Source: Acidaminococcus sp. | GTDB lineage: Bacteria; Bacillota; Negativicutes; Acidaminococcales; Acidaminococcaceae | Reading direction: 5' to 3' | Assembly (NCBI GenBank): GCA_022482815.1 | Contig: JAKVOM010000001.1 | Span: forward strand, 434,001-498,000 | Length of the DNA: 64,000 bases | Shown here: positions 1 through 64,000 of the stretch, one piece after another | How the letters are laid out: every line of letters starts with the position of its first letter | Position numbering within the stretch: position 1 is the stretch's first letter | Notes under the pieces: model-generated | Seen by the model: the letters and a program-made list of their open reading frames with translations, nothing else | Database searches by the model: none | What the model was told of the DNA's origin: nothing | Position numbers and translations under genes: made by a program

Positions 1-1924
1 CATTAACATTTACATTATAGGTATCAAGCTGTTCCATCGTATATGGTTTGCCAAACATCTCACTGTAATCCTGCAGTGCCTCTTTCATCTGATCCTGATT
101 AAAAGAGCTATCATCATTATTTTCACTGACGGAGTACGTGATGGCAACCTTTGGAAAGTCGGATAACTTTCTTTTAATCTCATCACGAATGGTTACAGAG
201 GGCTCTTTTCCCGCCTTTACCCGCTTAAACAGCTGATAATAGCGTTGTGCCTGTTTAATGGAACTCGTAGTAAGAATAGCCGTAAAAGTGTTCCCTTTGC
301 CCCGATCCAAGCCCAGTTTCCCACTGGACTTATTGATGATAAAATCAACCACTTTCAGCATATGGTTTTCATCTTCATAGGCAGCATCGATGATTTTATT
401 CTTCATCAGCACCGATTCCAAATCATACCCGTCTTCATCCTGCTCCCACGAAGTAATACCATTCTTTTTTGCCAGTTCTTCCATATCAAAGGTATTACGA
501 TATTCCACCTGAAAACCAAGAACGGAGCCATCGTGCAGGGCTTCTTTGATGGTATACCGATTCAGGCATTTACCATACTGTTCTTCCGTAGTTTTGGGGA
601 GATCCCCGGGACTATCTTTTGCATCTTCACTGAAAATCGGTGTTCCCGTGAATCCAAACCACAAAGGGTTTGCAAAATATTTATTAAGCAAATCCTGAGC
701 AACCGGCGACACAGCACGATGGCATTCATCTACGATAAACACCAGACGAAGATTATGGAGCTTCTCATATTTCTTTGAACCCTCCGGATACCGTTTCATG
801 ACAATCTGTAACTTTTGGATGGTTGTGACAATCACATCCCCATTCTTTGACTGCAGCTTTTTCACTAGATCACTGGTATTATCCGTTTTATTCACAGCGA
901 TTCTATCGCACTCGGCATATGCCTTAAATGCACCCGTTGTCTGGTTATCCAGATCCCTGCGGTCAACCACAAAGATCACTTTGTCAACACTGGGAATTTG
1001 AGTCAGGTAATGAGCAGCTTTATAAGCTGTGAGTGTCTTTCCTGATCCGGTTGTATGCCATATGTAGCCGGAATGTCTACCACCATCGGAATACGGATTG
1101 ACTGCATCCTTTATGGCTTCAATGGCATGAATCTGATAGGGGCGAAGCATGATAAGCGCTTTACGCTCGTCATCTAGCACCGTATATTGAGAAACCATCT
1201 TGTGGGCAGCAGGAATCGAAAGTACCTCTTTTGCAAATGACAAATAATCATTAATCGGCTGATTGTTATCATCCAGCCAGACAGAAAGGAATTTTTCGTT
1301 AAGCCTTTTTTCAGAAGCGGCTGCAATGTACCGTGTATCTGCCCCATTGGAAACCACGAACATCTGAAGTGTGGAAAAGATATCAGTGAAAACCCCTTCC
1401 TTCAGATATTTTTTAATTTGATTGAAAGCTTCCTTATAGGGGTGACTGCGGTTTTTAAGTTCCACATGAATCATGGGAAGACCGTTGATAAACAGTGTCA
1501 CATCGCCGCGGCGATTACAGCTCATCTTATCTTTTCGTTCAAATTCGATTTGATGCACCACTTCATATACCGAAGATCCGCCGGCAATATCAACTCTTTT
1601 GAAAACAATGGGACGTATGGTTCCCAAGCTTGCATCTTCCCGCTGTATACGTACTCGTGCAATACCATTTTCTCCCATCAGCCATTTCGCTGCATCATAA
1701 AACGTAGTAAATCGCAGTTGGTTCTGTACCTGGAGAAATTCTTTATCCGTCAAGGGGTGCTCATCAAACTTTTCTTTGTTATTGCGGACAAGAATATGAC
1801 GGAAATTATCCCAAAGATCTTGAACGGTATGGATATCATCCCTAAATGTCCATTGGGACTCTTTTTCTGTGAGTTGCTCAATCAGATGTTTTCCAATACT
1901 TAGCTCAGATTCATATGTTGCCAT
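1..1924 (-). CDS. hsdR: Type I restriction enzyme R subunit (HsdR), 3' end outside the window
   Basis: Reading leftward from the ATG at 1924 the frame stays open to the window edge, giving about 641 residues without a stop. I translated this by eye. It is the motor and nuclease subunit of a type I restriction-modification complex. A PD-(D/E)xK nuclease core is visible near residues 139-154 (GDVTLFI then HVELKN). Walker A (TGSGKT) lies near residue 293, a DECH helicase box near 399, and a GFTGTP motif follows. A GGGAGG ribosome site precedes the start. The gene begins 18 bp after hsdS, so hsdM, hsdS and hsdR form one operon. Family HsdR proteins are around 1000 residues, so roughly a third is missing. 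Confidence 0.93.
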   Translation of the reverse strand, partial: MATYESELSIGKHLIEQLTEKESQWTFRDDIHTVQDLWDNFRHILVRNNKEKFDEHPLTDKEFLQVQNQLRFTTFYDAAKWLMGENGIARVRIQREDASLGTIRPIVFKRVDIAGGSSVYEVVHQIEFERKDKMSCNRRGDVTLFINGLPMIHVELKNRSHPYKEAFNQIKKYLKEGVFTDIFSTLQMFVVSNGADTRYIAAASEKRLNEKFLSVWLDDNNQPINDYLSFAKEVLSIPAAHKMVSQYTVLDDERKALIMLRPYQIHAIEAIKDAVNPYSDGGRHSGYIWHTTGSGKTLTAYKAAHYLTQIPSVDKVIFVVDRRDLDNQTTGAFKAYAECDRIAVNKTDNTSDLVKKLQSKNGDVIVTTIQKLQIVMKRYPEGSKKYEKLHNLRLVFIVDECHRAVSPVAQDLLNKYFANPLWFGFTGTPIFSEDAKDSPGDLPKTTEEQYGKCLNRYTIKEALHDGSVLGFQVEYRNTFDMEELAKKNGITSWEQDEDGYDLESVLMKNKIIDAAYEDENHMLKVVDFIINKSSGKLGLDRGKGNTFTAILTTSSIKQAQRYYQLFKRVKAGKEPSVTIRDEIKRKLSDFPKVAITYSVSENNDDSSFNQDQMKEALQDYSEMFGKPYTMEQLDTYNVNVN

Positions 1925-1942
1925 TCAGAGTGCGCCTCCCAC

Positions 1943-3211
1943 TTAACAAAACATGTTCTGGAGCAAGAATTTTTTCAGAGATTGCAGTTGTTCAATTTTT
2001 TGTTGCTGAAGGGTAATGATATTATCAAGTCTAATAAAAAACATCCCAATTTTGCTTTGTTCTTGTTCAGTTTGTGGAAATTTTACTAGCGTATCTCGTA
2101 AAGCACTTTTGGAAATTGAGGTAACTTTGATTCCCTGCATCAATGGTCTCAACTGATTATGATATTTTTCTGAATTAAGGTAAAATCCAAAATATCCTTG
2201 TGCAAAACGCTGCTTAGGTCTTAACGGAATTGTATGTAAGCCTGCAACTAACTTATTATCTACTGCTCCTACAATTTCAGTACATTTTCCTACAGTTTCG
2301 TCTTCGGCAGTATCAGCCATCACAATATCTCCGTTCCGCAAGATAGCATCTGATGGAACAGTTAGCGCTTTGTTAATATATGGAATTTTTTCTTTGGAAA
2401 CATCAATAGTCTCTCCATATTTTATTAAAACATCACCATAGTGAATATTTTTATAAAGGCCACTTTCATAATTTAAATCAGCCCTAGAAAAGGTGTTGTT
2501 TTTTAAGAAACTAAACACCGCATCCAGCTTACGCTGATCCCAATCGTCAGTAAATCCCTTAAAACGAATTTTGGGGACACTTTCTCCCTCGTCAGGAAAC
2601 ATATTTTGGAGGAAATATGCTTTGACCTTTTTCTGTAGATCTAACCTACGCTGATGGAGGGAAACGACCTCATCAAGTTTTCGTAAGTATTTAGAAATTT
2701 CTTTTTGTTCGTTAATAGAAGGCAAACTTAATTTTATTCCCATAAATTCATCATAGCTAATATTTAACAGTCCGTCCATTCTTGCTCCCGATGAAATCAG
2801 CTTAGCCAATTCTCTATCAAGATTACCTGTTGCAAAATAGTATTCTATAAAATCAGCATCCCCATTTGTTATTTTAAAGCTATGATAAACTCTTGGTACT
2901 AGTGCTTCTTCATATGACTGTAATGAAAATACAGCTCCATATTTTTTAATCTTTGAGTTTCCATGATTATAAGATAATTCACCTTTATGCAGTAACGTAT
3001 AATTTTTTTGTTCTTTTCCTGCGATATTTCCAGAAAATCTGTCCTCTTGATCCATCCAACCATTTGCTGCTGAAATTGTAAGTGTTGGCAAATCCATTCG
3101 TCCATCATTTCCATGAACTCTGATCGAAACGTCTCCCAATCTCTGTTGTTCCCAATTTCCAGTAAATTTCTTGAACCGTATTAATGGCACTTTCTTAGTT
3201 TCTTGTTTCAC
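1943..3211 (-). CDS. hsdS: Type I restriction-modification specificity subunit (HsdS)
   Basis: HsdS is the DNA-recognition subunit shared by the methylase and the nuclease. Two target-recognition domains follow the usual internal repeat. A half starting near GNWEQQRLGDV ends in a helix finishing YFLQNMF, and a second half starting near DDWDQRKLD ends in a matching helix finishing FLLQNMF. A GTG at 3220 lies 1 nt after the hsdM stop. However, an AGGTGA ribosome site sits 5 nt before a second GTG at 3211, which I prefer (422 residues). Translational coupling to hsdM is likely either way. The two halves differ in sequence, so a bipartite, asymmetric target is expected. Confidence 0.9.
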   Translation of the reverse strand: MKQETKKVPLIRFKKFTGNWEQQRLGDVSIRVHGNDGRMDLPTLTISAANGWMDQEDRFSGNIAGKEQKNYTLLHKGELSYNHGNSKIKKYGAVFSLQSYEEALVPRVYHSFKITNGDADFIEYYFATGNLDRELAKLISSGARMDGLLNISYDEFMGIKLSLPSINEQKEISKYLRKLDEVVSLHQRRLDLQKKVKAYFLQNMFPDEGESVPKIRFKGFTDDWDQRKLDAVFSFLKNNTFSRADLNYESGLYKNIHYGDVLIKYGETIDVSKEKIPYINKALTVPSDAILRNGDIVMADTAEDETVGKCTEIVGAVDNKLVAGLHTIPLRPKQRFAQGYFGFYLNSEKYHNQLRPLMQGIKVTSISKSALRDTLVKFPQTEQEQSKIGMFFIRLDNIITLQQQKIEQLQSLKKFLLQNMFC

Positions 3212-3221
3212 TGGATTCACC

Positions 3222-4829
3222 TCACTTCAACATCTGGAGAAATTTTTGCAATTCTTTAGCTTTCTTTTCATCTGTTGTTGTGAGTTCATTCATCATATTC
3301 AACAGTTCCTTTTCATTGACTTTGATCTGCTCATTGGTTTCCGTCATTTCCTTATTGAGCTCTCCCAAATCTATTTCCGGTTCCGGTTCAAAAGTATCGA
3401 TATAACGGGGAATGTTAAGGTTAAACTCATTTTTTTGAATTTCTTCATACGTAGCCACATGACAGAACTTATCTACGTCTTTCCGCTCCTGATAAGCTGT
3501 AAAAATCCGTTCAATATTGGCATCCGTCATGATATTTTGTGGTTTGCCTCTTTCAAATTCTTTGCTGCCATCAACAAAGAGTACATCACGGCCCGGGCGG
3601 TCTTTTTTGAGAATCATGATAATCGTAGGAATTGCCGTTGAATAAAAGATTCCCGCAGGAAGCCCGATAACAGCATAAATAGCGCCTTTTTCTAAGAGCT
3701 TTTCGCGAATCTTACCTTCTGCAGCGCCACGGAAAAGCACACCGTGAGGCAGCACAATGCCCATTGTACCCGTGGATTTTAAATGATAAAAACCGTGCAG
3801 CAAGAAGGCATAATCCGCTTTGGATTTAGGAGCCAGTACACCATAGTCCGAAAAACGCGGATCCTGCAAGAAGCCTTTGTCAGCACTCCATTTTTGAGAA
3901 TAAGGAGGATTCATCATTACGGCATCAAAATCCGTAATTTCATCAACAGGCCAGTCCTTATCCAGGGTATCACCATTCCGCAGATGCTGATTAGTAGCAG
4001 GAATGTTATGGATAATCATGTTCATACGAGCCAGGTTATATGTAGAAGTCTTGATTTCCTGGCCGTAGTAGGCAATAGAATCTTTGTCCTTGATATAGTT
4101 GTTTACGTTCAAAAGCAAGGAACCGGAACCCATTGCCGGATCATAGGCCGTAAACCCTTTTTTATCTATGTATTCTCGTGTTGCAATGCGCGTCAGTAAT
4201 CTAGATACAGACTGCGGTGTATAGAATTCTCCGGCCTTCTGACCCATATCAGAGGCAAAATGACCAATCATATATTCGTAGGCATCGCCGAGGGTATCCG
4301 TGTTGCGACTGTCCAGATTGAGAGGTGCCAGTGCCAGCATCACGTTAGATATCATTTCATTGCGCTTTTGCGGAGTAGATCCGAGCTTAGTAGAGTACAA
4401 ATCTACATCATCGAAAAGATGTCCCAAAAGCTCCGGATTTGATTGTTCTGCATCCCGAAATGCCTGATTCAATCGTTCCAGTTGAAATTTCCTTTGCTGA
4501 ATTTCATCTACCAAGGCTGTAAATGTGAATTCTGGTTTGATTTCATAATCCATGTTCATTGAAAACAGCAAATCTTCATGGTAATCGCTGTCTGCATAGT
4601 ATTTTTGATAGGCAGCTTGCCGTTGTGTTTCCGATGCCACATCACTTTTTTCAAGCTCTCCCGCATCCACTAGTGCATTAGCAGCATTTTCCAACACTTT
4701 ATCAGACAAATGTTTATAGAAAATAAGACCAAGCGCATAATTCATATAATCAGCGGCGCCCATCGTCTGACGCATGACATTAGCAGAATCCCACAATACT
4801 TGCTCCAAACTCTTTTCTTCGTTTTCCAT
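3222..4829 (-). CDS. hsdM: Type I restriction-modification methyltransferase (HsdM)
   Basis: This is the N6-adenine methyltransferase subunit, which uses SAM to protect the HsdS-specified site. The SAM-binding motif DPAMGSGSLLL lies near residue 229 and the catalytic NPPY near residue 307. An N-terminal helical HsdM_N region and a C-terminal acidic coiled segment complete the family layout. I chose the ATG at 4829 (535 residues) because AGGAG stands about 10 nt before it; an in-frame TTG at 4850 lies upstream of that site. It is the first gene of the hsd operon. The upstream region (4830-4965) is AT-rich; I see no clear promoter hexamers there. Confidence 0.94.
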   Translation of the reverse strand: MENEEKSLEQVLWDSANVMRQTMGAADYMNYALGLIFYKHLSDKVLENAANALVDAGELEKSDVASETQRQAAYQKYYADSDYHEDLLFSMNMDYEIKPEFTFTALVDEIQQRKFQLERLNQAFRDAEQSNPELLGHLFDDVDLYSTKLGSTPQKRNEMISNVMLALAPLNLDSRNTDTLGDAYEYMIGHFASDMGQKAGEFYTPQSVSRLLTRIATREYIDKKGFTAYDPAMGSGSLLLNVNNYIKDKDSIAYYGQEIKTSTYNLARMNMIIHNIPATNQHLRNGDTLDKDWPVDEITDFDAVMMNPPYSQKWSADKGFLQDPRFSDYGVLAPKSKADYAFLLHGFYHLKSTGTMGIVLPHGVLFRGAAEGKIREKLLEKGAIYAVIGLPAGIFYSTAIPTIIMILKKDRPGRDVLFVDGSKEFERGKPQNIMTDANIERIFTAYQERKDVDKFCHVATYEEIQKNEFNLNIPRYIDTFEPEPEIDLGELNKEMTETNEQIKVNEKELLNMMNELTTTDEKKAKELQKFLQMLK

Positions 4830-5035
4830 CTGCCGTTTTCTCCTTTGCAACGATTTATCATTTCACATTCATATCGTTATTACACCATTTCATTTTATCA
4901 TATATTCTTCTTTGAACGAGTATTAAATAATGAGGGCTAGTGCGCGATTAGAAGAGCTTTTTTCGTTTTCGAGTATAAACTCTTGTATATACCAATTAAA
5001 TTGCTCAAAATTGAAATTTCAGCTTGCTGATAGAA

Positions 5036-5076
5036 AATCCCTGCCAAGGCTCTTTTTGTCCTGGCAGGGATTTTTA
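5036..5076. terminator. Stem-loop terminator downstream of the mobilization genes
   Basis: A stem pairs AATCCCTGCCA with its complement TGGCAGGGATT around a loop of about 15 nt (5036-5073). It is followed by TTTTT on the plus strand and by a weaker GATTTTC on the minus strand. It lies 50 bp past the last mobilization gene, so it probably ends that minus-strand operon and may act in both directions. Confidence 0.6.
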
Positions 5077-5127
5077 TTCGCAGTTTGGTAATTTGGGTTT
5101 TTGAGTTTTTCTTTCTGACTTTGCATA

Positions 5128-5568
5128 CTACTTCTGTTGCTCAATTCTTTCTTTAGTCTCTAAATAAAGCTGTCGATTTTCTTCGTCATACCAAAAGACT
5201 CTTTCATTTTTCAAAATGGAATTGATGATATTCAATTCTTGCATTACGTCTTTTGACCTGCTATTCAGTACAAACAGGCAGAAAAAGCTAATAATAGAAG
5301 TGGCAAAGCAGAACAAAATAATGTATTTCAGCAGATTGATCAAAGCATCAGCTGTCGTTTTGATTGTTCTTGATATGTCGTTGGCGTTGACAGTAGCAGC
5401 GTTATCTTGTTTTTGAATCAAATTCTCCATTCTTTCGATTTTCTGATTCATCACTTGAATCTGTTGATTTAAGTGATTCAGTTCTTCTAACTGTGATTTT
5501 TGTTTCTGTACTTCCTTTTCTTTCACAATATCCTTTACTGTTTTTCCATCTGCATCTTTTAAAGCCAT
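5128..5568 (-). CDS. Small coiled-coil membrane protein of the mobilization operon
   Basis: The protein has 146 residues. The N-terminal half is a charged heptad-rich coiled coil (EEVQKQKSQLEELNHLN region, about residues 15-55). One transmembrane helix follows near residues 85-110 (YIILFCFATSIISFF), then a short charged tail. It begins 6 bp after the relaxase stop with a GAGGTAA ribosome site, so it belongs to the mobilization operon. I do not recognise a family. Its position and topology recall accessory Mob proteins that tether a relaxosome to the membrane, but that role is inference. Confidence 0.65.
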   Translation of the reverse strand: MALKDADGKTVKDIVKEKEVQKQKSQLEELNHLNQQIQVMNQKIERMENLIQKQDNAATVNANDISRTIKTTADALINLLKYIILFCFATSIISFFCLFVLNSRSKDVMQELNIINSILKNERVFWYDEENRQLYLETKERIEQQK

Positions 5569-5574
5569 TAGAAA

Positions 5575-6531
5575 TTACCTCTCATAATCATTTCCACGGT
5601 TCCGTCTTTCCTGTTTCTCAAATTCGTTTGCCAATGCGTTGGCAGCTGCGGGATCTTCTTCATTCGTGAACTTCTTGATAATTTTTCTTGGAAGTGGTGT
5701 TTTAACTTTAACCTTATAGAATGGTCTAGGTTTATGAAGCATAAAGGGTCTTGGCTTTTTATGAAGCCTTTTCGTTTGGGTCTGACTAATATCTTTTCCG
5801 TAATATTTTAAAATACCTGGCTTATCATATTCTGTCCCTAGTTTCTTTCCCCTGACCTTCATTCCGGAGGGGTGAACATATGTCATACCCCGACCGTTGT
5901 ATCTTGTTACCTTAATTTTCCATCTATCATTTAATACTTGTTTGAATTCCTCATAAGATTTTGTTTCGGCTTTTGTCAGGTCTATTACGTCTCTCAATTC
6001 CTGTTTCCAAGAATCTTTTCCGTGCTTCATTACCCAATATTCGCCATTGGCAAAATGCCGTCCATTTGTTTTTATTTCACTGATGCCACGTTCTTTTGCT
6101 AACTCGTTCATCATTGTTTTCATCGCTGCAAGGTCATTCTTGTTGACCTGAAGCTTTTTCCCATTATTGAAATTTACGGAATTAATGATGATGTGATTGT
6201 GAAGGTGATTGGTATCAGTGTGAGTCACAACTACAAATTGAAAACCCTTTTCTCCGAATTCTTTTTCAGCAAATTTATATCCAAGTTCATTAATCTGTTT
6301 CGGGGTAACGTTTGGGGTTTCTTCCGGTGATATGGAATAAATGTAATGATAATATCGGCAGCCATTTTCCTTACCGTGAACGAATTGAACCGTATTGAAA
6401 TCATGAGCAAACTTTTCCGGAATAACCTCATAACCGCTGATCAAATCATCTCTGGTCTTACTTTCCTGAAGCAGATACTTCTGTATATCCGTTGGATCCC
6501 TTTTGCTCGATAATGCTTTTAGAATTGCCAT
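5575..6531 (-). CDS. MobP-type relaxase/mobilization protein
   Basis: A relaxase nicks the transfer origin and leads the transferred strand into a recipient. The three-histidine metal site is clear in VVTHTDTNHLHNHIIINSV (near residues 100-120), as in MobA/VirD2-like relaxases. The protein is short (318 residues), has no helicase or primase domain, and ends in a basic proline-rich tail. AGAAGGAG stands just before the ATG at 6531, which confirms a 74-bp overlap with mobC. The catalytic tyrosine is probably the one in QKYLLQ near residue 19, but I cannot prove that. Confidence 0.88.
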   Translation of the reverse strand: MAILKALSSKRDPTDIQKYLLQESKTRDDLISGYEVIPEKFAHDFNTVQFVHGKENGCRYYHYIYSISPEETPNVTPKQINELGYKFAEKEFGEKGFQFVVVTHTDTNHLHNHIIINSVNFNNGKKLQVNKNDLAAMKTMMNELAKERGISEIKTNGRHFANGEYWVMKHGKDSWKQELRDVIDLTKAETKSYEEFKQVLNDRWKIKVTRYNGRGMTYVHPSGMKVRGKKLGTEYDKPGILKYYGKDISQTQTKRLHKKPRPFMLHKPRPFYKVKVKTPLPRKIIKKFTNEEDPAAANALANEFEKQERRNRGNDYER

Positions 6532-6994
6532 TTTTTCTCCTTCTCAATTTCGTTTCTTTACTAAGAAATCTCACGAGCTTTGAATTTTTCTTCAGATATC
6601 CTAATTCGATACCTTCATTGAGTAATGTTTCCAGTTCTTTTTGTTGTTGAATCAATTCTTTATAAGCTGCATGAAGCTCTTTGTCATTTTCTTTTATTGT
6701 TTCCATCAATTTACTTTGCCAACACTCTATTTCAGATATGTATTTCAAAACTTTTTCAACATCTTCCTGTTGGCATCCCGCTTGATTCATCTTTTTAACG
6801 GCTTGATTGAGATTGACTCCTATTCGTCTCAATTCATCAATTGTCGTTGTATATAGATTTTCAATTTCATTAAAGGGTACTAATGCTCTTGTACGAATGA
6901 AATCTGCAATTCTTTTGTTTGTAATTGCAGCAAACGTTTTAATTCGTTCATATTCTTTTTCGCTGACTCTGGTATAGATTCGAATATCTTTCAT
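6458..6994 (-). CDS. MobC-like relaxosome accessory protein
   Basis: This 178-residue protein starts KDIRIYTRVSEKEYERIKTFA, the ribbon-helix-helix style opening of MobC nicking accessory proteins. A segment around IDELRRIGVNLNQAVKKMNQ matches the family's conserved DELRRIGNNLNQ region. The C-terminus is lysine/arginine-rich. It would bind the transfer origin and assist the downstream relaxase. An AGAAGGGA ribosome site precedes the start. The 3' end overlaps the relaxase start by 74 bp in another frame, so the two are coupled. Confidence 0.85.
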   Translation of the reverse strand: MKDIRIYTRVSEKEYERIKTFAAITNKRIADFIRTRALVPFNEIENLYTTTIDELRRIGVNLNQAVKKMNQAGCQQEDVEKVLKYISEIECWQSKLMETIKENDKELHAAYKELIQQQKELETLLNEGIELGYLKKNSKLVRFLSKETKLRRRKNGNSKSIIEQKGSNGYTEVSASGK

Positions 6995-7026
6995 AAAATA
7001 ATTCCCTTCTTTCGTTTGGGGATTCT

Positions 7027-7099
7027 AAAGGGGCGAAGCCCTTTTAGCAGGATGTCCTTTGGAGCGAAATGTTAATTGTCGCTCTAAAGGACTAATCCT
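7027..7099. repeat. Paired hairpins upstream of mobC
   Basis: A short hairpin, AAAGGGGCGAAGCCCTTTT (around 7027-7045), is followed by a longer one. In the longer hairpin the arms AGGATGTCCTTTGGAGCGA (7049-7067) and TCGCTCTAAAGGACTAATCCT (7079-7099) pair around a 12-nt spacer. The pair lies in the mobC leader, where transfer origins often sit. It could be part of oriT or a leader structure controlling mobC. Confidence 0.55.
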
Positions 7100-7155
7100 G
7101 CAATAACTACATCTCTCCTTATAAAATGGACTTCCTTTTAAATAATTGGAAAATC

Positions 7156-7282
7156 AAATTATAAATTCTTTTGTCCTTAGCATCTGCATAAAATGTTGTG
7201 TCAAGATCGGAGCTGCATGGCAGCGACATGGTCTTGACACAACATTGTTGCAGATAAAATAAGGCAAGGGAATTTATAATTT
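7156..7282. repeat. 127-bp imperfect palindrome, candidate replication or transfer origin
   Basis: The outer arms AAATTATAAATTC (7156-7168) and GAATTTATAATTT (7270-7282) are exact complements. The inner arms TGTTGTGTCAAGA (about 7194-7206) and TCTTGACACAACA (about 7232-7244) are also exact, and the DNA between them is partly complementary at matching spacing. A small GCTGC/GCAGC hairpin sits at the centre. It occupies the gap between the rep gene and mobC. Such cruciform-prone DNA in this position is typical of origins, but no nick site is demonstrated. Confidence 0.6.
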
Positions 7283-7342
7283 AACCTATAATTGATTCAA
7301 TCGTTGTTCCGGTGCTTATGCTTTGATGTTAATTTCATGACT

Positions 7343-8605
7343 TTACGCGCATGTGCCTACATTGCTTTTCAACGAGGCCCATGCTTGGTCCAATATTTTG
7401 ATATTGCTTTTTTCTCGACCGGTGAAGAAAGATTTATCTTCAAGTATTTTTCTTACACTGGCTTCATCAAATTTAAATAGCAGGTACTTTAACCCACGTT
7501 TAATTGGTGGAGAAAAATATCCGTGGCAATACTCTTCCCATTCTTGGATACGTTCATTGATTTTGCGAAGCTTCTCGTTAGGAATACACGGAGGTTCTGT
7601 GTTCAGATATTGCATCAGCGTCGATTCTGTTTGAAAATTCTTCGTCTCTTCCTTGTGCGTTTGTAATATTTGAGGCTCATTCTTTTGCAATTCGGCTATA
7701 CATTTCTTGATTCTATCTTCGTGGAGCTTTTTCAGCATGCTTTCCTCTTCTCTCTTTTTCAGCACACTGATAACATAGTTCAAACTTTTTTTATTGTTAC
7801 GAACACTAATGATCATGCTCTCCATGACTTCTTCAGCACCGTACTGTACTTCAAGTTCATGTATAGTTTTCCGTTCAAATGAGCGGATTTTTTTGGCTGC
7901 AATATTTTCCTGATAAAAAGATAGTAACGAGGATAAGTCTATTATTTCTTTATTTTTATTTTCTTTTATTTTTTTAGATATATCTTTTTCTAATATATTC
8001 TTCTTATTTATTGGGGTAATGTTTTTTACATCGTGGGTTGAATTTTTTAACGGCTCGTTTAAAGTTTCTTTACTGCCATGCGTTAATTTTTTTACTATCT
8101 CCAGTAAAGTTTCTATACTATTGGGAGTTAAAATTTTTAATACCTCCAGTAAAGTTTCTATACTACTAGGGTTTAAATTTCTTAATCCCTCTAGTATATT
8201 TTTCTTACATGGGAACTCGTTATCTAATGGGGCTGCCAGGATTTTTCCATTATCCCAATTTTCTTTATATATAGGATTCACATAGATCCGATTTGCATAT
8301 CCCCTTCCGTATGTTATTACTAGAATTAATCCAACTTTTATGAGTTTTCTTATCGACTTCACACATGTTGGATGTGAAATATGAAGTAGCTTTTCTAAAT
8401 CAGCTTCAGCATAATACACAAAAGGCCTGCCATCCTCATCTTGAAATTTATTATTCTGCTCCGAAAGACGTGCTCGACATGCTAAAATTCCATATATAGC
8501 TATATCGATCAGCGTTAATTCCTTATATTTAGGATTTTCTAATAAGAAACTAAACAAGGGGTAAAATCGCACACCACTAGAATTACCATTTTGAGATTTC
8601 AACAT
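7343..8605 (-). CDS. RepA_N-like replication initiator protein
   Basis: The protein has 420 residues. The N-terminal 120 residues (RFYPLFSFLLENPKYKEL, then LTLIDIAIYGILACRARLS, then a winged-helix-like HPTCVKSIRKLIKVGLI) resemble the RepA_N initiator domain of Firmicutes plasmids. A middle segment carries three 15-residue repeats of the type LTPNSIETLLEIVKK. The C-terminal third is basic and helical and ends KSNVGTCA. AAGGAGG precedes the ATG at 8605. In an integrated element this gene could allow replication after excision. Whether it is functional cannot be told from sequence. Confidence 0.82.
   Translation of the reverse strand: MLKSQNGNSSGVRFYPLFSFLLENPKYKELTLIDIAIYGILACRARLSEQNNKFQDEDGRPFVYYAEADLEKLLHISHPTCVKSIRKLIKVGLILVITYGRGYANRIYVNPIYKENWDNGKILAAPLDNEFPCKKNILEGLRNLNPSSIETLLEVLKILTPNSIETLLEIVKKLTHGSKETLNEPLKNSTHDVKNITPINKKNILEKDISKKIKENKNKEIIDLSSLLSFYQENIAAKKIRSFERKTIHELEVQYGAEEVMESMIISVRNNKKSLNYVISVLKKREEESMLKKLHEDRIKKCIAELQKNEPQILQTHKEETKNFQTESTLMQYLNTEPPCIPNEKLRKINERIQEWEEYCHGYFSPPIKRGLKYLLFKFDEASVRKILEDKSFFTGREKSNIKILDQAWASLKSNVGTCA
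8060..8194. repeat. Three 45-bp tandem repeats inside the rep gene
   Basis: Units at 8060-8104, 8105-8149 and 8150-8194 each begin TAAAGTTTCT and end near CTCCAG or CTCTAG. Decayed partial units flank both sides. They are in frame (15 codons) and encode the repeated SIETLLE-type segment. In RepA_N plasmids the origin lies within the rep coding sequence as direct repeats, so these are candidate iterons. Confidence 0.7.
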
Positions 8606-8663
8606 GTTTCCTCCTTATCATTAAAATGCAGAATGTAGTTGATAAACTTGGAGCATAATGATA

Positions 8664-8705
8664 AGATGAAAAGAACGATAGAGGTTGACTCTTTTAATCG
8701 TTCTT
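8664..8705 (-). terminator. Intrinsic terminator overlapping the integrase stop
   Basis: Arms AAGAACGAT (8671-8679) and ATCGTTCTT (8697-8705) form a stem whose promoter-proximal arm includes the last integrase codons. On the minus strand it runs into TTTTCATC. It would end the xis-int transcript. Confidence 0.6.
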
Positions 8706-9929
8706 CTTTGCCCCAACAGATGGTGCCACATTTGTTGGGGTATTTTTATGCCATTTTTCGATTACATCAACTGCCATTTGCTGCATTGTAGGCAAAACAG
8801 ATACGTAGATGCGCATAGTCATAGCAACATCTTTATGTCCTAATCGTTCACTTACAACCTTTACAGGAACACCTGACGCTATTAACTGCGTGGCATGTGT
8901 ATGCCTTAATGAATGAAACCCGAGTCCCGGCAATCCGGCTGCATCGGTCAGCATCTTCCATTGTCTGCTCCGGAAATTATTGACACTGAAAGGGGTTCCA
9001 ACTTGCGAAGTGAAGACCAAATTATTCATATGCTGAACAATGCCGGAATTCTCGTTCATATATCTTGCTTGATAACTTCTCCACGTTTTCAAGATAGCTA
9101 CGGTATCCGTATCCAACAAAATATTTCTCACACTATTGCGTGTCTTGGGGGTGGATAATCTTCCGTTAGGCATTAAATTATGTCTGACATGAATCAATGA
9201 ATTGTTCAATTCCATGTCCGGCCAACAAAGTCCAAACACTTCCCCTCTGCGCATGCCGGTTCTGGCAGCAAGAACAACGGCTACATATATTTCTTTTTGA
9301 AGATATTCTCCAAAAGGATCATCAGTAAAACTGTAATAAGTTCCTAATTTGGCTTCGTTCAACAATTTGTTTAGTTCTTCTCTGTTCAGGGAACGAATTT
9401 CACGAGGTTCTTCCTTCAGAAGTCGTACTCCATTCAAGGGGTTTTTCAAGGCAAAGCCATTTTTTACAGCCCAGGCTGCCATTGTCCGCCATGTATTTCT
9501 TATTACATTGCAGGTTCGTGCGCTTAACTGTTTTGTGTTTTTAGACGGTCTCAAATAGATGCGATTGATCCATCTTTTGATTTCCATTGGATGTAATGAT
9601 TCAAGCGTTCGGTTTCCAAATTGAGGCACTACAAAGTTTTTCATCATGGACTTGTATAAATTAAACGTGCTTGGCTGCAGACTGTTTTTGATAGCGGATA
9701 GCCATATATCAGTTAATTCAGCAACATTTTTCTCGGGTTCGGTTAATAAAACGCCTTTTTCAATTTCGCTTTTCCACGTTTCTATCCGCTTTTTCAGTTC
9801 TTTCCGGTCAATCGAGACAAAAGTTTTACGTTTCTTCTCCCCTTGCCCGTTTGTATACCATTCCTGAAACACATATTTTTTCCGTCGTTTATCAAAGAAA
9901 ATCGTTCCCTCGCCTTTTATAGACCTCAT
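8694..9929 (-). CDS. Tyrosine recombinase/integrase of the mobile element
   Basis: This 411-residue integrase catalyses site-specific integration and, with the excisionase, excision. An N-terminal arm-binding region (GEGTIFFDKRRKKYVFQEW) is followed by a SAM-like core-binding domain and the catalytic domain. The catalytic set is visible: Arg in AARTGMRRGEV, HSLRHTHATQL, then LGHKDVAMTMRIY, where Tyr in MRIYVSVLP is the nucleophile candidate. It starts 2 nt after the xis stop and uses a ribosome site inside the end of xis. The organisation matches integrases of Firmicutes phages and ICEs. The target is probably beside the neighbouring tRNA-Ala. Confidence 0.94.
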   Translation of the reverse strand: MRSIKGEGTIFFDKRRKKYVFQEWYTNGQGEKKRKTFVSIDRKELKKRIETWKSEIEKGVLLTEPEKNVAELTDIWLSAIKNSLQPSTFNLYKSMMKNFVVPQFGNRTLESLHPMEIKRWINRIYLRPSKNTKQLSARTCNVIRNTWRTMAAWAVKNGFALKNPLNGVRLLKEEPREIRSLNREELNKLLNEAKLGTYYSFTDDPFGEYLQKEIYVAVVLAARTGMRRGEVFGLCWPDMELNNSLIHVRHNLMPNGRLSTPKTRNSVRNILLDTDTVAILKTWRSYQARYMNENSGIVQHMNNLVFTSQVGTPFSVNNFRSRQWKMLTDAAGLPGLGFHSLRHTHATQLIASGVPVKVVSERLGHKDVAMTMRIYVSVLPTMQQMAVDVIEKWHKNTPTNVAPSVGAKKND

Positions 9930-9931
9930 TT

Positions 9932-10147
9932 TTAAACGATTCCTTCTTTAATATTCATTTGACCATCAGCAAATTCGATTTTCTGTTTTACCCAATACGC
10001 AGGAATATAAATACGGCGACCAACCCGCATTGCCGGAATTGCTCCGTCATGAATTAAATTTAACAAAGTGCTTTTGCTGATTTCCTTGTTGAAGATTTCA
10101 ATTCTTACTTGTTCCGGCGTCCAAAATTTTCTTTCTTGTTTTTCCAT
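9932..10147 (-). CDS. Excisionase-like helix-turn-helix DNA-binding protein
   Basis: The protein has 71 residues and a MerR/excisionase-type fold. FWTPEQVRIEIFNKEISKSTLLNLI provides the helix-turn-helix and IPAMRVGRRIYIPAYWV the wing, as in the HTH_17 family. It precedes the integrase by 2 nt in the same operon, the classical xis-int arrangement. It probably bends att DNA and steers the integrase toward excision. A GAGGAG site precedes the ATG. Confidence 0.82.
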   Translation of the reverse strand: MEKQERKFWTPEQVRIEIFNKEISKSTLLNLIHDGAIPAMRVGRRIYIPAYWVKQKIEFADGQMNIKEGIV

Positions 10148-10197
10148 ATTTTTTCTACTCCTCTCATGGTATAATTTTAAATAGAACAGTTTAATAT

Positions 10198-10246
10198 TTG
10201 ACCGAGTTTTTCGGTTATTTATATTATATGACCGAGTTTTTCGGTC
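10198..10246 (+). promoter_or_regulatory. Repressor promoter with twin palindromic operators
   Basis: Two copies of GACCGAGTTTTTCGGT lie at 10200-10215 and 10230-10245, 30 bp apart (about three helical turns), each with GACCGA/TCGGTC dyad symmetry. TTGACC (10198-10203) and TATTAT (10222-10227), 18 bp apart, form a plus-strand promoter for the repressor. The first operator covers its -35 box and the second follows its -10 box. The site also lies between the repressor and the divergent xis-int genes, so one protein could control both directions. Confidence 0.7.
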
Positions 10247-10262
10247 GTCAAGGGGTTCTGTT

Positions 10263-10907
10263 ATGGATATTAAAGATATTTTTTCCAGGCGTTTTATTTT
10301 ATTAAAAGAATGCTATCGGCTTTCTTATAGTCAAATAGCGGATATTATCGGTGCTAAAAGTAAAAATACTGTCAATGATTGGGTAAAATCTCAAAAGGGA
10401 TTTCCAAATGAAACGATGCTTGTAAACATCAGTCAGGTTTTTGCCGTTAGCTTAGACTGGCTTTTGGGAAATGTAGAATATCCATATAGAGAAGATTTCT
10501 TAAGGAAATTGGAAAAACAATATGTTTTACCGTATTATGAAGAATCTCTACGTATCAACTCGGGCATGGCAATTCTAGCTCCAAATTTAGAAATTGAGTC
10601 TTCCTCTTGGGAAACTCATTTTTCAATTGGGCAGCGTGCTAATTTGATTTTCTGTGCAATGTCAGATATTTATCTAACGGAAAATGAAATAAAGAAACTA
10701 CCGGAAGTTCCGCCGACAAGTCCTTATTACGCAGGGGCTGACGATACACGAAAAGCTGCTTTAAAACATTTTGGGAGTGCTTTGATCAATGAGGGAGATT
10801 CCTTCTGGTTCAAAGGAATGAAAAGTATATCTGATTTACTCAGGGGAAACATTACCAAAGAGGATTATCCACCATTTGATTTGGAAACTGCTATCAAAAA
10901 TGAATAA
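10263..10907 (+). CDS. XRE-family transcriptional regulator, likely element repressor
   Basis: This 214-residue protein has an N-terminal helix-turn-helix (SYSQIADIIGAKSKNTVNDWV, about residues 22-42) followed by the typical ISQVFAVSLDWLLG end of a Cro/CI-type domain. The C-terminal 140 residues match nothing I know. It is divergent from xis-int and starts 17 bp after a twin operator, so autoregulation and control of excision are expected by analogy with phage and ICE repressors. AAGGGG precedes the ATG. Confidence 0.8.
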   Translation: MDIKDIFSRRFILLKECYRLSYSQIADIIGAKSKNTVNDWVKSQKGFPNETMLVNISQVFAVSLDWLLGNVEYPYREDFLRKLEKQYVLPYYEESLRINSGMAILAPNLEIESSSWETHFSIGQRANLIFCAMSDIYLTENEIKKLPEVPPTSPYYAGADDTRKAALKHFGSALINEGDSFWFKGMKSISDLLRGNITKEDYPPFDLETAIKNE

Positions 10908-10924
10908 AAATACAAAAAAAAAGA

Positions 10925-10964
10925 GGAAGAGAATCAAAATTTAGGTTGATTCTCTTCCTTTTTT
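10925..10964 (+). terminator. Intrinsic terminator after the element repressor
   Basis: The perfect 13-bp stem GGAAGAGAATCAA/TTGATTCTCTTCC (10925-10937 and 10946-10958) is followed by six T on the plus strand. It lies 18 bp after the repressor stop. Confidence 0.85.
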
Positions 10965-11000
10965 AAATGATAAGCTATCTGATAAGCTATCCGGTTGACT

Positions 11001-11010
11001 TTTTCGAGTA
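11001..11010. other. Candidate right attachment core
   Basis: TTTTCGAGTA here also occurs at 4966-4975. It directly abuts the poly-A/T tract of the tRNA-Ala terminator. The two copies bracket the integrase, excisionase, rep and mob genes. A nearby direct repeat, GATAAGCTAT (about 10969 and 10981), may be an integrase or excisionase arm site. The match is only 10 bp, so this is tentative. Confidence 0.35.
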
Positions 11011-11012
11011 AG

Positions 11013-11048
11013 CAAAAAAAATCCATGCAGCCCGAAAGCCGCATGGAT
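11013..11048 (-). terminator. Intrinsic terminator of the tRNA-Ala gene
   Basis: On the minus strand, ATCCATGC pairs with GCATGGAT around a GGCTTTCGGGCT loop region and runs straight into at least seven T. It starts 15 bp after the tRNA 3' end. Confidence 0.85.
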
Positions 11049-11062
11049 ACTACGTTTTTAAT

Positions 11063-11138
<76 letters not shown>

Positions 11139-11250
11139 AGGTGCCTTGTTTTCACAAAGTACTTAATAAGTATATCGAAAAGGACATATGTTGTCAATGA
11201 GAAAATTGGGGAAGATCAGCGCAAAAACGAGCAAAGTTTTTTAATTTATT

Positions 11251-11395
11251 GCATTTTATAGATGTGCATGAAATAGCCCCAGATGCGCGAAAGGCGGGCT
11301 TGGGGCACAGAAGATGTACACAAATAGTACCTCGATGGGTCACAAGCCCGCCTGACAAAGCAGATGGAGTTATTTCATGCGCAGAGATAAAATGC
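11251..11395. ncRNA. Candidate rod-like structured RNA (strand unresolved)
   Basis: Outer arms pair GCATTTTAT (11251-11259) with ATAAAATGC (11387-11395) and GCATGAAATA (11266-11275) with its near-complement TATTTCATGC (11371-11380). After internal loops of 17 and 18 nt, GGCGGGCTTG (11293-11302) pairs with CAAGCCCGCC (11343-11352), topped by a GTAC/GTAC hairpin. This is a closing stem, a large symmetric bubble and a terminal stem, the outline of 6S RNA. I see no sure promoter or T-tract terminator on either strand, so a palindromic repeat element remains possible. Confidence 0.4.
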
Positions 11396-11409
11396 CTCCT
11401 CTGGTCTTT

Positions 11410-11456
11410 CCGCGTGCCGGTGAACGAAGGCCAGCCGAAGTGGTGCCGGCACGCGG
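11410..11456. repeat. GC-rich stem-loop after the first autotransporter
   Basis: Exact 11-bp arms CCGCGTGCCGG (11410-11420) and CCGGCACGCGG (11446-11456) enclose 25 nt. It lies 25 bp beyond the autotransporter stop. No T-tract follows on either strand, so it may be an mRNA 3' end stabiliser or part of the adjacent structured element rather than an intrinsic terminator. Confidence 0.5.
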
Positions 11457-11481
11457 GCGAAGCTAAAATGCATTACCTTAG

Positions 11482-14058
11482 TTAGAAGCTATATCTATAG
11501 CCGATACCCCACTGCCACGGCGTTGTAACGTCTCCGCCATAGGTTTTTTCGACATCGATGTACAGATGGCTTGCCTTGCTGAGGTTCAGGTTGGCACCGA
11601 TGCCAACTTCCCACCAGCCGCCGCCAATATCATCGCTGTACTTTGCTCTGGTGCCATTGTAGTTCATGGTCACATCAGATTCACCGTCAAAGTCATAGAG
11701 GTAAGAAGCTCTTGCATAGAGATGACCGGCTTTGACGTCTTTGCCAAGAGCAAAGCCCAGGCGTCCCACAAAGCTGTCCATGCTGTCGTGGTGAACTTTG
11801 ACGCCACGTTTCGTCGTGTAGTCAGCACTATCCACGGTGCCATAGGTCAATTCAACCTGCGGTTCGATCCAGAAACCGTTATTGCCATGGAAACGCTTGC
11901 CATATTCAGCGCTGAAGCTGAAGGCATCGTTGTCGTAATCACCGCTGCCGGCGCCGCTGTTTACATGGTATTCCGTATCCATGTGAGCATACTTACCGAT
12001 TAAATCGACGAAGCTGCCGTCATCGCCCAGCCAGGATCCGTAGATCGCAAATCCGTCATGATCATTATCGGCATTGCCGCGGCTGAAGCTCGTCGTGCCG
12101 TCGGTCTTGCTGTAAGCAGCGCCGAGGGTCCAGTTCTTACCGATCTTGTGGTCATAACCTACTTGATAGTAATTGTACTGGTTCTTCATGTTTCTGAGGC
12201 CGTATTTAGCTTCACCGCGAACCATTCTGGCCCATACGCCCTGCTGTCCTTCGCTGTCGCGGAGTTCGCCGAGACGTTTATTCATGTCGTTATTTTCCTG
12301 ACGCCAGGTCATGAGGTTCATTGCGGAGAGAGCTGCAATGCCGACGTTCGTCTGGTTCGGCGTGTAGGAATTGTTGTTCCATACGACCTGACCGTTAACC
12401 ACATCAAAGTTATACGCACCGGAAATAACGCCTTCATCCGTCGTAATCTTATCCGCTGCGGAAGAATTGCCAACGGAAACTACATTAGCGAGTTTCTGGG
12501 CATTGCTGTGATCCGTAGTGATGGCATCGGCAATGTCGCTGGTACCATGAACCGTCAGGTTGCTGCTGTTATCCGTACCGATTGTGACTTTGTTGTCCAG
12601 GCTGTTGGTATTGACCGTCGTGTCAGAACCGGACAGGGTGCCGATCGTAACCTTCTGGTTGTCGCCGTTGAGGTTCAGGTTCGTATTGTTCAGTACAGCC
12701 GTAGTGGAAGTTACAGACGTACCATCGTTATTTACGTTGATGGTGCTGTCATCGGAAGTCAGGTTATCAAGTGTCGTAGTGCTGTTGCTGACGTTTAACG
12801 TGCTGTCAGCAAGGGTAAGCGTAGTGACTTCGTCATTGCTGCCTGTGATATCGACCGTACTGGAAGCAGCATCCACACCCGTAATTGCCGCACTGTCACC
12901 ATTCACATTGACAGTACTGCCGTTCGTGGCATCAATCGTCGCATCGACAGTATCGCTGTCGCCGTTCAGGTTAATCGTGCTGGCATCAAGAGAAAGCGTA
13001 CTGACTGTCAATTTCTGGTTGTCAGCAGCCATATTCAAGGTACTGCCGTTTGTCATATCCAAGGTACCGGCAACCAAGTCGGAATCGTCATTTTGAATAT
13101 TGATCGTGCTGGCGTCCGCAGTCAGCGTATTAACGAAGGAGTCACCCGTATCATTCCAGATAGCTCCGTCTGCCATGGTCAAGGCTAGGTATCCGCCACC
13201 CTTATGAGTGTCATCGACCTCAGTCAATTGAGGTGCAATCTCGCCGGAACTGGTTTTCATGTAAGAACGCCCAGTCCAGGAAGAATCAGAGCCGGTCAAA
13301 TTAAGGTTCACATAAGCATTAATGATTTTACCACTTACAGCGTCATCAGGTGTTTCGAATAAGATGTCCCCGTTAATGACCGTAGAATGAGCTCCATCTG
13401 TGTTGATATTTGTCGTGGCATAGCCGCGCGTATCAATCGCAAGGGGAGCTGTCAAGTTTAAATCACCATTAATATTGACCTGCCCATTAGATAAAGCGAC
13501 AATACCTTGATTAGCAGAAGTAATATTAATTTTGTCCGCCGTCAACTTCACAGACGCAGTATCTTCGGAAGCCTTTTCATCACTAGTATTGTTCTGAGCC
13601 CAGACTGCTCCCGAACTATCATCCTTTGAATCGTTTGAAATATTAATGGTATTTGCACTGATAGTGACATTTGCACCGGTAATGGCCCGCACGCTGGGGA
13701 GAACATCATCATTAGTACTGATAGAAACGGTACCGGTACTACTGATATTAATTTTACCTCCACTTTCCGCATCAAGTAATTTTGAAGTAACGGAACCAGC
13801 TGTAATCGATGCAGAACCTCCTTGTCCTACGGAAAGTACAGAGTACTGATCACTACCGGCTCCTTCGAAAGTTCCAATGGAAATCGTGCTTCCTGAAGCG
13901 TCAACTGTGTGAGCTTCAGTATACTTGACTGTCTCGGAAACTGTTTCGCCATCCTGTGTAATCGGGCCTACTTTGCTCCACCCAGCGCTGGCAATCCCAG
14001 GAATTGCCATTAAACTTGCCAACACAGCCGCTTTCAATACCATATTCTTTTTTACCAC
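11482..14058 (-). CDS. Autotransporter outer membrane protein 1
   Basis: This 858-residue type V secreted protein starts with a signal peptide ending near GIASAG (about residue 25). The passenger (about residues 30-560) is a beta-helix rich in short repeats such as STINLNGD and STVNVNGD, and it ends NNNSYTPNQTNVG. A C-terminal autotransporter beta-barrel (about residues 590-858) begins near GVWARMVRGEAKYG and ends in Phe (WGIGYRYSF). Translation starts at GTG, about 10 nt after GAGG, an arrangement shared with its neighbour. The barrel and linker are nearly identical to those of autotransporter 2, while the passengers differ. Function is probably adhesion or surface display; no ligand can be inferred. 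Confidence 0.92.
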   Translation of the reverse strand: MVKKNMVLKAAVLASLMAIPGIASAGWSKVGPITQDGETVSETVKYTEAHTVDASGSTISIGTFEGAGSDQYSVLSVGQGGSASITAGSVTSKLLDAESGGKINISSTGTVSISTNDDVLPSVRAITGANVTISANTINISNDSKDDSSGAVWAQNNTSDEKASEDTASVKLTADKINITSANQGIVALSNGQVNINGDLNLTAPLAIDTRGYATTNINTDGAHSTVINGDILFETPDDAVSGKIINAYVNLNLTGSDSSWTGRSYMKTSSGEIAPQLTEVDDTHKGGGYLALTMADGAIWNDTGDSFVNTLTADASTINIQNDDSDLVAGTLDMTNGSTLNMAADNQKLTVSTLSLDASTINLNGDSDTVDATIDATNGSTVNVNGDSAAITGVDAASSTVDITGSNDEVTTLTLADSTLNVSNSTTTLDNLTSDDSTINVNNDGTSVTSTTAVLNNTNLNLNGDNQKVTIGTLSGSDTTVNTNSLDNKVTIGTDNSSNLTVHGTSDIADAITTDHSNAQKLANVVSVGNSSAADKITTDEGVISGAYNFDVVNGQVVWNNNSYTPNQTNVGIAALSAMNLMTWRQENNDMNKRLGELRDSEGQQGVWARMVRGEAKYGLRNMKNQYNYYQVGYDHKIGKNWTLGAAYSKTDGTTSFSRGNADNDHDGFAIYGSWLGDDGSFVDLIGKYAHMDTEYHVNSGAGSGDYDNDAFSFSAEYGKRFHGNNGFWIEPQVELTYGTVDSADYTTKRGVKVHHDSMDSFVGRLGFALGKDVKAGHLYARASYLYDFDGESDVTMNYNGTRAKYSDDIGGGWWEVGIGANLNLSKASHLYIDVEKTYGGDVTTPWQWGIGYRYSF

Positions 14059-14282
14059 AGTGTGTCATCCTCACTTTTTATAATTTTTCCCCGCTGCTCC
14101 CTTCACTGCTTTTGCCGGCCGTGCAAAAGCAGCAAAAGAAACAACTTATTTATATGAAGAAACCCCGGTACACGCTCGTAAAAGGTACGAAACCATCACG
14201 AACGCTCCTTGGCTTCACCATATTTAATATATTGTGGTTTTGTTTGCGATATTATTATAATTCAGAAAATTATATAAATCAA
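14059..14282 (-). promoter_or_regulatory. Promoter and long conserved leader of autotransporter 1
   Basis: On the minus strand, TTGATT (14277-14282) and TATAAT (14254-14259) are spaced 17 bp. The transcript would carry a leader of about 190 nt. The leader contains a CTGCTTTTGC/GCAAAAGCAG hairpin (about 14107-14130) close to the ribosome site. The hexamers, spacing and much of the leader recur at autotransporter 2, which suggests shared control. Confidence 0.7.
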
Positions 14283-14407
14283 TGAAATAGTGTGAATTTT
14301 TTTAGACACTTTTTATCTTATTTACGCGTAATTTTATCATATAGAACATCTTTTTCTCGAATAATTTTTATTGTTTTCAATTACAAATTGAATAAAAGGT
14401 TTTCTAT

Positions 14408-14437
14408 AATTAAGGGTAATTTATTTCCCTTAATTAA
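14408..14437. repeat. Conserved hairpin upstream of the autotransporter 1 promoter
   Basis: TAATTAAGGG and CCCTTAATTA face each other around about 10 nt of AT-rich DNA. A matching hairpin lies at a similar distance upstream of autotransporter 2 (17503-17533). It may be a shared operator or an insulating terminator. Confidence 0.5.
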
Positions 14438-14535
14438 GTATAAGTGTGTTGTAATTGATTTGAGGCTATTAAAACCAAGATTTTTTGTATCATCAGCTAT
14501 CATTCACTGCTGTTTTCTTTTACTGAATTGAACAA

Positions 14536-14577
14536 ATAAAAAAGACCCGAAATGATCAAATCATTTCAGGTCTTTCT
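14536..14577 (-). terminator. Intrinsic terminator of autotransporter 2
   Basis: On the minus strand, AAAGACCTGAAATGAT pairs with ATCATTTCGGGTCTTT and runs into TTTTTTATTTG. It lies 15 bp after the stop of the upstream autotransporter. Confidence 0.85.
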
Positions 14578-14591
14578 TATTGTCTTTTCAA

Positions 14592-17150
14592 TTAGAAGCT
14601 GCATCTATAACCGATACCCCACTGCCACGGCGTTGTAACGTCTCCGCCATAGGTCTTTTCGACGTCGATGTACAGATGGCTTGCTTTACTGAGGTTCAGG
14701 TTGGCACCGATGCCAACTTCCCACCAGCCGCCGCCAATATCATCGCTGTACTTGACTCTGCTGCCGTTATAGCTCATAGTTACATCAGATTCACCGTCAA
14801 AGTCATAGAGGTAAGAAGCTCTTGCGTAGATGTGACCGAGTTTAATATCTTTGCCGAGGGAGAATCCCAGACGGCCTACAAAGCTGTCCATGCTGTCGTG
14901 GTGAACTTTGACGCCGCGTTTCGTCGTATAGTCAGCGCTGTCCACAGTGCCATAGGTCAATTCAACCTGCGGTTCGATCCAGAAACCGTTATTGCCATGG
15001 AAACGCTTGCCATATTCAGCGCTGAAGCTGAAGGCATCGTTGTCGTAATCACCGCTGCCTGCACCACTGCTGACATGGTAGTCCGTATCAAGGTGAGAGT
15101 ACTTGCCGATTAAATCGACGAAGCTGCCGTCATCGCCCAGCCAGGATCCGTAGATAGCAAATCCATCATGATCGTTATCGGCATTGCCGCGGCTGAAGCT
15201 CGTCGTCCCGTCGGTCTTGCTGTAGGCGGCACCGAGGGTCCAGTTTTTACCAATCTTGTGATCATAACCTACTTGATAGTAGTTGTACTGGTTCTTCATA
15301 TTTCTGAGGCCGTATTTGGCTTCGCCGCGAACCATTCTGGCCCATACGCCCTGCTGTCCTTCGCTGTCGCGGAGTTCACCGAGACGTTTATTCATATCGT
15401 TATTTTCCTGACGCCAGGTCATGAGGTTCATTGCGGAGAGAGCTGCAATACCGACGTTCGTCTGGTTCGGGGTATAGGAATTGTTGTTCCAGACTACCTG
15501 ACCGCCAACCACATCAAAGTTATAAGCACCGGAGATGACACCTTCATCCGTCGTAATCCGATCCGCAACAGAATTATTATTGGTATCGGAAACTACGGCA
15601 GCGAGTTTCTGAGCGTTGCTGCGGTCCGAAGCAATAGCATCAGAAATATTGCTGGTACCATGAATCGTCAGATCACCAATCGTACTTTCGCCGACTGTAA
15701 TGTGGTTATCAAGGCTGCTTGTGTTGACAACGCCGGACGTACCGGAAAGTTTATTAACTGTGATATTTTGGGTAGTCGTGTTGAAGTTTAAGGTACTATC
15801 ATTCAAGGTTAATTCATCGGCTGTAAGCGCATTATCGGCACCATTAAAGTTAATCGTGCTGTTGTTCAGAGCAACAGAACCGGTAGTAAAGGCGGCGCCG
15901 CTTTCATTGAAGTTCATCGTGCTGTCCGTCATGTCGAGTTCATCGGCTTCAATAACCGCATTTTTCCCATCAAAAGTAAGCGTGCTGTTATCGGTCTCCA
16001 CATCGGTTGCTTCAATTCTGGCATTAGTACCTTCCAAGTTGACGCTGCCATTTTTCAGCGTAATCGTGTCTGCTTTGAGTACAGCACTATCGCCGACACC
16101 GTTAATCTGCGTGCCGTCAAGGGTCAGGTTCTTAGATTCAGCCGCAGCTCCTTCGCCGTTAAGGTTTACACTGCCGCCTGTCAAAGACACATCGTTTTCA
16201 GAATAAAGTTTTGCCTTATCGCCATTAATATTGATTACAGAATCTGTGCCTTCCAGTTTGTCAATGCTGAGGCTGGCACCGTCGGCATTGATATTTGCCG
16301 TGGAATTAGTAAGTGTTGCCGTACCGACATACACGTACTCCGTACCATCCTTCACGTTGATAGTACTGTCTTCCGCATCCAGGTTATTCATGATGTTATT
16401 GCCAGTCGCGTTCCACGTAGCGCCATCGCGCATCGTCAGGGAAAGGCCGCTCACATGACCGTAGTAGTCATCTCCGAATAAGTGCTCTGTTTCCTCGGTA
16501 GCGCCTTCCTCTTTATACATTTCATAAGACCGGCCGTTCCACACGGAATTCTCGCCCGTAAGGTTCAGATTGACATAGGCATTAATGATTTCGCCACTGC
16601 CTGCACTGCTGCCGCCTTCCTGGTTCGGGGTTTCGAATACAACGTCGCCATTAATAACCGAGGAATGTTCTCCGTCCGTATTAATATTTACCGTAGCATA
16701 ACCACGAGCTTCAATCGCAATATCAGCATCCAAGGTTAAGTCGCCGCTAATATTAACCTGACTGTTGGAGTAAGCTGTTATTGCCTTCTTATTAGATGTA
16801 ATATTTACAGTATCTCCTGTTACCATAACGGACCCAGCTCCCTCCGGAGCAGTTGGCAGTTCAGTATTGTTTTGAGCCCAGATAGCGGAGCAACTGGTAT
16901 CATCAACGTCCGTACTGATGTTGACAGTCTTAGCCGTAACCACAATATGACCCTTAATGGCTCTCAAGCCATCATCGCCGACACCAGCAACAGTAATTTC
17001 TTCCGTGTCTGAATCTCCTAAGACAATCGTCGTTCCTGCACCAGCAACTTGAGTACCATAACTAGCTGATTCTCCAGCCCATGCCATCTCAGGGATTGCC
17101 ATTAAACTAGCCAATACAGCCGCTTTCAATATCATATTCTTTTTTACCAC
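14592..17150 (-). CDS. Autotransporter outer membrane protein 2
   Basis: This 852-residue paralogue of the preceding autotransporter has a signal peptide ending near EMAWAG. The passenger is about 530 residues of beta-helix repeats (STINVKDG, STLTFDGKNAVIEAD, STMNFNESGAA). The linker with YTPNQTNVGIAALSAMNLMTW and the barrel are almost the same as in protein 1. The terminal motif is GYRCSF, so one barrel residue is Cys where the neighbour has Tyr. It starts at GTG, as its paralogue does. The pair looks like a tandem duplication in which the barrel is conserved or converted and the exposed passenger has diverged. Confidence 0.92.
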   Translation of the reverse strand: MVKKNMILKAAVLASLMAIPEMAWAGESASYGTQVAGAGTTIVLGDSDTEEITVAGVGDDGLRAIKGHIVVTAKTVNISTDVDDTSCSAIWAQNNTELPTAPEGAGSVMVTGDTVNITSNKKAITAYSNSQVNISGDLTLDADIAIEARGYATVNINTDGEHSSVINGDVVFETPNQEGGSSAGSGEIINAYVNLNLTGENSVWNGRSYEMYKEEGATEETEHLFGDDYYGHVSGLSLTMRDGATWNATGNNIMNNLDAEDSTINVKDGTEYVYVGTATLTNSTANINADGASLSIDKLEGTDSVININGDKAKLYSENDVSLTGGSVNLNGEGAAAESKNLTLDGTQINGVGDSAVLKADTITLKNGSVNLEGTNARIEATDVETDNSTLTFDGKNAVIEADELDMTDSTMNFNESGAAFTTGSVALNNSTINFNGADNALTADELTLNDSTLNFNTTTQNITVNKLSGTSGVVNTSSLDNHITVGESTIGDLTIHGTSNISDAIASDRSNAQKLAAVVSDTNNNSVADRITTDEGVISGAYNFDVVGGQVVWNNNSYTPNQTNVGIAALSAMNLMTWRQENNDMNKRLGELRDSEGQQGVWARMVRGEAKYGLRNMKNQYNYYQVGYDHKIGKNWTLGAAYSKTDGTTSFSRGNADNDHDGFAIYGSWLGDDGSFVDLIGKYSHLDTDYHVSSGAGSGDYDNDAFSFSAEYGKRFHGNNGFWIEPQVELTYGTVDSADYTTKRGVKVHHDSMDSFVGRLGFSLGKDIKLGHIYARASYLYDFDGESDVTMSYNGSRVKYSDDIGGGWWEVGIGANLNLSKASHLYIDVEKTYGGDVTTPWQWGIGYRCSF

Positions 17151-17367
17151 AATGTGTCATCTCCGTTTTAAAATTCTTCCCCGCCGCTTCTTTTACTGCC
17201 TTTGCTGGCTAACAAAAGCACTGAGAGAAGCAGTTGATTTTATTTCTATGAAGAAGCTCCGAGATATGTTTGTGAAACTATCACAACTGTCCTTAGGCTT
17301 CATCACATTTAACATAATGTGGTTTTTATTATGATTTTATTATAATTCTACAATTCTTAAAAATCAA
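17151..17367 (-). promoter_or_regulatory. Promoter and leader of autotransporter 2
   Basis: On the minus strand, TTGATT (17362-17367) and TATAAT (17339-17344) are 17 bp apart, identical in hexamers and spacing to the promoter of autotransporter 1. The leader of about 180 nt shares many blocks with the other leader, including ACCACA near its 5' end, TGAAGCC, CTTCTTCATA and GCGGGGAA before the ribosome site. Confidence 0.7.
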
Positions 17368-17502
17368 CAAAATTGTAAGAAAATTTTTGTACTTGTTTGC
17401 CATTTTCTTATGCATTATTTTCTTTATTAGAATGGATTTGTAGGCAATAATCCTTATTGTTTTCAATTAGAAATTAAATAACAAAATTTAAAATACGTCT
17501 GT

Positions 17503-17533
17503 AATTAAGGGTATTTTATTGCCCTTAATTAAT
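17503..17533. repeat. Conserved hairpin upstream of the autotransporter 2 promoter
   Basis: TAATTAAGGG (from about 17504) pairs with CCCTTAATTA. It is the counterpart of the hairpin at 14408-14437. Confidence 0.5.
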
Positions 17534-17611
17534 AAAACTAAGCAGTAAAAGCAGTTAATTATGCAGTTCGTGCCGATTTTATGTAAAATCTAGAGAAAGA
17601 AAGATAAAAAA

Positions 17612-17800
17612 AGTGGTTAGTACATTCCTACGGGCATCTGCCTTGGCGGATTCTTGAAGAAGATTAGAGCAAACAATCACTTATCTAATTCCGGTAAACC
17701 GTTTCCGATTTGCTTCCTATCGCGCGCCAAGCGGGCCCCCTCCTTCCGACTACGTGGAAGGAGGTTATAGAGGAATACCAAACCTGACGGTTTGGTTTAA
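17612..17800. repeat. Mosaic intergenic repeats (families B and C)
   Basis: The left part (17612-17660) carries AGTGGTTAGTACA and TTGGCGGATTCTT, shared with 26500-26548 and, inverted, with about 52285-52335. The right part is two hairpins: CTCCTTCC/GGAAGGAG (17740-17763) and CAAACC/GGTTTG (about 17779-17794). These hairpins recur inverted at about 52048-52112. The 1.2-kb gap from 17368 to 18565 holds no convincing gene, only such repeats and hairpins. Confidence 0.6.
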
Positions 17801-17897
17801 TTAATATAAAATCGCCCCCTGTTCTCACTTATAAAACCAGACACGTTAAATGTGCCTGCTTTCATAAATGGGAACAAGGGACGATGGATCTTCCGGC

Positions 17898-17926
17898 GGG
17901 GCATCGCAAGATGCCCCTCTTTTTTC
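17898..17926 (+). terminator. Strong plus-strand terminator with no obvious gene upstream
   Basis: GGGGCATC and GATGCCCC pair around GCAA and are followed by TCTTTTTT. No plus-strand gene lies upstream, so it may end a small RNA or be part of a repeat. Confidence 0.6.
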
Positions 17927-18202
17927 CCTATTTTTCCTACTTACCCTGCACTACTTTGCTTCTCTTTTGTCATTGAACCGGTTTCTCCCACAAACCAGAT
18001 CCCGTCATCATAACGGGAATGACAAAAGCGATAAAATCTTCGTACAGACTGGCGTACTGAATCATCCGGTCTCCAGTCTTCAGATTCTTTTCGGCCGCTG
18101 TACACCCCTAGTATGGCACAATTTTTTACTTATGGTATCGTCTAGCTATGCCTTATAAGTCGCTGTTCCTGCCTATTTTTAGACCTGTCGTTCGCCGAAA
18201 TA

Positions 18203-18252
18203 GCAAAGGAAGATGTGAAAAATGAAATTTCATTTTTCACATCTTCCTTTGC
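18203..18252. repeat. Perfect 50-bp palindrome
   Basis: From GCAAAGGAAGATGTG at 18203 to its exact complement ending at 18252, every base of the left 25-nt arm pairs with the right arm, and there is no spacer. It lies between repeat blocks, 314 bp from the cvfB stop. Confidence 0.9.
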
Positions 18253-18446
18253 CGCGGGTCGCAGGGCGCTCGTGGAGGAAAAATTGCCAGGGCATTTTTC
18301 TACAAACTTATAAAAATATAGCTTGAAATTTAGGTTATCTGCTAAATTTCAGGCTTTTATTATTTTATTTGAATCGAAAGCCTTACCACACTGCTGCAGA
18401 CGGGCTAAATGCCAAACGCCAAAAGCTAAAAGTGCATTTATAGCCT
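18253..18446. repeat. Dispersed intergenic repeat, family A (diverged copy)
   Basis: The block has GCTCGTGGAGGAAAAATT, then a hairpin with TTGAAATTTAG/CTAAATTTCAGG (about 18322-18352), then TTTGAATCGAAAGCCTT and a CTAAATGCC...CCAAAAGC tail. The same order of modules occurs at 57799-58022. The hairpin could end transcripts in either direction. Confidence 0.6.
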
Positions 18447-18565
18447 TCCGCTATCGGCAGCTATCTGCTAACGGCTGTCTGCTACCTACCTCAAACACAT
18501 AAAATCGGTTACTTTACCTATACTGTTATTCGCAGCAATAAGCAAAATAACCGATCCAAAGTGCT

Positions 18566-19480
18566 TTATTCACTTTTCACTTTACCTTTTTCCGTCAGGC
18601 TCGTCCAGCCGTCTTTCTGTTCGATTTTTCCTTCCTTCATAAGGCGTCCCAGGGCCCGTTTGAACGCGGCCTTGGAAATATCAAAAACGTCTTTGATAAT
18701 TTCAGGAGGCGTATCGTCGGAATAGGGCATGGTGCCATGACGTTTCTGCAGCAGCGTCAGGATGCGCTCCGCGTCGATATCCATAGCTTTTTCCTTCACG
18801 GGACGAAGGGACATATCGACGTGTCCGTCATCACGGACGTAGGTCACACGGCCCGTAACTTTTTGCCCGAAGTCCAGGCGCCCGCCTTCGACCTGATTAC
18901 GATGAATAAAGCCGATATAGCGTTCCTTCGTGAGGATAAAGAAGCCATCTTTCAGGATATTATAAACGGTACCGGTCAGCATGTCGCCGATTTTGACGTT
19001 CTTTGCCGGTACGGCAGCCCGTTCCATTTCTTCTTCAACGCGCATGGTCACCGCCTGACGGCCTGATTTGTCCCGATAGAGTTTGACCCAGACGAGCTGT
19101 CCCGGAGACACATGGCCCCGCATTTCGCTGTAGGGCAGGAAGACGCCGCGCTCAGCGCCGATATCCACGAATCCGCCTTGCCGGTTGACAGAGAGCACTT
19201 TCACATAGCCGATCTGACCTTCCCGCATCTTCGGCAGCTTCATACTCGCGGTGATGCGGTCCTTGGAGTCGAGGTACAGCTGCACCTTGACTTCGTCACC
19301 GATAGCTACCGGGCTTGTCTGCTGATGCTTGTGGAGCAGGATATCATCGGACGTATTGCCCGTCCCCGCATCCAGAAAAGCGCCCTGGTCGTTCATGCGG
19401 ACCACCTTTAGCGTGCAGACATCCCCGACCCGGTGTCCTCCCACGGTCTTGACACTTGCCGGTTCCTTAAAATTTCTCAT
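18566..19480 (-). CDS. cvfB: CvfB-like S1-domain RNA-binding protein
   Basis: This 304-residue protein has three OB/S1-like segments: about residues 17-65 (GDVCTLKVVRMNDQGAFLDAG), 75-130 (GQIGYVKVLSVNRQGGFVDIG) and 150-210 (GDMLTGTVYNILKDGFFI). A C-terminal winged helix follows (AERILTLLQKRHGTMPYSD to GWTSLTEKG). This is the architecture of CvfB/YitL, an RNA-binding virulence and gene-expression factor of Firmicutes. It overlaps the rsfS stop by 4 bp and is the last gene of the nadD operon. Its start has AAGG unusually close, so expression probably depends on coupling to rsfS. Confidence 0.88.
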   Translation of the reverse strand: MRNFKEPASVKTVGGHRVGDVCTLKVVRMNDQGAFLDAGTGNTSDDILLHKHQQTSPVAIGDEVKVQLYLDSKDRITASMKLPKMREGQIGYVKVLSVNRQGGFVDIGAERGVFLPYSEMRGHVSPGQLVWVKLYRDKSGRQAVTMRVEEEMERAAVPAKNVKIGDMLTGTVYNILKDGFFILTKERYIGFIHRNQVEGGRLDFGQKVTGRVTYVRDDGHVDMSLRPVKEKAMDIDAERILTLLQKRHGTMPYSDDTPPEIIKDVFDISKAAFKRALGRLMKEGKIEQKDGWTSLTEKGKVKSE

Positions 19481-19833
19481 TCCTTTTCACTTTCTGCAAA
19501 ACTTTCAGACGGTGCATCCGCCCACAGCTGCTCCAGGTTGTAAAAATCACGTTCACTTTCCCGGAAAACATGAGCCACGCAGTCGCCGTAATCCATAAGG
19601 ATCCAGTTACCTTCGGTATAGCCTTCTTTATGAGCAGGCAGTTTGCCGGCTTCCGCCAGCTTATCTTCAATGCCATCGGCAATAGCCCGCACCTGTGTGG
19701 AGCTCTGTGCCGAGCAAATCACAAAATAATCCGTAACGGGAGACAATCCCTGCATGTTAAGGAGCAGGATATCCCGTGCTTTTTTGTCCGCGGCTGCGGC
19801 CGCAATCTTGTTCGCCAATTCTTTTGAAGTCAT
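19477..19833 (-). CDS. rsfS: Ribosomal silencing factor RsfS
   Basis: This 118-residue RsfS/Iojap protein binds uL14 and blocks joining of the ribosomal subunits when nutrients are short. Family signatures are visible: DILLLNMQGLSPVTDYFVICSAQSSTQVRAIA (about residues 23-54), GNWILMDYGDCVAHVF and ERDFYNLEQLW. Its length is normal. A strong AAGGAG precedes the ATG. Linkage to nadD and yqeK is the usual Firmicutes arrangement. Confidence 0.95.
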   Translation of the reverse strand: MTSKELANKIAAAAADKKARDILLLNMQGLSPVTDYFVICSAQSSTQVRAIADGIEDKLAEAGKLPAHKEGYTEGNWILMDYGDCVAHVFRESERDFYNLEQLWADAPSESFAESEKE

Positions 19834-19878
19834 TCGACCACTCCTTACTTGTTCCTGAAAATTGTTGTTTCCGTTTTA

Positions 19879-19918
19879 TGAAAATGCTGCACGACCAGAG
19901 GTTGCTGTGCAGCATTTT
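19879..19918. terminator. Stem-loop between the LCP gene and rsfS
   Basis: The exact 12-bp stem AAAATGCTGCAC/GTGCAGCATTTT (19881-19892 and 19907-19918) encloses 14 nt. On the minus strand the T run is only four. It could partly terminate transcription after the LCP gene, separating it from rsfS-cvfB. Confidence 0.5.
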
Positions 19919-19921
19919 GAA

Positions 19922-20902
19922 TCAGATTTGTTTAATCGGTTTGTGGGGAATCCCCAGTTCGTTCAGTGTCTTTTCCACCTGTGACGGTGTCGTATACCAG
20001 TAGCTGATGTCATCGATGGTCTTGAAATCACCATAGAGCATTTTGGACTGGATGGCGTTATCCCCAAAGACGCGGAAGCAGTTGCCGGCACGGATCATCG
20101 TCATGATGTCCATATCTGTATCCACGTAATCGAGGGCAGTCTTGATGATCATAGGCAGCTTCACCATGTTCTTTACCGTAAAGAACTGGCTCGCCAAGGC
20201 TTTCATAAACTTCTGCTGCCGTTCAACACGGCCGATATCGCCCATCTCATCATGACGGAAGCGGACATATTCGCCGGATTTTTCGCCGTCCAGATGCTGA
20301 TATCCTTTTTTCAGGTGAATCTTGAGATCCGCATAGGGATCTTCATAGTCCATGTTGCGGTCGATGTACAAATCTACACCGCCGAGCATATCAATAACCT
20401 TGATGAAGCCCTGCCAGTCCACCACCATGTAGTGGTGAATCGGAATCTGAAGCAGGTTGGAAACGGTCTGCATAGCCTTTTTGGTCCCGCCGTAGGCGTA
20501 GGCCGCATTGATTTTATCGTGTCCTCGCCGTCCGGGAATCGTGACCCGCGTATCACGCGGCAGTCCGACGATGGAAACGTGTTTCTTCTCCGGGTCGAAG
20601 CTGACAACCATCATGGAGTCCGTCCGCTTCGGCACGGTGGGGTCGTTCATGACTTCGCTTTCGCCGTCGTCCTTACCAAGGAGCAGGACGTTGATACGCT
20701 TATCCAAAGTCTCATCCGTGACTTTTTCTTCCTGAGCCGCCGTAGTAGTCGTCTTTTGCCGGCTCGCGGTGAATTGATCATAGAGTGCCATCCCGGCAAT
20801 TGCGCCGGCGCAGAAAATAGCTACAATAGCCACAATCAGAAGGAATACGCGGCCCTTGCGGAGACGTCGTTCCTTTTTGGGTTTTTCTTCGTTATCGCTC
20901 AT
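19922..20902 (-). CDS. LytR-CpsA-Psr (LCP) family protein
   Basis: This 326-residue protein has a short cytoplasmic charged segment, one membrane anchor (VFLLIVAIVAIFCAGAIAGM, about residues 19-38) and an external LCP domain. Conserved pieces are DSMMVVSFDPEKKHVSIVGLPRD, KINAAYAYGG, GGVDLYIDRNMDYEDP and YVRFRHDEMGDIGRVERQQ, including the polyprenyl-phosphate-binding arginines. LCP enzymes transfer undecaprenyl-linked glycopolymers to peptidoglycan or other acceptors. In a diderm Firmicute the acceptor is unclear. It lies 8 bp downstream of yqeK in the nadD operon. Confidence 0.92.
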   Translation of the reverse strand: MSDNEEKPKKERRLRKGRVFLLIVAIVAIFCAGAIAGMALYDQFTASRQKTTTTAAQEEKVTDETLDKRINVLLLGKDDGESEVMNDPTVPKRTDSMMVVSFDPEKKHVSIVGLPRDTRVTIPGRRGHDKINAAYAYGGTKKAMQTVSNLLQIPIHHYMVVDWQGFIKVIDMLGGVDLYIDRNMDYEDPYADLKIHLKKGYQHLDGEKSGEYVRFRHDEMGDIGRVERQQKFMKALASQFFTVKNMVKLPMIIKTALDYVDTDMDIMTMIRAGNCFRVFGDNAIQSKMLYGDFKTIDDISYWYTTPSQVEKTLNELGIPHKPIKQI

Positions 20903-20910
20903 GAAACTTG

Positions 20911-21492
20911 TTACTCCTTTTTCTTATCCAGCCGCTGCATGACAAGTTCGTTGTAGCCTGCCAGGCAGTCCGGATGGATCAGCAGGTCCTGACCAAGCAG
21001 ATAGTTCATCGTGTTCTCGTAGGCGGAAAGCAGCGTTCCGTCCAGGCTCTTTTCCGCCTGTTTCCGCATATCGTCCACGGTCGCAAAATCGCGGTGCGGT
21101 TCCAGAAGATCCGCCAGATAGATAACCTTGTCCAGAAGGCTCATGTGAGCCTTTCCCGTTGTATGGTAGCGGATGGCATCCAGGATTTCGGGATCGGTGA
21201 CGCCAAAATCTTCTTTGGCAAAATGCACACCGAGCTTGGCGTGCAGCAGGATGGGCTGATGGCGTTCCACATCATCCATAGGAATACCAAGTTTCGTGCA
21301 GACCTCAATGAAGTCCTTTGTCGGAATCTTGCGGGCACAATCGTGAATCAGACCGGCAATGGCAGCCTTCTCTACATCGGCGCCATAGCGTTTGGCCAGA
21401 ATGATGGCCGTATCCCGCACAGCCGTGCAGTGATGAAAACGCTTCGGCTGCAGCGATTTTTCCAGTTTTTTCTCCATGGTATCAAGATCCAT
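20911..21492 (-). CDS. yqeK: HD-domain diadenosine tetraphosphate hydrolase YqeK
   Basis: This 193-residue HD-superfamily protein shows the metal ligands: HHCTAVRDTAIILA (about residue 21), AGLIHDCARKIP (about 47) and LLHAKLGVHFA (about 81). YqeK splits Ap4A symmetrically into two ADP. Linkage to nadD and rsfS is standard in Firmicutes and supports the call. It sits between the nadD terminator and the LCP gene. The SD before its ATG is weak (GGGAG is 12 nt away). Confidence 0.93.
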   Translation of the reverse strand: MDLDTMEKKLEKSLQPKRFHHCTAVRDTAIILAKRYGADVEKAAIAGLIHDCARKIPTKDFIEVCTKLGIPMDDVERHQPILLHAKLGVHFAKEDFGVTDPEILDAIRYHTTGKAHMSLLDKVIYLADLLEPHRDFATVDDMRKQAEKSLDGTLLSAYENTMNYLLGQDLLIHPDCLAGYNELVMQRLDKKKE

Positions 21493-21510
21493 GTTCTTCT
21501 TTCACTCCCT

Positions 21511-21556
21511 AAAAATAAAAAAACAGAGAACCCTACCGACGGTAGAGGTCTCTCTG
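21511..21556 (-). terminator. Terminator/attenuator overlapping the nadD stop codon
   Basis: On the minus strand the last nadD codons and TAG stop form a hairpin (AGAG-CTACC/GGTAG-CTCT) followed by seven T, then ATTTTT. Because yqeK starts only 18 bp beyond, it probably trims rather than abolishes readthrough. Confidence 0.7.
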
Positions 21557-22141
21557 TCTGATATAGTCCACTACTGCCTTGGGCATCATCCCGTCGACAG
21601 ATTCTCCTGCCGCCAGGCGTCTGCGGATTTCCGTCGAAGAAATATCCATCTCTCCGGCATCTACCCAAATAAATTTCTTGAGTCCCCTGCGGGCCAGATA
21701 CTTCGTGACCGCGTCACGGTGTTCAGCATATCCCGGCCGGCCCACTGCCGCGAACGTACAAAACTTCATCGTATCGCGGATACGGTACCAGGTGGCTAAC
21801 TGTTCAGCGGAATCCCCGCCGATGATAAAAAACAAATCGTAAAAACGATGCCAGCGCCGATACAGGATGCGCATCGTGTCATACGTATAAGAAGGTCCCT
21901 TCCGGCGCAGTTCCATATCGGAAGGCAGGAACAGCGGATTGTCCGCCACTGCCAGGATGGTCATGGCCAGTCTGTCACCGCCCGGCGTGGAGCCGGCTGC
22001 CTTATGCGGCGGAATGTAATCGGGAATAAAGAGCACGCGGTCAAGGTGCAGTGCCTTTGCGGCCGCTTCAGCAATCATCAAATGACCATTATGAATGGGA
22101 TCAAAAGTACCTCCCATAATGCCCAGACGCTGACGACGCAT
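21533..22141 (-). CDS. nadD: Nicotinate-nucleotide adenylyltransferase
   Basis: NadD adenylates nicotinate mononucleotide with ATP in NAD synthesis. The 202-residue protein has the nucleotidyltransferase signature GGTFDPIHNGHL at residues 10-21 and the ISSTEIRRRLAAG motif near 165-177. PDYIPPHK (about residues 40-47) is the usual substrate loop. GGAGGAG stands 5 nt before the ATG. It is the first gene of the nadD-yqeK-LCP-rsfS-cvfB group. Confidence 0.96.
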   Translation of the reverse strand: MRRQRLGIMGGTFDPIHNGHLMIAEAAAKALHLDRVLFIPDYIPPHKAAGSTPGGDRLAMTILAVADNPLFLPSDMELRRKGPSYTYDTMRILYRRWHRFYDLFFIIGGDSAEQLATWYRIRDTMKFCTFAAVGRPGYAEHRDAVTKYLARRGLKKFIWVDAGEMDISSTEIRRRLAAGESVDGMMPKAVVDYIRQRDLYRR

Positions 22142-22299
22142 TGCGACTCCTCCCTAATTAACGGCGTTACGCTTCATTATATCAGTTTGGCCGGTGTTTC
22201 ACAAGAAAAAGCACCTCAGAAAAAGTGATATTTATGTGGCATATTGTACAAATTTTTCAAGGCCTGCTGAAGGCCGGTACAGCGGCAGTAATTTTTTCT

Positions 22300-22429
22300 T
22301 TTATGCTGCATAAAAATAACGCTTTCCGTCGTCCGCAGCCCGCCGTCCGCCCGTGGAAGCCAAATTGCCAAAGCAATTTGGCCTTGAACAACCAAAAACA
22401 CCAGCCCTCTTGTTTTTTTTGATAAAAAC
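22300..22429. repeat. Partial family A repeat and hairpin
   Basis: CCGCAGCCCGCCGTCCGCCCGTGGAAG (about 22334-22360, given here in part) matches copies at 57810 and 51990. It is followed by the short inverted pair CCAAATTGC/GCAATTTGG, and then GCCCTCTTG (about 22404) pairing with CAAGAGGGC (about 22430). No gene is visible between nadD and 23489. Confidence 0.55.
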
Positions 22430-22659
22430 CAAGAGGGCAATGTAGCTGCTGAAATTTCCATTAGTACTTTTATAACCAGAGAAAGGCTAAAAATTTAGTA
22501 AAAAAATAATAAGATGGTCATCATCCCCCGCAAGCGGGCCCCCTTCCTCAATGTCGCGCAGCGACGTCGAGGAAGGTCCCTAAAGAATATACGCAGCAAT
22601 CTTTTTATATTTTTTAAGGCAAACCGACGTCAGGAGGTTTGGCTACGGGGTACCTTCTT
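22430..22659 (+). repeat. Inverted repeat copy 1, family B (230 bp)
   Basis: It runs from AAGAGGGCAATGTAG to GGGGTACCTTCTT. A nearly identical sequence lies in reverse at 27052-27281. It contains two hairpins, one with CCTTCCTC/GAGGAAGG arms and one with AAACC/GGTTT arms, joined by an AT-rich linker. A short reading frame inside it is repeated in the other copy, but nothing suggests it is translated. Confidence 0.8.
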
Positions 22660-22838
22660 CCAAGCCGCCCCAATCGTGGCGGCTTCGGAAGGAGGAGAAT
22701 CGCAGTCAGCGCTGACGTAAGGAAGCGGTGACGCTTGCGATGGAGGGATAGCTTCTTTTTCTTCGACTCCGCTTTGCGAAGGAAGATGCCCCTTTTGTCG
22801 AAGACTGGATTAACTAGTTTTTATAAAATTTGCTTCAT

Positions 22839-23148
22839 GATTTCACTTATTTTGTGTTTTTAGCGAAATTATTTCTCTAATTTTCCGTCTCATTTCACTT
22901 ATTTTTGATTTTAGTGAAATCATTTCACTAATTTCCCGCATCATTTTACTTATTTTGGTTTTTAGTGAAATGATTTCACTAATTTCCCGCATCATTTCAC
23001 TTATTTTGCGTTTTTAGTGAAAACATTTCACTAATTTCACACATCATTTCACTTATTTTGGTTTTTTAGTGAAATCATTTCATTAATTTCCCGTATTATT
23101 TCACTTATTTTGAGTTTTAGTAAAATCATTTCACTTATTTTGGTGAAG
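22839..23148. repeat. Six tandem 51-52-bp repeats
   Basis: Units start at about 22839, 22891, 22942, 22993, 23045 and 23097. Each reads roughly CATTTCACTTATTTTG, a TTTTTAGTGAAAT block, then CATTTCACTAATTTCCCGCAT. ATTTCACT and AGTGAAAT face each other within each unit, so every unit can form a hairpin. No frame stays open across the array. It lies 340 bp upstream of the GNAT gene. Confidence 0.9.
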
Positions 23149-23238
23149 AATTGAGTAAACTTGCGGAAGTTTTCGCAAGCCAATAAAAAGGATCCAATGA
23201 TATGCGCATTGTTATTCAAAAAAATGATTTACGTAAAC

Positions 23239-23274
23239 CGCAAATGCAACGCAAATTTTTTCGTTGCATTTGCG
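23239..23274. repeat. Duplicated hairpin (copy 1)
   Basis: Exact 13-bp arms CGCAAATGCAACG (23239-23251) and CGTTGCATTTGCG (23262-23274) surround CAAATTTTTT. A copy with one arm mismatch lies at 32001-32036. Confidence 0.75.
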
Positions 23275-23488
23275 TTGCACTTTTGCAGCGATTTTTTTCT
23301 TTTCGCTGCATTGAAGTGGAGAAATACGCCTTCCACATTCCGCAGCCCGTCATCCACCCAACGCATCTCCCCGCACAATGGTACTGACCCTGCAACTTTA
23401 TTGTGCGGCACACAATATAATCCGTCCTATCTGTGCCGTTTAATGATACAATTCATTCAACGAAAATTACCGAAAGGAGCCGTACACG

Positions 23489-24070
23489 ATGGAAATTCTG
23501 ACTGCCGATTTAAGCCACAAGGCCGGCATCCGCGCCCTGCTGCGTGCCAATCACATCTCGACGATTGCAGAAGAAGATAAAAAAGACGGTTTTGTTACGA
23601 CCCAGCTGACAGAAGAGCAGCTTGAAGCACTGATTACCCGCGAAAAAGGCATTACCATAGCCGTTGACCAAGGACAGGTTGTCGCCTTCGCCATGGCAGC
23701 GCCCTGGTCCTTCTGGAAGGCCTGGCCCATGTTCCTGGTGATGCTCGATAAGCTGGAGCAGTCTAGTTTTGACGGCAGGAAGCTGACGGAAGAAAACACC
23801 TATCAATACGGCCCCATCTGCGTAGCCAAGGCGTACCGCGGCAAGGGTGTTTTTGAAAAAGTGTTCTATGCCTCCCTCGCCTCCATGGCAGACAGGTTCC
23901 CCGTCATGACGACGTTTATCAACAAGATCAACCACCGCTCCTATGCCGCCCATGTCAGAAAAGGGCATATGACAGAAGTCGGTACTTTTGATTTCAACGG
24001 CAATCATTACGCGTTAATGGCCTGCCCCACAAGCTTAGGAAAGGAGATACCTCATGGATCAGAAAACTGA
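23489..24070 (+). CDS. GNAT family N-acetyltransferase
   Basis: This 193-residue protein has a GNAT acetyl-CoA site around YQYGPICVAKAYRGKGVFEKVF (about residues 108-130), a variant of the R/QxxGxG/A motif. The substrate is unknown. AAAGGAG precedes the ATG. The last 17 bp overlap the start of the PLP decarboxylase, so the two are translationally coupled and probably act on related amines or amino acids. TATAAT about 70 bp upstream may be the -10 box, though its -35 is poor. Confidence 0.85.
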   Translation: MEILTADLSHKAGIRALLRANHISTIAEEDKKDGFVTTQLTEEQLEALITREKGITIAVDQGQVVAFAMAAPWSFWKAWPMFLVMLDKLEQSSFDGRKLTEENTYQYGPICVAKAYRGKGVFEKVFYASLASMADRFPVMTTFINKINHRSYAAHVRKGHMTEVGTFDFNGNHYALMACPTSLGKEIPHGSEN

Positions 24071-25418
24071 AAGACTGCTGAACCGGACGGCTGAGCTCTG
24101 CCGCGATTATGTGAAAAACGCCGATGCGCGCCCGCCGTTTCCCACAGAAGATTCCCTGGCGCTGCTCAAAAAATTTGAAGAAACGCTGCCTGAAAACGGC
24201 ACCGACGCCGAGAGAGTCATCGAAGAACTGAATGCCTACGGAGCGCCCAATACTGCGAATCTGCTCGGAAGACGTTTCTTCGGCTTTGTGAACGGAGGTC
24301 TTCTCCCCGTGGCGCTGGCCGCTCAGTGGGTGGTCGACACGTGGAACCAGAACGGGGCCACTTATGTGATGTCGCCTGTTGTATCCAAGCTGGAAGACCA
24401 GTGCGAAAAATGGATGACAGCACTCCTGGGACTGCCAAAAGGTACCGCCATGGGCCTTGTGACCGGTTCTTCCAACGCCATCATCTGCGCACTTGCCGCG
24501 GCCCGGTGCGAGCTGCTGCGCCGTCAGGACTATGATGTGTACCAAAAGGGGCTGCGCCAGGCACCGCCAATTCGTATCATCATGGGCGCCGGCGCTCATT
24601 CGGCCGTAAAAGCCGCACTTTCCGTTCTGGGCATCGGTCAGGATGAAGTTGAAGTGGTACCCTGCGATGATACCGGCGCCATTATTCCAAACGAAGTACC
24701 GGCACTTGATTCTCACACCTTGCTGATCCTCCAGGCAGCCAACGTGACGGGCGGCCATTTTGATAATTTCAGGACACTCTGTGCCAAAGCCCGCAAGGCC
24801 AATGCCTGGGTCCATATTGACGGAGCCTTCGGACTGTGGGCAGCCGCTTCTCCAAGGCAAAAGCATTTGACTGAAGGTATAGAGCTGGCTGATTCATGGT
24901 CTCTTGACGCCCATAAAACCCTGAATGCCGGCTATGACTGCGGCATTGTCCTCTGCCGCAGCAGGGAGGCCCTGGTCCGCGCCCTGCAGGCAAATGGTTC
25001 TTACTTTACCTACAGCAAACAGCGGGACGGCATGCAGTATACCACCGAAATGTCCCGCCGCGCCCGTGCCGTCGTGCTGTGGGCTGTCCTAAAGCAGCTT
25101 GGTCACGAAGGCGTGGCCGCGCTCGTGGACAGGCTGTGTGACAATGCAGCCTATTTTGCCCATAGCCTTGAAAAGGCCGGTTTTATTCTGGGAGCTCCGC
25201 CCTGCTTCAACCAAGGCGTTATCCGCTGCAGCACGCCGAGGGAGACCAAGGCGGTTCTTGCAGGCATCCAGAAGAGCGGCGTCTGCTGGTGCAGCGGTGC
25301 CGATTGGAACGGCGTTCCCGCCATTCGTCTCAGTGTCTGCTCCTACCGGACCACAAAAGAAGATATCGATGCGGCGGTCGCTGAATTTGTCCGCGTCCGC
25401 GATGCTATTTGTAAGTAA
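24054..25418 (+). CDS. Group II PLP-dependent decarboxylase-like protein
   Basis: The protein has 454 residues. The fold-type I features of glutamate/aromatic amino acid decarboxylases are present: GLVTGSSNAIICALAAAR (phosphate-binding region), HIDGAFGLW near residue 254 and the PLP lysine in SLDAHKTLN near residue 288. The N-terminal region includes RRFFGFVNGGLLP, equivalent to the substrate loop of the family. It could decarboxylate an amino acid or act as a lyase; the substrate is not evident. It is coupled to the upstream GNAT gene and followed 33 bp later by the aldolase gene. Confidence 0.85.
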   Translation: MDQKTERLLNRTAELCRDYVKNADARPPFPTEDSLALLKKFEETLPENGTDAERVIEELNAYGAPNTANLLGRRFFGFVNGGLLPVALAAQWVVDTWNQNGATYVMSPVVSKLEDQCEKWMTALLGLPKGTAMGLVTGSSNAIICALAAARCELLRRQDYDVYQKGLRQAPPIRIIMGAGAHSAVKAALSVLGIGQDEVEVVPCDDTGAIIPNEVPALDSHTLLILQAANVTGGHFDNFRTLCAKARKANAWVHIDGAFGLWAAASPRQKHLTEGIELADSWSLDAHKTLNAGYDCGIVLCRSREALVRALQANGSYFTYSKQRDGMQYTTEMSRRARAVVLWAVLKQLGHEGVAALVDRLCDNAAYFAHSLEKAGFILGAPPCFNQGVIRCSTPRETKAVLAGIQKSGVCWCSGADWNGVPAIRLSVCSYRTTKEDIDAAVAEFVRVRDAICK

Positions 25419-25451
25419 ACCAAGATAAATCAGAGAAAAGGAGAAATTACC

Positions 25452-26477
25452 ATGAAACCATTTTTTGCCAATGACTACAACTGCGGCTGTGCCCCTGAAG
25501 TCCTGGACCGCCTCGCCAAAGAAAACATGCACCCCCATCTGGGCTATGGCAACGATGAAATCACGAAAGAAGCTGCCCGGAAGATTCTTGAGGCAGCCGG
25601 TGCACCCGGAGGAAACGTATATTTCTCCGAAGGCGGCACGCAGGCCAACGCCATTGTCATCTCGGCTTACCTGAAGACTTACCAGGGTGTCATCGGTGCC
25701 CAAAGTGCCCACGTCAACTGCCATGAAGCCGGCTCCATCGAAGCTTCCGGCCACAAGGTGCTGACGATGCCGAGCCGCAGCGATAAAGTCGATGCGGCTG
25801 AACTGGAAGCGTATCTTGAAGAATTCTATGCCGGCGACAGCTACTGGCAGATGGTTCAGCCCGGTATGGTCTATGTCTCCCATCCTACCGAATACGGCAG
25901 CCTTTATACCAAAAAAGAACTGGAAGCACTGCGCAAGGTCTGCGACAAATATCATCTGCCGCTCTTTTTGGACGGCGCCCGCCTCGGCTACGCCCTTGCT
26001 GCCAAAGAAAATGACATCACGCTAAAAGATCTGGGCCGCCTCTGCGACGTATTCTATGTCGGCGGTACCAAGGTCGGAGCCCTCTTCGGTGAAGCCATTG
26101 TCTTCCCGAAAGGCATGCCCGATTTCTTCCCGACTCACGCCAGACAGCGCGGTGCTATGCCGGCAAAAGGCTTTGTCACGGCCGAACAGTTTGATACGCT
26201 TTTTACGGATAATCTCTATGTCCGCCTGGGGCAGCGCGGCATCAATCTTGCCATGAAGCTGAAAAAAGGTCTGGCAGACAAAGGATATTCCTTCCATATC
26301 GACTCCCCGACGAACCAGCAGTTTGTCATTCTGGGGAATGAACAAGCCAAGGCACTGCACGAAAAGGTCGACTTTGAAAACTGGGAACGCAAAGACGCCG
26401 AACATATGGTTGTCCGCTTCGTAACCAGCTGGTCCACGCGGGAAGAAGATGTGGATACGCTGCTGAACTTATTGTAA
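25452..26477 (+). CDS. Low-specificity threonine aldolase family protein
   Basis: This 341-residue fold-type I PLP enzyme of the beta-eliminating lyase family has HLGYGNDEITKEAA near the N-terminus, EGGTQANAIVISAY, the aspartate motif LFLDGARLGYAL near residue 175 and the PLP lysine in VGGTKVGALFGEA near residue 207. Family members cleave L-threonine or related beta-hydroxy amino acids to glycine and an aldehyde. It is the third gene of the GNAT-decarboxylase-aldolase operon. AAAAGGAG precedes its ATG. Confidence 0.9.
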   Translation: MKPFFANDYNCGCAPEVLDRLAKENMHPHLGYGNDEITKEAARKILEAAGAPGGNVYFSEGGTQANAIVISAYLKTYQGVIGAQSAHVNCHEAGSIEASGHKVLTMPSRSDKVDAAELEAYLEEFYAGDSYWQMVQPGMVYVSHPTEYGSLYTKKELEALRKVCDKYHLPLFLDGARLGYALAAKENDITLKDLGRLCDVFYVGGTKVGALFGEAIVFPKGMPDFFPTHARQRGAMPAKGFVTAEQFDTLFTDNLYVRLGQRGINLAMKLKKGLADKGYSFHIDSPTNQQFVILGNEQAKALHEKVDFENWERKDAEHMVVRFVTSWSTREEDVDTLLNLL

Positions 26478-27051
26478 AGAGTGGGTAGTGGCCAGTGGAC
26501 AAGTGGTTAGTACACCCGTGCGGGCAGCCAGTTTGGCGGATTCTTAATAGGCAGAAAGCCTCCCTTTAAAGTCTCTCTTATTTACCCTTCCTTGTTATCT
26601 GACTGAATATCCACCGCAAGCGGTTCCCCTTCTTCCTCGCTGACGCTCGAAGAAGGCACGGATATAGTCGCCAAAGCTCCGCTTTGGCAAAATATATCAA
26701 AAGAAGCTATCCCTCCTCGCAAAAATATACAAAACCGCGGCCTTCGGCCGAATAGGAAGCTCACGCAGCTCCTTCTCGTCGCTGCTTCTGAGAAACTTCG
26801 CGACGTGGGGAGCCGCTGACTCAATGAAATATCTCCAGATTCACGCAGATATGTTCGTTCTCTCTAGGAGACAAGGCGCCGGTTTACCGGGCGTAAGCCC
26901 AGTCCTTGTCGACAACGAGAGAACGGCATAAATGTGCGAAGATGGAATGTTGAATGAGTCAGTGGCTCCCCTGACTTCCACTTCACTGCGTTCGTGGATC
27001 GTTGGCGCTCAGTTCCGCTTCTCCTCCTTTCGACGACGCTTCGCGTCGTGA
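26478..27051. repeat. Gene-free block of mosaic repeats (family C and hairpins)
   Basis: AGTGGTTAGTACA to TTGGCGGATTCTT (about 26500-26548) matches 17612-17660. Further on, short hairpins follow one another, for example GCGGCCTTCGGCCG (about 26736), and AAGAAGCTATCCCTCC near 26700 is the inverse of a string near 22743. I see no credible coding frame and no clear terminator for the aldolase operon. Confidence 0.5.
26856..26925. repeat. Nested 70-nt hairpin structure
   Basis: CGTTCTCTC (26856-26864) pairs with GAGAGAACG (26917-26925). Inside, GACAAGG (26870-26876) pairs with CCTTGTC (26904-26910), and the apex holds CCGGTTTACCGG overlapping GGGCGTAAGCCC. The shape recalls a branched RNA, but no promoter or terminator is seen. 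Confidence 0.55.
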
Positions 27052-27281
27052 AAGAAGGTACCCCCGTAGCCAAACCTCCTGACGTCGGTTTGCCTTAAAA
27101 ATATAAAAAGATTGCTGCAGTATATTCTTTAGGGACCTTCCTCGACGTCGCTGCGCGACATTGAGGAAGGGGGCCCGCTTGCGGGGGATGATAACCATCT
27201 TATTATTTTTTTACTAAATTTTAGTCTTTCTTTGGTTATAAAAGTACAAATGGACATTTCAGCAGTTACATGACCCTCTTG
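27052..27281 (-). repeat. Inverted repeat copy 2, family B (230 bp)
   Basis: This is the reverse-orientation copy of 22430-22659, differing by scattered substitutions and single-base indels. It ends about 20 bp before the MocR promoter. The two copies bracket a 4.4-kb unit with the GNAT, decarboxylase and aldolase genes. Confidence 0.8.
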
Positions 27282-27299
27282 TTCGCGTGGTTTCTTCCC

Positions 27300-27329
27300 T
27301 TGCCCCCTTTTCCTGCACAATGCTACAAT
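27300..27329 (+). promoter_or_regulatory. Sigma-70-type promoter of the MocR gene
   Basis: TTGCCC (27300-27305) and TACAAT (27324-27329) are separated by 18 bp. The start would fall near 27336, leaving a short leader before the AAAGGAG ribosome site. Confidence 0.6.
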
Positions 27330-27362
27330 GAAGATAACAATGCAGGGAAAGGAGTGACTGTC

Positions 27363-28745
27363 TTGCCTATTAACTCTTTCGATGATTATCCGATGGCATG
27401 GAAGCCGAAAAAGGAAGACCTCTATGCCCCGATTTATATTTGTCTCGCCGATATGATGGAGCGGGATATCCGCAGCGGAGCACTGGCTCCAAATACCAAA
27501 ATGCCGCCGCTGCGCGAGCTGGCCGACTTCCTCGACCTCAATCTCAGCACGGTCAGGAAGGCCTATAAGCTCTGCGAAATGCGGGGCCTGCTGCGGGCTG
27601 AAATCGGGCGGGGCACTTTTGTAGTGCCAAGCGCCAATGTACCGACTTCCATCGTGGAGAAAGATTCCCATCCGGACATCGAAATGGGTACCATCCTTCC
27701 TTTCGACGAAGAAAACAAGCTGATCCGCAATCTGACGCTGATGCTGCTGCAAAAACCCGGTTCGGACCGTCTCTTTTCCTACGATTACCCGCTGGGCACA
27801 AAGGAACAGATCCGCTCAGGTGCGCTGTGGCTGCAGCAGCGCGGTATTGAAGATGCCGACGCTGATACGACGTTCATTACCAACGGAGTGCAGAACGCGC
27901 TTGCTATTCTGCTTTCTTCGTTTTTTGAAGGCGGCAACCGTATTGCGGTCGACCCATACACGTACTCCAACTTTATCGGTGCAGCAAGCCTGCTCCACCT
28001 GCAGCTTGTCGCCGTGGAAAACGATGCGGAGGGCATGCGCGCGGACCTTTTGGAAAAGTTCTGTGCCACGCAGAATATCAAGGGGATTTATCTGATGCCG
28101 ACGGGCAATAATCCGACGAACCAGGCGCTTTCGGAAAACCGGCGCAAAGAACTGGCGCGTGTCATTAAAAAGTATGGTCTCATTCTCCTCGAAGACGACA
28201 ATTACGCAGCGCTCCTTACGAAAAAGCTTCCGCCTCTATGCCTGGAGGTACCGGAGCAGGGCCTCTATATCAGCGGACTGTCAAAGCCAATCTGCCCGGG
28301 ACTGCGCATTGCTTATATCCACGCGCCCGCTAAATGGAGTGCTTTCCTGGAAAGAGGCATTTTCAGTTTTACCCTTAAACTCTCATCACTTACGAGTGAA
28401 ATTGCATCCCAGGTGATACAAACCGGACTGGCCGATCAGATTCTGCAGGATAAACGAAAACTTTCCATGAGACGCAACAAAATCTACCATGCCGTATTCC
28501 CAAAGGCGCTGTGCCATCCTGTCAGCTACTGCCAATGGCTCACCCTGCCGGCGGGCTGCACGGGACAGGACTGTGAAAAGGCGCTGCTGCAGCAGGGTGT
28601 CGGCGTATTCGGAGCGGAGCGGTTTGCCGTCGGAAACAATGTCAGCATCAACGCCATCCGTATCGCCACCTGCTCTCCCGACAGCGAAGCAAAGCTGAAA
28701 CGGGGACTGCAAATTGTCAAAACGTATATTGAGGAACATTCCTGA
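27363..28745 (+). CDS. MocR/GntR-type regulator with aminotransferase domain
   Basis: The protein has 460 residues from a TTG start at 27363, chosen because AAAGGAG lies 8-10 nt upstream; an in-frame ATG at 27270 would precede the promoter. The N-terminal winged helix (about residues 20-85) contains PPLRELADFLDLNLSTVRKAYKLCEMRGLL. The fold-type I aminotransferase-like domain has LMPTGNNPTNQAL and the PLP lysine in YISGLSKPICPGLRIAY near residue 308. MocR regulators sense PLP or amino compounds. The adjacent racemase, reductase and upstream PLP-enzyme operon are likely targets. Confidence 0.9.
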   Translation: MPINSFDDYPMAWKPKKEDLYAPIYICLADMMERDIRSGALAPNTKMPPLRELADFLDLNLSTVRKAYKLCEMRGLLRAEIGRGTFVVPSANVPTSIVEKDSHPDIEMGTILPFDEENKLIRNLTLMLLQKPGSDRLFSYDYPLGTKEQIRSGALWLQQRGIEDADADTTFITNGVQNALAILLSSFFEGGNRIAVDPYTYSNFIGAASLLHLQLVAVENDAEGMRADLLEKFCATQNIKGIYLMPTGNNPTNQALSENRRKELARVIKKYGLILLEDDNYAALLTKKLPPLCLEVPEQGLYISGLSKPICPGLRIAYIHAPAKWSAFLERGIFSFTLKLSSLTSEIASQVIQTGLADQILQDKRKLSMRRNKIYHAVFPKALCHPVSYCQWLTLPAGCTGQDCEKALLQQGVGVFGAERFAVGNNVSINAIRIATCSPDSEAKLKRGLQIVKTYIEEHS

Positions 28746-28756
28746 AGGAGAACACC

Positions 28757-29476
28757 ATGAAAAAACTGGGTTTGATCGGTGGCACCGGTCCCGAGTCAAC
28801 ACTAATCTACTATAAAGAAATCACGAGCCGCGTCTCGCAAAAAATGGGCGGCCACACTTTCCCGCCCCTTACGATCGAAAGCCTGAGCGTATTCAAAGTT
28901 CTGCCGCTTGCCATAGCGCACGATTACGACGGGCTGACGCAGTATCTGCTCGGAGGCATCCGCAGTCTTGCTGCGGCGGGAGCGGATTTTGCAGCGCTCA
29001 CGGGCATCACGCCCCACGTGGTTTTCGACCGGCTGGAAAAAGCCTCTCATATCCCTCTCGTGAGCATGATTGACACCACTGCCGACTATCTGACTGCGCA
29101 CCATATGGACAAGGTGCTCCTGCTCGGCACCCTGCCGACGATGGAAGGAACGTTTGTCAAAAAGCCGCTGGAAGTAAAGGGAATCCGTGTCACGGTTCCT
29201 TCTCACGAAGAACAAACGCTGATCAATCACAAGATTGAGACAGAACTGGAATACGGGAACGTGACAGAATCCTTCTGTCAGGAGCTGAAGGCCATCTGTG
29301 AGCACTACATCAAAGTAAACGGCACAAAAGCCGTCATTCTGGGCTGCACGGAGCTGCCGCTCGCATTCGCCCGCATTTCCCTACCCGTTCCCACGGTCGA
29401 TGTCATGGAAATCCACATCGACGCCCTGGTAGAGAAAATTGTAAATTCCGCTTGTACCGAAGCAGACAAAAAATAA
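28757..29476 (+). CDS. Aspartate/glutamate racemase family protein
   Basis: This 239-residue protein starts MKKLGLIGGTGPEST, the family's N-terminal signature, and carries the second catalytic motif ILGCTELPLAF near residue 196. The first catalytic motif, normally CNT, reads LTGITPHVVF, so a threonine replaces the first cysteine. A Thr/Cys pair is known in the E. coli YgeA branch of the family, which supports broad-specificity racemase activity. The gene starts 11 bp after the MocR stop with AAGGAG, so the two are co-transcribed. Confidence 0.88.
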   Translation: MKKLGLIGGTGPESTLIYYKEITSRVSQKMGGHTFPPLTIESLSVFKVLPLAIAHDYDGLTQYLLGGIRSLAAAGADFAALTGITPHVVFDRLEKASHIPLVSMIDTTADYLTAHHMDKVLLLGTLPTMEGTFVKKPLEVKGIRVTVPSHEEQTLINHKIETELEYGNVTESFCQELKAICEHYIKVNGTKAVILGCTELPLAFARISLPVPTVDVMEIHIDALVEKIVNSACTEADKK

Positions 29477-29551
29477 TGGCAGCAGGGAAAGAAGGATTTT
29501 TCCATGCTGCTTTCCCTCTTGTACCACCTTCCATAAAAGGAGTGAATCACT

Positions 29552-30547
29552 TTGTTATATAAGAATCTCGGAAAATCGTCCCTCAAAGCTTCCGTCATCG
29601 CATTCGGAACCTGGGGTCTCGGCGGCGGCAGTGTCTGGGAAGATACGGACGCCAAAACCAATACAGGTTATCTGCTTGACGCAGCTTCCGACTGCGGCAT
29701 CAATTATATCGATACGGCCCCGGTCTACGGCATGGGAATGAGCGAAAAACTGCTCGGCGAAGCCCTTAAGACACGGCGCAGCAAGTTCCTGCTGCAGACC
29801 AAATGTTCCCTCAACTGGCGGGAAAACGGCGGCCGTTTCCATTACGCCCGCGACGGCTACACCGTGTACAACAATACCGGCAAAGCTGCCATCAAACAAG
29901 ACGTAGAAGATTCTCTCAAGAGACTGCAGACGGATTATATCGACGTGCTTGTCGTGCACTACGTCAGCTCTCACTGGCCTGTAGAGGAAACGATGGAAGC
30001 TATGGCAGAACTCATCAAGGAAGGCAAGATCCGTGCCATGGGGATTTCCAATAGTCAGCCCGCAGATCTTGACGCTTATGCCAATGCAGGAAATGTCGCC
30101 CTGGTTCAGGAACAATACAGCCTGCTGGCTTCCGCCCACGCTAAAAGTTATTTCCCGACCTGCCGGAAATACGGCACCACTTTCCAGGGTTTCGGCGTCC
30201 TGGAAGAAGGCTTTCTGACCGGTCCGGGCGCCTTCACGAAGACGTTTGGAAAGAATGATATCCGTTCCCGTCTGCCGTGGATGGAAGAACCTCGCAAGAG
30301 CGGAATCCTGAATCTCTACAAGACAGTCTGGGAGCCGATGTGCCGCAAATATAACTGCTCCTACGCCAACCTCTTTGAGGCCTGGGCCCTCGCCCAATAC
30401 GAAAACATCAATCTGATTACCGGTTTCAGAAGAAAGGCTTCCATCGAAGACACGGTGAAATGCCTGGATCTGCACCTGGAAGCTGAGGATCTGAAAAAAC
30501 TGACAGAAACAGTTCGTCCGGTCGAAATGGAAAAAGTTGATAAATAA
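29552..30547 (+). CDS. Aldo/keto reductase
   Basis: This 331-residue NAD(P)H-dependent oxidoreductase has a TIM-barrel fold. The catalytic tetrad is visible: Asp and Tyr in NYIDTAPVYGMGMSEKLLG (about residues 51-69), Lys in LLQTKCSLNW (about 86) and His in DVLVVHYVSSHW (about 134). The start is TTG with AAAAGGAG about 11 nt upstream; no better ATG is near. It follows the racemase by 75 bp and probably belongs to the same transcript. The substrate is unknown. Confidence 0.9.
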   Translation: MLYKNLGKSSLKASVIAFGTWGLGGGSVWEDTDAKTNTGYLLDAASDCGINYIDTAPVYGMGMSEKLLGEALKTRRSKFLLQTKCSLNWRENGGRFHYARDGYTVYNNTGKAAIKQDVEDSLKRLQTDYIDVLVVHYVSSHWPVEETMEAMAELIKEGKIRAMGISNSQPADLDAYANAGNVALVQEQYSLLASAHAKSYFPTCRKYGTTFQGFGVLEEGFLTGPGAFTKTFGKNDIRSRLPWMEEPRKSGILNLYKTVWEPMCRKYNCSYANLFEAWALAQYENINLITGFRRKASIEDTVKCLDLHLEAEDLKKLTETVRPVEMEKVDK

Positions 30548-30580
30548 AAAAAGGGGCTGTAAAATATGCCCCTTTAAAAA
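30548..30580 (+). terminator. Intrinsic terminator of the aldo/keto reductase operon
   Basis: AAAGGGGC pairs with GCCCCTTT around about 10 nt, directly after the stop codon. The T run is short (three), so efficiency is uncertain. Confidence 0.55.
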
Positions 30581-30616
30581 ACACGAAAAATCAGCAGCGT
30601 GAAAAAATTTCCCACA

Positions 30617-30664
30617 CAAAAACACCGCACCTCCGGATGAACCAGAGGGTACGGTGTTTTATTA
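30617..30664. terminator. Bidirectional terminator between convergent genes
   Basis: AAAACACCG and CGGTGTTTT form the stem base with ACCTC/GAGGGT above. It lies between the reductase (plus) and the AlbA_2 gene (minus), ending 4 bp before the latter's stop. A sister hairpin with the same base lies at 32227-32275. Confidence 0.75.
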
Positions 30665-30667
30665 TTT

Positions 30668-31927
30668 TTACTCCATCAGCCGGTACCGCGTGCTGCGCCC
30701 ATTGCCATCAATCTGGATAAGGTTCCGAACCGCCATTGCTTTCAAAAGCCGCAGTGCCTTGCTTTTATTCATGGACAAGGCTTCACTGATTTCCCGGCTG
30801 GTAAGTACTTTGCCGCCTGTCAGCAGAGTATAGACCTGTTTTTCATCAGTTGACATCGGAGCTGAATCCGTCACTGCCGGCAGCACCACCTGAATAGAAT
30901 TCTGGTAAACCGTGAATTTCGGTTTCAGCACGCTTTGTTCATACATATAACGAATGCGGCGGATGCCTGTGCCAAACATTTCAATCAAATGGAGGCGATA
31001 AAACAAACTTCCCAGTATCGGATTACGCAGCAAAGATAAAGTTCCTTCCAAGTATTCTTTCTCCGTCAGCCCACTGGGAAGCCCTCCGGGAGAAACAATC
31101 TCAATCTGATTGGGAAAAAGGCTTATTTTTATGGGAGCCGCAATATCCCACTGCCGATGCACGATTGCATTGGCAAGCGTTTCACGAAACGCCTCCTTCG
31201 GTATTGTTTCGCGCGTCACGCGCCGGTCTCCCTGAATGATTTCATAACGGTAATACTGGTCAAAAAGGTTCATGCCTGCTTCGTACAAAGAAAGCACTGA
31301 CTTTCCTTTTATCGTATGCCGTTCCCGGATTTCATTAATAGAATGACCAAAACGAACCACGTCCAGGCCGGGGAAATGATTTTGATCCGCCGCCAGTCCG
31401 CCGGCGTTGTTATATTTCTTCTGGCTGGTAAAAAATCCCAATGTCCGCAGGATATCTTTATCGAAGGTTTTAATGTCCAGCGTTTGCTGCAGCTTTTCTT
31501 TCAATTTTTGGAAAGTGAGCTGCTCCGGGCCGGTATATGCCAGTTCTTCAAAACTGCGGTTCTGTCCTTCTAAAATCAATCGTTTCAATTCGAGCTGGTC
31601 AATTTCCACCGTAGCGGTATCGCTGCGTCTATAGGCTTTCCCCTTATACAAATAAGGCTTATAGATGCCTTCTGAAACCGTAAGTTCAACAATCTGTGTA
31701 TGAGAGTCAATTTTCAAAGAAAAATCTGGTTTTGGCTGAATTGAATCATTGATTTTGTTTTCTATATCCAGGCATGCCTGTTCAGGATTCTGCATTCCCA
31801 CCGTCCGGCCGTTGTCATCAATGCCAAAAAGAATACGGCCTGTCCCATAATTGGCATAAGCACTGACGGTTTTCAAAAATGTATTTGTAATTTCCTTCTT
31901 GTATTCCAGGGTTTTAGTTTCCTTCAC
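30668..31927 (-). CDS. AlbA_2-domain putative DNA-binding protein with HATPase-like region
   Basis: The protein has 419 residues from a GTG at 31927, preferred because AAAGGGGG lies 7 nt upstream; an in-frame ATG at 31963 lacks a good site. The N-terminal AlbA_2/Schlafen-like domain (about residues 4-110) shows ETKTLEYKKEIT and GRILFGIDDNGRTVG. The central C-terminal part has EALANAIVHRQWD-like and GGLPSGLTEKEYLEG motifs of the associated HATPase_c_4 region, with MFGTGIRRI after it. A C-terminal winged helix (LTSREISEALSMNKSKALRLL) completes the protein. This is a common regulator-like family of unknown function. Confidence 0.85.
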   Translation of the reverse strand: MKETKTLEYKKEITNTFLKTVSAYANYGTGRILFGIDDNGRTVGMQNPEQACLDIENKINDSIQPKPDFSLKIDSHTQIVELTVSEGIYKPYLYKGKAYRRSDTATVEIDQLELKRLILEGQNRSFEELAYTGPEQLTFQKLKEKLQQTLDIKTFDKDILRTLGFFTSQKKYNNAGGLAADQNHFPGLDVVRFGHSINEIRERHTIKGKSVLSLYEAGMNLFDQYYRYEIIQGDRRVTRETIPKEAFRETLANAIVHRQWDIAAPIKISLFPNQIEIVSPGGLPSGLTEKEYLEGTLSLLRNPILGSLFYRLHLIEMFGTGIRRIRYMYEQSVLKPKFTVYQNSIQVVLPAVTDSAPMSTDEKQVYTLLTGGKVLTSREISEALSMNKSKALRLLKAMAVRNLIQIDGNGRSTRYRLME

Positions 31928-32000
31928 AGAAAATCCCCCTTTCCTCAATTGACTGATTTTCATTTCTATCCATCACAAAATCAGCATAACAAAAATGCAG

Positions 32001-32036
32001 CGCAAATGCAACGCAAATTTTTTCGTTTCATTTGCG
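32001..32036. repeat. Duplicated hairpin (copy 2)
   Basis: CGCAAATGCAACG (32001-32013) faces CGTTTCATTTGCG (32024-32036), with the same CAAATTTTTT loop as at 23239-23274 and a single arm mismatch. The 350-bp gap from 31928 to 32281 otherwise holds the terminator below and no gene. Confidence 0.75.
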
Positions 32037-32226
32037 TTGCATTTTAAATCGTAAAATCTGGAATCGCAGCAAACGTAAATGAATCAAAAAGCTTTTAGTT
32101 CTTCACGGGATTGTAGGGAACTGCGGACAGCTTACGGTCAAAGTTCTTGGAAAATGAGCAGAAATTACTGATTCCTCGTGCCGCAGGCGTCGGCTGGAAA
32201 AAAATGGGAAAACCGTTTCCCCATGC

Positions 32227-32275
32227 AAAAAACACCGCACCCCATTTTCATGGGATACGGTGTTTTATTTTTTTG
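32227..32275. terminator. Terminator of the PHP phosphatase gene
   Basis: AAAACACCG pairs with CGGTGTTTT, with CCCCAT/ATGGG above it. The plus strand continues ATTTTTTTG and the minus strand TTTTTTGCATGG, so it works both ways. It ends 7 bp before the phosphatase stop. Confidence 0.8.
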
Positions 32276-32281
32276 CTTTTC

Positions 32282-33076
32282 TTAATCCTGATATTCCCGG
32301 CATAGTTTCCGCTGGCGTCTTGCGTAATAAACGATTTCCAAACCGCATTCCTGTGCCATTTTTTTGGCAGTTTCAAAATTAGCGCCGATGGCCTTCGTCA
32401 CATGGGCGTCACTGCCGAGGGTGACGTACTTGCCGCCCATTTCCTTATATCTCATATAGAGTTCGGTCAGGGTTTCCACGGCACCCGGCACCTGCAGACG
32501 GCGGGTATTGATTTCAATGCTCTTATCCTGCTCGATAAGGCGCTTAAAGACTTCATCCCACAAATCGGCATGCTCGCTGTAGTGGAGGTTCTTATCTTCG
32601 TACGGCCAGTACCGGCAGATATAATCGATATGACCATAGGTATCAAAATTCGGCTTCATATCGAGGCATTTGATAGAATCTTCGAGATAATATCCTACGG
32701 CCTGATCCTTGGTCACGCCTTCATAGGTCGTCGGTTCGTACATGTCGAGACCGCGGTAGCAGTGCATGGAGCCCACCACTTCATCAAAAGGATGGCTCTT
32801 GGCAACTACCTTATCTTCTTCAATGGCCTGCGGCTGAAAGCCTATTTCAATGCCCAGGAGCACACGGTCGCTGCGGTACTTTGCGTTTTTCTTGATATAG
32901 TCATTGATATCAAAGAGAAACGCCTCGGGATTCGTCGGATAGTAGCGGTCCCAGTGTTCCGTCAAGATCATACCGATTCCCAGTTTTTTGGCCGTTTCCG
33001 CGGCTTCTCCGATTGTCATTTCTGCATCGCAGGAATAATCGGCATGCATATGCGTATCAAATAACATCATAGTCAT
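32282..33076 (-). CDS. PHP-domain phosphatase (histidinol-phosphatase-like)
   Basis: This 264-residue protein contains all PHP metal motifs: FDTHMHADYS (residues 6-15), LTEHWD (about 38), GIEIGF (about 75), VVGSMHCYRG (about 100), TYGHIDYICRY (about 147) and LGSDAHV (about 225). PHP phosphoesterases hydrolyse histidinol phosphate or other phosphate esters. No his genes are nearby, so the substrate is uncertain. Start ATG at 33076; two more ATG codons follow at residues 3 and 4. Confidence 0.88.
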   Translation of the reverse strand: MTMMLFDTHMHADYSCDAEMTIGEAAETAKKLGIGMILTEHWDRYYPTNPEAFLFDINDYIKKNAKYRSDRVLLGIEIGFQPQAIEEDKVVAKSHPFDEVVGSMHCYRGLDMYEPTTYEGVTKDQAVGYYLEDSIKCLDMKPNFDTYGHIDYICRYWPYEDKNLHYSEHADLWDEVFKRLIEQDKSIEINTRRLQVPGAVETLTELYMRYKEMGGKYVTLGSDAHVTKAIGANFETAKKMAQECGLEIVYYARRQRKLCREYQD

Positions 33077-33135
33077 CTCTTTTTCATAATCTGGCAGGCT
33101 TCTGCCGCTTCACAATTTCAAAGCTGCAGCTTCTT

Positions 33136-34245
33136 TTACACATTGAAGCGGAATTCGACAACGTCGCCGTCCTGCATGATGTAATCCTTGCCTTCCAGGC
33201 GAACCAGGCCCTTTTCACGGGCAGCCTGCTTGGAACCACACTTCACAAGGTCATCATAGGAAACGATTTCCGCGCGAATGAAGCCTTTTTCAAAGTCCGT
33301 ATGAATCTTGCCGGCAGCCTGCGGAGCTGTAGAGCCTTTGACAATCGTCCAGGCACGGGATTCCATTTCTCCGGCCGTAAGGAACGTCTGCAGACCCAGG
33401 AGGGAGAAACCGGCTTTGATGAGACGATCCAGACCTGCTTCAGAAAGGCCTTCCATTTCCAGATATTCCTTGGCTTCATCAGGCGGCAGGGCTGCAATGT
33501 CTTCTTCGACTTTGGCCGAAATCGTGATAACCTGAGAGCCTTCCTTGGCAGCGTATTCTTCCAGTGCCTTGACGTGCGGATTGCCGGAAGCATCGGCCGC
33601 TTCTTCTTCAGCGACGTTTGCTACATACAGAATCGGTTTCAGCGTCAAAAGATCCAGTTCCTTGATCAGCTCCAGTTCATCGCCCGTCAGATCCAGGGCA
33701 CGGGCCGGTGTGGCTTCGCTCAGTGCGTCGGACAGCTTCGTCAGCACGGCCTGACGGGCAGCAGCCGTCTTTTCGCCGGCTTTTAAGAGTTTCTGCACCT
33801 TGGCCAGCTGCTTATCAATGGACTCCAGGTCAGCCAGGCACAGTTCCGTATTGATGATTTCCACATCACGGACAGGGTCGATGGAACCTTCCACGTGGGT
33901 AATGTTGCCGTCTTCAAAGCAGCGAACCACTTCGGCAATGGCATCGGTCTGACGAATATGGCTCAGGAACTTGTTGCCCAGACCTTCGCCCTTGGAAGCG
34001 CCCTTCACCAGACCGGCAATATCAACAAACTTCATGCCGGCCGGCACAATGCGCTTGGAATGGAACATATCACTCAGCACCTGCAGACGAGGATCAGGTA
34101 CATCCACGACGCCGACGTTCGGCTCTATCGTACAGAAAGGATAATTGGCAGCTTCCGCGCCTGCTTTGGTGATCGCGTTGAACAGGGTGCTCTTCCCGAC
34201 GTTCGGAAGACCGACAATACCCATTTCCAAATTGGTGGAACCCAT
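33136..34245 (-). CDS. ychF: Redox-regulated ATPase YchF (Obg family)
   Basis: This 369-residue YchF/OLA1 protein is an Obg-family P-loop enzyme that prefers ATP. The P-loop GLPNVGKST lies at residues 13-21, [20 protein letters not shown] at about 72-91, a coiled-coil insertion at about 135-170 and a C-terminal TGS domain ending [16 protein letters not shown] precedes the ATG. It stands alone, 59 bp upstream of the PHP gene on the same strand. Confidence 0.96.
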
Positions 34246-34364
34246 GAAACATCTCTCCTTACATAAGTTAACTCTGAACCCTAATTATATCACAGTGACA
34301 GGGAAAAAACAGCGTGCACAGTGCGGGAAAAAGGGTGCCAGCAAGTTGTGCAGTCAGGAGCCGA

Positions 34365-34434
34365 AATACTCTGCGTCAGCGATGCTAAATGCCATAGGCC
34401 AAAAGCGCCTTTTTATTTTTTCACAGCCCCTTTG
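34365..34434. repeat. Family A repeat tail
   Basis: GCTAAATGCCATAGGCCAAAAG, shortened here, followed by CGCCTTTTTATTTTTTCACAGCCCC, matches the right end of the copy at 57799-58022 and, more loosely, 52135-52195. It lies in the gap between ychF and autotransporter 3. Confidence 0.7.
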
Positions 34435-34482
34435 TTAAAGTACATTCTTACAAAGATTTTACACAGCAATATGCCATTATCA

Positions 34483-34512
34483 TTGACAATTTTTCTTTAT
34501 GATTACTATAAT
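34483..34512 (+). promoter_or_regulatory. Promoter of autotransporter 3
   Basis: The consensus hexamers TTGACA (34483-34488) and TATAAT (34507-34512) are separated by 18 bp, about 60 bp upstream of the coding start. Unlike autotransporters 1 and 2, the leader is short, so regulation differs. Confidence 0.8.
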
Positions 34513-34573
34513 AATTATTGAATGATATTTTTGACAATTTGTATTTTTAAAAAAAGGGGAAAGAGTTGATTTT

Positions 34574-37507
34574 ATGTTGATGGAGCAACCAAAAAGGACA
34601 GGTATTGTTTTGTCTGTACTTCTTGCGGTCTATGGGATAAGTGCCGTACAAATGCCAAGAGCAGAAGCTGTTGACGTGGCGGACACTAGCAGCGTAACGT
34701 GGCGAACGCAGGATGCAGCAGACGGAACGTATAATTTCAGCGACGGACTGAGCTTTTCTTTTGAAGGGGACAATACAAAAGGCGGGGTTTATGTAGTAAG
34801 CCCTAAGAATAATGCCTCCAGTAACCGAGTACTGAATGCGCTTGATGACTTAACGATTTCGCAGAAAAATCAACGTACGTATAACCTGAGTGCCGGAGCT
34901 TTCGTAAACGGCTATCTGCCGGGTTTTGATGAATTCACGCCGGCGCACCTGACTTTTAAAGGAAAAACCGTTCATTTAAATGGTTCTTATGAGGGAACCC
35001 CAACACTATTTGCTTCCCAAGAAGTTTACGGAGCCAGTGTTGAGGGTGAATTTTTTTCCTCGACTGATACTGAAAATACCCGCAGAGCTACCCTGGATTT
35101 CAATAACAGTGATACCTACCTCAGTGCTTCTTATAATCCAACCGAAAAAATTGCAAACGGATCATCAGTTGCCGGTTTATATGTGCGGGGCACTGCCGCT
35201 GCTACTTTTAATGGGAATGCCTATATTTCAGCTGCTATGAATGAAAATGCCGATATAGACAGCGGAGCGGCTGTTAAAGTCTGGGCCGGCAGTGCTACTT
35301 TCAATGGCTATACAACAGAGCTTACTGCTGCGAATGACTATAACGGGGACCGCGATGAAAGTGCTGTTTACGGCGTATACCTGCAAGGTCATTACAATGG
35401 TTCTCCCGTCTCCTTCACTCCTTATGATGAAGTAATTTTCAACAGTCCCAACACCTCTATCACAGTCAATGGTACGGAAAGCGCTGCAGCCCGAGGCATC
35501 TATGCGCATATTGGCAATGTAAAAATATCGAATCAGGTAAAACAGTTTACGCTAACAGCAGATTCCGGCAGCAACGCTTCTGACGTGTATGGTTTATATG
35601 CCTGGAATCATGGCACGATTACATCGGACGCCAAAACAGCAAATATTTCTGTATCCACGAAAAATGACAGTACATCGTATGTTGACAACAGTGCAGCCTA
35701 TGTTTATGCCAACGGTCATATTGCTATTAATGGATCGGAACTCAACTTGTCTGCCCAGGGCGGGAAAAGCAGCGCAGCCGTTTACGCCTGGGGTTCTCCG
35801 TCTAACCTGGAAGCCGAAGACGATTCCATAACCCTGACAAAAGGCAATACCATTGATCTTAACGCCGATAGCATGACCCTTACCGCGACAGATAAAAACG
35901 GCGCGCCTTCCTTTGCTGCCATAGCACAGGCTGACAAGGACTGGGCAGTCATCAACATTAACAGCGACAATGACGGCAATGCCCAGGGAAAAACACTTAA
36001 GGCAACAGGCAATGTCTACGTCTCGGGCGGCAGTGAAGAAGATGCGTATGCCACAATCAATATGAATCTGTCCGATACCGATTCCTTCCTCCGCGGCTGG
36101 ATGGACTATAAAAACAACACAGGAACAGGGACGTTAAACCTCGGTGTGGAAAATGGCAGCACCTGGTATATGACGGATAGTTCCAAAGTCACCAACCTAA
36201 AAGTCAGTGACGGCGGTGTTGTTGATATGCGTGCCGATAATGGTGCCTACAGCACCGTCCAAGCCAATACTCTTTCCGGCAGCGGCGGTATCTTCAAGGA
36301 AGATGTCGATGTCCGCAGCATGGAAGCAGACCGCATCTACGTGCCCGGTAATTTCAGCGGCACACAGGCCCTCGATATCTACCAAAAAGACAACTACGTA
36401 CCGGAAACGAACTCGTCGGAAGGCAATGGTCTTGTTCTTGCTACGGTAAACGGCGACGGCACCTTTACCGCCAGGGACCGTGAAGGGACGCTGTTCTACA
36501 CGCATTATGACCTGGCTCATAAAGACAGCGATACGGAAGGATACGAAACAGACTGGTACCTCAACCGCATTTATCAGGTCAATCCGGAAGTAAAGCCCAC
36601 CCCGACCGTCGACGAATCAACGGCATCCTACGGTCTCGCTTACTATACCTGGCGTACTGAAATCGATAAGCTCCTGCAGCGCATGGGCGAACTCCGCCAC
36701 AACGGCGAAGACGAAAAAGGTCTTTGGGTCCGCGTCAAGGGCAGCAAAATCGGTCATAATGGCAAATTCGGTTTTGAAAACAAGTATCAGCATTACGAAA
36801 TCGGTTATGACGATGTCGTAAAAAAAGAAAAAGACCTGACCCGTTACCAGGGCGTCTCCTTCAGCTACGTGGACGGCGACGGCACCTACCATAACGGTTC
36901 GGGCAGCAGCCACGGCGGCGCTCTCTCCTGCTACAGCACGGATATCCGCAGTAAGGGACACTATCTCGACCTCGTCTTTAAGATTGGCCACTACAATACG
37001 GATTACACAACCTATACGGGAAGCGGCGAAAAAGTCCGCGGTGACTTTGACAATACCGGTGTTTCCTTAAGCGCCGAATACGGACGCAAAAAGATGCTTT
37101 CTGACGACGGCTGGTACATCGAACCGCAGACCCAGTTCTCCCTGGGCTACTTCGGCGGGGACAGCTATACAACCTCGAATGGTGTCCAGGTCCGGCAGGA
37201 CGGCATCAAGAGTGCCATCGGCCGCGTCGGCTTTAACCTCGGCAAGGATCTCGGCCCGAAGAGTAAAGTCTACTTCAAGGCTAACTGGTACCACGACTTT
37301 GCCGGAAACGGCGGCATCACGCTGACTGACCCCGAAGGCCGCGCTCACATCGACAGAGACTATGGGGATACCTGGTTCACGTATGGCATCGGCACTGCCT
37401 TCCGGATGAGCAAGAACAGCCACTTCTACTGCGACGTGGAGCGCAGCACCGGCAGCAGCTTCCACACGAACTGGCAGTGGAACGTCGGCATGAGAATGAA
37501 CTTCTAA
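34574..37507 (+). CDS. Autotransporter outer membrane protein 3
   Basis: This 977-residue protein has a signal peptide of about 32 residues ending MPRAEA. The passenger is about 650 residues of beta-helix, rich in Asn, Thr, Ser and Tyr (for example TATFNGNAYIS and VKISNQVKQFTLTADSGS). The linker TASYGLAYYTWRTEIDKLLQRMGELR is followed by a C-terminal barrel (about residues 715-977) that ends WNVGMRMNF. The GELR...GLWVR module aligns with GELR...GVWAR of autotransporters 1 and 2, but overall similarity is low. The function of the passenger is unknown; adhesion is the usual role. Confidence 0.92.
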   Translation: MLMEQPKRTGIVLSVLLAVYGISAVQMPRAEAVDVADTSSVTWRTQDAADGTYNFSDGLSFSFEGDNTKGGVYVVSPKNNASSNRVLNALDDLTISQKNQRTYNLSAGAFVNGYLPGFDEFTPAHLTFKGKTVHLNGSYEGTPTLFASQEVYGASVEGEFFSSTDTENTRRATLDFNNSDTYLSASYNPTEKIANGSSVAGLYVRGTAAATFNGNAYISAAMNENADIDSGAAVKVWAGSATFNGYTTELTAANDYNGDRDESAVYGVYLQGHYNGSPVSFTPYDEVIFNSPNTSITVNGTESAAARGIYAHIGNVKISNQVKQFTLTADSGSNASDVYGLYAWNHGTITSDAKTANISVSTKNDSTSYVDNSAAYVYANGHIAINGSELNLSAQGGKSSAAVYAWGSPSNLEAEDDSITLTKGNTIDLNADSMTLTATDKNGAPSFAAIAQADKDWAVININSDNDGNAQGKTLKATGNVYVSGGSEEDAYATINMNLSDTDSFLRGWMDYKNNTGTGTLNLGVENGSTWYMTDSSKVTNLKVSDGGVVDMRADNGAYSTVQANTLSGSGGIFKEDVDVRSMEADRIYVPGNFSGTQALDIYQKDNYVPETNSSEGNGLVLATVNGDGTFTARDREGTLFYTHYDLAHKDSDTEGYETDWYLNRIYQVNPEVKPTPTVDESTASYGLAYYTWRTEIDKLLQRMGELRHNGEDEKGLWVRVKGSKIGHNGKFGFENKYQHYEIGYDDVVKKEKDLTRYQGVSFSYVDGDGTYHNGSGSSHGGALSCYSTDIRSKGHYLDLVFKIGHYNTDYTTYTGSGEKVRGDFDNTGVSLSAEYGRKKMLSDDGWYIEPQTQFSLGYFGGDSYTTSNGVQVRQDGIKSAIGRVGFNLGKDLGPKSKVYFKANWYHDFAGNGGITLTDPEGRAHIDRDYGDTWFTYGIGTAFRMSKNSHFYCDVERSTGSSFHTNWQWNVGMRMNF

Positions 37508-37555
37508 TCATCACAGCCCCTTCACATGCCAAACAACAGCACATCCACTTACAAA

Positions 37556-37602
37556 AAAGACCCCGTGCAATGCTGCAAATAGCTGCACAGGGTCTTTTTA
37601 TT
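37556..37602 (+). terminator. Intrinsic terminator of autotransporter 3
   Basis: AAAGACCCCGTGCA pairs with TGCACAGGGTCTTT around an ATGCTGCAAATAGC loop, followed by TTTATTT. It lies about 50 bp after the stop. The remaining gap to 37867 holds only a weak AAATGCT/AGCATTT hairpin (about 37679-37717) and the next promoter. Confidence 0.85.
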
Positions 37603-37805
37603 TACTTTCCCACATCCCTCAGTTTTATCGCTGAAAGAGAAAAGTTTCTAGAAAAAGCTTATAGTAAGGTCAAATAAAAAATGCTATAGAAAATGAATTC
37701 TTTGTTCGCAGCATTTTTTCGCCTTCCATCATCCGCTTATAGAAACAAAATTGCTTTTCGTGAAACCTTCGGATCACCGGCTGCTCCTGTACGTATAGCG
37801 CCGCC

Positions 37806-37835
37806 TTGACATTCCGTTCTATCCCTTCCTATAAT
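37806..37835 (+). promoter_or_regulatory. Promoter of the mobA-mobB fusion gene
   Basis: TTGACA (37806-37811) and TATAAT (37830-37835) are 18 bp apart. A strong AAGGAGG follows before the ATG at 37868. Confidence 0.85.
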
Positions 37836-37867
37836 GAATCAAATAGTTAACAAGGAGGAAGAGCGCG

Positions 37868-38953
37868 ATGATTCAGCATATTGGAGCCGCTATTTTGGCA
37901 GGAGGGCAGTCTTCCCGGATGCATACCAGTAAAGCTGATTTGTACTATGAAGGGAACTCTTTTTTGAGACGCACCTTAAGAACGATTCCTCCTTACCCGG
38001 AAACTCTGCTTTCAGTGCGTGACTCCGATGATTTTGCCGACCTTGGGATACCCACAGTTCCGGACTTGATTCCAGACTGCGGACCTGCGGGCGGGATCTA
38101 CTCCATTCTATCAGCTTGTCAGTCGGACTGGATGGTTATTCTCAGTTGTGACATGCCCCTCCTCAAAAGAGAGTTAATCGAATATCTGACAGCTTTCGTT
38201 TCCTCTGATTATGATGCCTGCGTCATGAAAGACCGCAGCGGCCGAGTTCATCCGCTGTGTGCCGTTTACGCCAAATCATGTCTTCCTGTTTTTCAAAAAG
38301 CATTGGAAAGCAAGACTTATAAGCTTCAGACGATTCTGGACCATCTGCGCGTTAAATACGTGCCGCTTGAATTCAGCGCTTTTGCAGATTCGATGTTAAG
38401 CAACGTCAACACACCTGAAGAATACCGTGCTCTCCCCCGCCGGCCAGTGATTGTCGCCGTTTGCGGGAAAAAGAATTCCGGAAAAACAACACTGCTCGAG
38501 AGTATCCTTCCTTATCTCTGCAGGGAAGGGCTGCAGATAGCCGCAATCAAGCACGATGGACATGATTTTGTTCCTGATGTTCCCGGTACGGACAGCTACC
38601 GACTGCGGCAAGCAGGGGCTCATGCAGTGGGAATCTTTTCATCCAGACAATGCCTGAGTTACTCTTATGCAGAAGGGACAACATTCGAAACCCTGATCGA
38701 GCAGTTCCAGAAGCACGATTTAATCCTGCTTGAAGGCGGCAAAACTACGGACTATCCCAAGATTGAAATTGTCCGGAAAGAAATTTCTCTTTCTCCTCTC
38801 CCCAATATTACGAACCGGATTGCCATTTGCACTGATCTTCCACTTAAAGGCCAAAATGTACCGCTGCTGCCCGTCAACAATCCGAAGAGTGTAGCTGCCT
38901 TTCTACTTTCGTACGTAGAAAAATGCCGAGCGGAAGATTTTCACACTTTTTGA
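37868..38953 (+). CDS. MobA-MobB fusion, molybdenum cofactor guanylyltransferase
   Basis: This 361-residue two-domain protein has a MobA part (about residues 1-190) that starts AAILAGGQSSRMHTSKADL and contains PDCGPAGGIYSIL and LSCDMPLL; it would transfer GMP to Mo-molybdopterin. The MobB part (about residues 195-361) opens PVIVAVCGKKNSGKTTLL with a P-loop and has AAIKHDGHDF. Fusion of the two is known in several bacteria. It supports a bis-MGD cofactor, as used by the DMSO reductase family enzyme encoded on the opposite strand. It converges on mogA. Confidence 0.93.
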   Translation: MIQHIGAAILAGGQSSRMHTSKADLYYEGNSFLRRTLRTIPPYPETLLSVRDSDDFADLGIPTVPDLIPDCGPAGGIYSILSACQSDWMVILSCDMPLLKRELIEYLTAFVSSDYDACVMKDRSGRVHPLCAVYAKSCLPVFQKALESKTYKLQTILDHLRVKYVPLEFSAFADSMLSNVNTPEEYRALPRRPVIVAVCGKKNSGKTTLLESILPYLCREGLQIAAIKHDGHDFVPDVPGTDSYRLRQAGAHAVGIFSSRQCLSYSYAEGTTFETLIEQFQKHDLILLEGGKTTDYPKIEIVRKEISLSPLPNITNRIAICTDLPLKGQNVPLLPVNNPKSVAAFLLSYVEKCRAEDFHTF

Positions 38954-38963
38954 CGGTAAATAA

Positions 38964-39021
38964 AGAAATGCGGTGCTGTGAAACAATGATAATTCATTAT
39001 TTCGCAGCACCGCATTTTTTG
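38964..39021. terminator. Bidirectional terminator between mobAB and mogA
   Basis: AAATGCGGTGCTG(T)GAAA pairs with TTTCGCAGCACCGCATTT around 16 nt, followed by TTT on the plus strand. It serves both convergent transcripts. Confidence 0.85.
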
Positions 39022-39030
39022 CTATAAAAC

Positions 39031-39516
39031 TCAACGTGCACAATTGTGAACTTTTCCCTGCAGCACCTCAATGCCATGCTGCAATGAAGGCAGAATAAAT
39101 TCCAGACACTCCCTGACTGCTTTCGGACTGCCCGGCAGATTGACGATCAATGTATTCCGGCGAATGCCTGCTTCAGCGCGGCTGAGCATCGCCCGCGGAG
39201 TAATTTTGAGAGACAGCATCCTCATTGCTTCCGGAATTCCCGGAGTGCGGCGCTCCACAACCGATGCTGTGGCTTCGGGTGTTAAGTCCCGCGGAGAAAA
39301 ACCGGTTCCCCCCGTTGTCAGAATCAAATCAGCCTTATCTTCATCGCACAAAGTACGAAGCGTAGAAGCAAGCGGTTCAATACCATCGGGAAGCAGCAGG
39401 GCAGATACGACTTCATACCCGGCTTCTTCTATGATTCTTTGAATTTCCTTACCGCTTTCGTCTTTTCTTTTGCCGGCATAGCCGGAATCACTCAGCGTGA
39501 TGATTGCTGCCCGCAT
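39031..39516 (-). CDS. mogA: MogA/MoaB-type molybdopterin adenylyltransferase
   Basis: This 161-residue protein has a MoCF-biosynthesis domain. The family motif TTGGTGFSPRDLTPEAT (about residues 67-83) and the LPGSPKAVRECLEFILP segment (about 124-140) are clear. It adenylates molybdopterin before molybdate insertion by MoeA. It overlaps the end of the MOSC gene by 29 bp, with its own GGAGGTG site, and is the last gene of the cofactor operon. Confidence 0.93.
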   Translation of the reverse strand: MRAAIITLSDSGYAGKRKDESGKEIQRIIEEAGYEVVSALLLPDGIEPLASTLRTLCDEDKADLILTTGGTGFSPRDLTPEATASVVERRTPGIPEAMRMLSLKITPRAMLSRAEAGIRRNTLIVNLPGSPKAVRECLEFILPSLQHGIEVLQGKVHNCAR

Positions 39517-39955
39517 CAGGATTCACCTCCACAAGTTTCAGTTCGTCGCCGACTGCGATATGCCCGCCGTGGAGCACACGGGTAAACACGCCTTCCCGCG
39601 GCATAATACAATCGCCAACCTGTTTATAGATAGCGCAGTGACTGTGGCATTTTTTCCCAATCTGGGTCAGTTCCAGGAGCACGTCGCCGCATTGAAACCG
39701 ACTGCCAATAGGCAAAGTCTTCAAATCAAACCCTTCCACAACAAGATTTTCGCCAAAAGCCCCATACTCCACATTAGCTCCGCGCTGCCTGAATTGCCGG
39801 ATAGCTTCGGCGGGCAAGAGCGAAACCTGTCTGTGCCAATGCCCGGCGTGCGCATCATCCTTAATGCCCCAGTCCTCAATAAAATCTGCCTCTCCGATAT
39901 TTCTCTTAAGGGTTCCTTTTTGTTTGCTGATGCAAACCGCCAGTATTTTTCCCAT
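39488..39955 (-). CDS. MOSC-domain protein
   Basis: The protein has 155 residues from the ATG at 39955, chosen because GGAGG lies 7-8 nt upstream inside the end of moaA; an in-frame ATG at 39976 lies before that site. The MOSC beta-barrel features include GIKDDAHAGHWHRQVSLLP, YGAFGENLVVEG, IGKKCHSHCAIY and the cysteine in GDCIMPREGVFTRVL. MOSC domains bind molybdopterin or sulfur for cofactor handling. Standalone versions between moaA and mogA are common in anaerobes; their exact role is not settled. Confidence 0.9.
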   Translation of the reverse strand: MGKILAVCISKQKGTLKRNIGEADFIEDWGIKDDAHAGHWHRQVSLLPAEAIRQFRQRGANVEYGAFGENLVVEGFDLKTLPIGSRFQCGDVLLELTQIGKKCHSHCAIYKQVGDCIMPREGVFTRVLHGGHIAVGDELKLVEVNPDAGSNHHAE

Positions 39956-39959
39956 AAAT

Positions 39960-40934
39960 TCAGCCTCCAATTTCATTCATGGTATGTTTTTCGTCTCCGT
40001 CCCGAACCGCTTCCTGAAAATGATGATGTTCCGGTTTGGTATAAATTGCCTGACGAATAGCTTCCCGCAGCGCCGCATCATCAGCTCCGGAAAGCAGCAT
40101 TGCGTGCAGATCCACACCTTTACTGTATTGGAGACAACCTTTCAGAAATCCTGTAGAAGTAAGCCGCACCCGATTGCAGGACGCACAAAACGCATGGCTC
40201 ATCGGGCTGATAAACCCGACATATCCCTTAAAACCTGCAAATTTCACATAGCGACCCGGTCCTTTTTCAAGGCTGCAGGGACAGCTTTCTGCCTTGCCAA
40301 AAACAGGTTCCAGCTCTTTTAAAATGGCTTCCTGCTGTTCTCCCACAAATTGTCTGCCAAGACCAATCGGCATCATTTCAATGAAGCGAACGGCCAGGCG
40401 ATGATTCTTAGCCAGGCGGGCAAGGGATACCCATTGATTTTTATTTTCTTTCAATGCCACGCAGTTGATTTTCACAGTAAGTTTCGGCTCTGCGAGTGCT
40501 GCTGCGATACCCTCTATCACTTTGAGAAGTTCATCACGGCGCGTCACTTTTTCGTACTGACGGCGATCCAGGGTATCCAGACTGATATTCACACCATCAA
40601 GTCCTGCTGCCATAAGTTTCGGCAGCATTTCCTTCAGCAGCACGCCATTTGTTGTCAGGGAAACCGTGCGAATTCCCTCAATTTGCTTAAGTCCTGCCAC
40701 CAGTGCGCTTACATTCTTGCGTACCAATGGTTCACCGCCCGTAAGCCGAATCCGGTCAATCCCAAGCGAAGCAAAAATACGTACCAGACGAATCGTATCT
40801 TCGTAACTCAAAATCTTGCTATGATCGATCCAGGGAATTCCTTCGGCAGGCATACAGTAAAAGCAGCGCAGATTACAGCGGTCAGTCACCGAAATTCTTA
40901 AATAATGGATGTTACGTCCATACTGGTCCAGCAT
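39960..40934 (-). CDS. moaA: GTP 3',8-cyclase MoaA
   Basis: This 324-residue radical SAM enzyme performs the first step of molybdopterin synthesis. The CNLRCFYC cluster motif sits near residues 22-29. The second 4Fe-4S cluster cysteines are in FCASCNRVRLTSTGFLKGCL near 259-278. The C-terminus ends in Gly-Gly (NEIGG), a known essential MoaA feature. I use the ATG at 40934 because AAGGAG lies 10 nt upstream and the family starts with this LDQYGR region; the frame extends upstream to 41063 through moaC. It follows moaC by 19 bp. Confidence 0.95.
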   Translation of the reverse strand: MLDQYGRNIHYLRISVTDRCNLRCFYCMPAEGIPWIDHSKILSYEDTIRLVRIFASLGIDRIRLTGGEPLVRKNVSALVAGLKQIEGIRTVSLTTNGVLLKEMLPKLMAAGLDGVNISLDTLDRRQYEKVTRRDELLKVIEGIAAALAEPKLTVKINCVALKENKNQWVSLARLAKNHRLAVRFIEMMPIGLGRQFVGEQQEAILKELEPVFGKAESCPCSLEKGPGRYVKFAGFKGYVGFISPMSHAFCASCNRVRLTSTGFLKGCLQYSKGVDLHAMLLSGADDAALREAIRQAIYTKPEHHHFQEAVRDGDEKHTMNEIGG

Positions 40935-40953
40935 TCTTTCAGCACTCCTTATC

Positions 40954-41445
40954 CTATCTGATTGATTCAGGACGGTCATAATTTCCGGATTTGCCGCCTT
41001 CTTTGTGCACCAAATGAATATGCTGCAGTTCCATTCCCTTGTCGATAGCCTTGCACATATCATAAACGGTCAGAAGTGCTGTCGTGACACCGGTCAGTGC
41101 TTCCATTTCCACGCCGGTCTTTCCGTCGATTTTCGCAGTACAGCGCGCTATAATCAGGCAATTTTTCTCATCCAATTCAAAATCAACCGAAACATGACCC
41201 AATGCCAGCGGGTGGCAGAGCGGAATCAGGAAAGCCGTCCTTTTAGCACCCATGATGCCCCCGATACGAGCCACGCCAAGCACGTCACCCTTGGCAGCAT
41301 GATGATTCAGCACTGCGTCCATGACGGCCGGTGATACTTTGATAGCTCCCTCGGCAATGGCCTTGCGGGAAGTCACTTTTTTGTCCGTGACATCCACCAT
41401 AATGGCATTTCCTTGTTCGTCAAAATGATTAAATACGTTTTCCAT
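40954..41445 (-). CDS. moaC: Cyclic pyranopterin monophosphate synthase MoaC
   Basis: MoaC converts the MoaA product to cyclic pyranopterin monophosphate. The 163-residue protein has all family blocks: MVDVTDKKVTSRKAIAEG, GIMGAKRTAFLIPLCHPLAL, TGVEMEALTGVTTALLTVYDM and HLVHKEGGKSG. The catalytic lysines in AIDKGM and KEGGKSG are present. GAGAGG precedes the ATG. The gene lies between moeA and moaA in the operon. Confidence 0.96.
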   Translation of the reverse strand: MENVFNHFDEQGNAIMVDVTDKKVTSRKAIAEGAIKVSPAVMDAVLNHHAAKGDVLGVARIGGIMGAKRTAFLIPLCHPLALGHVSVDFELDEKNCLIIARCTAKIDGKTGVEMEALTGVTTALLTVYDMCKAIDKGMELQHIHLVHKEGGKSGNYDRPESIR

Positions 41446-41457
41446 TTTTACCTCTCA

Positions 41458-42672
41458 TTATAGAATCAAGATATTGACTTCAGTCCCTGCAGGCAGTGCC
41501 GGGGAGCCGCCCGGAATAGCCACAAGACAATTACAATTCAGCATGGAATAAATGGCACCGGAAGAATGACCTTCTTTAGAGGTAGGCAGTGTCACATGTC
41601 CGTTTCGGCAGCAGCCGCGAATAAAGCGGTCTCCTCTGCTGGCCTTTAAGAAAGGCGTATCCAGGACAGCTTTCCCGGAGGGCAGAAAAATATCCGCGTC
41701 CTGTTCCATCGTGTTAAAGAGCGGCCGGGCCAACAGTTCAAACGTAGCAGCCGAAGCAAATGGATTCCCTGAAAGGGAAAGCAGCGGCTTTCCTTTAACC
41801 ATACTGAAAATCGCCGGAGATCCCGGTTTCATCATGATGCCTTGGAAAATGATTTCTGCCTGCAGCTTTTCCAGTACTTCCGGCAGTACATCTTTTTGTC
41901 CGACCGAAACTCCGCCCGTTGTGATTACCACATCACTGTTGGCCAGCAGTTCCTCTATCTTTTTCTGAATCAGGTCAGCATCATCGTCTTCCTGGCAGAC
42001 ATCTGCAACAGGAATTCCCAGCTCTTTCATCCGGGCATTCAGAAAGACCGCATTGAAACCATAGATTTTTCCGGGAGGAAGTTCTTTGCAAAATGGAGAA
42101 ACAACTTCACTTCCTGTTACGAGCAGAGAGACTTTCGGCTTCTTCCACACGACAGCTTCCGTGATGCCGGCGCTGGCAAGGATTCCGACGGCCGCCGCAT
42201 CCAGTCTCGTGCCAGGATTCATGAGCACGTCCCCGCGATGATAGTCGGAGCCCTGAAGTACATAGTTCTGGTAAGGCAGCACTTTGGCATAAATGGAGAC
42301 TGTTTTCTCACCATAATCGGTATCTTCCTGTCGGATGACACAATCGGCCCCTTTCGGCAGCATCGCCCCGGTCATGACCCGTACTGCCGTTCCGGGGGTA
42401 ACCTGCTGCACCGGTACTGAACCTGCAAACACCTTATCTATCACTTTCAATAGAACCGGATGCTCAGATGACGCATTCGCAATGTCTGCGGCACGCAGTG
42501 CGTAGCCGTCCAGCGGAGACCGCGGGAAGGGAGGTAAATCACCGGGCGCTGTAATTTTCTCGGCAAGGACGTATCCCTGCAGCTCTGTCAGATTTCGGTG
42601 CACCTTCTCCAAGGGCCGCACAGTCTCCTGAATCAGCGCAATTGCACGCTGTAGTGTGATATCAGTTTCCAT
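41458..42672 (-). CDS. moeA: Molybdopterin molybdenumtransferase MoeA
   Basis: This 404-residue MoeA inserts molybdate into adenylated molybdopterin. Domain signatures are PLDGYALRAADIA (about residues 48-60), GTAVRVMTGAMLPKGADCVIRQED, LVTGSEVV, TTGGVSVGQKDVLPEVL (about 250-266), SLSGNPFASAATFELL (about 295-310) and a C-terminal domain IV ending EVNILIL. It is encoded 66 bp downstream of the molybdoenzyme gene with a GGAGG ribosome site. A second MoeA-like protein lies across the divergent promoter region at 46444. Confidence 0.95.
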   Translation of the reverse strand: METDITLQRAIALIQETVRPLEKVHRNLTELQGYVLAEKITAPGDLPPFPRSPLDGYALRAADIANASSEHPVLLKVIDKVFAGSVPVQQVTPGTAVRVMTGAMLPKGADCVIRQEDTDYGEKTVSIYAKVLPYQNYVLQGSDYHRGDVLMNPGTRLDAAAVGILASAGITEAVVWKKPKVSLLVTGSEVVSPFCKELPPGKIYGFNAVFLNARMKELGIPVADVCQEDDDADLIQKKIEELLANSDVVITTGGVSVGQKDVLPEVLEKLQAEIIFQGIMMKPGSPAIFSMVKGKPLLSLSGNPFASAATFELLARPLFNTMEQDADIFLPSGKAVLDTPFLKASRGDRFIRGCCRNGHVTLPTSKEGHSSGAIYSMLNCNCLVAIPGGSPALPAGTEVNILIL

Positions 42673-42738
42673 CAGATTTCCTCCGCTCTATGTAAAAGTT
42701 CAAGAAAGGGCTGCCGCGTGCTGCAGCAGCCCCATGTT

Positions 42739-44988
42739 TTATTCATTGATTGTCTTTACAACGTGATAATATTCATCCGGGCCTTCAGGTTTGAAGTGAG
42801 CCGGCGGATCAGCCGGGTATACTTTTGCTAAAAAGCCGCCGCGCAGACCTACGACGCCCTGCTCCCGGTCAAGGTTCCAGTCGTCATCCGGAATAATCAG
42901 GCCATCGTTGCACTCCATTGCCCCGGAAAAAGCGGTTTCGGGGCCGCCCGGCAGTTCCGGGAACCACCATCCGTGCGGTACTCTGATGGTACCAACCGGT
43001 TCGCCCGGATCCGATTTAACCATAGCCTTCAGCCTTCCGGCCACACTTTCAACCCAAATCCACTGATGGTTCTTCAATCCATATTTAGCTACGTCATCCG
43101 GATGCAGGAATACTTCCGGCCAGGGCTGCTTCTTTCTCAGCGACGGAATCTGGCGCAGGTTGGTCAGATAATTAAAGCCATCACGAATACCGACAAAAAC
43201 TTCCAGCGGATATTCTTTTTTGATAGGCCCGGTTGCTCTCTGGGACTGTTCCGGTTCACGGTAATAAGGGAGCGGGTCGTACCCCAGCCATTTGAGAGCA
43301 GTACTGTACAGTTCAATCTTGCCGGTCGGTGTGGCAAAGCCATTTTCCGTTGCCAATGGATCGATTGTCCTGGATGGAGGAATAACGTGCTGTTTTGAAA
43401 TTTCCTTGAATGTCTTTCCTGTCTTCCGGATTCTCCAATCGATAACTTCTTCAAAGTCCTTCCACGGGAAGTATTTACCTAAGCCCATCCGATCAGCAAG
43501 GCCCTTGATAACAAAGTACTGGTGCTTAACTTCTCCCACCGGCTTCAGCACCTGCTGCTGCGTAATCGCACTGGGTGTATGATCCAGTTGTCGGAAACCA
43601 ATTCTTTCAAGGTAATAATCAGAAGGCAGCACATAATCCGCCAATTGTGCCGTCGGTGTCATCCAGTGGTCAAAAACAACAATGAGGTCCAAATTCATAA
43701 GACCCTCATAGATACCATTCTGGTTGCAGTAACTCATCAGTGTATTGGTACCAGAATTGAACAAGGCCTTAATGGGATAAGGCTTTCCCGTCCGCATAGC
43801 CCGGAACGTAGCCGGAGGATTAGCCATGAAGCTGGCCAGCAAGTTATAATACTCCAGACCATAGACACGCTTATTCGGCTCCTTAAAAGGTTCATACCCT
43901 TTGTAGGAAAACAGCGGATATTCCTCCGTACCCAGCAGTTTACTCTGCTGCTCGGGAGAAAGCAAATCATACCGTTCGATATTGGAAACAGGTTCGATAT
44001 CCGGGTCATAGTGACTCAGGATTTCACTCTTATTGAGATAACCACAAACACTCATCAAAATATCCTGCAGGCGAATCAGTGACGTGGAGTTAACCTGCAT
44101 ATCAGGAATCGGACCCCATGGAATGATGCTGGGGCCTTCCGTAGCATACATCCGGGCCGCCTTGGCAATATCTTCAGCCTTACATTCGGTAATCTCGGCC
44201 ACCCGTTCCAGCGGATATTCGTCGGCACGTTTTTTGAGTTCGTCAAAACCATAGCAATATTTCTCCACAAAGGCTTTGTCGTACAGTCCTTCATTCAGAA
44301 TAACGTTCAAAAAGCCCAGCAGCATGGCTGCATCTGTGCCAAAGCGCAGGCGCAGGTGGATGTCGGCATCCCTTGCGTTAATGGAAGGACGAGGATCAAG
44401 CACAATCAATTTAGCCCCTCGTGCCCTTGCCTTTTTTAATTTTGCATATTCACCGGCCCAGTTATTCGGATGAGGATTATGACCGACCAAAAGAATGCAA
44501 TTTGCTTTTGCATAATTTTCCATAATATGGGTGCCATAAGTCAGCCGATGGACCTGCAGGGTATTTCCAAGGCACAAATGCTGTCCGGTAATCCAGTTCG
44601 GCGTCCCGATGACGTTGGCAAAGCGGCGCCACATACCCTGCTGCCGTCCCTGGTTCGTTTCCGTCCCCGAAAAGACAATGGATTCTGCCCCATATTTCTT
44701 CTTAATATCCATCATTTTCTGAGCGATTTCATCCAAGGCCTGGTCCCAGGAAATCCGCTCCCACTTTTGTTCGCCGCGATTGGAACCGACATTTTTCAAA
44801 GGATGAATGATGCGCGATGGATTATGAATATACTCATTCCAATAACGAACTTTGGAGCAAATGGCGGACGGATCGGGAACACCGCGCAGCCGAATCAGCT
44901 TACCGTCCTCGAGATCTGCTTCCAGCGTGCAGTCATTGTCACAGACTTTGCAGACAAGATGCTTGGTTTCATACTTTTTCTCTCCCAT
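42739..44988 (-). CDS. Molybdopterin-dependent oxidoreductase (DMSO reductase family), substrate unknown
   Basis: This 749-residue cytoplasmic-type protein has no Tat signal. The N-terminal 4Fe-4S motif has cysteines 13, 16, 20 and 44 (CX2CX3CX23C). Conserved blocks for bis-MGD binding follow (IVFSGTETNQGR, LLVGHNPHPNNW, LIVLDPRPSINARDADIHL, NSGTNTL). Cys139 in GQHLCLGN lies where family members carry the metal ligand, so a Cys-ligated Mo or W is likely. The C-terminal MopB domain holds HPDDVAKYGLKNHQWIWVES. No iron-sulfur or membrane partner is nearby. Candidate relatives include acetylene hydratase-like and other single-subunit members. The whole cofactor operon follows it. Confidence 0.9.
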   Translation of the reverse strand: MGEKKYETKHLVCKVCDNDCTLEADLEDGKLIRLRGVPDPSAICSKVRYWNEYIHNPSRIIHPLKNVGSNRGEQKWERISWDQALDEIAQKMMDIKKKYGAESIVFSGTETNQGRQQGMWRRFANVIGTPNWITGQHLCLGNTLQVHRLTYGTHIMENYAKANCILLVGHNPHPNNWAGEYAKLKKARARGAKLIVLDPRPSINARDADIHLRLRFGTDAAMLLGFLNVILNEGLYDKAFVEKYCYGFDELKKRADEYPLERVAEITECKAEDIAKAARMYATEGPSIIPWGPIPDMQVNSTSLIRLQDILMSVCGYLNKSEILSHYDPDIEPVSNIERYDLLSPEQQSKLLGTEEYPLFSYKGYEPFKEPNKRVYGLEYYNLLASFMANPPATFRAMRTGKPYPIKALFNSGTNTLMSYCNQNGIYEGLMNLDLIVVFDHWMTPTAQLADYVLPSDYYLERIGFRQLDHTPSAITQQQVLKPVGEVKHQYFVIKGLADRMGLGKYFPWKDFEEVIDWRIRKTGKTFKEISKQHVIPPSRTIDPLATENGFATPTGKIELYSTALKWLGYDPLPYYREPEQSQRATGPIKKEYPLEVFVGIRDGFNYLTNLRQIPSLRKKQPWPEVFLHPDDVAKYGLKNHQWIWVESVAGRLKAMVKSDPGEPVGTIRVPHGWWFPELPGGPETAFSGAMECNDGLIIPDDDWNLDREQGVVGLRGGFLAKVYPADPPAHFKPEGPDEYYHVVKTINE

Positions 44989-45031
44989 AAGGTACCCTCC
45001 CTTATTGTTAACTTATCCGTACTTGTAGAGC

Positions 45032-45100
45032 TACGTATTTTGTACTACGTACTACATTATCTTTACTGTCAATTATAGGAGAAATCCATGTAAAAATCAA
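45032..45100 (-). promoter_or_regulatory. Promoter and operator candidate of the molybdoenzyme operon
   Basis: On the minus strand, TTGATT (45095-45100) and TATAAT (45072-45077) are 17 bp apart. Just downstream, on the plus strand, GTACTAC is repeated head to tail at 45042-45055, and TACGTA occurs at 45032-45037 and 45046-45051, 14 bp apart. The positions suit repression by a regulator bound over the transcript start, plausibly the neighbouring FadR-type protein. Confidence 0.6.
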
Positions 45101-45194
45101 CTGCAATTCAGGATATTCTGAATTTTTCTCTACAATTTACAGTTTTTATTTTAAGATATATTGACATTTTTTATTTTCGATAGTAGAATTTGAG

Positions 45195-45235
45195 AAAAAG
45201 TAAATGTAGAACATTCTATGTTTTACTTACTTTTT
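45195..45235. promoter_or_regulatory. Imperfect dyad in the divergent intergenic region
   Basis: AAAAAGTAA (45195-45203) and TTACTTTTT (45227-45235) flank a smaller dyad, TAGAACATTCTA (45207-45218). It lies midway between the two divergent promoters and is a candidate regulator site. Confidence 0.45.
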
Positions 45236-45303
45236 CGACTCATATTTACAATCTATAAACTGCCAACATTGTGTGTCAGCACGGTGCTATACCGCAGATT
45301 TGC

Positions 45304-45364
45304 TTGTGAATTTTTCTTCCCATTGATATAATGAACAAGTATGAATGATGGACATACTTTGTTC
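45304..45364 (+). promoter_or_regulatory. Promoter and dyad of the GntR-family regulator
   Basis: TTGTGA (45304-45309) and TATAAT (45327-45332) are 17 bp apart. Directly after the -10 box, GAACAAGTATG and CATACTTTGTTC form a near-perfect dyad (45333-45364), well placed for autoregulation. Confidence 0.6.
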
Positions 45365-45405
45365 AACATAAAGCAGTTATTGATGAGAAGAAAGGTTTAC
45401 AGGCT

Positions 45406-46140
45406 ATGGAAAAAGATAACGAAAGTAAAAGCTTGGATACGATGTTCGCTCCCCTGCCAAAAGGGAATATTTCCGATATCATCAAAGAGCGCATCACCGA
45501 TGCCATCTTAAATGGTGAACTCAAACCCGGTGACAAGCTGCCAACAGAAGTAGAGTTCAGTGAAAAACTCCACGTCGGCCGCAATGCCGTTCGGGAAGCC
45601 ATCAAAGTACTGGTTGCTTTCGGTGTTCTTGAAATCCGCCGTTCAGAGGGAACGTTTGTTGTAAAAGAATTCAAGCCAAAATTGATTGATCCATTGTTAT
45701 ATGGACTGGCACTCTCGAAAAAATCGCAGGAAGAGTTTCTTGAATTCAAGATTGCCTTGTTCTGCTCCATCCTTTACATCCTGAGCTTGAATGCTACAGA
45801 GGATGACCTTAAGCAGCTGGAGCAATACTGCGAAACCTTCAGAAAAGCCATGAATAATCCTCAAGTCTCCCTTGAGGAAAAATACAAGGCTTGTCTTGAC
45901 TACCAAACTTTTTTAGGCCAGGCTACGCACAATCCCATGGTAATGGAACTTAATTCCATTAATATCAAGATTTGTGATTTCCATCGCCGTCTTATGATCA
46001 GGAGATCTCTTGAGCAAGGCAAACCCAACGCTTTGCCTGACTCCTACATCAAGGATATTAAGATGGTGCGGGCTCACGACCGCGCAGCAATTCCCAAACT
46101 GCTTGACGAAAAGCTGGCTATGTGGAGAACGCTGGAATAA
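45406..46140 (+). CDS. GntR/FadR-family transcriptional regulator
   Basis: This 244-residue protein has a winged helix at about residues 20-88 with LPTEVEFSEKLHVGRNAVREAIKVLVAFGVLEIRRSEGTFV. A helical FCD ligand-binding domain follows (about 105-235), with FLEFKIALFCSILYILSLNA near its start. FadR-type regulators respond to small carboxylates. It is divergent from the molybdoenzyme operon and upstream of the Mo transport genes, so it probably links their expression to the enzyme's substrate or product. Confidence 0.92.
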   Translation: MEKDNESKSLDTMFAPLPKGNISDIIKERITDAILNGELKPGDKLPTEVEFSEKLHVGRNAVREAIKVLVAFGVLEIRRSEGTFVVKEFKPKLIDPLLYGLALSKKSQEEFLEFKIALFCSILYILSLNATEDDLKQLEQYCETFRKAMNNPQVSLEEKYKACLDYQTFLGQATHNPMVMELNSINIKICDFHRRLMIRRSLEQGKPNALPDSYIKDIKMVRAHDRAAIPKLLDEKLAMWRTLE

Positions 46141-46195
46141 CAATTTTACAGATTAAGTTCCACAATCACTGACGAATATTCATTTTTTCCTTATA

Positions 46196-46345
46196 GATTG
46201 CTCCGAGCAAAAGTATCTAAGGGACGCTGTTGGTCCTATGACACTGCGCCGAGCTGCCGTTAAAACAGCTCCGGAGTCGTTTTGGAAACGAAGCGGCTTT
46301 CCTTTTCACGAGAAGGAGTCATACAAAGGACGATGGGAAAAGTAT
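46196..46345 (+). ncRNA. Candidate molybdenum cofactor (Moco) riboswitch
   Basis: The segment contains CTCCGAGCAAAAGT, hairpin GGAC-GCTGTTG-GTCC, CCTATGACA, hairpin GAGCTGCCGTTAAAACAGCTC, the closing CGGAG, hairpin TCGTTTTGGAAACGA, GCGGCTT, a CCTTTTCACGAGAAGG hairpin and GACGATGGGAA. The order of helices and the GACGATGGGAA end recall the Moco RNA motif, which senses the cofactor upstream of Mo genes. The genes downstream are a MoeA-like protein and modABC, and a terminator lies between. A covariance-model search would settle the family. Confidence 0.68.
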
Positions 46346-46373
46346 ATTCCTGTAATTGTGCACCTTTATGAAT

Positions 46374-46402
46374 GACTGCCCTCTCGGGCAGTCTATTTTT
46401 TT
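46374..46402 (+). terminator. Terminator between the riboswitch candidate and its gene
   Basis: The perfect 8-bp stem GACTGCCC/GGGCAGTC with a TCTC loop is followed by TATTTTTTT. It lies 40 bp before the MoeA-like coding start. It could be a ligand-controlled attenuator, or simply end the regulator transcript. Confidence 0.8.
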
Positions 46403-46443
46403 ACAATCAATCCAGTTGCAATAAGGTAAGGAGGTACAATTTT

Positions 46444-47463
46444 ATGAAATTGATTCCTACAGAGGAAGCTGTGGGGCACATTCTCTGCCATGATTTAACG
46501 CAGATTATCCGGGGAGAATTCAAGGGACCACGTTTTCGTAAGGGCCATGTTGTCACAAAGGAGGATATTCCTGTCCTCCTTTCCATGGGTAAGGAACGCC
46601 TTTACGTATGGGAAGTGACGCCTGATATGATTCACGAAGACGACGCGGCAAAGCGGCTTGCTGCCCTTTGTGGACACAAGAATATGAAGTGGAGTGAGCC
46701 CAAAGAGGGAAAGATAGAAATAAAGGCTGCCTGCGACGGCTTCTTCCGTGTCGCTTCGCAGCGCCTGATCCAGGTCAACTCTTCTCCGGAAGCCATGATT
46801 GCCACCCGCAAGGGAAACACGGCAGTCCGTGCCGGTCAAAAGCTGGCAGGAACCCGTATTATTCCCCTTGCCATCAAGGAAGAGCTCTTAAAAAACATTG
46901 AAGCAGCAGCCGGGACATCTCCGTTGCTTGAAGTTTTGCCTTTTGTGAAGAAAACGGCCGTCATCATCGCTACAGGCAATGAGGTACTGAAGGGACGTAT
47001 CAAGGATACTTTCTCCCCCGTTGTGAAAGAAAAGCTCGAGGCCTACGGTATCCGTACCTTATCCGTTCTCTACTCCGGCGATGGAGCGGATAACGTAGCG
47101 GCCTATATTAAAAAAGCAAAAGAACTGAATCCTGATATCGTGATTTGCACCGGCGGTATGAGCGTCGACCCCGATGATACGACTCCGGCCGGAATCAGAA
47201 AATCCGGGGCTGAAATTATCACTTACGGCGCTCCGGTGCTTCCGGGTGCTATGTTCCTCCTCGCATACGCTAAAGACGGTACTCCCATTCTGGGGCTGCC
47301 GGGCTGCGTCATGTTCGCCAATGCCACTATTTTTGATTTAGTGCTTCCGTATATCGCCGCAGATGTCCCGATGACGAAAACTGATTTTGCAGCGATGGGT
47401 GAAGGAGGACTTTGTCTGGGCTGCCCGGTATGCCACTATCCAATCTGCCCATTTGGAAAATAA
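46444..47463 (+). CDS. MoeA-like molybdopterin-binding protein with cysteine-rich tail
   Basis: The protein has 339 residues; the ATG at 46444 follows AAGGAGG. The N-terminal half resembles the MoeA N-terminal region (AVGHILCHDLTQIIRGEFKGPRFRKGHVV). The MoCF domain has VIIATGNEVLKGRIKDTF, ICTGGMSVDPDDTTPAGI and LGLPGCVMFANATIFDLVLP. The MoeA domain IV is missing. Instead, the last 16 residues hold four cysteines (324, 327, 330 and 335; CX2CX2CX4C), likely to bind a metal or an Fe-S cluster. It lies upstream of modABC, so it may sense or deliver molybdopterin or molybdate. Confidence 0.85.
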   Translation: MKLIPTEEAVGHILCHDLTQIIRGEFKGPRFRKGHVVTKEDIPVLLSMGKERLYVWEVTPDMIHEDDAAKRLAALCGHKNMKWSEPKEGKIEIKAACDGFFRVASQRLIQVNSSPEAMIATRKGNTAVRAGQKLAGTRIIPLAIKEELLKNIEAAAGTSPLLEVLPFVKKTAVIIATGNEVLKGRIKDTFSPVVKEKLEAYGIRTLSVLYSGDGADNVAAYIKKAKELNPDIVICTGGMSVDPDDTTPAGIRKSGAEIITYGAPVLPGAMFLLAYAKDGTPILGLPGCVMFANATIFDLVLPYIAADVPMTKTDFAAMGEGGLCLGCPVCHYPICPFGK

Positions 47464-47495
47464 AATACCAAAACTAAGGAGAAAGGGGTTTTATT

Positions 47496-48326
47496 ATGAA
47501 AAAGCAATTAGGAATTTCATTACTGTTAGGAGCACTCGCACTCTGCACAGCCTGCGGCAGTAATCAGACAGCACAAAAACCGGCAGCCAAAAAGCCGGTT
47601 GAGCTCAACATTTTTGCCGCGGCTTCCATGACGGAAAGCCTGCAGGATATCCAGAAAAAGTATGAAGCTGCCACTCCCGGCGTAAAGCTGGTACTGACGC
47701 TCGATTCATCCGGAGAACTGAAACGTCAGATTGAATCCGGAGCCGCCTGTGATGTCTTTATCTCGGCCTCTCCGAAACAGATGAATCAGTTGGATAAAGA
47801 AGCAGATCCTAAGCTCAACCCGAAACATCTTGATTTTATCGATCATGCAACTCGTAAAAACTTCCTTGAAAACAAAGTTGTTCTTTCTGTTCCCAAGGGA
47901 AATCCGAAACAAATCAAGAATTTCGATGACCTCATCAAGCGCCTGCCTTCCGGCAGTCTGAAGCTGGCTATCGGGAACCAGGATGTTCCTGTCGGTCAAT
48001 ATACCCAAAAGATTTTTGCCTATTACAAACTGAATCCGTCTGATATCGAATCTTCCTTATCCTATGGTTCCAATGTAAAAGAAGTAACTACACAGGTTAA
48101 AGAAGCACTGGTCGATGCGGGTATCATTTACGGAACAGATGCTGCCGCCGCCAAGCTCCAGGTTATCGACCAGGCAACGCCGGAAATGTGCGGTCAGGTC
48201 ATCTATCCTGTCGCCGTATTGAAAAACAGTGCTCATGCTAAAGAAGCCAAAGCATTTGTTGATTTTCTCAGCTCCGAGGACGCTCAAAAAATCTTCAAGG
48301 AAAAGGGGTTCGCTCCCATTAAATAG
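47496..48326 (+). CDS. modA: Molybdate ABC transporter substrate-binding lipoprotein ModA
   Basis: This 276-residue protein has a lipoprotein signal with the modified Cys near residue 20 (ALCTACGSN). The mature protein shows ModA motifs: LNIFAAASMTESLQDIQKKYE, LTLDSSGELKRQIESGAACDVFISAS and AIGNQDVPVGQYTQ. It captures molybdate or tungstate outside the inner membrane. It starts 32 bp after the MoeA-like gene with AAGGAGA, so both are under the same leader. Confidence 0.94.
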   Translation: MKKQLGISLLLGALALCTACGSNQTAQKPAAKKPVELNIFAAASMTESLQDIQKKYEAATPGVKLVLTLDSSGELKRQIESGAACDVFISASPKQMNQLDKEADPKLNPKHLDFIDHATRKNFLENKVVLSVPKGNPKQIKNFDDLIKRLPSGSLKLAIGNQDVPVGQYTQKIFAYYKLNPSDIESSLSYGSNVKEVTTQVKEALVDAGIIYGTDAAAAKLQVIDQATPEMCGQVIYPVAVLKNSAHAKEAKAFVDFLSSEDAQKIFKEKGFAPIK

Positions 48327-48339
48327 GAGGCTTTGACCT

Positions 48340-49023
48340 ATGGATTGGTACCCTCTTCTCAATTCTCTCAGAATTGCCCTCATATCCACGGTCATTGTCT
48401 TCTTTGCCGGCATTGCCTCCGCGCATTATGTTTCCCGATTTCCCCGTTTGATCAAAGGAATCATAGACATCATATTTACCCTCCCTCTGGTGCTTCCGCC
48501 TACCGTAGTGGGCTGGCTCATTCTTCTGGTACTCGGTCCCAGACACGTCGTAGGCGCTTGGTTCCTTGAACATACGGGACTTCGTCTGGTCATGCAGTGG
48601 TGGTCAGCCATCTTTGCTACCGTAGTCGTTTCTTTTCCCTTGATGTACCGGACAGCCCGCGGTGCTTTTGAAAGTTTCGACGAGACATTATCCGATGCAG
48701 GAAAAACATTGGGACGTTCCGGTACATGGATATTCTGGCACGTCAAAATGCCTTTTTGCCGGCAGGGACTTCTGGCCGGAACCGTACTTGCTTTTGCCCG
48801 TGCTTTAGGCGAGTACGGAGCCACATCCATGGTTGCCGGATACACGCCGGGCCGAACGGCCACAATTTCAACCACGGTCTATCAGCTTTGGCTCATCGAC
48901 AATGACCAGGGCGCATTACAATGGGTTCTGATCAACATTTTTCTTTCATCGATATTTTTGCTCTCCATCAATCTGCTGGAACGGCGTCAGCGTGAAGTCA
49001 GAAAGCGGGGGCTGTCAAAATGA
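48340..49023 (+). CDS. modB: Molybdate ABC transporter permease ModB
   Basis: This 227-residue inner-membrane permease has five or six hydrophobic helices. It carries the coupling motif EYGATSMVAGYTPGRTATIS (about residues 150-169) and LPLVLPPTVVGWLIL, characteristic of ModB. AGGAGG precedes the ATG. The final codons overlap modC by 4 bp. Confidence 0.94.
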   Translation: MDWYPLLNSLRIALISTVIVFFAGIASAHYVSRFPRLIKGIIDIIFTLPLVLPPTVVGWLILLVLGPRHVVGAWFLEHTGLRLVMQWWSAIFATVVVSFPLMYRTARGAFESFDETLSDAGKTLGRSGTWIFWHVKMPFCRQGLLAGTVLAFARALGEYGATSMVAGYTPGRTATISTTVYQLWLIDNDQGALQWVLINIFLSSIFLLSINLLERRQREVRKRGLSK

Positions 49024-50066
49024 GCCTATCTGTAGATATCAAACTCCGGCTCGGTGCTTTTCATCTTGCCGTACAATTTGAAACTACGCAGGGTCCCCTT
49101 GCCCTTTTAGGCGCTTCCGGGTGCGGCAAGTCAATTACACTGCGCTGTATTGCCGGCATTATGACCCCCGACGAAGGGCGAATTCTCCTGGATGGGACTC
49201 CCCTTTTTGACTCAAAGGCAGGAATCAATATTCCTCCCCAAAAACGTCACATCGGGTATCTTTTTCAGCAGTATGCCCTGTTCCCCACGATGACGGTGGA
49301 AGAAAATATCGCTGCAGCCATTTTCAGCAAGAAAGAACAAAAAGAACGGATTCCGCAGCTTTTGGAACAATTTCAACTGACGAAAGAAGCAAAGAAAAAG
49401 CCGTGGCAATTATCCGGAGGTCAGCAGCAGCGTACGGCCCTGGCCCGCATTTTTGCTTCCCGCCCGCAGGCTTTGCTGCTTGATGAACCCTTTTCAGCAC
49501 TTGATTCTTACCTTCGCGGACAAGTCGAAAGCCAACTTTTTGAGACGCTGCAGAACTATTCCGGAAGTGTCATCTGGGTTTCTCATGACTTACGTGAAGT
49601 CTACAGAAACTGCCCGGAAGTATGCGTTATCGACCAGGGGCAGTCACAGCCGCAGTGTACCTTACCGGATCTGTTAAAAAATCCGCAAACCACGGCAGCG
49701 GCAAAACTCTCGGGCTGCCAAAATATTGCGAAAGCTGAATATGAAAACGGGAAAATTAAATTGCCTGAGTGGGGTATCACTCTGCAAGGGAATAAGCGCT
49801 GGGCTCCATCGGTTCATTTTATCGGCTTCAGGGCTGAGCATCTGTATCCTGCCGAAAGTCCAGATGATAACAATACATTTTCCTGTCAAATCCTGCGCAT
49901 TATCCGCGATATTGGAAAAGTTACCTATCAATTAAAACCGCTGACAGCCGGGCCGGAAGCGCGTCCTCTGCAAATGGATCTTTCCGATACACAAAAACAA
50001 GATTACCAAACAGGGGATATCCTGAAAGTTGCGGTAAACACCGAAAATTTGCTGCTTCTCCAGTGA
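49020..50066 (+). CDS. modC: Molybdate ABC transporter ATP-binding protein ModC
   Basis: This 348-residue ATPase has Walker A GASGCGKS (residues 32-39), signature LSGGQQQRTALAR (about 126-138), Walker B ALLLDEPFSALD and the H-loop in VIWVSHDLREV. A C-terminal TOBE/regulatory region of about 110 residues is typical of ModC. It is the last gene of the import operon. An insertion sequence begins 23 bp after its stop, so its original terminator may have been displaced. Confidence 0.94.
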   Translation: MSLSVDIKLRLGAFHLAVQFETTQGPLALLGASGCGKSITLRCIAGIMTPDEGRILLDGTPLFDSKAGINIPPQKRHIGYLFQQYALFPTMTVEENIAAAIFSKKEQKERIPQLLEQFQLTKEAKKKPWQLSGGQQQRTALARIFASRPQALLLDEPFSALDSYLRGQVESQLFETLQNYSGSVIWVSHDLREVYRNCPEVCVIDQGQSQPQCTLPDLLKNPQTTAAAKLSGCQNIAKAEYENGKIKLPEWGITLQGNKRWAPSVHFIGFRAEHLYPAESPDDNNTFSCQILRIIRDIGKVTYQLKPLTAGPEARPLQMDLSDTQKQDYQTGDILKVAVNTENLLLLQ

Positions 50067-50089
50067 GCAAGAGAGCTCGTATTACAAAC

Positions 50090-51977
50090 GGGGCTGTCGC
50101 AAGTGACCGATTTTTAATCCCTGAAATAACTTGCTAAAGGCCCCAAATTGCCTTACTTTTTAGTTGAATATGTTTTGAGATGAAAAAAGGGCGCACGAAA
50201 TTAAGCAACCCTAAGTTGCTTTTTTCGAGCGCTCTTTTTGTATCTTTTAGGCCTCTTTTTTCAGCGGATACAAGTGCAAATCCTCTTTGCCGTCTTGAAC
50301 TTTGTGATGGACCTTCAGGACATTCCGTGCCATGGCACATATTCCCACTGTTACCAGGGCATTTCCTTTGCCTCGGGTTTCTAATCTTCTGACGTTTAAT
50401 GAATCCTTGAGATCCGCAAAGGCTCCTTCTGCCTGTATACTGCGGTTCATCCTCAGTTCCTTACCATATTCGGAAGTAATGTTCTTCAGGGATTCTGCCC
50501 TCAGTGCAGCAAAATTCTTCGAGACCACTAATTTCTTGTTTCTTTTCTCCATGGGTGTCCTGCAATTGTTCCCATGGATGCACTGTTCCTTGTAGGGACA
50601 ACCGCTGCAGTCCTTACATTCGTAATATGTTTTCTCTGACACATATCCTGACCGGTTCTTTACCTGGGTTACTTTGCTGACTTTCAGCAGTCTCCTGCCT
50701 TTACAGATATACATGTCTTGATCAGGCAAATATGTCATGTTTTCTGCTTTGCCGATGTCGTTCTTATACTTTTTCCTCTTGCTTCTTTCATAATTGTTAG
50801 GCTTGATATATGAAGTATACTGATTCTTCTTCAGCCAGACCAAGTTCTCTTCGCTTTCATAGCCTGCATCGGCTACAATGTTTGCAAATTTCTGACCGAA
50901 GTGGGCTTCAAATCCTTCAAGAAAAGGAATGAGTGTCCGCATGTCTGTTGGATGTGCACTTACATCTGCAAACAAGGTAAAACCGGAATTGTTTGCATAT
51001 TGGACATTGTATCCCGGCTTTAAGGCGCCATTAAGCATGGCGTCTTCTTTCATCCTCATAAAGGTAGCATCCGGGTCTGTTTTGGCAAAGCTGTTCCGTT
51101 CCCCACAGATATGAAGCTGCTTCGTATACACCTTAAGCCGTTTGAGATAGTTAGCTAAAATCTCATAGTACTTCTGTAGGATGGTCTTTCTTTTCCCACA
51201 TCCGTGAACAAACTCGATTCCCTCAGCCCGCTTTATGACAAGCAGTTTTTTTAGGAGCTTCTTTAAATGACGGATGTGGAAAGTGTTTCCGTAACAGACC
51301 TTGATTCCGAAACGTTCCTCGATTTCGGGAACCAGTTGCTCCAGTTTCTCTATGAGTTTGTTCTGGCTGCCTAAGACTCTGTTTTTCCAAACAAATTTGT
51401 ATTTGTTTGCCACAGATTCAATTTTTGTCCCATCGATGAACAGGCTATCCAGCGTGATGAACCCGCGAGCCAGCAGCCATTTATCCATCTGAATCATGAG
51501 CTCCTTGATACATGGTTTTAGATGGAGGGAACAAAATCTTGCAATGGTTGCATTATCCGGAGCTTTTTTCCCATCTAAGAGGAACATGAAATGAGTGTCT
51601 CTTTTACAGGATTGCTCTATCTTACGCGAACCACGAATTCCTTCCATACATGCATAAATGACGATTTCCAGCAGCTGAATTGGTGACGTTAATTTATTCT
51701 CGACATGAGAATACGTGTCATACAATGCCTTTACATCCATCCCTTCTACCATGGCACGCACCAAGCGAACAGGATCGTCATTAGGGATTTGTACTTCAAA
51801 ATTTAGAGGAAGAAAAAGTTGATAAGAACTGCCAATTTTTGTATAATCCTTTTGTGTAGGTTTCTTTTTTGGCATATTTAAATTCTACACCAAGGCGCGG
51901 TCTCATTCAATGAGGCCGCGCCTTGCTTTTACCTTGTTTTTGATACAAAAGGGGCCGTCGCAAAATGCGACAGCCCC
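50090..51977 (-). mobile_element. IS1182-like insertion sequence, copy A
   Basis: The ends GGGGCTGTCGCA (50090-50101) and TGCGACAGCCCC (51966-51977) are perfect 12-bp inverted repeats, extended by the flanks AAAC and GTTT, so the target may have been palindromic. The single transposase gene is intact. Both internal flanks carry hairpins: a terminator past the transposase stop (about 50186-50240) and AAGGCGCGG/CCGCGCCTT with CTCATT/AATGAG (about 51893-51925) before its start, which would shield it from outside transcription. A second hairpin, GGGGCCGTCGCA/TGCGACAGCCCC, forms at the right end. Confidence 0.9.
50247..51875 (-). CDS. IS1182-family transposase, copy A
   Basis: This 542-residue DDE transposase has an N-terminal DUF772-like region (YQLFLPLNFEVQIPNDDPVRLVRAMVEGMD, IYACMEGIRGSRKIEQSC). 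The catalytic acidic residues are probably in LDSLFIDGTKIES (about residues 139-151), NIVADAGYESEENL (about 333) and a later Glu in SIQAEGAFADLKD (about 490). CKDCSGCPYKEQC is a zinc-like Cys cluster of the family. It differs from copy B at only a few residues (MPKKKPT against MQKNKPT at the start; IKELM against IKKLM). No SD is seen before its ATG, which suggests low translation. Confidence 0.93.
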   Translation of the reverse strand: MPKKKPTQKDYTKIGSSYQLFLPLNFEVQIPNDDPVRLVRAMVEGMDVKALYDTYSHVENKLTSPIQLLEIVIYACMEGIRGSRKIEQSCKRDTHFMFLLDGKKAPDNATIARFCSLHLKPCIKELMIQMDKWLLARGFITLDSLFIDGTKIESVANKYKFVWKNRVLGSQNKLIEKLEQLVPEIEERFGIKVCYGNTFHIRHLKKLLKKLLVIKRAEGIEFVHGCGKRKTILQKYYEILANYLKRLKVYTKQLHICGERNSFAKTDPDATFMRMKEDAMLNGALKPGYNVQYANNSGFTLFADVSAHPTDMRTLIPFLEGFEAHFGQKFANIVADAGYESEENLVWLKKNQYTSYIKPNNYERSKRKKYKNDIGKAENMTYLPDQDMYICKGRRLLKVSKVTQVKNRSGYVSEKTYYECKDCSGCPYKEQCIHGNNCRTPMEKRNKKLVVSKNFAALRAESLKNITSEYGKELRMNRSIQAEGAFADLKDSLNVRRLETRGKGNALVTVGICAMARNVLKVHHKVQDGKEDLHLYPLKKEA

Positions 51978-52342
51978 GTTTCACACTTTCCGCAGCTCGC
52001 CGTCCGCATCCCGCTCGTGGAAGAAAAATGACCTTTTATTAAACCAAACCGTCAGGTTTGGTATTCCCTTGGGACCTCCTTCCACGCAGTCGGAAGGAGG
52101 AGGCCATAAAATGGCGGAAGATAGTACCAATCCAATGCTAAATGCCATAAGCAAAAGACTAAAAGCGCTTTTTATTTTTCACAGCCTCTTTTTACATGTA
52201 CCTGCATGTGCCGTAAGCAGCAAATCTCAAATGTTTTACTGGAAACGAAAAAACAATTGCCAGCCGGCATCTTCCTCCAAGAATCCGCCAAGAAAGATAC
52301 ACGCACGATTGTACTATCCACTACACACTAACCACTATGTTT
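51978..52342. repeat. Mosaic repeat block (families A, B and C)
   Basis: CTCGCCGTCCGCATCCCGC and GTGGAAGAAAAATGACC (family A head) are followed by inverted family B hairpins AAACC/GGTTT and CCTCCTTCC/GGAAGGAGG (about 52040-52100). Then comes a family A tail (CTAAATGCCATAAGC to CACAGCC, about 52138-52190) and inverted family C (about 52285-52335). No gene is visible. The modules have evidently shuffled relative to other copies. Confidence 0.65.
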
Positions 52343-53386
52343 CTACTTTCCTACAACTTTCGGTACAAAGCGGAATTTCACGCCGCCGTGAAAGAGCGGC
52401 AGAAGGAACATTTCCTTAAAGGGAATGACACCCATGCGGTTTACGGACTCCACAGCGGGCAGATCGGTCAGGCAGATTTCCACTTCCCCGGCGTACCTTC
52501 CTGCCAGTTTATTATCCAGCGTCACGGAACCCGCTGTCAGCTGATGTTTGGAAAAAGGCTGAATGTCCGTATCCTTCCACTGCGCCCTGCTGTCAGCCGC
52601 GCGGATGACTTCTTCCGAAAGATCGGGCCGGCAGGTATAGACATGCGAAGCGAGTTTCTTATGAAGCGGCGTAATGCGGTCCGTCAGCATCGTCAGGTTC
52701 ACGACGCCATCCGTCGCGGCAAGCAGCTGCAGTTCACTTTCGCTCGGTCCATCGTCGCCTATATAAATGACATCCGTCCCCAAAAGCAAAAGATGATTCA
52801 GTGCCAATTTAAGAGACATGCGGCGGTTTAGTTCAAGTGTAGGCAGCCCGGCATGGAGCGGTCCGCGGCGCCCTGTAGCAGAAGGCACAAACGCCCCGAC
52901 CGTAAGACCATAGGCATGGAGCATTGCATTTTGGCTGGCAAAATAAGCCTCACTCACTCCCGTATGCGGACGAGGGTAAAAGTTATGCAGGGCTTCCATG
53001 CGGGAGAAATCCGCGCCGGCTTTCACAAGCTCTTCCAGCGTTTCTTCATCGATGGCAGACGCATTAAGCACCAGTGTACGATCTGCGTATTTCTGCTGCA
53101 AGGCAGCAATGTCCTGCAGCGTAAATCCGTCATCCAGGCGCAGGTGCGTGATACCCTCCGGAATTTCAGAACCCGGCACCATATCGCCGATGGTCTTCAT
53201 TCCCAATTTTTCTGCTTCTGCAAGGAGCGGCTGCACTTCCCGTGCGAATGCTTCCTTATCGGCTTCAGGCAAATGAAGTGATAGAAAAAGCCGCTTCACG
53301 CCCCGTGCTGCGGCGTCCCGCAGGCGCTGCAGACAAGTTTTCTGACTCATTCCCATTCCGGGATAAAGTGAAATCCCCTTTTCCAT
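52343..53386 (-). CDS. DUF871/MupG-like 6-phospho-N-acetylmuramidase
   Basis: This 347-residue TIM-barrel protein with a C-terminal cyclophilin-like domain matches the MupG family, which cleaves MurNAc-6-phosphate from muropeptide disaccharides in the cytoplasm. Typical pieces are GISLYPG at the start, RLFLSLHLPE, LHNFYPRPHTG, GDDGPSESEL and the C-terminal AGRYAGEVEICLTDLP. It lies 5 bp after murP and two genes after murQ, which strongly supports the role. The order murQ-murP-mupG gives uptake, intracellular cleavage and etherase steps. Confidence 0.9.
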   Translation of the reverse strand: MEKGISLYPGMGMSQKTCLQRLRDAAARGVKRLFLSLHLPEADKEAFAREVQPLLAEAEKLGMKTIGDMVPGSEIPEGITHLRLDDGFTLQDIAALQQKYADRTLVLNASAIDEETLEELVKAGADFSRMEALHNFYPRPHTGVSEAYFASQNAMLHAYGLTVGAFVPSATGRRGPLHAGLPTLELNRRMSLKLALNHLLLLGTDVIYIGDDGPSESELQLLAATDGVVNLTMLTDRITPLHKKLASHVYTCRPDLSEEVIRAADSRAQWKDTDIQPFSKHQLTAGSVTLDNKLAGRYAGEVEICLTDLPAVESVNRMGVIPFKEMFLLPLFHGGVKFRFVPKVVGK

Positions 53387-53391
53387 GCTAT

Positions 53392-54777
53392 CTATTCCTC
53401 CTTCGGGTCTTCAAACCCGAGTACCCACGTCGCAGCAAAACCGGCGACGTAGGATACGACAAGGCCTGCCAGATAGGCAAGCGGCTGCGTCGTACTGGCT
53501 GCAAGAGGCAGCCCGGAAATGCCAAGGGTCATCGCCCCGACAGCGCAGGCAGCCTGGACGGCTCCGCCAAACGCTCCGCCGATACAGGCCCCGATAAAGG
53601 GCCGCCCGAGCGGCAGCGTCACGCCATAAATCAAAGGTTCACCGACTCCCAAAAGGCCCACGGGCAGTGCCGAAGCGACGACCTTACGAACCTCGGGATT
53701 TTTTGTTTTCATATAGACAGCCGCCGCGGCTCCCACCTGGCCTCCGCCGGCCATAGCAAGAATCGGCAGCAGGATTGTAAATCCATACTGTGCAATGAGC
53801 TGAGCGTGAATCGGTGTCAGTCCCTGGTGTACGCCCATCATGACAAGCGGCAGGAAGGTACCGCCAAGAATGAACCCGGTGACGGCTCCGCCCCGGCTGA
53901 CTGCTTCTGTCGCAGCAAAGCCGATACTTTCGGCAATGAAACCGCCCAAGGGCTGCAGTACATAGAGGGCGGCCAGTGCCATAACCCCCATCACGACAAA
54001 AGGCGTGATAAATAAATCGAGAGATTCCGGCACCCAGCGGTGCAGCTTCTTTTCGAACTGAGCCCCCAAAAATGCTACGAGGAGGACTGCTACAATACCG
54101 CCGCGTCCCGGCTGCAAAGCCGCTCCATAGAGCGTAATCTGCGAGAGGGTCGGCAGACTGATGAGTGCCCCCAGCGCCCCGCCGAGGACGGGGGTACCGC
54201 CAAACACTTTGGCCGTATTCCAGCCCACAAAGAGGTTCAGGCCCCAGAAGACCGTGGAACCGGCGAGGGCAAGGAGCTTTACCGGTGCCAGTTCTCCCAG
54301 TGCCGGATTATATCGAACGAGGATATTTACAATACCCGACAGGAGACCACACCCGATGAATCCCGGAATGAGCGGCATAAAAATAGAAGCAATCTTACGC
54401 AGGAGGAGCTTGCCCGGCGTGGCATTTTTCTGGCGGATGGCGTTATGAAGCGCTGTGCCGTCTCCCACTTTTGCCTTTTTAGCTGCCTGGGCAGTGGTCT
54501 CCGCCGTATCAACTTCCTGCCTGTCATTCTGCGTTTCCATAAGCCTGGTAAAGCAGTCCGTCACCTGGGCTGCTTTGCCGGGACCCAGCACAATCTGGAG
54601 CTCGTCCCCGGCTTTATTGACACCGAGCACACCCTGCAGGGCTTTAAGCTTTGCAGCGTCATATGTTTCTTCCTTGAGGTGCAGGCGCAGGCGCGTCATG
54701 CAGTGGGTCACTTCTTCAATATTCTCTTTGGGACCCACTTCTTTCAAAATCTGCGCGGCCAGTTCTTCATTTGTCAT
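53392..54777 (-). CDS. murP: N-acetylmuramic acid-type PTS transporter EIIBC (MurP-like)
   Basis: The protein has 461 residues from the ATG at 54777 (GGGAG 8 nt upstream, within the end of murQ). The EIIB domain (about residues 1-80) has the phosphorylated Cys in THCMTRLRLHL. The EIIC membrane domain (about 120-450) contains ten or so hydrophobic helices, with GVHQGLTPIHAQLI and GLLGVGEPLIYGVTLPLGRPF. No EIIA domain is present, so a shared glucose-type EIIA must serve it. It overlaps murQ by 11 bp. The substrate is assigned from the murQ and mupG neighbours. Confidence 0.9.
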   Translation of the reverse strand: MTNEELAAQILKEVGPKENIEEVTHCMTRLRLHLKEETYDAAKLKALQGVLGVNKAGDELQIVLGPGKAAQVTDCFTRLMETQNDRQEVDTAETTAQAAKKAKVGDGTALHNAIRQKNATPGKLLLRKIASIFMPLIPGFIGCGLLSGIVNILVRYNPALGELAPVKLLALAGSTVFWGLNLFVGWNTAKVFGGTPVLGGALGALISLPTLSQITLYGAALQPGRGGIVAVLLVAFLGAQFEKKLHRWVPESLDLFITPFVVMGVMALAALYVLQPLGGFIAESIGFAATEAVSRGGAVTGFILGGTFLPLVMMGVHQGLTPIHAQLIAQYGFTILLPILAMAGGGQVGAAAAVYMKTKNPEVRKVVASALPVGLLGVGEPLIYGVTLPLGRPFIGACIGGAFGGAVQAACAVGAMTLGISGLPLAASTTQPLAYLAGLVVSYVAGFAATWVLGFEDPKEE

Positions 54778-55603
54778 GTTCTTTCTCCCACGTTTCCACA
54801 GCGGCACGGGCGCTGCCGTGACTCTCACGGAGGGCAGCTTCCGCTTCCTGCCGCGCCATTCCTGTGACGGTCATGACAATCTGTACGGCCCGTTCCTGCA
54901 GTTTTTCGTTCGTAGCTTTGACGTCAATCATCAGATTGCCGCGCACCTTGCCAAGACGGATCATAGCACCCGTTGTGAGCATGTTGAGAATCATCTTCGT
55001 CGCGGTGCCGGCTTTCATCCGCGTCGACCCGGTCACGATTTCCGGTCCGGGAAGCACGATGAGCATCAAGTCGGCATTTTCCGCAATGGCCGGCTGCTGC
55101 GTACAGGCAAGTCCGATGACAGTCGAGCCAAGTTTTTTGGCTTCCTCCATCCCGCCTCTGACGTAAGGCGTACGGCCCGAAGCCGTAATTCCTACCAGCA
55201 CATCTCTGGGTCCCAGATGGTGCGCTCTCACATCCTCGGCACCGCCTTCCGGACTGTCTTCCGCGCCTTCTTTGGCACGGAAAATGGCTTCGTAGCCGCC
55301 GGCAATGAGTCCCACAATGCGTTCGGGTTCCGTGCTGTAAGTGGGAGGGCATTCCACGGCGTCGAGAATGCCCAGGCGCCCCGACGTACCGCTTCCCATA
55401 TAAAACAAACGGCCGCCCTGGCGCAGATGATCCGCAATCAAATCCACGGCACGGGCAATGTCGGGAAGAATCTTTTCCACGGCGAGGGCCACTTTCTTAT
55501 CTTCATCGTTAATGATTCGCACAATCTCGAGCGCCGACTTCTTGTCGATGCCGCTGGAAGCGGGATTGCGTTGCTCCGTTGCAATCTTTTTCAAGTCGAT
55601 CAT
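54767..55603 (-). CDS. murQ: N-acetylmuramic acid 6-phosphate etherase MurQ
   Basis: MurQ removes the lactyl ether of MurNAc-6-phosphate, giving GlcNAc-6-phosphate. The 278-residue SIS-domain protein has TEQRNPASSGIDKKS near the N-terminus, FYMGSGTSGRLGILDAVECPPTYS and the signature GSTRMKAGTATKMILNMLTTGAMIRLGKV. Start ATG at 55603, with AAGGG about 11 nt upstream; a GTG at 55615 is the alternative. It is the first gene of the murQ-murP-mupG operon and divergent from nagA, which acts on its product. Confidence 0.95.
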   Translation of the reverse strand: MIDLKKIATEQRNPASSGIDKKSALEIVRIINDEDKKVALAVEKILPDIARAVDLIADHLRQGGRLFYMGSGTSGRLGILDAVECPPTYSTEPERIVGLIAGGYEAIFRAKEGAEDSPEGGAEDVRAHHLGPRDVLVGITASGRTPYVRGGMEEAKKLGSTVIGLACTQQPAIAENADLMLIVLPGPEIVTGSTRMKAGTATKMILNMLTTGAMIRLGKVRGNLMIDVKATNEKLQERAVQIVMTVTGMARQEAEAALRESHGSARAAVETWEKEHDK

Positions 55604-55625
55604 AGGCTGATACACCCTTCAAGCG

Positions 55626-55690
55626 TTATAATGATAGTGCCGTAACAAACAGTGCACTTTTTATAGTGCATTGTTTTTATTGCACTCATT
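55626..55690. promoter_or_regulatory. Shared operator region of murQ and nagA
   Basis: TGCACT (55653-55658) and AGTGCA (55665-55670) form a dyad with a 6-bp spacer. A further TGCACT follows at 55681-55686, exactly 28 bp after the first, and a plus-strand TATAAT lies near 55627. The array sits between two divergent genes of one pathway, so a common regulator, perhaps the nearby XRE protein, may bind it. Confidence 0.5.
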
Positions 55691-55725
55691 TCAAGAATTT
55701 CATTCCCCCATTAAGGAGGCACATA

Positions 55726-56871
55726 ATGAAAGCCATTTTTAACGGCAAACTCATTTTACCACAGGAAATCATTACGGGACAATCACTGCTCTTTGACAAT
55801 CGTATCCGCGCTATAGTGCCGGACAGTCAGCTGCCGGAAGGCACGGAATGCATCAATGCCAAAGGCGCCTACGTGTCCCCGGGATTCATCAATATCCATA
55901 TTCACGGCTGCGGCGGTGCCGATACAATGGACGCCACACGGGAGAGTCTCGCGACAATGTGCCGCTGTCTTCCTGCGAGCGGGGTGACGTCTTTCCTGCC
56001 GACGACGATGACACGTCCCTGGCCCCTCATTCAAAAGGCCCTGGACAATGTCCGTGCCGCCAGGGAAAACCCGCTTGCCGGTGCCCGCGTCCTCGGAGCT
56101 TACCTGGAAGGGCCTTTCATTTCAAAAGACTTCCGGGGTTCCCAGAAGATCACTGATATCCAGGAAGCGGATACGACCAAACTTCAGCCCTATGCTGATA
56201 TCGTAAAAATTATCGTCATTGCGCCGGAATGCCTCAAGGATATGGACTTCATCAAAGCGTGCCGCAAAGCAGGTATCATCGTGTCGCTGGGTCACTCGGG
56301 GGCGACGTATGAAGAGGCCGCCGCTGCCGTCAAAGCCGGCGCCTCCCACATTACCCATACCTTTAATGCCATGAGTCCCCTGCACCATCGCCGGCCCGGC
56401 ATGGTCGGCGCCGCCCTGACGCTTCCCGTCATGACGGAAATCATCTCGGACGGGTTCCATGTCCACGCAGCCGCCCTGGCGCTCCTTGCCAGAGCCAAAG
56501 GGCCGGACAAAATCATCGTTATCACCGACTCCATGCGCGCTGCTATGCAGGGTGACGGCGTCAGTGAACTCGGCGGACAGACAGTTTACGTAAAAGATGG
56601 CCGCGCTCTCTTAAAGGATGGTACCATTGCTGCCAGCGTCGATGTCATGAATCACAGCCTGAAGCATTTTCTGGACGTTTCCGGATTCAGTCTGCCGGAA
56701 GTCATCCGCACGGCGACCGTCAATCCGGCGAAGGAACTGGGAATCTATGACCATTTGGGATCCCTCGAAAAAGGAAAACTGGCAGATATGACGATTTTTG
56801 ATGACAACTTTGATGTGAAAATGACATTTACAGGCGGAGAAATCGTCTATCAAAAAAACAGAAACGTCTAA
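55726..56871 (+). CDS. nagA: N-acetylglucosamine-6-phosphate deacetylase NagA
   Basis: This 381-residue amidohydrolase removes acetate from GlcNAc-6-phosphate, the MurQ product. Metal and catalytic motifs are INIHIHGCGGADTMD (about residues 55-69), YLEGPFIS (about 127), SLGHSGATYEEA, THTFNAMSPLHHR and the catalytic Asp in IITDSMRAAM (about 267-276). AAGGAGG lies just before the ATG at 55726, so I reject the longer frame starting at 55666. No nagB is in the window. Confidence 0.95.
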   Translation: MKAIFNGKLILPQEIITGQSLLFDNRIRAIVPDSQLPEGTECINAKGAYVSPGFINIHIHGCGGADTMDATRESLATMCRCLPASGVTSFLPTTMTRPWPLIQKALDNVRAARENPLAGARVLGAYLEGPFISKDFRGSQKITDIQEADTTKLQPYADIVKIIVIAPECLKDMDFIKACRKAGIIVSLGHSGATYEEAAAAVKAGASHITHTFNAMSPLHHRRPGMVGAALTLPVMTEIISDGFHVHAAALALLARAKGPDKIIVITDSMRAAMQGDGVSELGGQTVYVKDGRALLKDGTIAASVDVMNHSLKHFLDVSGFSLPEVIRTATVNPAKELGIYDHLGSLEKGKLADMTIFDDNFDVKMTFTGGEIVYQKNRNV

Positions 56872-57042
56872 AGAGTGAAATCTAACAGGTCGGGCAAAAA
56901 CACGAGCCATCATCCTCACATTTCAATAAAATTGTCTTTTAAATTCAAGATGGTAAAATAGAAGTATATGAGGGAATCAGCGGCGCGCAGAAATGCTGTA
57001 AGCCGGCTAACCTTTAGCACAGTTTGAAAGGAGTTGGCATCT

Positions 57043-57750
57043 ATGTCTGACCTGACCAGGGAAACGGGAAAACGCATCCACGATTTCCGGAAGAGTCGTG
57101 GTCTCAATCAAGAAGAATTAGCATCTCTCATCTTCAAAAGCAAGGCCACCCTATCAAAATATGAAAAAGGCGAAATTTCCATCGACCTTGATACCTTAAA
57201 GCAGCTGGCCCTGGCACTCCATGTCCGGATGGAACAGCTCCTTCCTCCCACGATTGAGGGATATGAAGAAATATCCCCTGCCAGAGTCCCGACTTTCTTT
57301 AAAGGATTAACACAGTTTTTCTCCTATATGTTTGACGGCAGGGACAATCACGTCCTCCGCTGCGTGTTCGACCTTCATGCCCTTTTAGCGCCCAATCGAC
57401 AACAAGTTGCTCTCTATATGAATTTTAAGGATAAGGATCATTACCAGAACGCAGAAAACATTTACTTCGGATATATAGAGCATTTTGATGTGCTTTCCAT
57501 CATAGAGCTTGTCAATCAGAATACACCGACCGAAAAAGCCAGTATCCAGATTCCTTCTCCCTTTATGGAAGCTGACACGCGCTGGGGCCTGTGGAACGGC
57601 GTTTCATCCCGGCCTTTCATGCCCGTTGCCGGCAAGATGCTTTTTTCCAAAAAATTACTGAAAGAAGATGCCGCCTTTTTAAAAAGTCTGCGCCTCACGA
57701 AAGAAGATATTCGCAGACTCAAGTATTACAATTTTTTCACTGTAGTGTAA
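57043..57750 (+). CDS. XRE-family transcriptional regulator
   Basis: The protein has 235 residues from the ATG at 57043, with AAAGGAG 9 nt upstream; an in-frame TTG at 57034 overlaps that region. The helix-turn-helix covers about residues 6-60 (IHDFRKSRGLNQEELASLIFKSKATLSKYEKGEISIDLDTLKQLALAL). The C-terminal 170 residues contain no domain I recognise. The gene follows nagA and may regulate the amino-sugar cluster, which has no MurR or NagR otherwise. Confidence 0.85.
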   Translation: MSDLTRETGKRIHDFRKSRGLNQEELASLIFKSKATLSKYEKGEISIDLDTLKQLALALHVRMEQLLPPTIEGYEEISPARVPTFFKGLTQFFSYMFDGRDNHVLRCVFDLHALLAPNRQQVALYMNFKDKDHYQNAENIYFGYIEHFDVLSIIELVNQNTPTEKASIQIPSPFMEADTRWGLWNGVSSRPFMPVAGKMLFSKKLLKEDAAFLKSLRLTKEDIRRLKYYNFFTVV

Positions 57751-57754
57751 AAAA

Positions 57755-57798
57755 TTGGCTGTGAAATAATACACAAGCATTATTTCACAGCCCCTTTT
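57755..57798 (+). terminator. Strong terminator after the XRE gene
   Basis: A perfect 14-bp stem, GGCTGTGAAATAAT/ATTATTTCACAGCC, with an 8-nt loop is followed by CCTTTT. Its GGGGCTGTGAAA-like arms resemble other terminators and repeat tails in this window. Confidence 0.85.
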
Positions 57799-58022
57799 CC
57801 ACTCTTCCCGCAGCCCGCCGTCCGCATCCCGCCCGTGGAAGAAAAATGACCAAGGCATTTTTCTTTGAACTTATAAAAATAAAACCTGAAACTTAGATCA
57901 ACTGCTAAATTTCAGGTTTTATATCATATTTCACTTGAATCAAAAGCTTTAACACACTGTCGCTGACGAGGCTATATGCCATAGGCCAAAAGCGCCTTTT
58001 TATTTTTTGGTTTTTCACAGCT
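57799..58022. repeat. Family A intergenic repeat (most complete copy)
   Basis: The modules in order are CCGCAGCCCGCCGTCCGC, GTGGAAGAAAAATGACC, a CCTGAAACTTAG/CTAAATTTCAGG hairpin (about 57888-57920), ACTTGAATCAAAAGC and a CCATAGGCCAAAAGCGCC tail ending in TTTTTCACAGC. It shares its order with 18253-18446 and its ends with 22330, 34365 and 51985. No gene is visible. Confidence 0.75.
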
Positions 58023-58049
58023 TCTTTTCATAGATTATTGAGCGCAAAC

Positions 58050-58086
58050 ATAGCCGCCATTTCTAATTCACAGAAATGGCGGCTAT
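58050..58086. terminator. Perfect hairpin after ridA
   Basis: ATAGCCGCCATTTCT and AGAAATGGCGGCTAT form a perfect 15-bp stem with a 7-nt loop, 15 bp beyond the ridA stop. The T run on the minus strand is weak (GTTTG), so it may terminate inefficiently or protect the 3' end. Confidence 0.65.
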
Positions 58087-58101
58087 TCGCATTAAACTTT
58101 C

Positions 58102-58473
58102 TTATTTGATCTCGGCGGTAGCTTCGATTTCGCACCGAACATTTTTAGGGAGAGTTTTCACAGCTACACAGCTGCGTGCTGGGTTCGATACAAAATATTT
58201 CGCATACACTTCGTTAAAAGCGGTGAAATCTGCCATATCGGCCAGGAAACACGTGGTTTTTATAACACGATCAAAGCCGCTTCCGCCGGCTTCAAGAACA
58301 GCCCCTACATTTTTGCAGCTCTGTTCTGCCTGCGCTTTAATGCCTTCCGGCACAAGGCCTGATTGGGGATCTGCCGGGAGCTGTCCGGAAGTCACAACAA
58401 GATTTCCACTGATCATACCCTGGCAATACGGACCGATAGCGCCAGGTGCTTTTTCCGTAACAATTTTTTTCAT
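58102..58473 (-). CDS. ridA: RidA family reactive enamine/imine deaminase
   Basis: This 123-residue YjgF/RidA protein hydrolyses 2-aminoacrylate and related enamines released by PLP lyases. Conserved pieces are KAPGAIGPYCQGM, VVTSGQLPADPQSG, VIKTTCFLADMADFTAFNEVY and PARSCVAVKTLPKNVRCEIEATA, including the catalytic Arg in PARSC. It lies 42 bp downstream of a PatB/MalY-type lyase, whose reaction produces just such an enamine, so the pairing makes sense. Confidence 0.95.
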   Translation of the reverse strand: MKKIVTEKAPGAIGPYCQGMISGNLVVTSGQLPADPQSGLVPEGIKAQAEQSCKNVGAVLEAGGSGFDRVIKTTCFLADMADFTAFNEVYAKYFVSNPARSCVAVKTLPKNVRCEIEATAEIK

Positions 58474-58515
58474 AAATGTGCACTCCTCTTTATGCTGTAG
58501 TTCCAGATTATTTTC

Positions 58516-59736
58516 TTATTTCTTATCGCGGGCATAGATAGCGTCGCGGATACGTTCAAGACCAGTCTTGATAATGCTTCTCGGCATAGCCAGATTCAGA
58601 CGAATAAAGCCTTTAGCATTATCGACAAAGAGCGCATCTCCGCCTTCCAGAAGGACACCGGCCTTATTGGCCATGAAATCAGGAATATCTTCCACATCAC
58701 CCAGATACGGGTTCATGTCGACCCATGCCAGGTAGGTGGCTTCCGGAATCTTGTAGGTAATCTTAGGAAGATACTTATCAAAGAAGTCTTTCACGAAGGC
58801 AAAGTTGCCATCGAGATAGGTTTTAAGTTCATCCAGCCATTGATAGCCATGACGATAGGCGGCTTCATGGGCAGCGATGGACAGCGGATTGATGTTCATG
58901 GCATAGGTATCGGTATAAGCAACATAGAGATCCCGCAGATGCTTGTCGCGAATAATGACTTCGGCAAACATCATTCCAGCCATATTAAAGCACTTGGAAG
59001 CGGACGTGCAGACAATCAGCTTTTTATAATCCGGCATGATTTTAGCCATAGGAATATGCTTTACGCCCTGGCGGATCAGGTCGCAGTGAATTTCATCACT
59101 GATGATCCAGAGATTATACTTCTCTACGATAGCAGCGACTTTGCGCAGTTCTTCTTCCGTCCATACACGGCCGGTCGGGTTGTGAGGGTTGCACCAGATG
59201 AGGAGTCTGGCAAAAGGATTGGCTGCATCGCGTTCCAGTGCGTCAAAATCGATGGTCCAGTTGCCATCCTTATCCCGAACGAGTTTATTATGGATGGCAT
59301 GTTTGTGGTCATAGTCAATAGGATGCTGGAAGTAGCCGTAAGCCGGAGTGTTGACGATGGCCGCATCTTCCGGCCCGAGCAGCATGTTAATGAGTTGGTA
59401 GAGAGCAGGAATGATACCTAAAGAGAAGCAAATCTCTTCACGGGGATATGTCCAGCCATACATCTTTTTGTTCCAGGCATTATAAGCTTCATAGAAGGAA
59501 GGTTCAAAGACCTGGCTGTAGCCGATAATCCTCTTGTCGGCACGATCTTTAATAGCCTGGATAATGTCAGGGCACATGGCAAATTCCATATCAGCGACCC
59601 ACATGCGGACAAATTCATCATCGGCGTAAGGGAACTTCTTCTTTCCTTCGAAATCATGGAAAATGTACCCGCGGAATCCATCCGTATTCAGGGCATTGGT
59701 GTGACGACGGTCAACGATTTCATCAAAGTTGTACAT
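58516..59736 (-). CDS. PatB/MalY-type PLP-dependent C-S lyase/aminotransferase
   Basis: This 406-residue fold-type I PLP enzyme has MWVADMEFAMCPDIIQAI (the family's VADMDF motif), RIIGYSQV, LLIWCNPHNPTGRVW, IISDEIHCDLI and the PLP lysine in CTSASKCFNMAGM near residue 238. PatB/MalY members act as cystathionine beta-lyases or cysteine desulfhydrases releasing pyruvate and ammonia through 2-aminoacrylate. A strong AAGGAGG precedes the ATG. It lies between the APC permease and ridA, giving an uptake-cleavage-detoxification unit. Confidence 0.92.
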   Translation of the reverse strand: MYNFDEIVDRRHTNALNTDGFRGYIFHDFEGKKKFPYADDEFVRMWVADMEFAMCPDIIQAIKDRADKRIIGYSQVFEPSFYEAYNAWNKKMYGWTYPREEICFSLGIIPALYQLINMLLGPEDAAIVNTPAYGYFQHPIDYDHKHAIHNKLVRDKDGNWTIDFDALERDAANPFARLLIWCNPHNPTGRVWTEEELRKVAAIVEKYNLWIISDEIHCDLIRQGVKHIPMAKIMPDYKKLIVCTSASKCFNMAGMMFAEVIIRDKHLRDLYVAYTDTYAMNINPLSIAAHEAAYRHGYQWLDELKTYLDGNFAFVKDFFDKYLPKITYKIPEATYLAWVDMNPYLGDVEDIPDFMANKAGVLLEGGDALFVDNAKGFIRLNLAMPRSIIKTGLERIRDAIYARDKK

Positions 59737-59777
59737 GTCAAATCCTCCTTAAATAATCACTTAAAAATCAATATTTC

Positions 59778-61157
59778 TCACGCGTCAGCCCGCGTTTCTT
59801 CATCGATAATTTCCTGTCTCCGCTGAAGCAGAACCTTGCGGTCTACAGAGCCTGTTTTCAGGGAGAACCAGCTCATGCACAAAGGAACAATCAGGACAAT
59901 TACAGCTACAACAGCATCCTGGGGATTCATATCTTTCAGCAAGGTCACGGCTACCATAAAGGCGCTGATGCCGCCGAGAATACAGCAAACTTTGTAAGCG
60001 CCAAGCGGAATGGGAATCGATCTCTTAGTAAATTGTTCCGGATAAAGTGTAGGAATCTTGATGCAGGCCACATTCAGATAAGCATTAATCAGCATGCAGG
60101 GAATCATAAGCATACTGATGACATTATTAAACTCCATCTTCGTGATGATAGGAATGGCAGCCAAAATGTAGACCAGCAGATAAGCTCCGTATGGATAATG
60201 CTCTTTGTTCTGACGTTTCAGGAACCCAGGCAGCCATCCATCATTCCCCATTTGAACGAGAGGCTCACGAATCATAACAAGCACGCTCAGGAAGGACGAA
60301 ATAATGGCACATACACCGCCGCCGATGACAAAGAAAGCAAAAGGAGCAGGACTCAGGAAAGAATTTGCCACCACACTCAGGTTTTTCCCGGCGATCTGGT
60401 CATAAGGCAGGATGCCGGAAGCAACGAGACTCATTAGCCCATAAATAATGGAAACAACGAAGCAAGTATAGACAATCCCATAAGGAATGGTCCGTTTCGG
60501 ATTCTTTGTAATAGGGACAACACCAACGGGACCCATGGTCGTTCCCTGGCAGGCAAACCCCATAATGGCGATTGCACTGATCACTCCTGCGAGCCCATTA
60601 TGGAAAAATCCGCCATCTACATTGGGATCAAAGAAAAGTGAAAATTTGACTTCGGGAAGACCGAAAATAATAAAGATGGACATCGCGATGACAAGAAGCA
60701 GCGTAGCAACATTTTGAAACAGTGTCACAATCCGGTTGCCTCTTATCGTCAGAAGAAAATGAATGGTCAGTACCACCAAACTGGCTGCCGTTTCATGTTC
60801 CAGTAAAGCCGGCCACAAACTTGCCAAATAGTGGGTCAGAGCTACGGAGTAACCCGTAAAACCAAAAGCCCAGATGACATTGGTCCATCCGCCGTATCCA
60901 GTAAGAACCGGTGGAAGAAGCATGCCACGCATACTGTAGTCGCCGCCTTTGATTACAAAAACACTGGACAACGCCAAATTGTACCAATAAGCGAGCAGCA
61001 TATAAAAAACGCATAAAATGGTAATAGGTACAACAGAACGTCCCGTCAGTTCGATAGCAGAACCCAGTGTAACAAAGATACCCGCTCCGACTGCCCCACC
61101 GACACCGAGACCGATGACGTTGCCTATACCAAGTTTCTTTTGAACATTTCCACTCAT
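59778..61157 (-). CDS. APC family amino acid permease
   Basis: The protein has 459 residues from the ATG at 61157, where GAGGAGG lies 6 nt upstream; the ATG at 61172 precedes that site. About twelve hydrophobic helices are visible. Helix 1 has the family glycine motif IGLGVGGAVGAGIFVTLGSAI, and MGFACQGTTMGPVGVVPITKNPKRTIP is the conserved loop after helix 6. It probably imports an amino acid used by the downstream lyase, perhaps cysteine, cystathionine or a related compound. Confidence 0.92.
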   Translation of the reverse strand: MSGNVQKKLGIGNVIGLGVGGAVGAGIFVTLGSAIELTGRSVVPITILCVFYMLLAYWYNLALSSVFVIKGGDYSMRGMLLPPVLTGYGGWTNVIWAFGFTGYSVALTHYLASLWPALLEHETAASLVVLTIHFLLTIRGNRIVTLFQNVATLLLVIAMSIFIIFGLPEVKFSLFFDPNVDGGFFHNGLAGVISAIAIMGFACQGTTMGPVGVVPITKNPKRTIPYGIVYTCFVVSIIYGLMSLVASGILPYDQIAGKNLSVVANSFLSPAPFAFFVIGGGVCAIISSFLSVLVMIREPLVQMGNDGWLPGFLKRQNKEHYPYGAYLLVYILAAIPIITKMEFNNVISMLMIPCMLINAYLNVACIKIPTLYPEQFTKRSIPIPLGAYKVCCILGGISAFMVAVTLLKDMNPQDAVVAVIVLIVPLCMSWFSLKTGSVDRKVLLQRRQEIIDEETRADA

Positions 61158-61300
61158 GTGAAACCTCCTCATAGGGAACGAATAACGACGATTTCAGGTT
61201 CCCAAAGAGTTTATGCGCATTTCTCTTTGTTGGATTCATCATACCCGCTTCCCTGAGGATAATCAAAGGCATGCAATTTTCGCCTCAGGAAATGCAAAAT

Positions 61301-63178
61301 GGGGCTGTCGCAAGTGACCGATTTTTAATCCCTGAAATAACTTGCTAAAGGCCCCAATTTGCCTTACTTTTTAGTTGGATATGTTTTGAGATGAAAAAAG
61401 GGCGCACGAAATTAAGCAACCCTAAGTTGCTTTTTTTCGAGCGCTCTTTTTGTATCTTTTAGGCCTCTTTTTTCAGCGGATATAAGTGCAAATCCTCTTT
61501 GCCGTCTTGAACTTTGTGATGGACCTTCAGGACATTCCGTGCCATGGCACATATTCCCACTGTTACCAGGGCATTTCCTTTGCCTCGGGTTTCTAATCTT
61601 CTGACGTTTAATGAATCCTTGAGATCCGCAAAGGCTCCTTCTGCCTGTATACTGCGGTTCATCCTCAGTTCCTTACCATATTCGGAAGTAATGTTCTTCA
61701 GGGATTCTGCCCTCAATGCAGCAAAATTCTTCGAGACCACTAATTTCTTGTTTCTTTTCTCCATAGGTGTCCTGCAATTGTTCCCATGGATGCACTGTTC
61801 CTTGTAGGGACAACCGCTGCAGTCCTTACATTCGTAATATGTTTTCTCTGACACATATCCCGACCGGTTCTTTACCTGGGTTACTTTGCTGACTTTCAGC
61901 AGTCTCCTACCTTTACAGATATACATGTCTTGATCAGGCAAATATGTCATGTTTTCTGCTTTGCCGATGTCGTTCTTATACTTTTTCCTCTTGCTTCTTT
62001 CATAATTGTTAGGCTTGATATATGAAGTATACTGATTCTTCTTCAGCCAGACCAAGTTCTCTTCGCTTTCATAGCCTGCATCGGCTACAATGTTTGCAAA
62101 TTTCTGACCGAAGTGGGCTTCAAATCCTTCAAGAAAAGGAATGAGTGTCCGCATATCTGTGGGATGTGCACTCACATCTGCAAACAAGGTAAAACCGGAA
62201 TTGTTTGCATATTGGACATTGTATCCCGGCTTTAAGGCGCCATTAAGCATGGCATCTTCTTTCATCCTCATAAAGGTAGCATCCGGGTCTGTTTTGGCAA
62301 AGCTGTTCCGTTCCCCACAGATGTGAAGCTGCTTCGTATACACCTTAAGCCGTTTGAGATAGTTAGCTAAAATCTCATAGTACTTCTGTAGAATGGTCTT
62401 TCTTTTCCCACATCCGTGAACAAACTCGATTCCCTCAGCCCGCTTTATGACAAGCAGTTTTTTTAGGAGCTTCTTTAAATGACGGATGTGGAAAGTGTTT
62501 CCGTAACAGACCTTGATTCCGAAACGTTCCTCGATTTCGGGAACCAGTTGCTCCAGTTTCTCTATGAGTTTGTTCTGGCTGCCTAAGACTCTGTTTTTCC
62601 AAACAAATTTGTACTTGTTTGCCACAGATTCAATTTTTGTCCCATCGATGAACAGGCTATCCAGAGTGATGAAACCGCGAGCCAGCAGCCATTTATCCAT
62701 CTGAATCATGAGTTTCTTGATACATGGTTTTAGATGGAGGGAACAAAATCTTGCAATGGTTGCATTATCCGGAGCTTTTTTCCCATCTAAGAGAAACATG
62801 AAATGAGTGTCTCTTTTACAGGATTGCTCTATCTTACGCGAACCACGAATTCCTTCCATACATGCATAAATGACGATTTCCAGCAGCTGAATTGGTGACG
62901 TTAATTTATTCTCGACATGAGAATACGTGTCATACAATGCCTTTACATCCATCCCTTCTACCATGGCACGCACCAAGCGAACAGGATCGTCATTAGGGAT
63001 TTGTACTTCAAAATTTAGAGGAAGAAAAAGTTGATAAGAACTACCAATTTTTGTATAATCCTTTTGTGTAGGTTTGTTTTTTTGCATATTTAAATTCTAC
63101 ACCAAGGCGCGGTCTCATTCAATGAGGCCGCGCCTTGCTTTTGATACAAAAGAGGCCGTCGCAAAATGCGACAGCCCC
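61301..63178 (-). mobile_element. IS1182-like insertion sequence, copy B
   Basis: The ends GGGGCTGTCGCA (61301-61312) and TGCGACAGCCCC (63167-63178) match copy A. It is about 10 bp shorter because copy A has an extra TACCTTGTTTT-like stretch near its right end. Its orientation is the same as copy A, 9.3 kb away. The flanks AAAAT and ACTG show no obvious target duplication. Confidence 0.9.
61459..63087 (-). CDS. IS1182-family transposase, copy B
   Basis: This 542-residue protein is nearly identical to copy A, and all candidate catalytic segments are intact (LDSLFIDGTKIES, NIVADAGYESEENL, SIQAEGAFADLKD). The start reads MQKNKPTQKDY. DNA differences are scattered single substitutions, so both copies are recent and probably functional. 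Confidence 0.93.
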   Translation of the reverse strand: MQKNKPTQKDYTKIGSSYQLFLPLNFEVQIPNDDPVRLVRAMVEGMDVKALYDTYSHVENKLTSPIQLLEIVIYACMEGIRGSRKIEQSCKRDTHFMFLLDGKKAPDNATIARFCSLHLKPCIKKLMIQMDKWLLARGFITLDSLFIDGTKIESVANKYKFVWKNRVLGSQNKLIEKLEQLVPEIEERFGIKVCYGNTFHIRHLKKLLKKLLVIKRAEGIEFVHGCGKRKTILQKYYEILANYLKRLKVYTKQLHICGERNSFAKTDPDATFMRMKEDAMLNGALKPGYNVQYANNSGFTLFADVSAHPTDMRTLIPFLEGFEAHFGQKFANIVADAGYESEENLVWLKKNQYTSYIKPNNYERSKRKKYKNDIGKAENMTYLPDQDMYICKGRRLLKVSKVTQVKNRSGYVSEKTYYECKDCSGCPYKEQCIHGNNCRTPMEKRNKKLVVSKNFAALRAESLKNITSEYGKELRMNRSIQAEGAFADLKDSLNVRRLETRGKGNALVTVGICAMARNVLKVHHKVQDGKEDLHLYPLKKEA

Positions 63179-63297
63179 ACTGTTTTAAGGTCTTTTTTTA
63201 TTTTTTTAATTTTGGGGACGAAAATCATAAAAAAATCAATTTTTTCTAAAAGGTCATAAAAGTGATAGTTTTCTTATCTTTTTATACCACAAAATTT

Positions 63298-64000
63298 TCA
63301 ATGTTCGTCGATGTACTTCGACACTCTGGAATGATATTCATCGAGTGTATCTGTCCGAACCTCCGTCTTTCTGCCAAAAATAAGGTCCGGCATATATCTG
63401 GCGCGCTTGCCGGCAGAAAACATGGCACGCTCACAGCCGATACAATAGACAACCACATCGTCACAGGGAAACTCATTCGCCCTCCTTTTGATGCGGCGCT
63501 CTACTTCTTCATTGGGGACATACCCATAAAAGTTATCGCCGCAGCACTCGGACGTCATACCGTGATGCTTAGCCTCGACGACTTCGATGTTCATTTTCTT
63601 AAGAAGACTGCGAATAGCCGCATGAACCTGCGGCTTATGACGATACCCGCAGGAGTCGTGAACCGACATCTTTATGCCATGGTAGTCAGGCAATTTCAGG
63701 TCATCAAAGCTGTCAATAACCTCCCAGAACGAAATCGTACGAATTCCGGCATAAAGGGAACGGAAACGACGGTCACAGCCGGCACAGTTATTGATAATGA
63801 CAGACCCTTCCGGCAGTTTAGGATCATGGTGGCAGCACAAATTGTGAAATTTGACATCACCCAGATGCTCGCTCAGCATCTGAAGCATCAGAGGCGGCAG
63901 TTCCGGCTTATACACACTGAGGGCACAGCCCGGATTAAAATAACACTTATCCCGGTCAATGTCAGAGATGGCAATACTGCTTCTCACCTTCTCAGGACTA
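63298..64000 (-). CDS. Cysteine-rich CCG-domain (Fe-S) protein, 5' end outside the window
   Basis: The frame is open to the right edge. A GTG at 63987 exists, but AGAAGG abuts it, so the real start probably lies beyond the window. The visible 230 residues have two CCG-type motifs, as in heterodisulfide reductase B-like proteins: a first half with NPGCALSVYKPEL, NLCCHHDPKLP and NNCAGCDRRF, and a second half with HDSCGYRHKPQVH, SECCGDNFYGY and CIGCERAMF. Such domains bind an unusual 4Fe-4S cluster and handle thiol or electron transfer. The partner genes are not visible. Confidence 0.8.
   Translation of the reverse strand, partial: SPEKVRSSIAISDIDRDKCYFNPGCALSVYKPELPPLMLQMLSEHLGDVKFHNLCCHHDPKLPEGSVIINNCAGCDRRFRSLYAGIRTISFWEVIDSFDDLKLPDYHGIKMSVHDSCGYRHKPQVHAAIRSLLKKMNIEVVEAKHHGMTSECCGDNFYGYVPNEEVERRIKRRANEFPCDDVVVYCIGCERAMFSAGKRARYMPDLIFGRKTEVRTDTLDEYHSRVSKYIDEH

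Follow-up and report, generated by a model that had tools for sequence, protein, structure and literature searches.

A Moco/Tuco-class riboswitch preceding a MoeA-like gene and modABC in Acidaminococcus, with probable control by transcription termination

Introduction

In the 64,000-nucleotide stretch of Acidaminococcus sp. DNA analyzed here (the window), a leader lies between a GntR/FadR-type regulator gene and a MoeA-like gene followed by modABC. The initial annotation had proposed a Moco riboswitch at this position, which raises the questions of whether the leader belongs to that RNA class, how it would act on the genes behind it, and which metal it would serve. The class, RF01055 (Molybdenum/Tungsten riboswitch, or "Moco RNA motif"), was described in 2008 with terminators after some members, an association with mod genes, and OFF behavior in Escherichia coli; direct ligand binding was lacking from that paper, Moco being unstable (Regulski et al. 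2008, PMC2408646). A helix termed P3 separates Moco-type from Tuco-type RNAs, and a proposed rule assigns P3-bearing RNAs to molybdenum and P3-less RNAs to tungsten (PMC2408646).

The leader contains a full-length RF01055 aptamer

The covariance search suggested in the initial annotation bore out the riboswitch call. Using cmscan, a single complete match to RF01055 (model positions 1-135) was obtained with a score of 60.0 bits, 24 bits above the gathering score of 36 bits, and with an E value of 6.8e-12 as computed for the 64-kb window. It was the only RF01055 match in the 3.06-Mb genome; this and all other genome-wide statements are outcomes of family searches. Whereas the riboswitch had been placed within positions 46196-46402, the left edge required revision, as the aptamer begins 7 nt earlier (Table 1). 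Judged by sequence and covariance model, the leader element is confirmed as a real Moco/Tuco-class riboswitch.

The RNA shares with its class the helices P1 to P5, including a P3 of six pairs (GAGCUG/CAGCUC), an intrinsic terminator, and a position upstream of molybdate transport genes, here the MoeA-like gene and modABC. A GNRA tetraloop in P4 (GGAAAC) is matched by a receptor in P2 (CUAAG...UAUG), the closing pair of which carries a compensatory change from C-G to U-A. The RF01055 alignment also revealed departures from the class, as the base of P2 contains several mismatches and is partly unpaired, and the AGGG segment between P3 and P4 is altered. Given the P2-base mismatches, a weakened aptamer is possible.

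Table 1. Coordinates of features in the window
Feature	Position	Strand	Basis or description
Autotransporter, 977 aa, just outside Moco island	34574-37507	+	PF03797 beta-domain, pertactin-like passenger
Fused mobA-mobB gene	37868-38953
Acetylene-hydratase-like enzyme	42739-44988	-	genome's only PF00384 protein; phmmer to 2e7z, 787.7 bits
GntR/FadR-type regulator, outside conserved unit	45406-46140	+	PF00392, 63 bits; PF07729 (FCD), 20.5 bits, just under cut-off
Moco/Tuco riboswitch aptamer (RF01055)	46189-46334	+	cmscan, 60 bits, full length
CUCCGAGC, P1 5' strand and conserved junction entry	46201-46208	+	same as RF01055 consensus (alignment)
P3 hairpin, GAGCUG-loop-CAGCUC	46250-46272	+	RF01055 alignment and sequence
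P4 end loop, GGAAAC with GAAA tetraloop	46283-46290	+	RF01055 alignment
GAGAAGGAGUCAU, 3' strand of P5/P1, potential antiterminator strand	46310-46322	+	RNA folding
AUGACUGCCCUCUC, antiterminator partner overlapping terminator 5' arm and loop	46372-46385	+	RNA folding
Intrinsic terminator, 8-bp stem, tetraloop, and U-tract	46374-46404 (hairpin 46374-46393)	+	-15.8 kcal/mol
Shine-Dalgarno sequence, AAGGAGG	about 46429-46435	+	sequence
MoeA-like protein, 339 aa	46444-47463	+	PF00994 molybdopterin-binding domain; no MoeA_N/MoeA_C
modA, molybdate-type substrate-binding protein	47496-48326	+	TIGR01256, 131 bits (cut-off 62.5)
modB, molybdate-type permease	48340-49023	+	TIGR02141, 195 bits (cut-off 182.6)
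modC-like ATPase	49020-50066	+	PF00005; TIGR02142, 172.6 bits, under cut-off of 285
DDE transposase, edge of Moco gene island	50247-51875	-

An intrinsic terminator separates the aptamer from the MoeA-like start codon

As had been described from the sequence, a perfect terminator and then a ribosome-binding site follow the aptamer. The terminator, located 40 nt beyond the aptamer, consists of an 8-bp hairpin (GACTGCCC-TCTC-GGGCAGTC) followed by TATTTTTTTA; its folding energy was equalled by none of 2,000 dinucleotide shuffles, and when the 175-nt downstream leader was shuffled 400 times, a comparable terminator appeared in 0.5% of cases. The start codon is assigned to the ATG at 46444, as homologues start at the same methionine. 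A longer frame opening at ATG 46372 is unlikely to represent the start, since homologues begin at the second methionine.

We considered whether the terminator merely ends the gntR transcript behind a real aptamer, with the MoeA-like-modABC genes relying on their own promoter downstream of the terminator. A terminator behind gntR would be expected in any case, and just 48 nt, in which no promoter-like site was found, separate the end of the gntR reading frame from the aptamer. This arrangement is nevertheless improbable, because it leaves unexplained both the full-length aptamer in the interval and the overlap of P1 pairing with the terminator arm. Moreover, the distance from terminator to ATG is only 50 nt, and a search of this segment likewise returned no promoter-like site; across the region, five such sites were counted vs 4.3 in shuffles, which is no enrichment. 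Finally, the order of aptamer, terminator, and MoeA-like gene recurs elsewhere, and a FadR-type regulator was found beside the MoeA-like/mod operon at none of 87 related loci (E 1e-10).

Folding predicts an antiterminator that excludes P1

The initial annotation had also posited a built-in attenuator, and RNA folding supplied a plausible one, in that the 3' strand of P1 can pair with the 5' arm of the terminator. When the transcript was folded to position 46386, with the terminator 3' arm still absent, the minimum-energy structure was an antiterminator in which GAGAAGGAGUCAU pairs with AUGACUGCCCUCUC. Because this helix uses the P1 3' strand together with the terminator 5' arm and loop, P1 and the antiterminator are mutually exclusive. 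For the segment 46189-46404, forcing the antiterminator gave a best-fold energy of -70.2 kcal/mol vs -64.3 kcal/mol with P1 and the terminator forced, so that the antiterminator is favored without ligand; neither ligand binding nor tertiary contacts enter into these energies. The duplex between 46308-46330 and 46360-46386 (-20.8 kcal/mol) was matched by 0.06 to 0.16% of shuffles, with the segments having been picked after the fold was seen. Shuffle P values were 0.046 to 0.072 for the 13/14-nt core and 0.062 when segments were chosen automatically. The expression platform thus comprises a terminator with an overlapping antiterminator of moderate statistical standing, and we regard the pairing as likely to occur in this leader.

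Taken with the class assignment, these features make it very probable that the leader is a riboswitch of the Moco/Tuco class, one that regulates the MoeA-like-modABC operon through transcription termination and is OFF when cofactor is bound. In the model, bound cofactor would let P1 retain GGAG(U) at 46315-46319, leaving the terminator 5' arm free, so that the terminator hairpin could form and RNA polymerase would stop. Without cofactor, the two antiterminator strands would pair, no terminator would form, and the importer would be made. The riboswitch would thereby probably halt transcription of the molybdate/tungstate import genes when cofactor is plentiful. Family membership, the terminator, the exclusive pairings in folding, and the recurrence of aptamer, terminator, and MoeA-like gene in that order in other bacteria were demonstrated; the ligand is presumably a metal-pterin cofactor, its binding would be expected to favor P1, and the outcome of the switch would accordingly be predicted as OFF.

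Still less probable than a separate promoter is a switch of reversed (ON) polarity, or one acting on translation rather than termination. Some Moco RNAs do regulate translation with a ribosome-binding site hidden in P1 (PMC2408646), and modA leaders of relatives resemble this translational type. In the window, however, the ribosome-binding site lies about 110 nt past P1 with a strong terminator intervening, and control by sequestration of that site was rejected on account of this distance. The antiterminator furthermore uses the P1 strand itself, such that P1, once formed, releases the terminator, as expected of an OFF switch. The comparison with the E. coli Moco RNA, an OFF switch (PMC2408646), follows the same lines: the moaA riboswitch shares the aptamer class and the expected OFF logic through P1, although its ribosome-binding site is hidden in P1 for translational control, whereas the readout in the window is a terminator.

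Leaders of relatives carry two types of readout

RF01055 was present in 18 of 120 relatives searched. Where a riboswitch lies immediately ahead of a MoeA-like homologue, a strong terminator was found in 10 of 11 leaders vs 2.5 to 11% of shuffled leaders (the threshold of -13 kcal/mol was reached by 2.5% of shuffles and -8 kcal/mol by 11%), which supports the termination model. Between riboswitch and modA, a terminator was present in one of seven leaders; in the other six, the aptamer end ran into the start codon. Four leaders (L022 and L014 from the same class, L118 and L125 from Flavonifractor) resemble the window in their succession of aptamer, terminator, and MoeA-like gene, but differ in that moeA/moa genes come after the MoeA-like gene in those genomes.

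Among the 10 terminator-bearing leaders, an antiterminator was supported besides the window only in L022, where a comparably long pairing of unrelated sequence was obtained (P = 0.022), and, as a borderline case, in L118 (P = 0.05). The antiterminator as a general feature of these leaders was dropped, the automatic test being significant in only a few.

In Flavonifractor (L115, L118, L123, L125, L141, and L146), one gene cluster contains two Moco riboswitches that differ in readout. The leader of the MoeA-like gene is of the termination type; the second aptamer, of the translation type, ends at the modA start codon.

The controlled genes include a conserved MoeA-like family

Domain and family matches upheld the gene assignments of the initial annotation for the GntR regulator, the MoeA-like protein, and ModA, ModB, and ModC. 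The leader departs from the RF01055 class in the first gene behind it, whose MoeA-like product ends in a cysteine motif (C-terminal CxxCxxCxxPxCxFG) that was invariant in 16 aligned sequences. Across 61 genomes (this one and relatives), the gene occurred in 21 of the 23 that have MoaC and in none of the remainder, if weak matches to other PF00994 proteins are disregarded. MoaE (PF02391) went unrecognized in this genome, in 59 of the 61 genomes, and in 43 of 50 other carriers of the MoeA-like gene, while weak but genuine-looking matches of 26 to 37 bits were obtained in 7 of the 50 carriers and 2 of the 61 genomes. Because matches in this range occur elsewhere, a divergent MoaE below threshold could exist in the present genome. 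The gene distribution suggests that the MoeA-like family adds a step to cofactor synthesis or takes the place of one; replacement of MoaE in particular is not pressed, as divergent MoaE proteins lie near the detection limit. The first gene under the switch belongs to a conserved family with a four-cysteine tail, a candidate for an as yet unassigned molybdopterin-synthesis step, for which a role in cofactor synthesis is testable.

Two-level control by the riboswitch and the FadR-type regulator, which the initial annotation had envisaged, found no support, given the absence of the regulator from all 87 related loci and its divergent orientation to the acetylene-hydratase-like gene. That enzyme gene would be our guess for the more natural and simpler target of the regulator than modABC; the enzyme is encoded near only 1 of the 87 MoeA-like loci, with 26% identity. 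The search having returned no promoter-like site between the gntR gene and the aptamer, transcripts of gntR may extend into the riboswitch leader.

The only molybdopterin enzyme detected is of the acetylene hydratase type

The initial annotation assumed molybdenum as the metal, whereas the one molybdopterin enzyme detected belongs to the acetylene hydratase type. The match to 2e7z covers residues 9-725, with the next match at 198 bits (phmmer). In the alignment, CKVCDNDC corresponds to CQSCDINC and LCLGNT to MCIGNT, and the protein keeps the cluster cysteines, the metal-binding cysteine (Cys141), and Asp13, a residue that is subfamily specific in acetylene hydratase (PMC12096430). Acetylene hydratase is described as the one member of its superfamily with an obligate tungsten requirement (PMC12096430). 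No match in the genome was obtained to PF02730 (aldehyde ferredoxin oxidoreductase) or PF02738 (xanthine dehydrogenase family), which leaves this protein as the sole molybdopterin enzyme within the three families searched (PF00384, PF02730, and PF02738).

In having a tungsten-type enzyme as its sole detected pterin enzyme despite the presence of P3, the genome differs from what is described for the RF01055 class. The locus may be an exception to the P3 rule, or the enzyme may use molybdenum. That a P3-containing, Moco-type riboswitch senses a tungsten cofactor here is a tentative proposal of fairly low probability; if true, it would run counter to the published rule, in which P3 denotes molybdenum sensing. 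As the enzyme's subfamily has an obligately tungsten-dependent characterized member, the combination of one riboswitch with one detectable molybdopterin enzyme offers an unusually clean test case for that rule. In other respects the riboswitch is an ordinary addition to its class and nothing new in kind, because the 2008 paper had already reported the class, its terminators, and its link to mod genes (PMC2408646); the resemblance of the only Mo/W enzyme found to a tungsten enzyme is the single unusual point.

Surroundings of the locus and riboswitches in other genomes

Beyond the acetylene-hydratase-like gene lie moeA, moaC, moaA, a MOSC protein gene, and mogA, and the DDE transposase gene directly follows modC. 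The MoeA-like protein has its closest relatives in Oscillospiraceae (65 to 73% identity), with a best value of 59% within its own class; in a tree, the window protein was placed within a clade of Oscillospiraceae (support, 0.956), well removed from the proteins of its own family. The first genomes searched in that clade have a moaA-moaC-MoeA-like-modABC-mogA arrangement without RF01055, so that the riboswitch either arrived by another route or was lost in the clade. Least probable of all is a decayed or nonfunctional riboswitch that accompanied horizontally acquired Moco genes, for although the P2-base mismatches, this tree placement and nearby transposase, and the absence of RF01055 from eight same-genus genomes and every same-family genome listed among the 120 relatives would fit decay, the score exceeds the cut-off by 24 bits, the junction sequences are intact, the receptor pair is compensated, the terminator and antiterminator are intact, and all downstream genes are open.

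One locus near the window in the MoeA-like tree (L041, Oscillibacter sp. MAG) belongs to a genome that has a Moco riboswitch at a different site (L113, positions 1059-924, minus strand), which contains P3, a clear terminator, and a strong antiterminator. The gene behind it encodes a small membrane protein of about 186 aa that had no match in Pfam or NCBIfam; it looks like the S component of an ECF transporter and may be a transporter, not yet described, for a cofactor or metal. In G080, a genome of the same class as the window, eleven RF01055 matches were counted (e.g., L013, L021, and L030), two of which overlap or adjoin each other on contig C21.
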